Source of the DNA: Clostridia bacterium
GTDB taxonomy: Bacteria > Bacillota > Clostridia > Oscillospirales > CAG-272
DNA: 38,949 nt
Direction: 5' to 3'
Assembly: GCA_028720145.1 (NCBI GenBank)
Contig: JAQYLJ010000046.1
Coordinates: 1-38,949 of the forward strand
Shown: positions 1 through 38,949 of the stretch, piece by piece
Layout of the letters: each line of letters opens with the position of its first letter
How positions within the stretch are numbered: the stretch's first letter is position 1
Notes under the pieces: model-generated
The model's database searches: none
The model's input: only the letters and a program-made list of their open reading frames with translations
Told to the model about the DNA's origin: nothing
Translations under genes and position numbers: made by a program

Positions 1-113
1 ATGACGGGAAATACTTCCTGTATGTGAACGGCGGCGCGGATTCCAAACACCCCACGGAAGAGATCAAGGCACAGTGCACCGTCGTCAACGCTTGGAAAAA
101 AGCGAACCTGTAA
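1..113 (+). CDS. C-terminal end of an unrecognised protein (partial)
   Basis: An open frame (first full codon at position 3) enters from the left edge and ends at TAA 111-113, giving the last 36 residues of a protein (begins DGKYFLYVNGG, ends AWKKANL). It contains one Cys and no membrane segment. A strong intrinsic terminator about 95 bp downstream fits the end of a transcription unit. I do not recognise the family from this tail. The frame assignment rests on the absence of stops and ordinary-looking codons. Confidence 0.6.
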   Translation, partial: DGKYFLYVNGGADSKHPTEEIKAQCTVVNAWKKANL

Positions 114-206
114 GACGGTCGACACCTACATGACCGAACGCACAACAGGTTGTCTGTCGGGGAGTTAGAAACCCGGCGGTTAGCCCCCTCATGCGTCACG
201 GCTCAC

Positions 207-235
207 AAAAAAAGCGCCCATGCGGGCGCTTTTTT
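207..235 (+). terminator. Intrinsic terminator after the partial gene
   Basis: Perfect 6-bp GC stem GCGCCC-ATGC-GGGCGC (214-229), flanked by A-run 207-213 and T-run 230-235. The flanking A/T runs extend the stem and could let it work in both directions. The 114-206 stretch before it shows no gene I can support. Confidence 0.9.
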
Positions 236-278
236 CATTGGAATGACCGCAGGCGGGAGACTAAAACCGCGCGAACAC

Positions 279-307
279 TTGCAAAATACCGATAGGCATG
301 GTAGAAT
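279..307 (+). promoter_or_regulatory. Sigma-A-type promoter of the ABC/FtsX gene
   Basis: -35 TTGCAA (279-284), 17-nt spacer, -10 TAGAAT (302-307). Transcription would start near 314, about 45 nt upstream of the ATG at 359. Confidence 0.7.
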
Positions 308-318
308 GAAAAAAACGG

Positions 319-338
319 GATTCGTCTCAAAACGAATC
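319..338. promoter_or_regulatory. Inverted repeat in the 5' leader, candidate operator
   Basis: GATTCGT-N6-ACGAATC (319-325 / 332-338) is a perfect 7-bp inverted repeat. It lies just after the predicted transcription start and before the GGAGG ribosome binding site (349-353). Its position suits a repressor such as the TetR-family protein encoded downstream. Binding is inference. Confidence 0.5.
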
Positions 339-358
339 GCGAAAAAATGGAGGACAGT

Positions 359-3300
359 ATGCTATCCGTCAAACACCTTGTAAAAGTCTACAAGTCCAAG
401 GGCGGCGTCGAGGTGCGCGCGCTCGACGATGTGTCGGTCGACTTCCCCGAGACCGGTATGGTATTTCTGCTCGGTAAGAGCGGTTCCGGTAAATCGACCC
501 TTCTGAACATGGCGGGCGGTCTCGATACCCCCGACAGCGGTGAAATCATCGTCCGTGGGAGAAGCAGTAAAGACTTCACACAGCAGGATTTCGACAGTTA
601 CCGCAACACCTTTGTGGGTTTCATTTTCCAGGAATACAATATCTTGAACGAGTTCAATGTCGAGCAGAATATCGCGCTCGCGTTGCAACTTCAAGGGAAG
701 AAGAACGATAAAGCCGCCGTCGATGCGCTGCTCGAACAGGTCGACCTCGAAGGGCTCGGCAAGAGAAAACCGAACACCCTCTCGGGCGGTCAGAAACAGA
801 GAATCGCGATTGCCCGCGCCCTGATCAAGGAGCCGGAAATCATTATGGCAGACGAGCCGACCGGCGCGCTCGACAGCCGCACGGGACAGCAGGTTTTTGA
901 GACCCTGAAAAAGCTCTCCGCCACCAAACTGGTGATCGTCGTCTCTCACGACCGCGACTTCGCGGAGAAGTTCGGGGACCGTATCATCGAGCTAAAAGAC
1001 GGGAAGATTCTGTCGGATACCACCAAAGAGTATCTCGCCCCCGTCGCGAACGACGATAATATCAGCTATATCGGCGGCGATACCGTCAGAATCAAGGACT
1101 TGTCCAGGCTATCGGACGAGGACATCAAGGAAGTGCTCACAAAGATGCGCGCGAGCGGCGGGGAAGGCATCATTTCCTTTAACGCCGAGGATGTGCCGCA
1201 TATCAAGGAAGCGTGCAGAATCAGCGACGACGGATGCAAAGAGTGCTTTGAAGATACCGATACCGAGAAAATAGCCGCCGAGCGCAAGCAGTATGACGGC
1301 AAGCAGACCAAGTTCATCAAGTCCCGCCTGCCGGGCAAGCACGCGATGAAGATCGGGTTCAGCGGACTCAAAACCAAGCCGATTCGTCTGCTGTTCACCA
1401 TTTTGCTGTGCGTGGTCGCGTTCACCATGTTCGGGGTTCTCTCCACCATGATGGCGTTCAACCCGGGGTACACGATGGCGAAGGCACTGGAAGGCTCCAA
1501 TTACGACAATATCGCCCTGCTCAAAGAGTACGCCTATATCTACCGCTCTTATGAAATCGATGCCGAAGGGAATAAGACCCTCGACTATGAGGATAAAGAC
1601 GGTTACAGTAAATTCCCCACCCGATTCGGCGTCGAGGAGCTCGCCACTTTGAACAACAACAGCCACGGGCTGACTTTTGCGGGTGTATTCGATTACTCGA
1701 CCTACAACAAAGACCAAAACGGCTATGTCTATCGCAGCAGAAACGGTGATTTGGACTTCCGCTCGAGCGTTGGTGTCATCTCGGCAAACGACTACTATAC
1801 GACCCAGCTCTGCGGGTTCACCGACTGCGGCGCGGATGTGCTGAATCGGTTCGGGTTCACCATCATCGCGGGTGCCTACCCGACTGCGAATAACCAGGTG
1901 ATGCTCTCGGAATATATGTATGAGGTCATCAAGGCATACGGGCTCAATGTAGGCGGCACCGTGCAGCAGATTTCTTCCCCGAACGATCTCGTCGGAAAAG
2001 AGATCTCCATTCGCGACATCACCTTCGAGGTGTCCGGGGTTGTCCAAATCCCGGGGAGTCTCTCCGCCTACGATTCTCTGAAACCCCAGGCAGACGGCTC
2101 CAAACCCAACCGCTCGCCTCAGGAGGAAAAAGAGTACAACAAACTGAAAGAAGAGTTCTCGGACTATCTCTCGAACAGTTTCCACACCGTCGCATTCGTC
2201 TCGGACGGCTTCTATGAGGCGAATAAGAGTAATTTCATCTCCTCGTCGGGGTCGACGGGCGTGTATCCGAACGGGTACGGCAACGCGTATGTCCTCCCCT
2301 ATGAGACGATTTACCAATACAACTGGGAAACGGGCGAGTTTACGCTTTCGACCGAAGACCCGTTCATGTATGGCAGCAGCGTGTTTGTCGACAAGACCGT
2401 CAGGAGCAATCCCGAGACCTTCCTTCTTTGGGACATGAACGGGAACCCGATTGCCGCGTCTTCACTTACCCTGAACGAGTCGCAGGTCTATGTCAGTTTG
2501 TATGATGGTTCTGTGCGGGAAGTATGGAATGTTCTGCTTTTCGACAGTCTATGGGGAGAAGACGACAACTACTATTCATACCTGCAATGGTATCTCATGA
2601 ATGTCGATGAAGCACGGTATGCTTCCGATGTCGCTTATGACATGATGTTGGAGATACAAGATAAATATAATCAACGCACGCTGACAAACGCCGATATGCC
2701 CATGCTGTTCTCTGCGCTAAATTGGTATCTCGACGATTACACCCCGAGAGCAGACGATGCCAATGCCCGTATGACGCAGAATCGGTGCCAAAAGATACTT
2801 TCCGCGGTATTCGCGGGCGACCGCAACAATCAGAAATGGACACTCGAGATTGCGGGTTGTTATGCGTTCGCCACAAAGGATTCCTACGGAAATGCCTATA
2901 TCATTTCCGAGAACCTGGATCAGACGCTCCGTCAGTCGGATATCCAAAATAACGGCGGGGTGACATGGGAGAGCGAATACGAGCCGCTAAACGGCTATAC
3001 GGAACCCGCCGATGCCAAGTACGATATGGTTCTGACCATTTCCGCGAACAGCGTCGAGCAGGTGAAGTACATGATGGCGGACCGTGAAGACGGCTCCTCG
3101 TACGCCATGACCAATGAGATCTACGAAGCGACGAGTTGGATGACCTCGATGATCAGCGATATGAAACTCGTCTTCCTCATCATCGGGTGTGTCGTCGGGG
3201 TGTTCGCCGCGCTGATGCTCTTCAACTTCATCACGGTCTCCATCTCCGCGAAGTCCAAGGAAATCGGGATTCTGCGTGCGGTCGGTGCGAGAGGGACGGA

Positions 3301-3559
3301 TGTATTCAAGATCTTCTTCTCGGAGTCCGGCTGTATCGCGGCGATCTGCTTCCTCATCTCGTCTGTTGCGTCCTATTTCGTCTGCAATATCATCAATAGT
3401 GAAACTGCGGATGTCATCAGCTTGAAACTGCTCGAATACGGTGTCTTGCAGATTGGGCTGATTCTCGTCATCTCTCTTGTGGTTTCGCTTTTGGCGACCC
3501 TGATTCCCGTATACCTCGCGGCACGTAAGTCGCCGGTCGAGAGCATCCGCTCCCTGTAA
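359..3559 (+). CDS. ABC transporter: fused ATPase and FtsX-type permease
   Basis: A 1066-residue fusion of a MacB/LolD-type ATPase (about 1-235) with an FtsX-like permease. The ATPase has Walker A GKSGSGKST, signature LSGGQKQR, Walker B IIMADEP followed by TGALD, and H-loop VSHDRDF. After a linker comes one membrane helix (about 341-365), a large extracytoplasmic domain of about 570 residues rich in Tyr/Asn/Asp, then three helices (about 935-960, 987-1012, 1033-1055), ending with the family-typical SPVESIRSL. Such MacB/BceAB-like exporters mechanically couple ATP hydrolysis to moving peptides, antibiotics or lipoproteins rather than substrate flow through a pore. I chose ATG 359 because GGAGG lies 5 nt upstream; an in-frame ATG at 347 overlaps that site. 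The TetR-family gene 50 bp downstream suggests induction by an effector. The substrate cannot be told from sequence. Confidence 0.9.
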   Translation: MLSVKHLVKVYKSKGGVEVRALDDVSVDFPETGMVFLLGKSGSGKSTLLNMAGGLDTPDSGEIIVRGRSSKDFTQQDFDSYRNTFVGFIFQEYNILNEFNVEQNIALALQLQGKKNDKAAVDALLEQVDLEGLGKRKPNTLSGGQKQRIAIARALIKEPEIIMADEPTGALDSRTGQQVFETLKKLSATKLVIVVSHDRDFAEKFGDRIIELKDGKILSDTTKEYLAPVANDDNISYIGGDTVRIKDLSRLSDEDIKEVLTKMRASGGEGIISFNAEDVPHIKEACRISDDGCKECFEDTDTEKIAAERKQYDGKQTKFIKSRLPGKHAMKIGFSGLKTKPIRLLFTILLCVVAFTMFGVLSTMMAFNPGYTMAKALEGSNYDNIALLKEYAYIYRSYEIDAEGNKTLDYEDKDGYSKFPTRFGVEELATLNNNSHGLTFAGVFDYSTYNKDQNGYVYRSRNGDLDFRSSVGVISANDYYTTQLCGFTDCGADVLNRFGFTIIAGAYPTANNQVMLSEYMYEVIKAYGLNVGGTVQQISSPNDLVGKEISIRDITFEVSGVVQIPGSLSAYDSLKPQADGSKPNRSPQEEKEYNKLKEEFSDYLSNSFHTVAFVSDGFYEANKSNFISSSGSTGVYPNGYGNAYVLPYETIYQYNWETGEFTLSTEDPFMYGSSVFVDKTVRSNPETFLLWDMNGNPIAASSLTLNESQVYVSLYDGSVREVWNVLLFDSLWGEDDNYYSYLQWYLMNVDEARYASDVAYDMMLEIQDKYNQRTLTNADMPMLFSALNWYLDDYTPRADDANARMTQNRCQKILSAVFAGDRNNQKWTLEIAGCYAFATKDSYGNAYIISENLDQTLRQSDIQNNGGVTWESEYEPLNGYTEPADAKYDMVLTISANSVEQVKYMMADREDGSSYAMTNEIYEATSWMTSMISDMKLVFLIIGCVVGVFAALMLFNFITVSISAKSKEIGILRAVGARGTDVFKIFFSESGCIAAICFLISSVASYFVCNIINSETADVISLKLLEYGVLQIGLILVISLVVSLLATLIPVYLAARKSPVESIRSL

Positions 3560-3572
3560 GAGAAACACACGA

Positions 3573-3588
3573 TCCGTCATATGACGGA
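3573..3588. promoter_or_regulatory. 16-bp perfect palindrome before the TetR gene
   Basis: TCCGTCATATGACGGA is fully self-complementary and lies in the 50-bp gap between the transporter and the TetR gene, upstream of the AAGGAG ribosome binding site (3599-3604). It could be an autoregulatory operator or an mRNA hairpin. It has no T-run, so it is not an obvious terminator. Confidence 0.5.
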
Positions 3589-3609
3589 AAAACGGTCGAA
3601 GGAGACCTT

Positions 3610-4164
3610 ATGAAGCAAGCCGAGCGGCGGGGGAGGACCCGCAGGGAAATACAAGAGGCGTTTATGGCGCTCGTCTCCGAGCGCGGGTTTGACCGCGTGA
3701 CGGTGAAGGATATTTGCCTGCGCGCGGATATCAATCGGAATACCTTTTACCTCCACTATACCGATAAAGACACCTTGGCGAGCGCGATTGTCGACCGCTT
3801 AATAGCGACGCAGGCGGGCGGCGTCATTGAAGAAGCGACGCATATGTCGCGCTCCGCCCCCGAAAAGACCGAACAAATCGTGAAAAATGTGCTCTCCATG
3901 CTCGAAGAGGAGCGACAGTTCTATCAGGTGTTTTTCACCGACGAGGGACTGTCGCGCCATCTCCGCCCCCTGCGGCAACTCGCGTATCGCATGATGGTGG
4001 CGAGCGCGTCCGCCCCCATCTCGCCCGTCGCAGTCGACTTCGTCATCGGCGGGATGGAGGGTGTCCTTACCTCTTATCTGGACGGTAAAATCGGCACCGC
4101 CGATGAGGTCGCGCCGAAACTCGCGCGCCTTCTCACCAGCAGTTTTACCGAACTCGCTCCGTGA
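3610..4164 (+). CDS. TetR/AcrR-family transcriptional regulator
   Basis: 184 residues. The N-terminal helix-turn-helix domain (about 10-60) has the TetR signature VTVKDICLRADINRNTFYLH followed by YTDKD. The rest is a helical ligand-binding/dimerisation domain. The start has AAGGAG 5 nt upstream. It is co-directional with the ABC/FtsX exporter and ends at an intrinsic terminator, so the two likely form one unit with the regulator controlling the exporter. The family usually represses until a small molecule binds. No effector can be inferred. Confidence 0.9.
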   Translation: MKQAERRGRTRREIQEAFMALVSERGFDRVTVKDICLRADINRNTFYLHYTDKDTLASAIVDRLIATQAGGVIEEATHMSRSAPEKTEQIVKNVLSMLEEERQFYQVFFTDEGLSRHLRPLRQLAYRMMVASASAPISPVAVDFVIGGMEGVLTSYLDGKIGTADEVAPKLARLLTSSFTELAP

Positions 4165-4186
4165 CTCTGACGCAAGATTTCAAACA

Positions 4187-4214
4187 AATGACCACCCGCT
4201 TTGCGGGTGGTTTT
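4187..4214 (+). terminator. Intrinsic terminator after the TetR gene
   Basis: Perfect 9-bp stem ACCACCCGC / GCGGGTGGT (4191-4199 / 4203-4211) with a TTT loop, then TTT. Confidence 0.9.
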
Positions 4215-4239
4215 CATTTGCGGGCATTACACCCTCTCA

Positions 4240-4400
4240 CCCGACTTCGTCGGGAGCTCTCCCAAAGGGCGAACCCGCGATTTAACGAAAATGTGACCGG
4301 CTATATTGTTTTGGTTCTGTGCCTGTCACAGTTACACAATCCCTCCGTCACGGCTAGCCGTGCCACCTCCCTTTACACAAGGGAGGCAGTGGGAGAGTGA
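4240..4400. repeat. GC-rich palindromic repeat, inverted copy
   Basis: 4341-4373 (starts CCCTCCGTCACGG, ends GCCACCTCCCTTT) is the reverse complement of the unit found twice at 4788-4873. It contains the imperfect palindrome TCACGGCTAGCCGTG. A separate small hairpin CCCGAC-TTC-GTCGGG lies at 4240-4254, and 4374-4400 adds a further purine-rich arm. No ORF with a credible ribosome binding site occurs in 4215-4998. Confidence 0.65.
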
Positions 4401-4422
4401 TGCGGTAAGATAATTCCTTATC

Positions 4423-4447
4423 GTAGGGCGGGGGCTTGCTCCCGCCG
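4423..4447 (+). repeat. Solitary copy of a 25-bp terminal repeat
   Basis: Identical to the left terminal repeat of the element at 4614-4758 (begins GTAGGGCGGGGGCTTGCT), in the same orientation, directly before the 24-bp array. It looks like a fragment or solo end of the same element family. Confidence 0.6.
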
Positions 4448-4451
4448 CAAG

Positions 4452-4596
4452 GTGAAGTTTTCCGCTTTGCGGAAAGTGAAGTTTCGTCTTGCGACGAAGT
4501 GAAGTTTTCCGCTTTGCGGAAAGTGAAGTTCTGTCTCACAACTAATGTGACGCTGCGGCGTGCTACGCCGCGGTGAAGTTTCGTCTTGCAACGAAG
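4452..4596. repeat. Tandem array of 24-bp hairpin units
   Basis: Six consecutive units of about 24 bp, each starting GTGAAGTT or GTGACG and followed by a short inverted repeat: 4452-4475, 4476-4498, 4499-4522, 4523-4546 (degenerate), 4547-4572 (different hairpin, CGGCG-based) and 4573-4596. Units 1 and 3 are identical; units 2 and 6 differ by about one base. The constant head and varying hairpin arms (TTCCGC/GCGGAA, TTCGTC/GACGAA) show compensatory change. Confidence 0.75.
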
Positions 4597-4613
4597 AAAG
4601 TCAATCTCTCATT

Positions 4614-4758
4614 GTAGGGCGGGGGCTTGCTCCCGCCGCCTCTCTGATGAAATACAGATGCGCAAGGGTATGGTGATGCACGAATCATCATTCTGGAATC
4701 TTGCCGAATTTGGAAGATTCATTTCATTTGTTTCGGCGGCAGCAAGCCCCCGCCCTAC
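4614..4758. mobile_element. MITE-like non-coding element with 25-bp inverted ends
   Basis: The ends 4614-4638 and 4734-4758 are inverted repeats of 25 bp with one mismatch (outer bases GTAGGGCGGGGGCTTGCT). The 95-bp interior is AT-richer, has no ORF, and contains a nested ATGAAAT / ATTTCAT pair. Size, terminal repeats and lack of coding capacity suit a miniature inverted-repeat element. I could not identify a clear target-site duplication. Confidence 0.6.
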
Positions 4759-4787
4759 AGCTCTCGCTGTTCATTGCCTCTCACTTT

Positions 4788-4873
4788 GGGAGAGGTGGCA
4801 CGCGTAAGCGTGACGGAGAGGGTAGTGCCTCCATCCGAGAGGGAGGTGGCACGGCGGAGCCGTGACGGAAGGA
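4788..4873 (+). repeat. Two direct copies of a GGTGGCAC-GTGACGG palindrome
   Basis: Copies at about 4788-4822 and 4838-4873 share GAGGTGGCACG, a short variable loop region and CGTGACGGA. The arms GGCACG/CGTGAC form hairpins. A third, inverted copy lies at 4341-4373. With the array and the MITE-like element they make the 4.2-4.9 kb interval an intergenic repeat sink. Confidence 0.65.
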
Positions 4874-4961
4874 GCCGGCGTCTCGCGGTATTTTGGTTTT
4901 TCCCATCCTTTGAAATTGCTTTTTGCCATAATAGTCCCGCGTAGTCTTGGAAAAAATACAA

Positions 4962-4990
4962 AAAACCTGTGCCGAGGCACAGGTTTTCGT
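4962..4990 (-). terminator. Intrinsic terminator of the potABCD operon
   Basis: Stem ACCTGTGCC / GGCACAGGT (4965-4973 / 4976-4984) with flanking A/T runs, 9 bp past the potD stop on the minus strand. The A-run on the plus strand gives the T-run after the stem. Confidence 0.9.
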
Positions 4991-4998
4991 TTTATTGT

Positions 4999-6435
4999 TT
5001 ATTCGGAGGTTTTCTCTTCCGCAGACTCGCTTGCCCCATCGGGCGTCGGCTCTTTCTTCGGAGCTGTCTCTTTCGGAGAAGCGGGTTCTTTCACGGGAGC
5101 CGTCTCTTTTGCGGGAGCCGCCCCGTCGGATGCGGTGTGCAGGAAGTAATCCTTCATGCGCTTTTTCTTCATGACCGTCGTGGTGACGATGAGCGTGACG
5201 GCACCGATGACGATGAGCGCGGCGGTTACATGAATCCAGACCTCGATGGAGTTCTCGGTTTTGAGGTTCTCCCAAAGCATGTTCACATACGCCTGCATCT
5301 CGGGGGTGAAATCGTGGTACGCGGGGTCGATCGGGTTGCCCGCCGCGTCTCGATAGCGGTCATTCACACCCTCGGAGCCGTAGAGGATCGCCATCCCGTC
5401 CTCGCCCATATACTCTTGGTAGGTCTCGTCCTCATAGACGAGTCGGTTCGGGCAGGCATAGCCGATATATTCGGCGTTTGCAATCGCCGCGTCGGAGGAG
5501 AGCATGAAGTTGATATACTCGATGGCGAGCTGCTTGTGCTGGGCGTTCGCGGGGATGCACATGGCATCGACAAAGACATTCGTGCCCTCGGCAGGGTAGT
5601 AGAACACGAGATCCTCGTTTTCCGCCACCATGGTGATATAGTCGCCCGCATAGTAGGTGCCGATGGCGGCGGAGCCGCTCTCCATCTTATTGTAGATTTC
5701 ATCGCTGACATAGCCCTGCACGAGCTCTTTCTGTTCGAGCAGTTTCTCGAAAGCTCTGTCCCAGTCGGCTTTGTCGTTCGAGTTCACATCGATGCCGAGC
5801 AGATATTGCGCGGTCGCGAAAGCGTCGCGGGGGTTATTGAATTGCAGAATTTTGCTTCTGTATTTCTCGTTCCAAAGCAGATCCCAGCTCTCGTCTGCGA
5901 CATCTTCTTCGTCCACCATGGCGGCGTTGTAGATGATGCCGACCATGCCGTAGGAATAGGCGACCGAGTAGACGTCCTCGGGGTCGTGGTACAACCCCTT
6001 GAAGTCCTCGTTGATATATTGGAAGTTCTCGACCGTTTCCGCAGGATTGAATGCGTAGAGCATCCCCTCGTTCGCCATCTTCTCAATCATGTAGTCAGAC
6101 GGGAAAATGACATCGTAGTTGCCCGCGCCGCTTTTGAGTTTGGCGTACATATCTTCGTTTGTGGCATAAGTGGAGTAATTGACTTTCACTTTCTGTCCGG
6201 TTTTCTCGAAGTAGTATTTCTCAAACTCGGCGTTGGTGTCATAGGAGCCCTCAAAGCCGTCGGAGATATATTCCCCCCAGTTGTAGACATTGAGGACGAG
6301 TGTCCCTGCGGGGACGACCACCTCTTCGCCCTCTTCTTCGTCCTCATCCTCGGTATTCCCGCAGGCGACGAGCGTGAAGAGCAGGGGCAGGAGCAAGAGA
6401 AGAGCGGTCAAAAGCGCAAAGATACGGTGTTTCAT
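4999..6435 (-). CDS. potD: Spermidine/putrescine-binding lipoprotein PotD with extra C-terminal membrane anchor
   Basis: 478 residues. A signal peptide with lipobox LVAC (Cys25) and an acidic linker lead into a PotD-type periplasmic-binding fold, recognisable from VYNWGEYIS, FPSDYMIEKM, SYGMVGIIYN and the C-terminal PNRLVYEDETYQ region. It captures polyamine for the PotABC importer. Unlike typical PotD, which ends after the binding fold, this one continues into a hydrophobic helix (about 399-421), the basic stop-transfer KKKRMK and a tail of about 50 residues rich in Lys, Glu, Pro and Ala, predicted cytoplasmic. The start overlaps the potC stop by 4 bp (ATGA), implying translational coupling. 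Last gene of the operon, followed at once by a terminator. Confidence 0.92.
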   Translation of the reverse strand: MKHRIFALLTALLLLLPLLFTLVACGNTEDEDEEEGEEVVVPAGTLVLNVYNWGEYISDGFEGSYDTNAEFEKYYFEKTGQKVKVNYSTYATNEDMYAKLKSGAGNYDVIFPSDYMIEKMANEGMLYAFNPAETVENFQYINEDFKGLYHDPEDVYSVAYSYGMVGIIYNAAMVDEEDVADESWDLLWNEKYRSKILQFNNPRDAFATAQYLLGIDVNSNDKADWDRAFEKLLEQKELVQGYVSDEIYNKMESGSAAIGTYYAGDYITMVAENEDLVFYYPAEGTNVFVDAMCIPANAQHKQLAIEYINFMLSSDAAIANAEYIGYACPNRLVYEDETYQEYMGEDGMAILYGSEGVNDRYRDAAGNPIDPAYHDFTPEMQAYVNMLWENLKTENSIEVWIHVTAALIVIGAVTLIVTTTVMKKKRMKDYFLHTASDGAAPAKETAPVKEPASPKETAPKKEPTPDGASESAEEKTSE

Positions 6436-7253
6436 GCCTTTTTCCCCTCTTTCCGTTTATTTTCCTTGGAAGCGCGCACATTCGAGAAGATCAGGAGGGC
6501 GAAGACCACTACGATGATCAGCGTGGAGAGTGCGTACATATCCGGGGTGACCTTCTTTTTCGTCATGGAGTAGATGAGAAGCGGGAGAGTCTGGAAACTC
6601 GAAGAGCCCACAAAGTAGGAGATCACGAAGTCGTCGAGCGACAGGGTGAACGCCAACACGAACCCCGAGAGAATCCCCGGCATAATGTTCGGAAGTTCCA
6701 CTTTGAAGAAGGACTGGAGCGGGGTGCATCCGAGGTCGAGCGCGGCTTCGGTGAGCGATTTCCCGAGCCCCTCAATCCGCGGGAGCACCGACAGAATGAC
6801 ATAGGGCAGGGAGAAGGTGGTATGGGCAATCAGCATATGCAGGAAACCCATATCATCGTAATTCAGTCCGAGAATGCCGACCACCGCGACAAAGAACAGC
6901 ATCATCGACATACCCGTGACGATATCCGGGTTCATCATCGGGATATTCGTGACCGAAATCACGGTGCGGCGGAAGAACTTGTTTCTCATGCGGTGAATCC
7001 CCGCTGCCGCGGCGGTGCCGATGACAGTCGCGAGGACCGCAGAGAGGATGGCGAGAATCAGGGTGTTCCGCAGGGCGACAAAGGTCTCGCTCGAACGGAA
7101 AAGCTCCCGATACCACCGCAGGCTGAATCCCCCGAATTCCGCGGTGCTGTTCTCGGAGTTGAACGAGAAAAACACCAGGGTAATAATCGGAATGTAGAGA
7201 ATCCCGAAAATCAGCGTGAGATACACGCGGGAGAGATACTTTTTGGCTTTCAT
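6432..7253 (-). CDS. potC: Polyamine ABC transporter permease PotC
   Basis: 273 residues with about six membrane helices and the permease EAA loop EAALDLGCTPLQSFFKVELP, which contacts the ATPase. The opening pattern (YIPIITLVFFSFNS, then FSLRWYRELF) is typical of PotC/YdcV permeases. It shares its boundary bases with potB upstream and overlaps potD by 4 bp, so all are translated from one mRNA. Acts in the inner membrane as a heterodimer with PotB. Confidence 0.92.
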   Translation of the reverse strand: MKAKKYLSRVYLTLIFGILYIPIITLVFFSFNSENSTAEFGGFSLRWYRELFRSSETFVALRNTLILAILSAVLATVIGTAAAAGIHRMRNKFFRRTVISVTNIPMMNPDIVTGMSMMLFFVAVVGILGLNYDDMGFLHMLIAHTTFSLPYVILSVLPRIEGLGKSLTEAALDLGCTPLQSFFKVELPNIMPGILSGFVLAFTLSLDDFVISYFVGSSSFQTLPLLIYSMTKKKVTPDMYALSTLIIVVVFALLIFSNVRASKENKRKEGKKA

Positions 7254-8062
7254 CAGACGATCACCTCTCCTTCCTCTTCGCCGAAGCGGTTCATAATCGA
7301 GAGCGAAATCAGAATCAGAACCATCATGACGAGGGAGATGGCGGCGCCGGTGTTCAGGGCGTTCGAGACGAACTGCCGCTCGATGGTGTCACCGATGAGT
7401 TCAAAAGTACCGCCGCCGAGTTTCTGCGAGATATAGAAGGTGCTGATGGACGGGACAAAGACCATCGTCACGCCCGAGATAATGCCCGAGACCGACAGGG
7501 GGAAGATGACGCGGGTCAGCGTGCGGGTCGTGTTGCACCCGAGGTCTGCCGCCGCCTCCCACATCTTGGGGTCGATCTTTGAGATACAGGTGTAGATCGG
7601 GAGCACCATATAGGGTAAGAAGTCGTAGACCATGCCGAAGATGACCGCGCCCTTGGTGCCGATGATATGCCATTCGGTGCCGAGCAGGGAGTTGAGGAAC
7701 CCGCCGTCATCGAAAATCGCCATGATGGAGTAGGTGCGGATGAGCAGGTTGGTCCACATCGGGAGCATCAGGAGCATGAGGAACAGTTTTTGGTGCTTGG
7801 GTTTTGACCGCGCGATGATATAGGCGAGGGGATAGCCGATCAAAAGGCAGATGAAGGTCGCGATGACCGACAGTTCAATCGACAGACCGAAGATGGAAGC
7901 ATATTCGGAGAGCCCCGTGACATTCTCGAAAGAGAACGCGCCGTCCGCGTCGGTGAAGGCGTAATAGATGACAATGAAGAGCGGCATCAAAATGAACAGC
8001 ACCGCCCACGCGATGTGGGGAGCCGCCGCAATGGATTGCATCAGATTTCTTTTCTTTTTCAT
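7253..8062 (-). CDS. potB: Polyamine ABC transporter permease PotB
   Basis: 269 residues from ATG 8062 (MKKKRNLMQS...). Six predicted membrane helices, and the EAA loop EAAADLGCNTTRTLTRVIFP. The frame is open upstream to 8275, but that part lies inside potA and encodes Arg-rich non-protein-like sequence, so I reject the longer start. The Shine-Dalgarno site (GGAGG, 8093-8097) abuts the potA stop but is 30 nt from this ATG with a hairpin between; no closer in-frame start exists. Partner of PotC in the membrane. Confidence 0.9.
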   Translation of the reverse strand: MKKKRNLMQSIAAAPHIAWAVLFILMPLFIVIYYAFTDADGAFSFENVTGLSEYASIFGLSIELSVIATFICLLIGYPLAYIIARSKPKHQKLFLMLLMLPMWTNLLIRTYSIMAIFDDGGFLNSLLGTEWHIIGTKGAVIFGMVYDFLPYMVLPIYTCISKIDPKMWEAAADLGCNTTRTLTRVIFPLSVSGIISGVTMVFVPSISTFYISQKLGGGTFELIGDTIERQFVSNALNTGAAISLVMMVLILISLSIMNRFGEEEGEVIV

Positions 8063-8097
8063 TCTATTATCGGACTTGCGTGACGCAAGGGACCTCC
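8063..8097 (-). promoter_or_regulatory. Distant ribosome binding site with intervening hairpin before potB
   Basis: On the minus strand AAGGAGG (complement of 8093-8099) is followed by the 6-bp hairpin CTTGCG-TCA-CGCAAG (8089-8075) and then 12 nt to the ATG. Folding the hairpin shortens the effective spacing to about 15 nt. It could tune PotB output relative to PotA. Confidence 0.45.
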
Positions 8098-9261
8098 TTA
8101 TTCTTCCTCTTCCTCTTCGGCGTTCGAGAGTTCCTCGAGTTCGTCCGAATAGCTGGAATAGTCGCCGAACATACCGGAGTATTTGGACTTCTTCATGATA
8201 TGGATGGCCTCGGGCTCGATATAGACCCCGATGGTCGCGCCCTCGGAGACGTAGTCGGTCGATTGAATCATCCACTTGAAGCCCTTGATGTCCACGATGA
8301 TTTCATAGTGGACGCCCTTGAAAGTGACCGAGGTCACCGTGCCCGTGAGCATCCCTTTCCCGGGTTCCACCACATCGACATCCTCGGGGCGCACCACCAC
8401 ATCCACCGACTCGTTCGGCGCAAAGCCAGAGTCCACGCAAGTGAAGGTGTGACCCGCGAACTTCACCTTGCAGTCCGCGAGCATGGTGCCGTCCAGAATG
8501 TTGGACTCGCCGATAAAGTCCGCGACAAAGGCGTTCTTCGGCTCGTTGTAGATATCGGTCGGAGTGCCGATCTGCTGAATCTCGCCGTCGCTCATGACGA
8601 CGATGATATCCGACATGGAGAGCGCCTCTTCCTGGTCGTGGGTGACATAGATAAAGGTGATCCCGATTGCCTGCTGAATGCTTTTCAGCTCTTTCTGCAT
8701 ATCTTTCCGCAGTTTGAGGTCGAGCGCGCCGAGCGGCTCGTCGAGGAGCAGGACGCGGGGCTCGTTAATCAGCGAGCGCGCGATGGCGACCCGCTGCTGC
8801 TGTCCGCCGGAGAGGGACGACACTTTCCGTCTCTCGAATCCTTTGAGCATCACCATGTCGAGCATCTTATGCACCCGCTCGTCGATTTCCGTCTTCGGCA
8901 GTTTTTTGAGCCGCAGACCGAACGCGATATTATCATAGACATTCAGGTGGGGGAACAGGGCATACCGCTGGAAGACCGTATTGACCTGCCGTGCGTGCGG
9001 CGGGACATCGGTGATGTCTTTCCCCTCGAAGATGATGGAACCCTCGTCGGGGGTCTCAAACCCGCCGATCAGGCGCAGAGTCGTGGTTTTCCCGCATCCC
9101 GAAGGACCGAGCAGCGTCACAAATTCCTTATCTCGAATATAGAGATTGAAGTTTTTGAGCACCGGCTCTCCGTCAAAACTTTTGGAGACCCCGCGCAGTT
9201 CAATCAGTTTCCCGGACGCGTCGGAGGGAGTCAAGGCAGTATCGTTTTCCGGCTTGTTCAT
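8098..9261 (-). CDS. potA: Polyamine ABC transporter ATPase PotA
   Basis: 387 residues from ATG 9261. Walker [10 protein letters not shown] (52-60), signature LSGGQQQR, Walker B LLLDEP followed by LGALD, H-loop THDQEEA, then a C-terminal TOBE-type regulatory domain ([22 protein letters not shown]). The last residues are strongly acidic (a run of six Glu). An in-frame ATG at 9363 would put the start inside the promoter, so I use 9261, which has AGGAAG upstream. Powers polyamine uptake with PotBCD and is first in the operon. Confidence 0.93.
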
Positions 9262-9367
9262 CTTTTTTCTTCCTAATATTCTATAAATTTTGCCTAAACG
9301 CGCAAAAAGCGGTGATTTTACGGGTTGACCCACCGGCAAAATAACCACTTTTTCTGTGTGCAAGGGC

Positions 9368-9396
9368 AGTATAACAGACGCTTATGGAAAATGCAA
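9368..9396 (-). promoter_or_regulatory. Promoter of potABCD
   Basis: Minus-strand -35 TTGCAT (9396-9391), 17-nt spacer, -10 TATACT (9373-9368). The leader to the potA ATG is about 100 nt, with no recognised riboswitch. The rest of 9397-9476 is AT-rich and shows no gene. Confidence 0.8.
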
Positions 9397-9476
9397 TAGT
9401 TTTTGCAAAAAAACTTTGATTTTCTATGATTTTCATGAATTATCCCGAAAAAACCGCAACCATTTGGATTCTTTAT

Positions 9477-10112
9477 CTAAAAATCACCCGAATCCTCTCG
9501 TTTCCTCTTAAATCCTCTCTTTTCCTCTGACGAATTGCCGCAGGGGAGCATCAGCAATGCGCCGAGGCAGAGAAAGGCGGTGTAGGTGCCGCCCCCCGTC
9601 AGCCACAGAATGAGTAGGGAACCGACAAGACCGAGGTAGAGAGCGACCCACCCGACTATCTTGCGCGTGACGAAGAGCGCGCGGTCACTGAGATGGGGTG
9701 CCAAAAGACAGGTGAGGATGCGCGCACCGTCGAGGGTCTCGATGGGGGCGAGATTGCAGAGCGCGGTCATGAGACTCACCTCGCCGAACGCGGCGAGCGC
9801 GGGATTTTCCCCCCCGAAGATAAGTCCCGCGAGAAAGCAAATCCCGTTCGCGAGCGGACCCGCGAGCGCGATAAGCAGTTCCTCGCGATAGGAGAGCCCC
9901 CGCCCCGCCGCGAGCCGCACCCCCCGTGCGACGGGGACGACTTTCGGCGCGGGTAGCCCGAGGAGCGAGAACGCGAGCAGATGCCCGCACTCGTGGAAAA
10001 GCGCCGCCAGCGCGACCATGAGAAACGAGTAGATCCCCTCGAAATAGCAGATGGCTCCCACCCAAAGTAAGCTCGGAAGAAACAGTAAGATTCGCCCCAC
10101 GCCCCGACGCAT
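9477..10112 (-). CDS. M50-family membrane metalloprotease (SpoIVFB/site-2 type)
   Basis: 211 residues, highly hydrophobic. The zinc site HECGH (His40, Glu41, His44) sits in a membrane helix, and the second motif NLAPIETLDGARI supplies the third ligand Asp. These match the intramembrane site-2 proteases that cut membrane-bound regulators; the size and layout resemble SpoIVFB, which activates sigma-K in sporulating Firmicutes. No SpoIVFA-like partner is adjacent, so the substrate is open. The start follows GAGGGGG by 7 nt. The C-terminus is a short basic tail. It lies downstream of proS but beyond a terminator, so it likely has its own promoter in 10113-10200, which I could not pin down. Confidence 0.85.
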   Translation of the reverse strand: MRRGVGRILLFLPSLLWVGAICYFEGIYSFLMVALAALFHECGHLLAFSLLGLPAPKVVPVARGVRLAAGRGLSYREELLIALAGPLANGICFLAGLIFGGENPALAAFGEVSLMTALCNLAPIETLDGARILTCLLAPHLSDRALFVTRKIVGWVALYLGLVGSLLILWLTGGGTYTAFLCLGALLMLPCGNSSEEKRGFKRKREDSGDF

Positions 10113-10202
10113 TCATTCGCCCCCTCGTTTCGTCTATTTCAATATATGGGGAGCCGCCGCGACTATACCCGCCGTTTCCCGTAAGGGGCGAGAGCCGAGA
10201 AA

Positions 10203-10229
10203 AAGAAAAACGCCCCCGAAAGGGCGTTT
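10203..10229 (-). terminator. Intrinsic terminator after proS
   Basis: Stem AACGCCC / GGGCGTT around 10209-10228, followed on the minus strand by a T-rich run (complement of 10203-10210). About 85 bp past the proS stop. Confidence 0.75.
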
Positions 10230-10314
10230 CTCGATATTCGTGCGGGACGGCACAGCGCGCGCCCCTACCGAAAGGGAATGGCTTTGAATTTGTTTTCGGG
10301 GCGTTTCCGCGGAA

Positions 10315-11751
10315 TCAGTACGCTTTCCCCCAGTAGACCAGCTTGGTGGCGGGTTTCCCACAGCAGACGCAGGTGTCGCCGATGGGTTTCACACCGAAGG
10401 GGATACAGCGGGAGGAGACATCCGCCGTCTCTTTGAGTTTCTCTTCACAGGCTCTGTCGCCGCACCACATGGCTTTGATATAGCCGCTCTTGGTCGAGGC
10501 GATCTCGGTGAGTTCGTCGAGGGTATGCGCCTCCCAGGTGCGCGCCTCGCGGTTCGCGAGGGCTTTCTCATAGAGCGCGCGGGTGAGCTCGTCGAGCAGG
10601 CGCGGGATTTCGGTCGCGAGGTCTTCGGGACGGACGAAAGTCTTTTCTCTGTTGTCGCGGCGGACGACCACGCACTGCCCGTTTTCAATATCGCGGGGAC
10701 CGATCTCGATGCGGAGCGGGACCCCTTTCATCTCGTATTCGGAGAACTTCCAGCCGGGGGTGTTCTCGGATGCGTCCACTTTGACGCGGCAGACATCTTT
10801 GAGACGGTCTTTCAGGGCTTCCGCTGCGGCAATCACGCCCTCTTTGTGCTGTTGCACGGGGATGATCACCACCTGAATCGGAGCGACTGCGGGCGGGAGC
10901 ACCAGACCGCTGTCATCGCCGTGGGTCATGATGATGCCGCCTATCATACGGGTGGAGACCCCCCACGAGGTCTGATGGCAGTATTTGAGTTGATTGTCCT
11001 TGTCGAGATACTGAATCCCGAACGCACGGGCGAACCCGTCTCCGAAGTAATGGGAGGTCCCGCCTTGGAGCGCTTTCCCATCGTGCATCAGCGCCTCGAC
11101 CGTGTAGGTCGCGACGGCGCCCGCGAATTTCTCTTTGTCGGTCTTCTTGCCGCGCACGACCGGAATCCCGAGGTCTTTCTCGTAGAAGTCGGCGTAGATA
11201 TTGAGCATCCGCTCGGTCTCTTCAATCGCCTCTTTCGCCGTGGCGTGCATGGTGTGCCCCTCCTGCCACAGGAACTCGCGAGAGCGCAGGAACGGACGGG
11301 TGGTCTTTTCCCATCTCACGACCGAGCACCATTGGTTATACAGTTTCGGCAGGTCGCGCCAAGAGCGGATAATGTTCGCATAATGCTCGCAGAAGAGGGT
11401 CTCGGAGGTCGGACGCACGCACAGACGCTCGGAGAGCGGCTCGCTCCCCCCGACCGTGACCCACGCGCACTCGGGCGCGAAGCCCTCGACATGGTCTTTC
11501 TCTCTTTGAAGCAGGGACTCGGGGATGAACATCGGCATATAGACATTCTCATGCCCGGTCTCTTTGAACCGCTTGTCCAGCAGTTTCTGAATGTTCTCCC
11601 AGATGGCGTAGCCGTAGGGGCGAATGATCATACAGCCCTTGACCGACGAGTAGTCGATGAGGTCTGCTTTCTTCACAATATCGGTGTACCATTGGGCGAA
11701 GTCCTCGTCCATCGGAGTGATCTGCTCCACGAATTTCTTGTCGTTTGCCAT
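10315..11751 (-). CDS. proS: Prolyl-tRNA synthetase, archaeal/eukaryal-type (ProS type 3)
   Basis: 478 residues. Class II core with motif 2 region [26 protein letters not shown] (split: [10 protein letters not shown] then [14 protein letters not shown]) and motif 3 region [15 protein letters not shown], an anticodon-binding domain, then the C-terminal zinc-binding domain (Cys near the end: [15 protein letters not shown]) with the family-typical terminal Tyr. It lacks the bacterial-type editing insertion, as expected for this class, which is common in Clostridia. Charges tRNA-Pro with proline in the cytoplasm. GGGAG lies 9 nt upstream of the ATG. It has its own strong promoter. Confidence 0.96.
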
Positions 11752-11852
11752 TGCGTATTCTCCCGCATAAAATAGAATATCGGTTAAATCGGGGGATTCC
11801 CCGACCCGTCGACGAGCCGTCTATCGGTCGCGGCGGATATTATCAATTCCTT

Positions 11853-11882
11853 ATTATATAAGATTTCTCTGCTTTTTGTCAA
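11853..11882 (-). promoter_or_regulatory. Promoter of proS
   Basis: Minus-strand TTGACA (11882-11877), 18-nt spacer, TATAAT (11858-11853): both hexamers are consensus. The 95-nt leader can form a TCGGGG/CCCCGA hairpin near 11792-11807. No T-box motif is visible. Confidence 0.85.
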
Positions 11883-12015
11883 GATTTCCCGCGGGCGCAC
11901 CGGATTTTTTTGCACGCACGCCTCACTTTCGGGGTTCCGGACCTCCTCTCGGGCACTGCCCATGAAAAAACCGTAAATACTCATGACTAAAAAATGAATT
12001 TTTCTTCAAAAAGTC

Positions 12016-12044
12016 TTGCAAAACTAAAGGGAAAACATTATACT
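12016..12044 (+). promoter_or_regulatory. Promoter of the aspartate aminotransferase gene
   Basis: TTGCAA (12016-12021), 17-nt spacer, TATACT (12039-12044), in the divergent region between proS and the aminotransferase. The 11883-12015 stretch between the two promoters shows no gene or repeat. Confidence 0.8.
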
Positions 12045-12106
12045 ATGTAAGTATTGACTTTCGATTTTGCAATTCGATATCAGAATACTGTTCATTTGAG
12101 GGGATC

Positions 12107-13369
12107 ATGCACTATACAGAGTACACAAAAGAAGAGGCGGCGTCCCGTCTCGCGGAAGCCGAGAAGAAACACGAGAGCCAAATTGCCCTCGGACTCTCGC
12201 TCGATCTCTCCCGCGGGAAGCCTGCGCCCGAGCAACTCGATCTCAGTCAGCCGATGCTGTCGCTCGCCGAATGGCAGGACGACGCGGGGGTGGATTGCCG
12301 TAACTACGGGATGCCGTTCGGGCTCGCCGAGATGCGCCGTTTTTGGGCATCGGTCACGGGGATTCCCGCCGAGAGAATCATCGTGGGAGGGAACTCCAGT
12401 CTCCAAATGATGTATGAGACCCTGACGCGCGCGATGCTGTTCGGGGTAGCGGGTTCCAAGGAACCGTGGTGCAAAATCGAAAAGAGAAAGTTCCTCTGTC
12501 CCGCGCCGGGCTACGACCGTCATTTTCGGGTCACCGAGACCCTCGGCTTTGAACTCGTGACCGTCCCGATGACGCAGGACGGACCCGATATGGACGCGGT
12601 GGAAGAGCTCGTCAAAGACCCGACCGTACGCGGGATGTGGTGTGTGCCGAAGTATTCCAACCCGACGGGCGTGACCTATTCGGACGAGACGGTTACGCGC
12701 ATCGCCGCGATGGAGACCGCCGCACCCGACTTCACCGTCATGTGGGATAATGCCTATGCCGTCCACGATTTTGTGGAAGACGGCGATCACCTCCTCGATG
12801 TCTTCTCGGTGGCGGAGAAATACGGGCACGAGGACAGATTCTTCTACTTTTCCTCGACCTCGAAGATCACGTTCCCGGGCGCGGGTGTCGCCATGATGTC
12901 GATGAGCGAGCGCAACCTCGCAAAGGTGAAACCCCTGATTTGCGCCGAGACCATCGGTCCCGATAAACTCAATCAGTTGCGCCATCTCGCGTTTCTCCCG
13001 AATAAGGAGGCACTCACCGCGCAGATGAAGCGCCATGCCGAGTATATCCGTCCCAAGTTCGATACACTCCTCGCCATTTTGGAGCGGGAACTCTCGGACG
13101 CGGGCTATGCACAATGGACCCGACCCTCGGGCGGCTATTTCGTCAGTATGGAAGTGCCGGACGGCTGTGCGAAACGGGTATGGGACCTCTGCCGCGAGGC
13201 GGGGCTGACCTTAACCGACGCGGGCGCATCGTTCCCCTACGGGCGCGACCCCAAGGATTCCAATCTCCGTCTCGCCCCGACCTTCTGCTCGCTCGCGGAC
13301 ATGACCCCGGCGGCGGAGATTCTCACGACCTCGGTCAAGATAGCCGCGCTCGAACGCCTGCTCGCATAA
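12107..13369 (+). CDS. PLP-dependent aspartate aminotransferase, subgroup Ic
   Basis: 420 residues. Fold-type I aminotransferase of the Asp_aminotransf (Ic) subgroup: SLDLSRGKP opening, NYG substrate-recognition stretch, VPKYSNPTG, DNAYAVHDF (PLP-binding Asp/Tyr) and the Schiff-base lysine K253 in STSKITFPGAG. The C-terminal Arg that binds the substrate carboxylate is in SNLRLAPTF. The family interconverts aspartate and oxaloacetate with 2-oxoglutarate. Start ATG follows GAGGGGATC. No clear terminator; 13421-13440 holds TTCTCG-N8-CGAGAA without a T-run. It precedes the sulfur locus, but the strong promoter at 13489 separates them. Confidence 0.9.
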   Translation: MHYTEYTKEEAASRLAEAEKKHESQIALGLSLDLSRGKPAPEQLDLSQPMLSLAEWQDDAGVDCRNYGMPFGLAEMRRFWASVTGIPAERIIVGGNSSLQMMYETLTRAMLFGVAGSKEPWCKIEKRKFLCPAPGYDRHFRVTETLGFELVTVPMTQDGPDMDAVEELVKDPTVRGMWCVPKYSNPTGVTYSDETVTRIAAMETAAPDFTVMWDNAYAVHDFVEDGDHLLDVFSVAEKYGHEDRFFYFSSTSKITFPGAGVAMMSMSERNLAKVKPLICAETIGPDKLNQLRHLAFLPNKEALTAQMKRHAEYIRPKFDTLLAILERELSDAGYAQWTRPSGGYFVSMEVPDGCAKRVWDLCREAGLTLTDAGASFPYGRDPKDSNLRLAPTFCSLADMTPAAEILTTSVKIAALERLLA

Positions 13370-13482
13370 TTGTCGTTTCGGTATCCCTGCCCGCGTAACG
13401 CGCAAAAGAAGAGTGTTTGCTTCTCGCATGATTTCGAGAACGATGTCGGATGCCCCGGAAAAATTATCGGAAAAAATTTATT

Positions 13483-13503
13483 TACCTATTGACAAGATAG
13501 GTA
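13483..13503. promoter_or_regulatory. Inverted repeat over the -35 box, candidate Rrf2 operator
   Basis: TACCTAT-N7-ATAGGTA (13483-13489 / 13497-13503), a perfect 7-bp inverted repeat that contains the TTGACA hexamer. A further related half-site CAGGTAGGTAAT lies near 13531-13542. The Rrf2-family gene at the end of this locus is the natural candidate ligand. The link is inference. Confidence 0.6.
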
Positions 13504-13517
13504 GATTGTGCTATTCT
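13489..13517 (+). promoter_or_regulatory. Promoter of the sulfur amino-acid operon
   Basis: TTGACA (13489-13494), 17-nt spacer, TATTCT (13512-13517). Transcription near 13524 gives a leader of about 380 nt before metQ, long enough for the leader ORF and terminator described below. Confidence 0.85.
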
Positions 13518-13565
13518 AATGCCAACCAAACAGGTAGGTAATTCGCAAGAAAGGAGAACACGGCG

Positions 13566-13691
13566 ATGAAAGAACAGATTTTCACCATGGCTATGATGGA
13601 GAATTGCATGTGCGGTCGCATGATGTGTATGGCATCCTGCGTGTCTTTTTCCGATGTGTTCTCCATGATAGATACGGCTCCCCACGCGTAA
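13566..13691 (+). CDS. 41-residue Met/Cys-rich leader peptide
   Basis: ATG 13566 to TAA 13689-13691, with AAGGAG about 8 nt upstream. Thirteen of 41 residues are Met (9) or Cys (Cys14, 16, 21, 25); in codons 8-25, eleven of eighteen are Met or Cys, including the run MENCMCGRMMCMASC. It precedes an intrinsic terminator and then metQNI-cysK, i.e. genes that supply exactly these two amino acids. That matches the logic of attenuator leader peptides (trp, his, leu), whose translation rate reports charged tRNA. It has no membrane segment and no close relative that I recognise. An alternative is a small metal-binding peptide, since it has CxC and CMxxC-type spacing. Confidence 0.8.
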   Translation: MKEQIFTMAMMENCMCGRMMCMASCVSFSDVFSMIDTAPHA

Positions 13692-13744
13692 ATACGAGAG
13701 GGAAGCACAATCGACACGGGAGACTCATGCGGGTCTCCCGTATT
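13691..13744 (+). promoter_or_regulatory. Candidate antiterminator
   Basis: 13691-13701 (AATACGAGAGG) can pair with 13734-13744 (TCTCCCGTATT): ten pairs including one G-U, with one A-C mismatch. The 3' arm is most of the terminator's 3' arm, so the two structures exclude each other. The 5' arm begins in the leader-peptide stop codon: a ribosome that finishes the peptide would cover it (terminator forms), while one stalled at the Met/Cys codons (ending at 13640) leaves it free (read-through). Confidence 0.6.
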
Positions 13745-13754
13745 CTTATTTTTT
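13716..13754 (+). terminator. Attenuator terminator in the sulfur-operon leader
   Basis: Perfect 9-bp stem ACGGGAGAC / GTCTCCCGT (13716-13724 / 13733-13741), 8-nt loop, then the T-rich run 13743-13754 (TTCTTATTTTTT). It lies 24 nt after the leader-peptide stop and about 150 nt before metQ, in the same transcript, so it must be bypassed for metQ expression. Confidence 0.88.
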
Positions 13755-13765
13755 GAGGTGAAAAG

Positions 13766-13825
13766 ATGATTCACTATTTTGAAACACTGGTCAGAGCCAA
13801 TTATCGCTACGGGCGAATGTGCTGA
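13766..13825 (+). CDS. 19-residue second upstream ORF ending in Met-Cys
   Basis: ATG 13766 to TGA 13823-13825, with GAGGTG 5 nt upstream (13755-13760), directly after the terminator T-run. It encodes MIHYFETLVRANYRYGRMC; its last two sense codons are ATG TGC, again methionine and cysteine. Following bases can fold two ways: TTCGG/CCGAA (about 13826-13841), or TCGGTT 13828-13833 with AACCGA near 13861-13866. It could act as a second translational checkpoint for metQ. The good ribosome binding site supports translation; function is inference. Confidence 0.55.
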   Translation: MIHYFETLVRANYRYGRMC

Positions 13826-13901
13826 TTCGGTTATCCCGAACATATATTTGCAAAAAACAAAACCGATTCACACATTCATTATATTTGAAAGGAATAGTAC
13901 C

Positions 13902-14750
13902 ATGAAAAAACTGATTTCCATTCTGCTTGTAGCAGTGCTCGCAGTCTCGCTCGTATTCTCTTTTTCCTCTTGCAAAAAGGATCAAATCACCATCGCCATC
14001 CCCAACGACACCACCAACGAGGCGCGTGCGCTGCTCCTGCTCGAAAACCTCGGCATCATCAAATTGAGAGAGGGCGCCGGTATCACCGCGACCATCCTCG
14101 ACATCACCGAGAATCCGCATAACATCGCATTCAAAGAGGTCGAGGCGGCACAGCTTCCGAATGTGCTCCAAGATGTCGATTATGCCGTCATCAACTCCAA
14201 CTACGCCATCGCGGCGGGTCTGAAACCGACCAAAGACTCGCTCGGCATCGAAGGTTCCGCCTCCGCTTACGGCAATATCCTCGCGGTCAAAGAGGGGAAA
14301 GAGAATTCCCCTGCCATCAAAGCTCTGAAAGCCGCACTCGAAAGCCGGCAGGTCGCCGACTTCATCGCATCGACTTATGACGGCGCGGTCGTCTCCGTGG
14401 TGGAGAACCTGACCGACGGCTACGATGCATCGGTCGACTATGCGGCTCTCTCCGGCACGACCATCAAAGTGGCTGCGTCTCCCACGCCTCATGCGGACAT
14501 TCTGCGCGTGGTGAAAGACATTCTCGCCGCACGGGGCATCACCCTCGAAATCGTAGAGTATCAAGACTATGTGATTCCCAACAATGTGGTAGAGAGCGGG
14601 GAAGTCGATGCGAACTATTTCCAGCATGTTCCTTATCTCGATGATTTCAATACAGAGAACGGCACCCATATCGTGTCGGTCGCGGTCATCCATGTGGAGC
14701 CGCTCGGCATCTACGGCGGGAAGCAGTCCTCGCTCGACCCCATCAAGTAA
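13902..14750 (+). CDS. metQ: MetQ-type methionine-binding lipoprotein with circularly permuted domain order
   Basis: 282 residues from ATG 13902, with AAAGGA upstream. Signal peptide and lipobox FSSC (Cys24). The mature protein begins at once with TIAIPNDTTNEARALLLL (30-47), DITENPHNIAFKEVEAAQLP (68-87) and VINSNYAIAAGLKPTKDSL, ending GAVV (161-164); in canonical MetQ these form the C-terminal part. A linker of about 20 residues leads to IKVAASPTPHADIL (188-201), YVIPNNVVESGEVDANYFQH (223-242) and HVEPLGIYGGKQSSLD (264-279), which is the canonical N-terminal half. The join lies where canonical MetQ runs from SLDEL into TIAIPND, so nothing is lost. Expected role: deliver D/L-methionine to MetNI. 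The intact frame and context argue that it is functional. Confidence 0.92.
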   Translation: MKKLISILLVAVLAVSLVFSFSSCKKDQITIAIPNDTTNEARALLLLENLGIIKLREGAGITATILDITENPHNIAFKEVEAAQLPNVLQDVDYAVINSNYAIAAGLKPTKDSLGIEGSASAYGNILAVKEGKENSPAIKALKAALESRQVADFIASTYDGAVVSVVENLTDGYDASVDYAALSGTTIKVAASPTPHADILRVVKDILAARGITLEIVEYQDYVIPNNVVESGEVDANYFQHVPYLDDFNTENGTHIVSVAVIHVEPLGIYGGKQSSLDPIK

Positions 14751-14807
14751 GAAACACCAACGCTCGACAGAGTTCATTACGACAGCTAGTGAGTATCGGA
14801 GGCGCCC

Positions 14808-15824
14808 ATGATTGTTCTGAAACAGGTATCGAAGCAGTTCCAAACCGAGGACGGCACGGTCGATGCTTTAAAAAATGTATCGATTTCCATTCCCGACGGA
14901 GATATTTTCGGCATCATCGGGATGAGCGGCGCGGGGAAGAGCACCTTGGTGCGATGTATCAATATGCTCGAACGACCGAGTGAGGGCAGTATTGAAATCG
15001 ACGGCGTACCGCTCGAAACCCTCTCGGAGAAGGAGCTGCGGGAGATGCGCCGCGGGGTCACGATGATTTTTCAGGGGTTCCATCTGCTCATGCAGAGGAA
15101 TTGCCTCAAAAATGTGTGTTTCCCGCTGGAACTCGCAGGGAAAAGTAAGGCAGAGGCAAAGAAGAGAGCGCAGGAACTACTAGACATCGTCGGGCTCGGG
15201 GATAAGGCGAAGGCATACCCCGCCCAACTCTCGGGCGGGCAGCAGCAGAGAGTCGCCATCGCCCGTGCGCTTGCGACCGACCCGAAAGTTCTGCTGTGCG
15301 ACGAGGCGACCAGCGCACTCGACCCCAACACGACCAATTCCATTTTGGAACTTCTCCGTACCATTAACGAACAACTCGGCATCACGGTCATCATCATCAC
15401 GCACCAAATGAGCGTGGTGGAGAAGATTTGTCGTCACGTCGCCATCCTCGACGGCGGCGAGGTCGTCGAACAGGGCGAGGTCTCGGAGGTCTTCTCCCAC
15501 CCGCGCTCCGCGGCGGCGCGGAAACTGGTGTTCCCCGAAGAAAACGGGGATTTCCCGCTGACGGGCGGCACGGACGAGCGGCTGATTCGCGTGGTGTTCA
15601 ATGGCGCGGCGGCGACCGGCTCCCCGCTCATTGCGAGAATGGCGGTCGAGCGGGGCATCGAGGCGAATATCGTGTATGCCTCCACCAAGTCCATCGGAGG
15701 TAAGGTCTACGGCTCCATGTTGCTCGGTATCCCAAACGACGAGAGTCAAGTACAAACAGCGACGGAATACCTGACGGGGGTTCCGAATGTCGCGGTACAG
15801 GTGGTGACGACAGATGTTTCGTGA
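14808..15824 (+). CDS. metN: Methionine ABC transporter ATPase MetN
   Basis: 338 residues. Walker A GMSGAGKST, Q-loop IFQGFHLL, signature LSGGQQQR, Walker B LLCDEA with TSALDP, H-loop THQM. The C-terminal 75 residues form the NIL domain (VVFNGAAATGSPLIARMAVERG, split: VVFNGAAATG then SPLIARMA), which in the E. coli homologue binds methionine and shuts the transporter. So an allosteric layer of control is likely here too. The ATG follows a GGAGG site. It overlaps metI by 11 bp. Confidence 0.95.
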   Translation: MIVLKQVSKQFQTEDGTVDALKNVSISIPDGDIFGIIGMSGAGKSTLVRCINMLERPSEGSIEIDGVPLETLSEKELREMRRGVTMIFQGFHLLMQRNCLKNVCFPLELAGKSKAEAKKRAQELLDIVGLGDKAKAYPAQLSGGQQQRVAIARALATDPKVLLCDEATSALDPNTTNSILELLRTINEQLGITVIIITHQMSVVEKICRHVAILDGGEVVEQGEVSEVFSHPRSAAARKLVFPEENGDFPLTGGTDERLIRVVFNGAAATGSPLIARMAVERGIEANIVYASTKSIGGKVYGSMLLGIPNDESQVQTATEYLTGVPNVAVQVVTTDVS

Positions 15825-16524
15825 TTTGTTTTCGGCAGATGCGTGGCGAGAGGCGTGGCGCATCATACAGGCGGAGTTTGCGGGGGCGATCTGGGAGACC
15901 GTCTATGTGACGGTGCTCGCGACCCTCTTCTCCATCCTCATCGGTCTGCCGCTCGGGGTGTTGCTCGTCGCGGGAGAAAAGAACGGGGTCTTACCGCTCC
16001 CCGCATGGCTGCTCCGATGTTTGAATGTCATCATCAATCTTCTTCGCTCCATCCCGTTCTTGATTCTCATGATTTTGGTCTTTCCCTTGACCCGCCTGAT
16101 TGTCGGTACGGTCGTCGGTACGACCGCTTCGATTGTCCCGCTCGTCATCGCCGCATTCCCGTTCGTGGCGCGGCTGGCGGAGAGCAGTCTCCGCGAGGTC
16201 AGTCCGAACGTCATCGAGATGGCGAAGAGCATGGGGGCGTCGCCTTTTCAGATTATTGTCAAGGTCATGATTCCCGAGTGCGTCCCCTCGCTTATCTCGA
16301 ACGCGACCATCGCCCTCACGACCATCCTCGGCTATTCCGCGATGAGCGGCATCATCGGCGGCGGCGGGCTCGGGAAAATCGCCATCAACTACGGGTACTA
16401 TCGGTATAAATACCTCATCATGCTGGCGGCTGTCGTTCTGCTGATTCTCTTCGTGCAGTTGTGTCAGAGCGCCGGCACCCGCCTTTCACACAAATTGGAT
16501 AAACGCATTCGGAATAAAAAATAA
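15814..16524 (+). CDS. metI: Methionine ABC transporter permease MetI
   Basis: 236 residues, five predicted membrane helices. EAA-type coupling loop [21 protein letters not shown] and the MetI hallmark [16 protein letters not shown]. It starts inside the end of metN (11-bp overlap), a sign of coupled translation. Forms the homodimeric membrane channel of MetNI. The preceding N-terminal segment ([17 protein letters not shown]) is an amphipathic stretch before helix 1. Confidence 0.95.
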
Positions 16525-16541
16525 ATTCGGAGGAAATCACA

Positions 16542-17474
16542 ATGTCGAGCATATATACATCTGCGGATCAACTCATCGGGAAGACACCGCTCCTCGAACT
16601 CACGCATATCGAAAAAGAGGAAGGGCTGAAAGCCCGCGTGGTGGCGAAACTGGAATACTTCAACCCTGCGGGGTCGGTCAAAGACAGAATTGCCAAAGCC
16701 ATGATTGACGACGCGGAAGCGACGGGGAAACTCAAACCCGGCTCGGTCATCATCGAACCCACGAGCGGCAATACGGGAATTGGGCTCGCGTCGGTCGCGA
16801 CCGCCCGCGGGTATCGCACGATTCTGACCATGCCGGAGACCATGTCGGTCGAGCGCAGACAACTCATCAAAGCGTACGGTGCCGAGATCGTCCTCACCGA
16901 GGGGGCAAAAGGCATGAAAGGCGCGATTGCCAAGGCGGAGGAACTCGCGAAAGAGATTCCGAACAGTTTCATTCCCGGGCAGTTCAAAAACCCCGCGAAC
17001 CCCAAAGCACACAGAGAGACGACAGGTCCCGAAATCTACGAGGATACCGACGGAAAGGTCGATATCTTTGTCGCGGGTGTCGGCACGGGCGGAACCGTCA
17101 CGGGCGTCGGCGAATACCTGAAATCCAAGAATCCCGCCGTGAAAGTCGTCGCGGTGGAACCCGAGACCTCTGCGGTGCTCTCGACGGGTATCGCGGGCGC
17201 ACATAAGATACAGGGCATCGGCGCGGGTTTCGTCCCCGAGGTGCTGAACACGGGGATTTACGATGAGATCATTCCCGTCTCGAATGAAAACGCGTTTGCA
17301 ACCGGGAAACGCATCGGGAAGAGCGAGGGGGTCCTGGTCGGAATTTCCTCGGGTGCCGCGACTTATGCCGCCATCGAACTGGCGAAACGACCCGAGAACG
17401 CGGGGAAACTCATCGTCGTGCTCTTGCCCGACACGGGTGACAGATACCTGTCCACCCCCTTGTTTGCTGACTAA
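16542..17474 (+). CDS. cysK: Cysteine synthase (O-acetylserine sulfhydrylase)
   Basis: 310 residues, full length. PLP lysine K47 in NPAGSVKDR, substrate loop PTSGNTG, phosphate-binding GTGGT and the C-terminal SSGAA and [10 protein letters not shown] motifs are all present. It makes cysteine from O-acetylserine and sulfide. It starts 17 bp after metI behind a CGGAGG site, so it belongs to the same operon; the attenuator would therefore control both methionine uptake and cysteine synthesis, which fits a leader rich in both residues. The residue after the active-site region and lack of a C-terminal extension exclude CBS. Confidence 0.95.
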
Positions 17475-17482
17475 TTCCCGAG

Positions 17483-17516
17483 AGACTTCGGTACTTCTTT
17501 TGTATCGAAGTCTTTT
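17483..17516 (+). terminator. Hairpin between cysK and mnmA, probably a partial terminator
   Basis: 12-bp stem AGACTTCGGTAC / GTATCGAAGTCT (17483-17494 / 17502-17513) with one G-U pair and a T-rich 7-nt loop, then TTTT. The T-run is short, so some read-through into mnmA is likely. Confidence 0.65.
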
Positions 17517-17533
17517 GGCGTTTTGGAGAAAAA

Positions 17534-18643
17534 ATGAAAAAAGCGTTGATTGCCATGAGCGGCGGGGTAGACTCTTCGCTCGCGGCGAAACTCATGACCG
17601 ACCGCGGGTACGAATGTATCGGCTGTACCATGAAACTCTATCGGAATGAAGACGCAGGGGTCCCCCGCGCACATACCTGCTGTTCGCTCGACGATGTCGA
17701 GGACGCGCGCAGCGTCGCATTGCAACTCGGGATGCGGTACTATGTCTTTAACTTCGTCGATGATTTCCATGAGAAAGTCATTTGCAAGTTTATTTCGAGC
17801 TATGAGAACGGCATGACACCCAACCCTTGCATCGACTGTAACCGTTTCATGAAATTCGAGAAGCTTTATCTCCGCGCGCAGACGCTCGGCTGTGACTATG
17901 TCGTGACGGGGCACTATGCACGAATCGAGGAGCGGGACGGGCGGTATCTACTCAAAAAGGCACTCGATGAGACCAAAGACCAGAGTTATGTACTGTACGC
18001 GATGACGCAGGAGCAGTTGGCGCACACCCTGTTTCCGCTCGGAGAACTCAAAAAGACCGAGGTGAGAGCCATAGCGGCGGCGTGCGGGTTCGTCAATGCG
18101 GAGAAGCCGGATAGTCAGGACATTTGTTTTGTGCCGGACGGGGACTACGCGGGCGCGATCGAGCGTCTCACGGGACGGAAAGTGCCTGAGGGCGACTTCG
18201 TCGACAAGAACGGACGCGTCCTCGGTCACCACAGGGGCATCATTCACTATACCCTCGGTCAGCGGAGGGGCATCGGGATTTCGAGCACCGCGCCGCTCTA
18301 TGTCGTGCGTATTTGCCCCGCAGAGGGTAGAATCGTCCTCGGGGAGGAGAAAGCCCTCTTTGGGCGCGAGGCGGAGGTGAGCGACTTCAACTGGGTGAGC
18401 GGACGGGCACCCGAGCGGGCTTTTCGCTGTCGGGCAAAGATTCGCTATCGACAGCCCGAGCAGGATGTGACCGTTTACCCGACAGGAAAGACCTCCGTGC
18501 GGTTGGTGTTCGATACGCCTCAGCGGGCGATCACCCCGGGACAGGCGGCGGTGCTCTATGACGGAGACATCGTGCTCGGCGGCGGCACCATTCAAAACGG
18601 CTTTGCGGAGCAAAGCGGCGACACGATTCGCCATCATTCTTGA
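17534..18643 (+). CDS. mnmA: tRNA-specific 2-thiouridylase MnmA
   Basis: 369 residues. PP-loop ATP-binding motif SGGVDSS (9-15), the N-terminal CCSLDDVEDAR stretch, catalytic Cys pair candidates Cys99 (NPCIDC) and Cys198 (DICF), tRNA-binding GQRRGIG and the C-terminal beta-barrel ending in ALYDGD-like VLYDGDIVLGGG. It installs the sulfur of s2U34 in tRNA-Lys/Glu/Gln, using persulfide sulfur from a cysteine desulfurase. No desulfurase (iscS) is adjacent, unusual for many Firmicutes where iscS-mnmA pair. It follows cysK after a weak terminator. GGAG lies upstream of the ATG. The rrf2 promoter begins in its stop codon. Confidence 0.95.
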   Translation: MKKALIAMSGGVDSSLAAKLMTDRGYECIGCTMKLYRNEDAGVPRAHTCCSLDDVEDARSVALQLGMRYYVFNFVDDFHEKVICKFISSYENGMTPNPCIDCNRFMKFEKLYLRAQTLGCDYVVTGHYARIEERDGRYLLKKALDETKDQSYVLYAMTQEQLAHTLFPLGELKKTEVRAIAAACGFVNAEKPDSQDICFVPDGDYAGAIERLTGRKVPEGDFVDKNGRVLGHHRGIIHYTLGQRRGIGISSTAPLYVVRICPAEGRIVLGEEKALFGREAEVSDFNWVSGRAPERAFRCRAKIRYRQPEQDVTVYPTGKTSVRLVFDTPQRAITPGQAAVLYDGDIVLGGGTIQNGFAEQSGDTIRHHS

Positions 18644-18668
18644 ATTGCCCCGTATTTCGTAATATAAT
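18640..18668 (+). promoter_or_regulatory. Promoter of the Rrf2 gene
   Basis: TTGAAT (18640-18645, overlapping the mnmA stop), 17-nt spacer, TATAAT (18663-18668). It lets the regulator be made independently of the attenuated operon. No copy of the TACCTAT inverted repeat is seen here. Confidence 0.8.
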
Positions 18669-18689
18669 GAACACAAAGAGGTGATGCGT

Positions 18690-19121
18690 ATGATGATTTC
18701 GACGAGAGGGAGATACGCGCTCCGCGTCATGATTGACCTCGCCGAGCATCGGGATGACGGATATATCCCGATGAAAGAGATTGCCGAGAGACAGGACATT
18801 TCCCTCAAGTATCTCGAACGCATTCTTCCCGCCCTCACAAAACACGGGTATATCGAGGGGGTACACGGGAAAGGCGGGGGATACCGCCTCGTGAAAGCGC
18901 CTGAGGAGTGTATTGTCGGGGATATTTTGCGCCTGACGGAGGGGGATCTCGCGCCCGTCGCCTGCCTCGAATGTGGGGCGAAACCCTGCCCGCGCGCCGA
19001 AGAATGCCGCACTTTCCCCATGTGGCGGGACTTCTATCGGCTCACGAACGACTATTTTGATTGCATCACCGTGGCGGTTTTGATGAAAACCGAACGCCCC
19101 GCGGAAGAGGAAGATGAGTAG
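18690..19121 (+). CDS. Rrf2-family transcriptional regulator
   Basis: 143 residues from ATG 18690 (MMISTRGRYALR), chosen by its GAGG site 8 nt upstream and by family alignment; GTG 18681 and ATG 18684 overlap that site. A winged helix-turn-helix domain contains ISLKYLERILPALTKHGYIE and the wing GKGGGYRL. Four cysteines (92, 95, 100, 106) lie in ACLECGAKPCPRAEEC, the region where IscR-type members bind an Fe-S cluster. Rrf2 proteins such as CymR and IscR control sulfur and Fe-S metabolism, which suits this locus. The likely target is the inverted repeat at 13483-13503. Confidence 0.92.
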   Translation: MMISTRGRYALRVMIDLAEHRDDGYIPMKEIAERQDISLKYLERILPALTKHGYIEGVHGKGGGYRLVKAPEECIVGDILRLTEGDLAPVACLECGAKPCPRAEECRTFPMWRDFYRLTNDYFDCITVAVLMKTERPAEEEDE

Positions 19122-19172
19122 GTTCACGGCGCGCACGCCGACCTGCAATACAAAATAGAAATAAGAGAACAG

Positions 19173-19208
19173 AAAAACGGTGTAGCCCTTTTGGACTACA
19201 CCGTTTTG
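19173..19208. terminator. Bidirectional intrinsic terminator after the Rrf2 gene
   Basis: 12-bp stem AAAACGGTGTAG / CTACACCGTTTT (19174-19185 / 19196-19207), lying between the converging Rrf2 and GH3 genes. Confidence 0.88.
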
Positions 19209-19215
19209 CTTTCGG

Positions 19216-19243
19216 AAAACCCGCGCACTAGCGCGGATTTTTC
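19216..19243 (-). terminator. Second hairpin in the convergent region
   Basis: CCGCGC-ACTA-GCGCGG (19221-19236), with four T on the minus side and ATTTTT on the plus side. It likely ends the GH3 transcript and backs up the Rrf2 terminator. Confidence 0.65.
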
Positions 19244-19265
19244 GTTTTCGTTATTTGCCTGTGAA

Positions 19266-21608
19266 TCAGTCGAGCTTCAGGATGAGTTCGATGATTCTCG
19301 CGGCGCACGCTTCGAGGTCTTTTCTTTCGATGAGACCCAGAGAGAGTGCTTTTTGGAGCCGACGCTTGGAGCCGGTGGGCATCCGCACATCGTTGCCCGC
19401 GAGGACTTCGCGGTAGTGTTCCGCGTCGTTGTTCCAGTCGGTCGTGACCATGCCGCGGAATCCCCATTCGCCGCGCAGAATGCCGGTGAGGAGTTCCTTG
19501 TTCTCGGACGGATAAACGCCGTTGACGAGATTGTACGAGGTCATGAGACTCCACGGGTCGGACTCTTTGACAGTGATTTCAAACGCGCGGAGATAGATTT
19601 CACGCAGAGCGCGCTCGGAGACGCGGGAGTCGGACCATTTCCGATTGGTCTCTTTGTTGTTGCAGCAGAAGTGCTTGATGCACGCGCCGATATGCTGCGA
19701 CTGAATCCCGCGCACACAGGCGGCAGCCATTTTCCCTGCGAGATACGGGTCTTCGGAGTAGTACTCGAAGTTGCGCCCGCAGAGAGGACTTCTGTGGATG
19801 TTCAGGGCAGGGGTCAGCCAGACCGACATATTGTTCTCTTTGACCTCTTTCGCGCCCGCCGCGCCGACCTCTTCCACGAGGGCGGTATTCCACGAGCAGG
19901 CGAGCAGGGTGGCGCACGGCCATGCCGTCGTCGTCACACCCTTATCGGCAGGGGAGATACGCACGCCCGCAGGTCCGTCGCAAGTGGGAGCGTACGGGAT
20001 GCCGTAGAAGCGTTGCCCGCCCCAGCTGTGGGTATCCGAGACCCCGGTGTTCTCGACGCCGCCGAGCAGGTCGATGATATCCTCGTCAGACATTTGCGCG
20101 AGAAATTCCGCCATCGTCCGCTCGCCTTTCACGACCGAGTCAATGTGGATCATATCCTCCGGACGGTCGGTATCGGTTTTGGAAAGTTGGATGTATTCGC
20201 AGCCCCAGTGCGGCTTTGCCGGGAAGTCGGAGGTGTCGTAGACCGAGGGGTACTCCGAGGTTTCGAGGGCCTCGTAGGTGCCGTCGGCTTTCAGACGCTT
20301 CGAGAGTTTGTGCGGTGCCACATAGGCGTGGAGGGTCTCGGTGACCTCGTCTTTTTTCTGTTCATGAACATAGACCTCGGTGAGATCGCGTACAGAGGAG
20401 CCGAGATAGACTTTGTATGCACCCGCTTCGAGCACGCGGCAGGAGCGTTTCACCGCGCCTGTATCGTCAAAGGATGCCATGTCGGAGACAGGGAAGGTGA
20501 GGGTCACTCTTCTGCTTTCGCCCGGGGCGAGAGTATCGGTCTTCGCGAACGCGGCGAGCGCGTATTTCGGTTTCCCGAGTTTGCCCTGCGGCGCACTGTA
20601 ATACGCCTGTACCACCTGCTTGCCCTCGCGGTCGCCCGTGTTGGTCACACGGCAGGTGAGGGTAATGACCCCGTCTTTTTCCTCGCCGCTGAATTTGTCC
20701 ATCGCAAAAGTCGTATAGGAGAGCCCGTAACCGAACGGGTAGTTGACTTTCTCCTTCGCGCCCGGGATGGTCTCGAAATAACGGTAGCCGACATAGATAT
20801 CGTCGGTGTATTCGACATAGTCGTCGGACTCGTTGAAGTTCGCGGAAGAGGGATAGTCGTCGAAGCAGGAAGCGAAGGTGTCGCACAGATGCCCGGACGG
20901 CGTCACTTTCCCCGAGAGGATATCCCACTCGGCGAAGCCGCCTTCGAGCCCCGCCTGCCACGCGAGGAGCACCGCCTCGATTTTCGGATTGTCGCGGAAC
21001 CAAGAGGTGTCCACCATACCGCCGACATTGAGGACCACCACCGTATGCGGGAAGACCGCCGTCACATCGTTGACGAGCGCCTGTTCCTCGGCGGTGAGAT
21101 AGAAGTCGCCGTCGCCCGGGATGCCCTTGCGGTCCCATCCCTCGCTCGAATAACGGCAAATGCTGATGATCGCGGTATCCGCGGCGTGAGACGCATCACG
21201 GAGCATATCGTCGGGCAGGGTCGGCTGCGGGACATTACCCGGGCGTTTGCCTGCCGCGTAGGCGTTCGCGACATGGGCGCTGTACAGGTTTTGGAGCGGT
21301 TCAAAGACCGTGATCTCTCCGGCTTTCGCCGCCGCGTTCGTCGCGTCGATCAGACTGTGCGTGAACGGGACGGTCACATCGCCCGAGCCGCCGCCGCCCC
21401 TGACATAATCGGCGCTGCCGACCCCGAAGAGTGCGAGCCGCGCTCCCTTTTTGAGCGGGAGCAGTTTGTTTTCGTTTTTGAGCAGAACCATGCCCTCACA
21501 GGCGGCTCTGCGGGAGAGTGCGATATGCGCGGGAGACGCGGTCACGAGACGACCGTCCTCACCCATCGGCAAACAGGGTTGATAGAGTATTCTCTGCCAT
21601 TTTCTCAT
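19266..21608 (-). CDS. Glycoside hydrolase family 3 with reversed domain order
   Basis: 780 residues, no signal peptide, so cytoplasmic. The usual GH3 order is reversed. The alpha/beta sandwich (GH3_C) domain comes first (about 35-260: EGMVLLKNENKLLPL, GSGDV, VVVLNVGGMVD, LLAWQAGLEGG). A fibronectin-III-like domain follows (about 290-420: FGYGLSYTTF onward). The TIM-barrel (GH3_N) domain is last (about 500-780: CDGPAGVR, SWNTALVEEVG, ALNIHRSPLCGRNFEYYSED (split: ALNIHRSPLCGRNF then EYYSED), KHFCCNN), with the nucleophile Asp724 in MVTTDW. Reversed GH3 beta-glucosidases are known from ruminal Clostridia such as Ruminococcus albus and Butyrivibrio. Substrate is likely a beta-linked oligosaccharide; the exact sugar is unknown. 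GGAGG lies 9 nt before the ATG. Confidence 0.92.
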   Translation of the reverse strand: MRKWQRILYQPCLPMGEDGRLVTASPAHIALSRRAACEGMVLLKNENKLLPLKKGARLALFGVGSADYVRGGGGSGDVTVPFTHSLIDATNAAAKAGEITVFEPLQNLYSAHVANAYAAGKRPGNVPQPTLPDDMLRDASHAADTAIISICRYSSEGWDRKGIPGDGDFYLTAEEQALVNDVTAVFPHTVVVLNVGGMVDTSWFRDNPKIEAVLLAWQAGLEGGFAEWDILSGKVTPSGHLCDTFASCFDDYPSSANFNESDDYVEYTDDIYVGYRYFETIPGAKEKVNYPFGYGLSYTTFAMDKFSGEEKDGVITLTCRVTNTGDREGKQVVQAYYSAPQGKLGKPKYALAAFAKTDTLAPGESRRVTLTFPVSDMASFDDTGAVKRSCRVLEAGAYKVYLGSSVRDLTEVYVHEQKKDEVTETLHAYVAPHKLSKRLKADGTYEALETSEYPSVYDTSDFPAKPHWGCEYIQLSKTDTDRPEDMIHIDSVVKGERTMAEFLAQMSDEDIIDLLGGVENTGVSDTHSWGGQRFYGIPYAPTCDGPAGVRISPADKGVTTTAWPCATLLACSWNTALVEEVGAAGAKEVKENNMSVWLTPALNIHRSPLCGRNFEYYSEDPYLAGKMAAACVRGIQSQHIGACIKHFCCNNKETNRKWSDSRVSERALREIYLRAFEITVKESDPWSLMTSYNLVNGVYPSENKELLTGILRGEWGFRGMVTTDWNNDAEHYREVLAGNDVRMPTGSKRRLQKALSLGLIERKDLEACAARIIELILKLD

Positions 21609-21661
21609 TCGTTGATGCCTCCAAATCGAAGAATCCGAGTCTATCGTAATAGGGTCGTCTT

Positions 21662-21690
21662 ATTATACTGTTTCCCTCTTTCTCTTGCAA
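21662..21690 (-). promoter_or_regulatory. Promoter of the GH3 gene
   Basis: Minus-strand TTGCAA (21690-21685), 17-nt spacer, TATAAT (21667-21662), about 50 bp from the GH3 start. The remainder of 21691-21862 is AT-rich with no gene seen. Confidence 0.82.
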
Positions 21691-21862
21691 GACAAAATGA
21701 TATTTTTCTCTATTTTATACAAGAAAAATATCCCGATTTGGATAGAACTCCCTGTATGGTTCTCTCGTCCTTTGATTGCGTTCCGCTTCTGTTCTCTCGG
21801 TGCTTTCATTTCCGATTTTTGCGCCGGTGTCTGTCTCGACCCACCTCCCGCTTTAAGAGACA

Positions 21863-21896
21863 AAAAAAGAAAGACGGGGGCGTTTGTACGCCCCCG
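21863..21896 (-). terminator. Intrinsic terminator after the GH-A lipoprotein gene
   Basis: Perfect 9-bp stem CGGGGGCGT / ACGCCCCCG (21875-21883 / 21888-21896), followed on the minus strand by a T-rich run (complement of 21862-21873). Confidence 0.88.
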
Positions 21897-21907
21897 CGAA
21901 AGAGATA

Positions 21908-23803
21908 TCAAAGTTCAAATTTTTCTCCGAGCCATGCGGTCTCAAGGGAAGCACCCGTCTCTGCCGTCGGATTGATACCGTGATCGATATAATCCTGCAT
22001 CGTGGGCACTTCGAGGTAGAGGATGGCGGGACCCGCGTTCAGCGTGACTTTCCCCTCCTTGGCGGGTACCATCTGGGTCGCGCCGAAGAGGTCGGTGACG
22101 AGCGCGTAGTCGTAGTCCCACGCAACCTCGACTTCCGCCGCCTTCATGGGAGAGAGCACGGTCGTGACATAGTCTCTCTCGCTCGCACCGATATACGGAG
22201 AGAATGTATAGATGAGCGTGCAGGAGCTGCCGTCGGACGAGCACTTTTCCGATGCTGCGAGAATCTCGGGGTTCGGCAGTTTGTTTACCATGGTTTGGAT
22301 GGCGTAGAGACAGAGACGCCAGTCCGCGTCCACCCACTTGTTCGTCGAGCCTGCAACGCCGAGTTCTCCGGAGTTCGCCTGGAACTGCCCGTAGTTGCAA
22401 TTGTCGGTGTCGTTCGTGGACATATACATGATGCGGTCGACGCCGTTGCGGAGTGCGTAGAGGTAATACTGGACTTCCATCTCCGCCTGTTCGAGCTGGG
22501 TGCAGTGACCGACTTCGTATTTACCACCCTCTTCATGGGAGATATTCCAGCCGCACTCGGTGAACCAGATAGGCAGGTAGTCGACACCCTTTTCCGCAAG
22601 GAGGGAGCGAATGCTGAAAAGGTTTTTCGAGATGCACTGATACCCATCCTGCCCGAAAGGAGAAACGCCTTCGTTATAGGGGTGGGTGGAGAGGATATCC
22701 ATCGTATGTACGGTGTCGATGTCCATCTTGTTCGTCACGCCGTCGATGCCCTCGGGCATGACCGAACGGACGGTTTCGGACTCGGCAATCACGCTGTTCA
22801 GAATGTCATAGAGGGTGACACCGGTGGATTTGCTGGCCGACATTTGGAGACAGGTGGAATTATCCATTTTGAGGACATCTTCGATGAATTGCAGGTCGAG
22901 GTTCCCCGCGCCGCCGGCACCCATGCCGACCACCTGCACATCGGGGCAGACCGTTTTTACGGTGTGGTAGGTGACGATCTGCAAGAGTGCGTAGACGCAG
23001 GATTTGAGATAGTTGTTCGCGTCATCGGCGCCGTTTTCACGCTTGATGGGGAAAATGTACTGGAAGTTCGGCTCGTTGCAGACTTCGAGATAGCGGATGG
23101 GATTGTAGTTCCCGGTGTAGGTTTCGAAAAAAGAGCCGTTCGGACCGTACTTTCGGAGGAACTCCGTGGTTTGCTCCACCACTTTTTCCAGATAACCCGT
23201 GAAGTTGTAGTTGTCGTAAATCAAGAGTGCCGAGTTGCTATTTTTGAGGTCGCTGCCGGCAAAATAACTGGTGAAACCGAGCCCCGAGGTAATCATGACC
23301 GAGATGTTGTTCTCGCAGATCGCCCGCATGGACTCATCGGACATACCGCCGCGATTGGTACGGAGATTGACGATCCCGACGGAGGCGAGATCGGGCGCGA
23401 AGTTGACATACTCATGCGCCGCACCGGCATACATCCCGTAGACGGGGACATCCGAGCGCCCCGCTACATAGACGCTGTCGATCGCCGCCATACTGTTCAG
23501 AATGGACTGGGACAGAGCTGCTTTGGAACTGCCGTTAAAATCCACCTGCGGCAGAATATCGGCGCCGATTCTGATAGCGCCGTTCGTGTCCTCGGTGAAC
23601 ACGCGGTTCGCGCCGTAGACATAGATGCCGACGGCATCCTTCATGTAGGTGCCGTTCTCCGTCGAGTCGACAGTGCTACCGCCGTTGTCTTCGTTCCCGT
23701 CCTGACTTCCGGGACCCGGTGTCGGATCCGGGTCTTTCTTACACGAAAAGAGCATGGACGCGATGAGAAGGATGGCGACGAGTGCAATGAGAATTTTTTT
23801 CAT
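21908..23803 (-). CDS. Surface lipoprotein glycoside hydrolase, clan GH-A (GH39/GH5-like)
   Basis: 631 residues from ATG 23803 (GGAG upstream). Signal peptide with lipobox LFSC (Cys21), then a low-complexity Asp/Pro/Gly/Asn tether (about 22-50), then a TIM-barrel hydrolase. The acid/base Glu244 is in EVCNEPNFQY and the nucleophile Glu416 in PIWFTECGW, the standard clan GH-A layout. Other shared blocks are RKYGPNGSFF and TMDILSTHPY. A C-terminal beta domain (about 520-600) follows. It would act on extracellular glycans while anchored to the membrane. It is a paralogue of the adjacent gene at 24000-25295. The exact GH family and substrate cannot be settled by eye. Confidence 0.85.
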   Translation of the reverse strand: MKKILIALVAILLIASMLFSCKKDPDPTPGPGSQDGNEDNGGSTVDSTENGTYMKDAVGIYVYGANRVFTEDTNGAIRIGADILPQVDFNGSSKAALSQSILNSMAAIDSVYVAGRSDVPVYGMYAGAAHEYVNFAPDLASVGIVNLRTNRGGMSDESMRAICENNISVMITSGLGFTSYFAGSDLKNSNSALLIYDNYNFTGYLEKVVEQTTEFLRKYGPNGSFFETYTGNYNPIRYLEVCNEPNFQYIFPIKRENGADDANNYLKSCVYALLQIVTYHTVKTVCPDVQVVGMGAGGAGNLDLQFIEDVLKMDNSTCLQMSASKSTGVTLYDILNSVIAESETVRSVMPEGIDGVTNKMDIDTVHTMDILSTHPYNEGVSPFGQDGYQCISKNLFSIRSLLAEKGVDYLPIWFTECGWNISHEEGGKYEVGHCTQLEQAEMEVQYYLYALRNGVDRIMYMSTNDTDNCNYGQFQANSGELGVAGSTNKWVDADWRLCLYAIQTMVNKLPNPEILAASEKCSSDGSSCTLIYTFSPYIGASERDYVTTVLSPMKAAEVEVAWDYDYALVTDLFGATQMVPAKEGKVTLNAGPAILYLEVPTMQDYIDHGINPTAETGASLETAWLGEKFEL

Positions 23804-23883
23804 GGATATCTCCTTTGTAAGGGCAGTTCCGAGGGACAAATCCGAGATGAAGATCGCCCCGTAACCTTAAAAATACTATATAC

Positions 23884-23913
23884 AATGTATCACAGTTCGC
23901 TTTTTCTTGTCAA
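23884..23913 (-). promoter_or_regulatory. Promoter of the GH-A lipoprotein gene
   Basis: Minus-strand TTGACA (23913-23908), 18-nt spacer, TACATT (23889-23884). Leader about 75 nt. Confidence 0.65.
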
Positions 23914-23956
23914 GCGCGAATGCGCCAAAAACAAGCCGAGAAATTGTGCCATTTAC

Positions 23957-23985
23957 ACAAAAAAAGGGCGCGCAGGCGCGCGCCC
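23957..23985 (-). terminator. Intrinsic terminator after the cytoplasmic GH-A gene
   Basis: 8-bp GC stem GGGCGCGC / GCGCGCCC (23966-23973 / 23978-23985), followed on the minus strand by a T-run (complement of 23959-23965). Confidence 0.88.
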
Positions 23986-23999
23986 CGAAAGTTTTCTGC

Positions 24000-25295
24000 T
24001 TATGCGTGACGGATGTAGAGCGGGCAGGGACCGGCAGAAAGGGTGAGATGCCCGTTTTCGGCTTTCACCTCTGCCGTGTGACCGACCATGTCGGTGACCT
24101 TCGCCGTCGGCTCGTTCCACGGGATGGTGATGGTCGCGGGAGCGTTCGCATGGAACACCATGGTGACCTCTTCTCCACCGGGTTGTGCCTCAAATACATA
24201 GGCGTATTGGTTGTCCTCTCCGTCGAGGAGAGCACCCACGAGACGCGGGTCGGGCATCAGGGAGATCATGACCTTGGTGGCTTCCGCCGCGACGCGGAAC
24301 GAGCCGTCGCGGTTGACAAAGCCCGCATTGCATTTGTCGGTGTCCATGATATACATGGTTTCGATGCGCTCGACACCGAGACGCATCCCGAGGGCGTACA
24401 TCTGGACATTGAACGCCGCGTGCTCCACCTGATCCAAGGCGTCGTGGCAGGCGTCGTAGAATCCGCCGGCATCGGGTCTGATGAACCAACCCAGTTCGGT
24501 ATACCAAATGGGCATATCCTCTTTACCGCCGCGCGCGAGGATGGCTTTGATATTCTGGAGTCCCGACGCCACCGAGAATTTCAGCCACGATTTCCAGAGG
24601 AACGGGGAAATCGGGTCGATATACGGGTGGGTGGAGAGAATATCCATGGTGTCATAGATGGCGGGATCGAGTTTGCAGCAGAGGTCGATGAATCCGACAT
24701 CCGCGGCAGACGCACCGCCTGCGCCGAATCCGAGGATTTTGACGGTCGGGAACTCGGCTTTGACGGCGGGATAGACCGCGGTCTGGAGACGGGTGTAGAG
24801 GCGCGCCTTCTCCTTGATATCGGTGTCGTTCGGCACCATGTATTGGAAGTTCGGTTCATTGTAGATTTCCAAATGCTCGATCGGATGATAGGGCAGTTCG
24901 GGGTGTTCTTTGAAGAAAGCACCGCCGGGTCCGTACCGACGGAGCAGTTCCAGCGCACGGTCGATATTTCCCTGAATAAACGCGTCTTCATTCTCGAATT
25001 TGCTGAGTGCCTGTCCGATGGTCAGTTGGATATCCAGACCGTCTTTGATCATCATGGAGAATTCCTCATCGGTGAAAGGACCGCCGGAGCGAATGTTCGG
25101 GAATCCGATCTCGCGGATGGCTTTCCCGTAGGTGGGGTAGTCGATGAACCAAGAGTAGATCCCGTAGATCGGTCTCTCCGCACGCGGTCTTTTCAGAATC
25201 TCCTGCAGAGGCGGCAGCGGTTGCCGATCGTCTGTCCGACATTTGTCCGGCTGTATGGGACCGGGCTGTGCGATGAAGTCTTGCGTAGTGCTCAT
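24000..25295 (-). CDS. Cytoplasmic glycoside hydrolase, clan GH-A (paralogue of the neighbouring lipoprotein)
   Basis: 431 residues, no signal peptide or lipobox. TIM-barrel hydrolase with acid/base Glu147 (EIYNEPNFQY) and nucleophile Glu267 (PIWYTELGW), then a small C-terminal beta domain (GPCPLYIRHA end). It shares RRYGPGGAFF, NEPNFQY, FGAGGAS and TMDILSTHPY with the gene at 21908-23803, so the two arose by duplication with loss or gain of export signals. AAAGGAG lies upstream of the ATG. It begins 96 bp after ligA; I see no strong promoter in the gap, so it may be read from the ttcA-ligA transcript. Substrate unknown. Confidence 0.83.
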   Translation of the reverse strand: MSTTQDFIAQPGPIQPDKCRTDDRQPLPPLQEILKRPRAERPIYGIYSWFIDYPTYGKAIREIGFPNIRSGGPFTDEEFSMMIKDGLDIQLTIGQALSKFENEDAFIQGNIDRALELLRRYGPGGAFFKEHPELPYHPIEHLEIYNEPNFQYMVPNDTDIKEKARLYTRLQTAVYPAVKAEFPTVKILGFGAGGASAADVGFIDLCCKLDPAIYDTMDILSTHPYIDPISPFLWKSWLKFSVASGLQNIKAILARGGKEDMPIWYTELGWFIRPDAGGFYDACHDALDQVEHAAFNVQMYALGMRLGVERIETMYIMDTDKCNAGFVNRDGSFRVAAEATKVMISLMPDPRLVGALLDGEDNQYAYVFEAQPGGEEVTMVFHANAPATITIPWNEPTAKVTDMVGHTAEVKAENGHLTLSAGPCPLYIRHA

Positions 25296-25391
25296 GGTGT
25301 GTCTCCTTTATTTAATCCGGGAGATCCGGATGGTATACATTTCTGAAATTGCCCTTTTCGGAGGGCTGTGGGGAATACTTGTACCGATGGT

Positions 25392-28168
<2,777 letters not shown>

Positions 28169-28225
28169 GCACACCTTTTTCCGTTTCCCCATAGTCTGTA
28201 ATGATGAAAAATCGGAGGAAACATA

Positions 28226-28789
28226 ATGGCTATTCGTGTCTATATTGACCAGGGACATAATCCCGTCAGTCCCAATACGGGGGCGGAGGGGAACGGAATC
28301 ACCGAACAGGAAGTCACTTATGAAGTCGGGAGACTGCTCTATGAGAGAATGTCGAGGGACCCCAATTATGCGGTGCGTCTCTCGCGCCCGACCCCCGAGA
28401 CACAGCTCGGGACCAGCAATGCCACCAGCTTACAGGCGCGGGTGGACGGCGCGATCGATTTCGGCGCGGATTTGTTCTTGAGCATTCACACCAATGCGTC
28501 TCTCGACTCGTCCGCGTCGGGCAGTGAGGCGCTCGTCTATGCGGTGAACTCGACGGCGGGGCGGATAGGAGAGAGTATTCTCCGCTCCATGACCGCTCTC
28601 ACGGGGCTCAGAAATCGGGGGGTCATCGCCCGCCCGGGGCTCTATGTACTCAGAAAGACGCCCATGCCCGCCGTCCTCGTGGAACTCGGGTTTATCAGTA
28701 ACCCGGGCGACGCGGCGCTCATGCGGGATGACCCCGGGCTCTTCGCGGAGGGGATCTACCGCGGGTTAAACGCTTACTACGGGTTCTGA
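28226..28789 (+). CDS. N-acetylmuramoyl-L-alanine amidase (Amidase_3) without export signal
   Basis: 187 residues, a single Amidase_3 domain. Zinc ligands are His11 (DQGHN), Glu27 (ITEQE) and His88 (LSIHTNAS), with the catalytic Glu153 in VLVELGFIS. It cleaves the amide bond between MurNAc and L-Ala in peptidoglycan. The protein starts directly with MAIRVYIDQGHN, so it has no signal peptide, membrane helix or wall-binding repeat, although its substrate is outside the cell. GGAGG lies upstream of the ATG. It is divergent from ttcA and ends at a terminator, so it is a one-gene unit. Confidence 0.92.
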   Translation: MAIRVYIDQGHNPVSPNTGAEGNGITEQEVTYEVGRLLYERMSRDPNYAVRLSRPTPETQLGTSNATSLQARVDGAIDFGADLFLSIHTNASLDSSASGSEALVYAVNSTAGRIGESILRSMTALTGLRNRGVIARPGLYVLRKTPMPAVLVELGFISNPGDAALMRDDPGLFAEGIYRGLNAYYGF

Positions 28790-28826
28790 TTCAGCGGTCT
28801 TTCCGCTACAATCGTTTGTTATATCT

Positions 28827-28850
28827 CCCCGGGTTCGCCCGGGGTTTTTA
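28827..28850 (+). terminator. Intrinsic terminator after the amidase gene
   Basis: Perfect stem CCCCGGG-TTCG-CCCGGGG (28827-28844) with a stable UUCG tetraloop and TTTTT. Confidence 0.93.
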
Positions 28851-28910
28851 CGCGGGAATATTCGGGGGATTTACGGGTATTCACAAGGGTTTTTGAGGAT
28901 TCTCGGGCGG

Positions 28911-29597
28911 TTATTCGTTTGCCTGCCCGTTTCCGTCCTCATCTCGCGGGGTCAGGACGACCCTGTCGGTCGCGAGGACATCGAGCGCGGCATTCACGCT
29001 CTCGCAGGGATAGACTTTCTCCGCACCGCAGATGGGGCAGAAGATGCAGATGCCGTCGTCCGAGATATTGAGGTCATAGTCCCCCGAATGGCAGGGACAG
29101 TCGATTGCACCGTCCGCTTCGAGTTCCTTGACCCAAAACCGCATGATATCGTAAATCTGCGCGTCGCGCAGGATTTCATCGGGGTCGACATCGGGGGAGG
29201 AGCGCAGCTCCGAGAGAGAGTCCATACCGAGTTCGGAGACCAGTTGATTGAGCTCGTCATTCGAGTGCTCGACCGCCTCGTCCACTTGGTCCTTCGTGCC
29301 GATGAAGCACAGATCCATGTTGGAATACGGACAAGCCAAGAGGAAGATTTCTCCCGAGAAAAAGACGCGGGGGGAGACGACATAGTTGTGACTGCCTCCA
29401 CAGAAGAGACAGGGGACCGAGAGACGCAGTTTGTCGTCGCTCGTATAGTTGATGACGAGTTCCGACGCGCCACACGGACATTTGAGTTTGAGCATACGGT
29501 TCGCGTTCATGGCGAACTCGCCGACTACGCCGTAGACGGTATTGTGACATTCGGGACATCGGTAGGCGATGAAGGACTGTTTGACATTCAGAACCAT
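28911..29597 (-). CDS. CpXC-like multi-zinc-ribbon protein, function unknown
   Basis: 228 residues with 14 cysteines. Pairs that look like zinc knuckles are Cys14/17 (CPEC), Cys40/42 (CPCG), Cys63/66 (CLFC), Cys167/169 (CPCH) and Cys187/190 (CPIC); others are 89, 97, 184, 198. The middle (105-160) is acidic and helical. The pattern resembles CpXC-domain proteins of Clostridia, whose function is not known. It has no export signal. It is the last gene of the ftsK-DJ1-fcl run, starting 17 bp after the cyclo-ligase gene. The ribosome site (AAAAGG) is about 12 nt from the ATG, a loose fit. Confidence 0.75.
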   Translation of the reverse strand: MVLNVKQSFIAYRCPECHNTVYGVVGEFAMNANRMLKLKCPCGASELVINYTSDDKLRLSVPCLFCGGSHNYVVSPRVFFSGEIFLLACPYSNMDLCFIGTKDQVDEAVEHSNDELNQLVSELGMDSLSELRSSPDVDPDEILRDAQIYDIMRFWVKELEADGAIDCPCHSGDYDLNISDDGICIFCPICGAEKVYPCESVNAALDVLATDRVVLTPRDEDGNGQANE

Positions 29598-29614
29598 GGG
29601 GTTTTCTTACCTTT

Positions 29615-30202
29615 TCATACTTCTTTGTGAGGGAAATGCGGGAACACCTCGCCCGCCTCGGTTATCAGGGCGGGGAGAGGGAAATCATGCGGTTCCCGCG
29701 GGAGATGCGGGAGAAGGTCACACGCAGGGAGAACGCCACGGATTACCCCGGGAAAAACGCGGAGGAATCGGTCAAAGTATCCCCCGCCGTACCCCAAACG
29801 ATACCCCTCTTCGTCTCCGAGTACCATAGGGACGAGCAAGAGGGTTTTCGGTGTCGGACGGGCGACCTCCGCGCCTTTCGGCGGGCAGGGGATTCCGTAG
29901 GTGTCACGGTCGAACGAATCGTCCCGTGCCATGCAGTAAAAGGTCATCTCGCCGCCCGCGGACGCGCGCGGGAACGCGACGGGGATTCCCCGCTCAAACG
30001 CTTCTGTGCACAGCGGAGTCAAATCCACTTCTCCGCGGATGGGCGCATAGAGAAAGAGTGCGTCCGCTTCGCGATAGACGGGAGAGAGGGAAATCACTTC
30101 GCGGATATTCTCCGAGAGCCGACGCACGAGGAGCTGGTCGCGTTTCTCTCGCTCGGCGAGCGCCCTGCGGCGCAAGAGTGATTTTTCTTCGGCGGGAGTC
30201 AT
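29615..30202 (-). CDS. 5-formyltetrahydrofolate cyclo-ligase
   Basis: 195 residues. The basic N-terminal helix RRRALAEREKRD is followed by the hallmark GYRLGYGGGYFDRFL that binds ATP and substrate. It converts 5-formyl-THF to 5,10-methenyl-THF using ATP, recycling a folate storage form. It overlaps the DJ-1 family gene upstream by 4 bp, indicating coupled translation. Confidence 0.92.
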   Translation of the reverse strand: MTPAEEKSLLRRRALAEREKRDQLLVRRLSENIREVISLSPVYREADALFLYAPIRGEVDLTPLCTEAFERGIPVAFPRASAGGEMTFYCMARDDSFDRDTYGIPCPPKGAEVARPTPKTLLLVPMVLGDEEGYRLGYGGGYFDRFLRVFPGVIRGVLPACDLLPHLPREPHDFPLPALITEAGEVFPHFPHKEV

Positions 30203-30735
30203 TTCCCTTGGATGGCGGTATAGATTTCCGCGGCGCGGTCGATGCCGAGCAGACAGCTGACGAGTTCCGCGCCGAATTCTTGGGTTGCACCCATGCCGAC
30301 AGCGGTGGTGTAGGGACCGTCGGTCACCACGCGCCCCTCGGTGCGCTTCGCGCCGAGGAGATACTTTTCAAAGCCGGGGTAGCAGACGGCATAACGGTCT
30401 TTGAGGTACCCGCGCTTCCCGAGAATCATGGGGGCGGCGCAGATGGCGGCGATACGGCTGTGCTCTTGTTCCGCCCGCGCGAGCAGGGCATCCATGCCCT
30501 CCCACGCATCGAGATTCATGGCGCCGGGGTCGCCGCCCGGGAGAATGAGCAGATCCATTTTTTCGGTCATTTCCGCGGGGGAAATATCGCTCACGACCTT
30601 GATGCCGTGTTTCCCCGTGACGGTTTTTCCGCTCACTCCCACAAGTTTTAAGTCAAGTCCGCCTCGGCGGAGCATATCGACGGTGCCGATTGCCTCGACT
30701 TCTTCAAATCCCTCTGTCAGCATGAGATAAATCAT
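30199..30735 (-). CDS. DJ-1/PfpI family protein
   Basis: 178 residues from ATG 30735 (AAAGGA upstream). Class I glutamine amidotransferase-like fold with the nucleophile elbow AAICAAP (Cys99), the conserved Glu of EGFEEVEAIG and LLILPGGDPG. Members of the DJ-1/YajL/ThiJ subgroup are linked to oxidative or carbonyl stress; the precise activity is disputed. It lies 51 bp after ftsK and overlaps the cyclo-ligase gene by 4 bp. An in-frame upstream ATG at 30783 has no ribosome site. Confidence 0.9.
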   Translation of the reverse strand: MIYLMLTEGFEEVEAIGTVDMLRRGGLDLKLVGVSGKTVTGKHGIKVVSDISPAEMTEKMDLLILPGGDPGAMNLDAWEGMDALLARAEQEHSRIAAICAAPMILGKRGYLKDRYAVCYPGFEKYLLGAKRTEGRVVTDGPYTTAVGMGATQEFGAELVSCLLGIDRAAEIYTAIQGK

Positions 30736-30786
30736 ATGAAATCCTTTCGGGTGTGCCGCAAAGCGCAGCATCGCCCCAAACAAATA

Positions 30787-33700
30787 TTAGTCTCCCGAGT
30801 GGCTGTCTCGCGCCACCATCTCCATGAATTGGTCGCGGGTCATGAGCAGTTCGCGCGGCTTGGAGCCGTCCTGCCCGCTGATCATGCCGATCATCTCCAT
30901 GGTGTCGATATAGCTTGCCGCTTTCCCATAGCCGAGTTTACAGCGGCGTTGGAGCAGAGAAGTCGAGATTTTTCCGCTCTCGAAGGCGACTTGGCACGCC
31001 TGCATGAAGCGAGAGTCCTCGAAGATGGAGCCGTCGTAATCCTCGCCGTCTTCATCGTCGCGCGACCGCTCTTTCTTGCCTGCGTTCTTGTACTTTTCGG
31101 TCTCTGCATCGATCTGCGCGCTGATAATGTCGTCATAGACCGCGGCACCCGCGTTGTTGCGGAGGAAAGTGGTGACATTCTCCACCTCTTCGTCACTCGC
31201 GAACGCGCTTTGAATCCGCATGGGTTCCGCACCCGCGAGCATCACGAGCATATCGCCCTTGTCGAGCAGTTTCTCCGCGCCGTACACATCGAGGATGGTG
31301 CGGGAGTCGGTGCCCGAGGTGACATGGAGCGCGACACGCGAGGGAATGTTGGCTTTGATGGTACCGGTGATGACATCGACCGAGGGACGCTGGGTACCGA
31401 GAATCAGATGAATCCCGGCGGCACGCGCCTTTTGCGCCAGACGCATAATCGAACTTTCCACCGCGTCTTTGGCTTGCATCATCAGGTCGTTCAACTCGTC
31501 GATGACAATGATGATTTTCGGCTGTTTCTCACCGCGGGACGGGTCTTCGTCCACATATTGGTTGTAGCTCTCGATGGTGCGGACATTCGCTTTCACCATG
31601 AGTTGATAGCGCCGCTCCATTTCACCGACCGCCCAAATGAGCGCACCCGCCGCTTTCTGTGCGTCGATGACGGGGGGGACGAGCAGGTGCGGGATGCCGT
31701 TGTACATGGACATCTCGACCTGTTTCGGGTCGACGAGTATCAGTTTCACTTCATCGGGGCGCGCGTGATAGAGCAGGGAGAGAAGGATCGAATTGACGAA
31801 CACGGATTTCCCCATGCCGGTCGCACCCGCGACGAGCAAGTGGGGCATTTTGGAAATGTCCGCGAAGACCGGTGCCCCCGTCACACCCGCGCCGATCGGG
31901 ACGGTCGTGACATTCTTCGCGTGGCGGAACGCCTCGGTGTCGATAAGAGATGCCAGACTGACATTGGTGGCGTGTTTGTTCGGGATTTCCACCCCGAGGT
32001 ACGGGGTCTCGGGAATGGGCTCGATGCGAAGAGTCTTGCTCGCCATCAGACGGCAGATATCGTCGGTCAGGTTAATCAGCGTGTTGATACGCACGCCTGC
32101 GGGCGGCTCGATGCTGAACCGCGTGATACGGGGACCGATCACCACTTCTTTGATTTGAATATCAATCTTAAAGGTGGCGAACGCCGCAATCAGCCGTTGC
32201 CCGCGCTCCTGTATCTCGGCTTCTTCGCTTCCGCTTGTCACGGGGATGGAACGACGGAGCAGCGAGAGGGGCGGGAACAGATAGTTCTTCGAGTAATCGG
32301 GTCTTGTCCGCTTTTCTTCTTTTTGGACTTTCGCAGGCGGGTCGGGGATGGGGTACTGTGTTCCGTGCTCCACGACGCGCTCGGTCACCTCAATACCCGG
32401 GTCGCTCGCCGCGGTTTCCTGATAGGTGCGGATGACGGGTTGGTCGTCTGCCGCGTCCGGTGCGGGGAGGGCGTCCTCCTCGAAAATATCCTCCGGTTCG
32501 TCCGCAAGACTTGGGAACGCCGTCCGCGGAGGAGCGGGCGGAACAATCACGGGCGTGCCGTCACGGGATGCCTGCGGCTGATCGGTGGGCATAGTCGCGG
32601 GATGAACATAGGGGAGCGTGGGCGCGGCGGGTTCGTCGGGCGTCGCTCTGCGGGTGATGGATTCGTAGTCCGAGAAGGATTTGGCTTGCGTCTCTTGCGA
32701 GGCGGACTGTTCTGCACCCGTGTTTCTCGTCGAGGGAATCTCCATATGTTCGACATGGATGCGGAAAGAGCCACCTGTGCCGGTGCTCCCTTTGACGGGC
32801 GCGAGGGTCTCGCGCTTGGTCCGCACGGCATCGTCTGCGGGAATCAGTACCGTCTCGCCGCCCTCTGTGGGCATCGCACGGACGGGGTCAAAGGAGCGGA
32901 ATACATCGTCCGCACGGCTCGCGCCATAGGACGGCGCACCGTAGGACGGAGTGCCGATGGGTGCATACCCTGCTCCGGGGAGCGCGTTTTTCTCCCCCGC
33001 GCCGATTGCCGCGACGGGTGGAGCTTCGGGGATGCCCGCGGTCGGCAGTGGGGTATCGACCGCCATGGGGACGCGTCTGCCTTTTTCGGGAATTGCCGCG
33101 CGCTTCTGCGGACGCGGCTCGGAGGGGGGGACGACTCTCCCGCGGTTTCCCGCGACGTCGGTGCGCTCGATCTCCATCTGTTCCGCACCCAGCCGCCGTT
33201 TCAGTTGGTCAAAGGTTTCTTCTTCGTCGGGGAAATACCCTGCCGCTTCTTTTGCACGGCGTTTTTCCTCGGCTTTTTCTTTTGCGCGCCGCGCTTTTTC
33301 GACTTCTTTTTTCTTCTTTTTATCTTTTTTGCCTTCCCGCGCGGTTTCCTTTGACGATAGGACTGCGACGGTCGGTTCGGTCACGGTATCTTTTTCGACC
33401 GCGCCTGTCTCCGAACGCCTGTCCGCCTCCTCGGCTTCTTTTTCCGCGCGGCGTTTGGCTCTCTTCTCCATGATGGATGCGGGAGTGATCCCCAAGAGGT
33501 CATAGAGGAACAGCACGACATAGAGGGCGATGATGACCGGCAGACCGATGAACATGGTCAGTTTCCAGAGTCCGTACCCGAGGAGGGAGCCGAACAGCCC
33601 CGCACCCGTGAGGTTGACACCCGTTTGAAAGAATCCCGTAAAAGAAAAGACTGCGGTCTTGACCGAGAATGTGAAATACAGTGCGTCAATCAGAATGGGC

Positions 33701-34038
33701 AACAGCGTGAAATATACGATCCGTTTCACGACTCTGTGGCGGCGGACATCTGCGCGCCACGAGATCCCCACCCAGAGGAACAGCAGGGGCAGGAGGTAGA
33801 CGCAGTAGGAATGCAGACCCTTGAAGAACCATACGAGACCGTTTCCGAGGGGACCCGTGTCGGTGTGAATTGCGTCCATGACGAGTAGAAATCCCAGAAA
33901 GACCGCGAACACGACGAGGACGCACGGCATGACGCTGTGGAGGGTGCGCGTGGGGTCATAAAACGACCGCTTTCCTCCCGCGGTGCGTTCGGTTGCGGGG
34001 GTTTCGGTCGGTGCGGTTTTCTTGTTCTTCTTTGCCAT
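30787..34038 (-). CDS. ftsK: FtsK/SpoIIIE-type DNA translocase
   Basis: 1083 residues. Four membrane helices (about 35-190) anchor it at the division septum. A long linker (about 205-610) follows, first Lys/Glu/Arg coiled-coil-like, then Pro/Ala/Glu-rich low complexity. The RecA-like motor has Walker A GATGMGKS, Walker B IIIVIDELNDL and the TQRPSVDVITG motif. A C-terminal gamma winged helix (about 1010-1070: SLLQRRCKLGYGKAA) reads orienting DNA sequences. It pumps chromosome through the closing septum at division or into the forespore. The linker is long for a Firmicutes SpoIIIE (usually about 800 residues in total). It is the first gene of a four-gene run with its own promoter. Confidence 0.95.
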   Translation of the reverse strand: MAKKNKKTAPTETPATERTAGGKRSFYDPTRTLHSVMPCVLVVFAVFLGFLLVMDAIHTDTGPLGNGLVWFFKGLHSYCVYLLPLLFLWVGISWRADVRRHRVVKRIVYFTLLPILIDALYFTFSVKTAVFSFTGFFQTGVNLTGAGLFGSLLGYGLWKLTMFIGLPVIIALYVVLFLYDLLGITPASIMEKRAKRRAEKEAEEADRRSETGAVEKDTVTEPTVAVLSSKETAREGKKDKKKKKEVEKARRAKEKAEEKRRAKEAAGYFPDEEETFDQLKRRLGAEQMEIERTDVAGNRGRVVPPSEPRPQKRAAIPEKGRRVPMAVDTPLPTAGIPEAPPVAAIGAGEKNALPGAGYAPIGTPSYGAPSYGASRADDVFRSFDPVRAMPTEGGETVLIPADDAVRTKRETLAPVKGSTGTGGSFRIHVEHMEIPSTRNTGAEQSASQETQAKSFSDYESITRRATPDEPAAPTLPYVHPATMPTDQPQASRDGTPVIVPPAPPRTAFPSLADEPEDIFEEDALPAPDAADDQPVIRTYQETAASDPGIEVTERVVEHGTQYPIPDPPAKVQKEEKRTRPDYSKNYLFPPLSLLRRSIPVTSGSEEAEIQERGQRLIAAFATFKIDIQIKEVVIGPRITRFSIEPPAGVRINTLINLTDDICRLMASKTLRIEPIPETPYLGVEIPNKHATNVSLASLIDTEAFRHAKNVTTVPIGAGVTGAPVFADISKMPHLLVAGATGMGKSVFVNSILLSLLYHARPDEVKLILVDPKQVEMSMYNGIPHLLVPPVIDAQKAAGALIWAVGEMERRYQLMVKANVRTIESYNQYVDEDPSRGEKQPKIIIVIDELNDLMMQAKDAVESSIMRLAQKARAAGIHLILGTQRPSVDVITGTIKANIPSRVALHVTSGTDSRTILDVYGAEKLLDKGDMLVMLAGAEPMRIQSAFASDEEVENVTTFLRNNAGAAVYDDIISAQIDAETEKYKNAGKKERSRDDEDGEDYDGSIFEDSRFMQACQVAFESGKISTSLLQRRCKLGYGKAASYIDTMEMIGMISGQDGSKPRELLMTRDQFMEMVARDSHSGD

Positions 34039-34107
34039 GGCGGTTCCTTTCGTGAGACTTTTACGCGTTTACGCGGGCGCAATAAGTACATTTAATCAGT
34101 AATATTC

Positions 34108-34136
34108 ATTATACGGGATGCGCCGGAAAAAAACAA
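34108..34136 (-). promoter_or_regulatory. Promoter of the ftsK run
   Basis: Minus-strand TTGTTT (34136-34131), 17-nt spacer, TATAAT (34113-34108). A small CGCG-N4-CGCG hairpin lies in the leader near 34062-34073. Confidence 0.75.
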
Positions 34137-34218
34137 GTGCATTTCCCGAAAAGGTTTCGACTTTTTTCACGCATTTTTTTCGTCATGCGTCCAATCCGCC
34201 CGTCATGCGGGAACTCGC

Positions 34219-34247
34219 TTGACAAGCGGGCGGTGTTTTCGTATAAT
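34219..34247 (+). promoter_or_regulatory. Consensus promoter of cysS within inverted repeats
   Basis: TTGACA (34219-34224), 17-nt spacer, TATAAT (34242-34247): both perfect. The -35 lies in the palindrome CGCTTG-A-CAAGCG (34216-34228), and CCGCCCG 34196-34202 faces CGGGCGG 34227-34233. Transcription starts only about 25 nt before the ATG, leaving no room for a T-box. Confidence 0.85.
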
Positions 34248-34279
34248 ACAATGATGAATTTGCTATTTGGGGGCACCTC

Positions 34280-35710
34280 ATGTATCTCTATAACTCACTC
34301 AGCCATGAAAAAGAACCGTTCGTCCCGTATGTCGAAGGGAAGGTCGGGATTTACACCTGCGGACCGACGGTCTATCACTATGCCCATATCGGGAACCTTC
34401 GCACGTATATCATGGAGGACATTCTCGATCGCTATCTGCGCTACGCGGGGTACGAAGTCACGCGGGTGATGAATATCACCGATGTCGGGCATCTCACGAG
34501 TGATGCGGACGCGGGCGAAGACAAAATGCTGAAAGGCGCGCGCCGAGAGCATAAGACGGTGATGGAGATCGCCAAGTTCTATACCGACGCCTTTTTCGCC
34601 GATTGTGAGAAGCTCCATATCCGCACCCCCGATGTCATTCAACCCGCGACAGGCTGCATTGATGATTTCATTCGGGTCATTTCCTCGCTGCTCGAAAAGG
34701 GATATGCCTACGAAGCGGGCGGAAATATCTATTTCGACACCTCGAAACTGGATAAATACTATGTCTTCCACGGTTTCCGCGAAGAGGACCTCGCCGTCGG
34801 CGTCCGCGAGGGGGTCGAGGCGGACGGGAATAAACGGAATCAGGCGGACTTTGTCCTCTGGTTCACGAAATCCAAGTTCGACAGTCAGGAACTCAAATGG
34901 GATAGCCCGTGGGGCGTGGGTTACCCCGGCTGGCACATCGAATGCTCCTGCATCTCGATGAAATACCTCGGGGAGCATCTGGATATCCACTGTGGCGGGA
35001 TCGATAACGCCTTCCCGCACCACACGAACGAGATTGCCCAAAGCGAGGCGTACCTCGGTCACGAGTGGTGCAAATACTGGATGCATGTACTCCATCTGAA
35101 TACCGCGAGCGGGAAGATGAGTAAGTCGAAGGGGGAATTTTTGACCCTCTCGCTTTTGGAGAGCAAAGGGTACTCCCCGATGGAATACCGTTTCTTCTGC
35201 CTCGGGTCCCACTATCGGAAGTCCCTTGTTTTCACCTATGAGAACTTGGAGAACGCTGCTTCCGCGTACCGCAAACTCATTGCTAAAATTGCTCTTCTCG
35301 CACCGAGAGCGGGAGAATCGTTTGACGAGGTGGGAGCCGAGCCGCTCCGCCGCGCGTTCCGCGACGCGCTCGATAACGACCTGAACACCTCGCTCGCCGT
35401 GACGGTGCTCTACGATGTCCTGAAAGCACCCGTGAACGATACCACCAAGGAGAAACTGCTCTCCGAATTTGATACGGTGCTCGCGCTCGGACTTCTCTCC
35501 GAGGCAGAAAAACTACGCCAAGAGAAAGAAACGGCTCCCGCTGCCGCAGGCGATCTTTCCGCCGCGGAGATTGAAGCCATGATTGCCGCTCGAGCCGATG
35601 CGAAGAAGCAGAAGAACTACGCCGAGGCAGACAGAATCCGCGCGGAACTGTCGGCACACGGCGTGGTGCTGACCGATACCCCGACGGGGACGACCTATCG
35701 CGTGCAGTAA
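34280..35710 (+). CDS. cysS: Cysteinyl-tRNA synthetase
   Basis: 476 residues, full length. Class I signatures HIGN (36-39, a HIGH variant usual in CysRS) and KMSKSKG (about 279-285). Zinc ligands include Cys27 (YTCGPTVY) and the GWHIECS and HHTNE motifs that select cysteine. The C-terminal helix bundle (ADAKKQKNYAEADRIRAEL) binds tRNA. Attaches cysteine to tRNA-Cys, the product whose level the 13.6-kb leader peptide may sense. GGGGG lies 6 nt before the ATG. One-gene unit between its own promoter and terminator. Confidence 0.97.
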   Translation: MYLYNSLSHEKEPFVPYVEGKVGIYTCGPTVYHYAHIGNLRTYIMEDILDRYLRYAGYEVTRVMNITDVGHLTSDADAGEDKMLKGARREHKTVMEIAKFYTDAFFADCEKLHIRTPDVIQPATGCIDDFIRVISSLLEKGYAYEAGGNIYFDTSKLDKYYVFHGFREEDLAVGVREGVEADGNKRNQADFVLWFTKSKFDSQELKWDSPWGVGYPGWHIECSCISMKYLGEHLDIHCGGIDNAFPHHTNEIAQSEAYLGHEWCKYWMHVLHLNTASGKMSKSKGEFLTLSLLESKGYSPMEYRFFCLGSHYRKSLVFTYENLENAASAYRKLIAKIALLAPRAGESFDEVGAEPLRRAFRDALDNDLNTSLAVTVLYDVLKAPVNDTTKEKLLSEFDTVLALGLLSEAEKLRQEKETAPAAAGDLSAAEIEAMIAARADAKKQKNYAEADRIRAELSAHGVVLTDTPTGTTYRVQ

Positions 35711-35736
35711 TCTGCTTGGTAAACAAAACCGAATAA

Positions 35737-35776
35737 GGTGCGGAATGGGGGATCCCCCCGTTTTCGCGCCTTTTTT
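35737..35776 (+). terminator. Intrinsic terminator after cysS
   Basis: Long imperfect stem of GGTGCGGAA with TTTTCGCGCC, plus an upper GGGG/CCCC helix (35737-35770), then TTTTTT (35771-35776). Confidence 0.85.
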
Positions 35777-35801
35777 CTCCACTTTTACCGCTCTTTCTCG
35801 G

Positions 35802-35831
35802 TTCCCATTCTCCCCCCTCGGGGCGTATAAT
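35802..35831 (+). promoter_or_regulatory. Probable promoter of the MecA-like gene
   Basis: Consensus -10 TATAAT (35826-35831), with only a weak -35 (TTCCCA, 35802-35807, 18-nt spacer). The gene starts 31 nt later. Confidence 0.55.
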
Positions 35832-35862
35832 GGTAGCAAGCAGAAAAAACAAGGAGATGAGA

Positions 35863-36432
35863 ATGGAACTGATTGTGGTAAGTGATACGCGCCTCAAGGT
35901 GGTTTTGTCCCCCGAGGACATGGCATTGTTTCGTCTCGCCCCCGAGACGATGGAAGAGGGAGATGAGGAGAACCGCGAGGCGTTTGCCCATCTGTTCCGT
36001 GAGATCAGACGGATTTCGGGCTTCGACGCGACCGAGGCGCGCGTGCTGGTGCAGGTCTGGCGCGATAGACTTGGCGGATGCGAACTATATATCACAATCC
36101 TGTCTTCCCAAAAGGGAGGAGCGGGGAAAGGAGAGCGGGAGATGCGGCGTTTGAGGTGCCTATACTCGTTTGACAGTTTCGACCGTCTGACCGCGGCTTG
36201 CAGGGTTCTTTTGTCCCGCGCGTACCACGCCCCCTCGGATGCCTATCGCGGCGAGGACGGCAGATGGTATCTGGTGCTTGAAGAGGACGGAGACGGCGCG
36301 GACATCGGACCGCTCTCGGTATTGAACGAGTACGGGAGCCGTCACCCCGTCACGGTTCTGACCCTGCTCTCGGAACATGGGAAACTCGTCTCGCGGGGAG
36401 AAGCGGTTTCGCGGCTCGCGGGATTGGTCTGA
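35863..36432 (+). CDS. MecA-like adaptor protein
   Basis: 189 residues from ATG 35863 (AAGGAG 6 nt upstream; ATG 35857 is too close to that site). The first 90 residues resemble the MecA N-terminal substrate-binding domain (MELIVVSDTRLKVVLSPEDM ... LFREIRRISGF ... VQVWRDRLGGCELYITI). After a short basic linker the last 80 match the C-terminal domain that docks on ClpC (FDSFDRLTAACRVLL, GRWYLVLEE, LNEYGSRHPVTV, HGKLVSRGEAVSRL). In Bacillus, MecA hands ComK and other proteins to ClpCP. Similarity is recognised by pattern only, and no ComK or ClpC is nearby. Confidence 0.78.
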   Translation: MELIVVSDTRLKVVLSPEDMALFRLAPETMEEGDEENREAFAHLFREIRRISGFDATEARVLVQVWRDRLGGCELYITILSSQKGGAGKGEREMRRLRCLYSFDSFDRLTAACRVLLSRAYHAPSDAYRGEDGRWYLVLEEDGDGADIGPLSVLNEYGSRHPVTVLTLLSEHGKLVSRGEAVSRLAGLV

Positions 36433-36445
36433 CTGCTACATAGAA

Positions 36446-36480
36446 AAGAGAGGACAGCCATGCGCTATCCTCTCTTGTTG
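36446..36480 (+). terminator. Intrinsic terminator after the MecA-like gene
   Basis: Perfect 9-bp stem AAGAGAGGA / TCCTCTCTT (36446-36454 / 36468-36476), then GTTGTTT. Confidence 0.75.
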
Positions 36481-36496
36481 TTTCACAACTGTCGCT

Positions 36497-36520
36497 TAAA
36501 AAACGGCGCGGAGCCGAAAA
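36497..36520 (-). terminator. Intrinsic terminator after rpiB
   Basis: Minus-strand CGGC-N5-GCCG (36516-36504) followed by six T (complement of 36498-36503), about 15 bp past the rpiB stop. A competing ACGGCG/CGCCGT pairing is also possible. Confidence 0.72.
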
Positions 36521-36536
36521 ATCAGGGGAAACGCCG

Positions 36537-36992
36537 TCAGTTTTCCTCTTCGATTTCCCGCATCATATCGAGGCGGGTCTGATGCCGACCGCCCTCGAAC
36601 TCGGCGGACAGGAATGCATCAAGAACACTCTCGGCGAGGCATTCTCCCGTGACGCGCGCCCCGATGCAGAGGACATTCGCATTATTGTGGTTGCGGGTCA
36701 GACGAGCGGAGTATTCTTCCGAGCAGACGGCGGCGCGCACGCCCTTATACTTGTTCGCGCACATACTCATGCCGATGCCGGTGCCGCAGACGAGAATCCC
36801 GAACACTTCGTCGGGTCTCTTCTGTACCTCGCGGGCGACTGCCCGCGCATAGACGGGATAATGGCAGGATGCCGTCGAGTCGGTGCCCATGTCCTCGACC
36901 TCGTATCCGCGTGCGAGGAGATATTCTTTCAGATGCTCTTTCAGGGGATAGCCCGCGGAGTCCGCGCCGATATAGATTTTTCTCTTTTCCAT
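36537..36992 (-). CDS. rpiB: Ribose-5-phosphate isomerase B
   Basis: 151 residues. RpiB/LacAB fold: GADSAGYPLKEHLKEYL, catalytic Cys69 in LVCGTGIGMSM, NKYKGVRAAVC and the RNHNNANVLCIGAR block. Interconverts ribose-5-phosphate and ribulose-5-phosphate in the pentose phosphate pathway. AAAGGAG precedes the ATG. It starts 12 bp after the tsaB stop, so it is the last gene of the methyltransferase-tsaE-tsaB-rpiB run. The first conserved residue pattern GADSAG (versus GSDHAG in many homologues) replaces a commonly conserved His by Ser. Confidence 0.93.
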   Translation of the reverse strand: MEKRKIYIGADSAGYPLKEHLKEYLLARGYEVEDMGTDSTASCHYPVYARAVAREVQKRPDEVFGILVCGTGIGMSMCANKYKGVRAAVCSEEYSARLTRNHNNANVLCIGARVTGECLAESVLDAFLSAEFEGGRHQTRLDMMREIEEEN

Positions 36993-37004
36993 GGTATTCT
37001 CCTT

Positions 37005-37724
37005 TTACGCCGTATGACCGGCTTGTTTTTCGAGTAGATCCCGCTCTGCCTGCGGGAGCCGTAAATAGAGCGGACGGAGGGCTTCGTCGTCGACCGTTTC
37101 TCCCGCCCGTGCGAGACGGAGGGCACAGCGTGCGACAGCCTCGGCGTTTTGGAGCCGCAGGGCAGGGGGCGTTTCGGTCAGGTGGGCGGCTCCCGCCTCG
37201 CGGAAAGCAGCAAACGCGAGGGAATACCCGTCTCCCGCGAGCCGTATCGGCTCCTCGGGATAGGCGGTGAGCACCTCTCGGACGAGTTCGTCTACTTGCA
37301 TGGCGCGGTCGGGTGCCAGACGGACGAGTGCCCCGTCACGGTAGGTGAAGACACCGGCATAGACCTGTCCTCTCCGCGCGTCCATGACCCCGATCAAGAT
37401 CCCCGAGAGAGGGGCAAGCCCCTCTGCCAGCGCTTCGGTCGTCGAGACGGCGGCGCAGGGCTTGTTTCGTCCGAACGCCAGCCCCTTGACGGTCGCGACA
37501 CCGATGCGGACACCGGTAAACGAGCCGGGACCCACCGTGCAGGCGAAGAGGTCGATATCGTTTTCCGTGAGATGGGCGTTTTCGAGTGCGGTTTCCGCCA
37601 TGGGCAAGAGAATCTCGCTGTGAGTATAGCCGTTGTTCGCGAAACAGACGGCGAGAGTTTTATCGTCCCGCGCGACCGCGGCGGACGCGGCGACCGCGGT
37701 GGAATCAAGTGCCAGTATATTCAT
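37005..37724 (-). CDS. tsaB: tRNA threonylcarbamoyladenosine biosynthesis protein TsaB
   Basis: 239 residues. ASKHA-fold opening ILALDSTAVAASAAV, THSEILLPMAE and the signature GPGSFTGVRIGVATVKGLAF (residues about 65-84). Partner of TsaD in making t6A37 of ANN-decoding tRNAs. It overlaps tsaE by 4 bp. tsaD is not in the window. Confidence 0.95.
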   Translation of the reverse strand: MNILALDSTAVAASAAVARDDKTLAVCFANNGYTHSEILLPMAETALENAHLTENDIDLFACTVGPGSFTGVRIGVATVKGLAFGRNKPCAAVSTTEALAEGLAPLSGILIGVMDARRGQVYAGVFTYRDGALVRLAPDRAMQVDELVREVLTAYPEEPIRLAGDGYSLAFAAFREAGAAHLTETPPALRLQNAEAVARCALRLARAGETVDDEALRPLYLRLPQAERDLLEKQAGHTA

Positions 37725-38161
37725 TCTGTACCACCTATTGTGATGATTCTGTCGGTATCATTCTCGCCGCGGGCGATTCTCACACGGATGGCATCCGCGG
37801 GGATCGCGGCGGGCAGCCGTTCGCTCCATTCGACGAGGATCAGCCCCTCCCGCGCGAGATAGTCGTCGTAACCGATGGTGAAGAGGTCGTCCTCGTCCCC
37901 GAGACGGTAGAAGTCGAAATGAAAGAGCGGGATGGGGTTCCCCTTGTGTTCCGAGACGACCGTATAGGTCGGACTCTTGACACCCGAGATGTCAAGGGCG
38001 CGCCCGAATCCACGGGCAAACGCCGTCTTTCCGACCCCCATTTCCCCGTCTAAGGTGACAAACCCGTGACGGAGGTTTTTCGCGAGCAGTTCCCGCGCGA
38101 GCATCTCGCCGACGGCTTCGGTTTCTTCCGCGGATGCGGTTTTGAATTGTCTTTCCGTCAT
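37721..38161 (-). CDS. tsaE: tRNA threonylcarbamoyladenosine biosynthesis ATPase TsaE
   Basis: 146 residues from ATG 38161. Walker A GEMGVGKT (39-46), SPTYTVVSEH switch region, HFDFYRLGDEDDL and the VEWSERLP motif. It is the ATPase that resets the TsaBD complex in t6A synthesis. I prefer ATG 38161 because it overlaps the methyltransferase stop (ATGA) and follows GGAGGG by 9 nt; the frame is open to 38197 inside the upstream gene. Confidence 0.95.
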   Translation of the reverse strand: MTERQFKTASAEETEAVGEMLARELLAKNLRHGFVTLDGEMGVGKTAFARGFGRALDISGVKSPTYTVVSEHKGNPIPLFHFDFYRLGDEDDLFTIGYDDYLAREGLILVEWSERLPAAIPADAIRVRIARGENDTDRIITIGGTE

Positions 38162-38949
38162 GTTCGGATGCCCTCCGGATAGTTCTCCGCCGTGCACCCC
38201 GTCAGACGGGTGACCCAGTCCTCATACTCGCGGCGGAGGGCTTTCGCCTCGTCGGACGCGGGCACGAAGTCACTTCGTTTCACGGCGATGAGCAGTGTGT
38301 TTTTCGGTGTGTCGTCGGGGTCGGTCAGTTCACTCGCCGAGACGGTGTACCCCTCGGACTTGAGTTTCGCCAGCCGTAACCCCTCGGTGAAGACCTCGGC
38401 GAGTTTCCCTTTGAGATGCGGGTACGCCGTGACGAACGAAAACTCGCGGGTTTCAAGATGATGATTCAGATAGCGGTGACAGCAGGGGGTCGAGAGAATC
38501 ACGCCCGCACCGAGCTTTGCGGCGGTGTCGAGGACAATGTCGGTCGCGATGTCGCAGGCGTGGAGTGAGACCACGAGGTCGGGCGAGGTGCCCGCGGGGA
38601 GAGCTCGGATATCACCGGCGAGGAATCGCATCCCCGTGAAGCCCGCCTCCCGCGCGACCTCGGCGCAGTAGGCGATGACATCGGCTTTGAGGTCCATGTA
38701 GAGCATATCGACTTCGCGCGCTTTGAGGTCGTGCAGATAGTAATAGACCGCGAAACTCAAATAACTCTTTCCGCAGCAGAGGTCATAGACGGTCAGTTTG
38801 CCCTCGCTCGGCAGTTTGTCATAAAGATCGGCGATATATTCGAGAAAGCGGTTGATCTGACGGAATTTCCCTTGCTTTTTGTCGTGGATGCGCCCGTTTG
38901 CATCCGAGATGCCGAGCGGAATGAGAAACGGTTCTTTGCCGTCCAAAAT
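38158..38949 (-). CDS. SAM-dependent methyltransferase, Methyltransf_32-like (5' end beyond window)
   Basis: At least 263 codons; the frame runs off the right edge with no convincing start (the first candidate is a TTG at 38946). Class I methyltransferase core: FRQINRFLEYIADL, SAM-binding VYDLCCGKSYLSF, YMDLKADVI, LAGDI, VVSLHACDIATD and STPCCHRYL. It resembles Methyltransf_32 proteins of Firmicutes whose substrate is unsettled, RNA being likely. It is the first visible gene of the tsaE-tsaB-rpiB run and overlaps tsaE by 4 bp. Confidence 0.85.
   Translation of the reverse strand: MLDGKEPFLIPLGISDANGRIHDKKQGKFRQINRFLEYIADLYDKLPSEGKLTVYDLCCGKSYLSFAVYYYLHDLKAREVDMLYMDLKADVIAYCAEVAREAGFTGMRFLAGDIRALPAGTSPDLVVSLHACDIATDIVLDTAAKLGAGVILSTPCCHRYLNHHLETREFSFVTAYPHLKGKLAEVFTEGLRLAKLKSEGYTVSASELTDPDDTPKNTLLIAVKRSDFVPASDEAKALRREYEDWVTRLTGCTAENYPEGIRT

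Follow-up and report, generated by a model that had tools for sequence, protein, structure and literature searches.

Upstream of the metQNI-cysK operon of a Clostridia bacterium (GCA_028720145.1, contig JAQYLJ010000046.1), a short open reading frame (ORF) crowded with Met and Cys codons and the intrinsic terminator behind it very probably form a classical ribosome-mediated transcription attenuator, a reading drawn from sequence comparison that would have the operon respond to Met and probably also to Cys. The parts of such a device are present in the window (the whole stretch of DNA analyzed, 38,949 nucleotides), leaders of the same kind precede sulfur genes in related genomes, and the distal codons of these leaders are complementary to the terminators of their own loci in a matched manner. 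Between this ORF (leader 1) and metQ lies a second one (leader 2); we tentatively propose that the two act in series, the Met/Cys-codon attenuator being followed by a member of a sulfur-sensing arrest peptide family found across many families of the class.

The features of the locus are collected in Table 1. An earlier note on this DNA had placed metQNI and cysK downstream of the leader, and family models confirmed all four genes: CysK scored above its own NCBIfam cut-off, MetQ, MetN, and MetI scored below theirs, and MetQ passed the Pfam cut-off. Direct reading likewise bore out the 41-codon ORF with its good ribosome site, the promoter ahead of it, and its 13 Met and Cys codons, comprising 9 Met (start counted; 8 internal) and 4 Cys, with 11 of the 13 falling within codons 8-25. 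The observation of a Met/Cys-rich leader is real and beyond chance: none of 2,000 dinucleotide shuffles of positions 13371-13901 contained a short ORF with at least 13 Met and Cys codons, the maximum being 10. Consensus scans of positions 13000-17500 returned 3 promoter-like sites (shuffles, 2.3) and 6 terminator-like sites (shuffles, 4.5), neither count being above chance, so the weight of the argument rests on the relatives.

Table 1. Features of the leader region and the genes downstream, in positions of the window.
Feature	Position	Strand	Basis
Candidate Rrf2-type operator, inverted repeat ACCTATTGACAAGATAGGT spanning the -35 box	13484..13502	+	relatives; inference
Promoter TTGACA-17-TATTCT	13489..13517	+	10/12 consensus matches, TG ahead of second hexamer
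Leader 1 ribosome site AAAGGAG	13550..13556	+	sequence
Leader 1 ORF, 41 codons, MKEQIFTMAMMENCMCGRMMCMASCVSFSDVFSMIDTAPHA	13566..13691	+	direct reading, relatives, profile search
Putative regulatory codons 8-25 of leader 1 (7 Met, 4 Cys)	13587..13640	+	direct reading, alignment
Putative antiterminator, 5' strand CCGATGTGTTCTCC, within leader 1	13651..13664	+	duplex, fold, matched-pair test
Putative antiterminator, 3' strand (5' arm and loop of the terminator)	13719..13732	+	duplex, fold
Intrinsic terminator hairpin, 11 bp	13716..13741, U-rich tract to 13754	+	dG -19.3, scan
Leader 2 ribosome site GAGGTG	13755..13760	+	sequence
Leader 2 ORF MIHYFETLVRANYRYGRMC, conserved-sequence leader	13766..13825	+	profile search
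Leader 2 hairpin GAATGTG...CACATTC, ends upstream of metQ ribosome site	13815..13877	+	fold
metQ-like lipoprotein gene	13902..14750	+	family models; halves reversed relative to family model
metN	14808..15824	+	family model
metI	15814..16524	+	family model
cysK	16542..17474	+	family model
mnmA, tRNA 2-thiolation enzyme	17534..18643	+	family model
Rrf2-family regulator	18681..19121	+	above superfamily cut-off, below IscR and CymR cut-offs

Relatives of MetQ were found mainly, judged by record titles, in Clostridia genomes from gut and rumen, with a match in 68 of 395 family genomes. The loci read were the best 80 of 591 confirmed in a genome contig collection and the best 30 of the family, giving 111 usable 600-nt regions upstream of metQ, the window's own included and some species represented twice. 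Of the 111, 42 contain a Met-rich ORF preceded by a ribosome site (3 of 3 from the same genus, 22 of 79 from the contig collection, and 17 of 29 from the family), compared with 0-1 of 111 in ten rounds of shuffling, 5 of 111 on the reverse strand, and 1 of 104 in the sequence 600-1200 nt upstream. A close metN was found in 3 of 35 same-genus genomes searched, and all three share the arrangement of Met-rich ORF, terminator, and metQ. No Met-rich leader was found within 1400 nt in 11 of the 29 family metQ loci, among them L098, from a same-genus genome with metQ; in another family locus, L118, the leader lies further out. When ORFs were instead picked for having a ribosome site and a terminator behind them, blind to Met, 36 of 38 distinct ORFs had at least four internal Met.

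The terminator of leader 1 begins 24 nt past the stop codon, where the earlier note had put it, and its hairpin is followed by ATTCTTATTTTTT; its stem has 11 pairs, not the 9 first counted. A terminator with a dG of -10 or better stands behind 42 of 43 distinct leaders (identical peptides counted once; L074 and L125 are without a usable start), as against 7.9% of 215 shuffles. Across 139 regions, which include those derived from leader 2 and some loci twice, 49 of 50 Met-rich leaders have one. L079, which is without a terminator, was kept out of the 43-peptide counts and is still among the 42 of 111.

Conservation before sulfur genes was borne out by a six-frame search of 246 family genomes with a profile of 25 leaders (E<=0.01). 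All 23 matches, in 20 genomes with the window included, precede sulfur genes: metQ in 14 (the window among them), metY in five, metN of other types in three, and a cysK remnant in one. Here, metY is a gene whose sequence we take to be that of an O-acetylhomoserine sulfhydrylase. Many of the 23 matches are themselves rows of the profile; at least L173-L178 are not. The same profile returned from 391 genomes of the class the window, four loci before metY, and two weak matches, and from 348 genomes of the phylum the window and one locus before metQ in another class (L198). L187 (E 0.002, within a permease-like frame) and L189 (E 0.004) have no sulfur gene behind them, and the next match in the window's own genome reached E=0.48 at a locus where no sulfur gene was found.

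In the window, the putative antiterminator duplex has an energy of -14.8 kcal/mol. Plain duplex energies differed modestly from those of shuffles (mean z -0.76; p<0.05 in 9 of 43 loci), and for this reason a matched-pair permutation was run, in which the coding stretch past the Met cluster was paired with the terminator 5' arm and loop of its own or of another locus. Over 43 loci, own pairs averaged -11.53 kcal/mol and swapped pairs -9.87 kcal/mol (z -4.96; 0 of 20,000 permutations), and 37 de-duplicated loci gave z -4.62. Neither the spacer between stop codon and terminator (p=0.90) nor the Met cluster (p=0.10) was matched to the 5' arm and loop over the 43 loci. The distal codons were matched to the terminator loop and 3' arm as well (z -4.53), so the permutation is not specific to the 5' arm. 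The earlier note had proposed a different antiterminator, formed by positions 13691-13701, in the stop-codon region, with 13734-13744, in the 3' arm. This pairing can form (-9.0 kcal/mol); as a conserved antiterminator, pairings of its kind (spacer with 3' arm) fail the same test (43 loci, p=0.42; 37 loci, p=0.22). Of the attenuator originally suggested, the leader with its sulfur-amino-acid codons and the terminator are supported, and the pairing is not.

Folding points in the same direction less strongly. Window RNA from 13646 to 13733, a stretch that a stalled ribosome would leave exposed and at whose length the 3' arm does not yet exist, folds into the antiterminator; when the fold starts at 13632, slightly earlier coding RNA pairs best with the same terminator arm. 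Over the 43 loci the effect is weak: the probability of pairing between 5' arm and distal codons was 0.515 against 0.428 in shuffles (p=0.003), exceeding 0.5 in 25 loci, and in L009, L011, L028, L101, and L120 it is the spacer between stop codon and terminator that pairs with the 5' arm. Once the 3' arm is present, the terminator is kept in all three window folds (starting after codons 13, 20, and 24), as the two energies (-14.8 against -19.3 kcal/mol) would have it; antitermination must thus be kinetic. The antiterminator strand of the window ends 27 nt short of the final base of the stop codon, and a ribosome paused there would leave the strand uncovered; in relatives, the sites range widely.

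On this basis, we infer the following course of events. With charged tRNA-Met (and probably tRNA-Cys) plentiful, a ribosome translating leader 1 would trail RNA polymerase through the distal codons and cover the 5' strand of the antiterminator, the terminator would form, and transcription would stop. With Met or Cys in short supply, the ribosome would stall within codons 8-25 and leave the distal codons bare, and these would pair with the terminator 5' arm and loop before the 3' arm is made, letting transcription enter the operon. Like classical attenuation, this model requires a ribosome that closely follows the polymerase, a condition that may not hold in Firmicutes. A study of Bacillus subtilis reports that the polymerase runs ahead there (PMC9226507); a conserved attenuator would thus make coupling in Clostridia testable.

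Which amino acids such an attenuator would read can be approached through the composition of the 43 distinct leaders. Met makes up 21.8% of their residues and Cys 8.2%, third after Met and Ser; Cys occurs in 42 of the 43 peptides and the Met-Cys dipeptide in 40, in a set whose selection ignored Cys. These figures, and the presence of cysK in the window operon, argue against the same attenuator sensing Met alone with its Cys codons incidental, a reading that is nevertheless quite possible, if not the one we would expect. It is favored by alignment columns 13, 15, and 20, occupied by Met without exception or nearly so (the window has Asn at 13), and by two leaders ahead of metQ, L044 without Cys and L011 with one Cys beside 11 Met. 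The 38 ORFs picked blind to Met point the same way: compared with 61 further short ORFs from these regions, Met is enriched 3.4-fold (21.7% against 6.3%) and Cys only 1.7-fold (8.5% against 4.9%). Taken together, the composition supports Met as the main signal and the enrichment of Cys as also real, and it is plausible that leader 1 reads both.

The remaining explanations dispense with a leader-peptide attenuator. Clusters of the MCMC type could bind soft metals, and the ORF might then encode a working Met/Cys-rich metal-binding peptide, for copper for example, rather than a regulatory leader. We regard this as very unlikely, as the peptides drift save for Met and Cys (24-49% identity to the window peptide), leader 1 matches neither NCBIfam nor Pfam up to E=1, a terminator nearly always follows, and the genes downstream serve Met or Cys. 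An unrecognized riboswitch or T-box, with the ORF incidental, has a precedent in Clostridioides difficile, where SAM-I riboswitches lie ahead of metNLQ and metY according to the accessible text of PMC11477304. In the window, no Rfam covariance model reached its gathering score, SAM-I riboswitch and T-box included, and what is conserved in relatives is Met codons in one frame. The single SAM-I match of the window's own genome lies elsewhere than this operon, before an ORF that we take to be metK, and a riboswitch or T-box is most improbable here. As for chance or an assembly artefact, the genome is a 68-contig assembly (1.90 Mb, 97.8% complete); given the shuffle and comparative tests, and relatives of leader 1 in other families, in the other class already mentioned (L198), and in Oscillibacter sp. 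ER4 (L054), such an origin is scarcely credible. If the preferred reading, an attenuator, is true, Met and perhaps Cys would be sensed via charged tRNA at the uptake operon with a SAM-I riboswitch kept for another locus, so that one genome would read two signals of one pathway separately.

Leader 2, which is absent from the earlier note, adjoins the leader 1 terminator on its 3' side. Searched with a profile built from eight peptides, 37 of the 246 family genomes held 41 matches (E<=1e-5), and 19 of the 245 genomes of the class held matches at E<=0.001; both counts include the window, whose own genome has one copy. The gene downstream is metY in most loci read, and also metQ or cysK. Among 19 non-window loci of the class, 13 fit the motif described below (11 before metY and two before metQ); the weak loci L205, L209, L210, L211, L212, and L216 did not fit it, and one further match was without a locus. 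The motif, which fixes several residues, picked 34 copies (29 distinct peptides), and conservation of residues in these is therefore partly by construction, which does not apply to codon choice. Codons vary freely across the 34 copies, with six different codons at one Arg and six at a Leu, and yet the Arg preceding the last Met is CGA in all 34. The codon after that Met is Cys in 21 copies and stop in 10. The proposed core would accordingly read L-[LV]-R-x-N-[FY]-R-F-G-R-M, followed by Cys or stop, with the last Arg always CGA; a nascent chain of this kind with a slow CGA-ATG end would stall the ribosome according to the supply of sulfur amino acids. In 13 of the 34 loci, a leader with at least seven Met and Cys lies ahead of leader 2.

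What such stalling would do appears to differ with the gene downstream. In metY loci, the codons of leader 2 pair with the ribosome site, which has a mean unpaired probability of 0.25; with a ribosome modelled on the end of leader 2, this rises to 0.51 (p=5e-6; clear in 16 of 26 loci). Stalling before metY would thus open the ribosome site, and in these loci leader 2 is likely, on the strength of the model, to be a translational switch. The same model moved the value from 0.37 to 0.38 in eight metQ loci (clear in one of the eight) and from 0.20 to 0.24 in the window, leaving a ribosome-site switch for metQ unsupported in seven of the eight metQ loci, the window included. SecM and TnaC represent the leaders that act by translation attenuation or as arrest peptides. 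Leader 2 resembles this class in having a conserved nascent-chain sequence that adjoins a masked ribosome site and differs from it in its sequence and in the sulfur genes downstream; its stalling is a candidate activity, which would make leader 2 a new nascent-chain sensor. In L113, a different short ORF lies some 160 nt ahead of metQ; it ends in DDRMC, carries CGAATGTGTTGA, and may be a leader 2 that has diverged. In L177, both leaders lie ahead of an apparent cysK with a large internal deletion.

The inverted repeat over the promoter adds a possible third layer. In 27 of the 34 loci, the 420 nt ahead of leader 2 contain a CCTA-gap-TAGG repeat, compared with 0-3 of 34 in 20 rounds of shuffling, and in 20 of the 34 it encloses TTGACA, as in the window. 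In the window's own genome, the strict operator pattern has one exact and three one-mismatch places, fewer than the 23 of a control pattern; support for an operator thus comes from the relatives, not from a genome-wide count. The operator-like repeat and the Rrf2 gene lie in the same cluster, which suggests that the Rrf2 protein may act as a local repressor at this candidate site. The protein passes the Rrf2 superfamily cut-off and scores 90.9 bits against the CymR model, whose cut-off is 195, so the promoter could not be assigned to those regulated by CymR. The Rrf2-family gene also holds a CLECGAKPCPRAEEC stretch, which could, we presume from IscR, hold an iron-sulfur cluster.

Leader-peptide attenuation itself has long been known, the trp, his, leu, and ilv leaders being the classical examples. 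Leader 1 shares their main features, having a short ORF with a ribosome site between the promoter and the first gene, an intrinsic terminator past the ORF, regulatory codons for an amino acid supplied by the operon that are kept while other residues drift, and a mutually exclusive alternative pairing in the coding sequence past these codons (from the permutation over 43 loci, with the fold test weaker). It differs from them in the amino acids that would be sensed, in the second leader in series, and in the operator-like repeat over the promoter. Among Firmicutes, the accessible parts of two reports describe leader-peptide attenuation for his leaders in bacilli (PMC2965389) and a leucine-rich ilv leader in Staphylococcus aureus (PMC5794164). 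Cys-codon leaders before the cys operons of Mycobacterium and others were predicted in 2005 in a survey of Actinobacteria, which, as far as its accessible text goes, saw no conserved structures before Met operons (PMC1262725). Like leader 1, these leaders place codons for a sulfur amino acid ahead of sulfur genes; as described in that text, their Cys codons run together close to the stop and a conserved terminator is missing, whereas leader 1 is mostly Met and is followed by a terminator.

The closest known case is metL of Streptomyces lividans TK24, a leader predicted before metNIQ and proposed to be a Met-dependent attenuator (PMC8079986, accessible part). The earlier note had called one leader reading Met and Cys a distinct arrangement, and in light of metL this is only partly right. 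Both are short peptides with clustered Met and Cys (CMCRRMC in metL) before a Met-import operon. In the text available, metL is on a leaderless transcript, has no reported Rho-independent terminator, and contains two internal Met and three Cys in 29 residues, unlike leader 1 with its eight internal Met, ribosome site, terminator, putative antiterminator, and family of relatives, the comparison being with the printed metL peptide only. A literature search of partial coverage, with few subscription journals, found no report of the leader 1 family or of leader 2. What is new here is a leader family with terminator and predicted antiterminator, in tandem with a conserved leader 2, together with an operator-like repeat.

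Two further observations concern the operon genes. Residues 26-165 of MetQ, its N-terminal half, align to positions 95-234 of the Lipoprotein_9 model, its C-terminal part, and the halves also occur in reverse order in MetQ of some family genomes; judged by this alignment, the window MetQ looks circularly permuted. In the same gene cluster, mnmA, a sulfur user, lies beside cysK, whose product makes Cys, and mnmA is presumably co-transcribed with the upstream operon.
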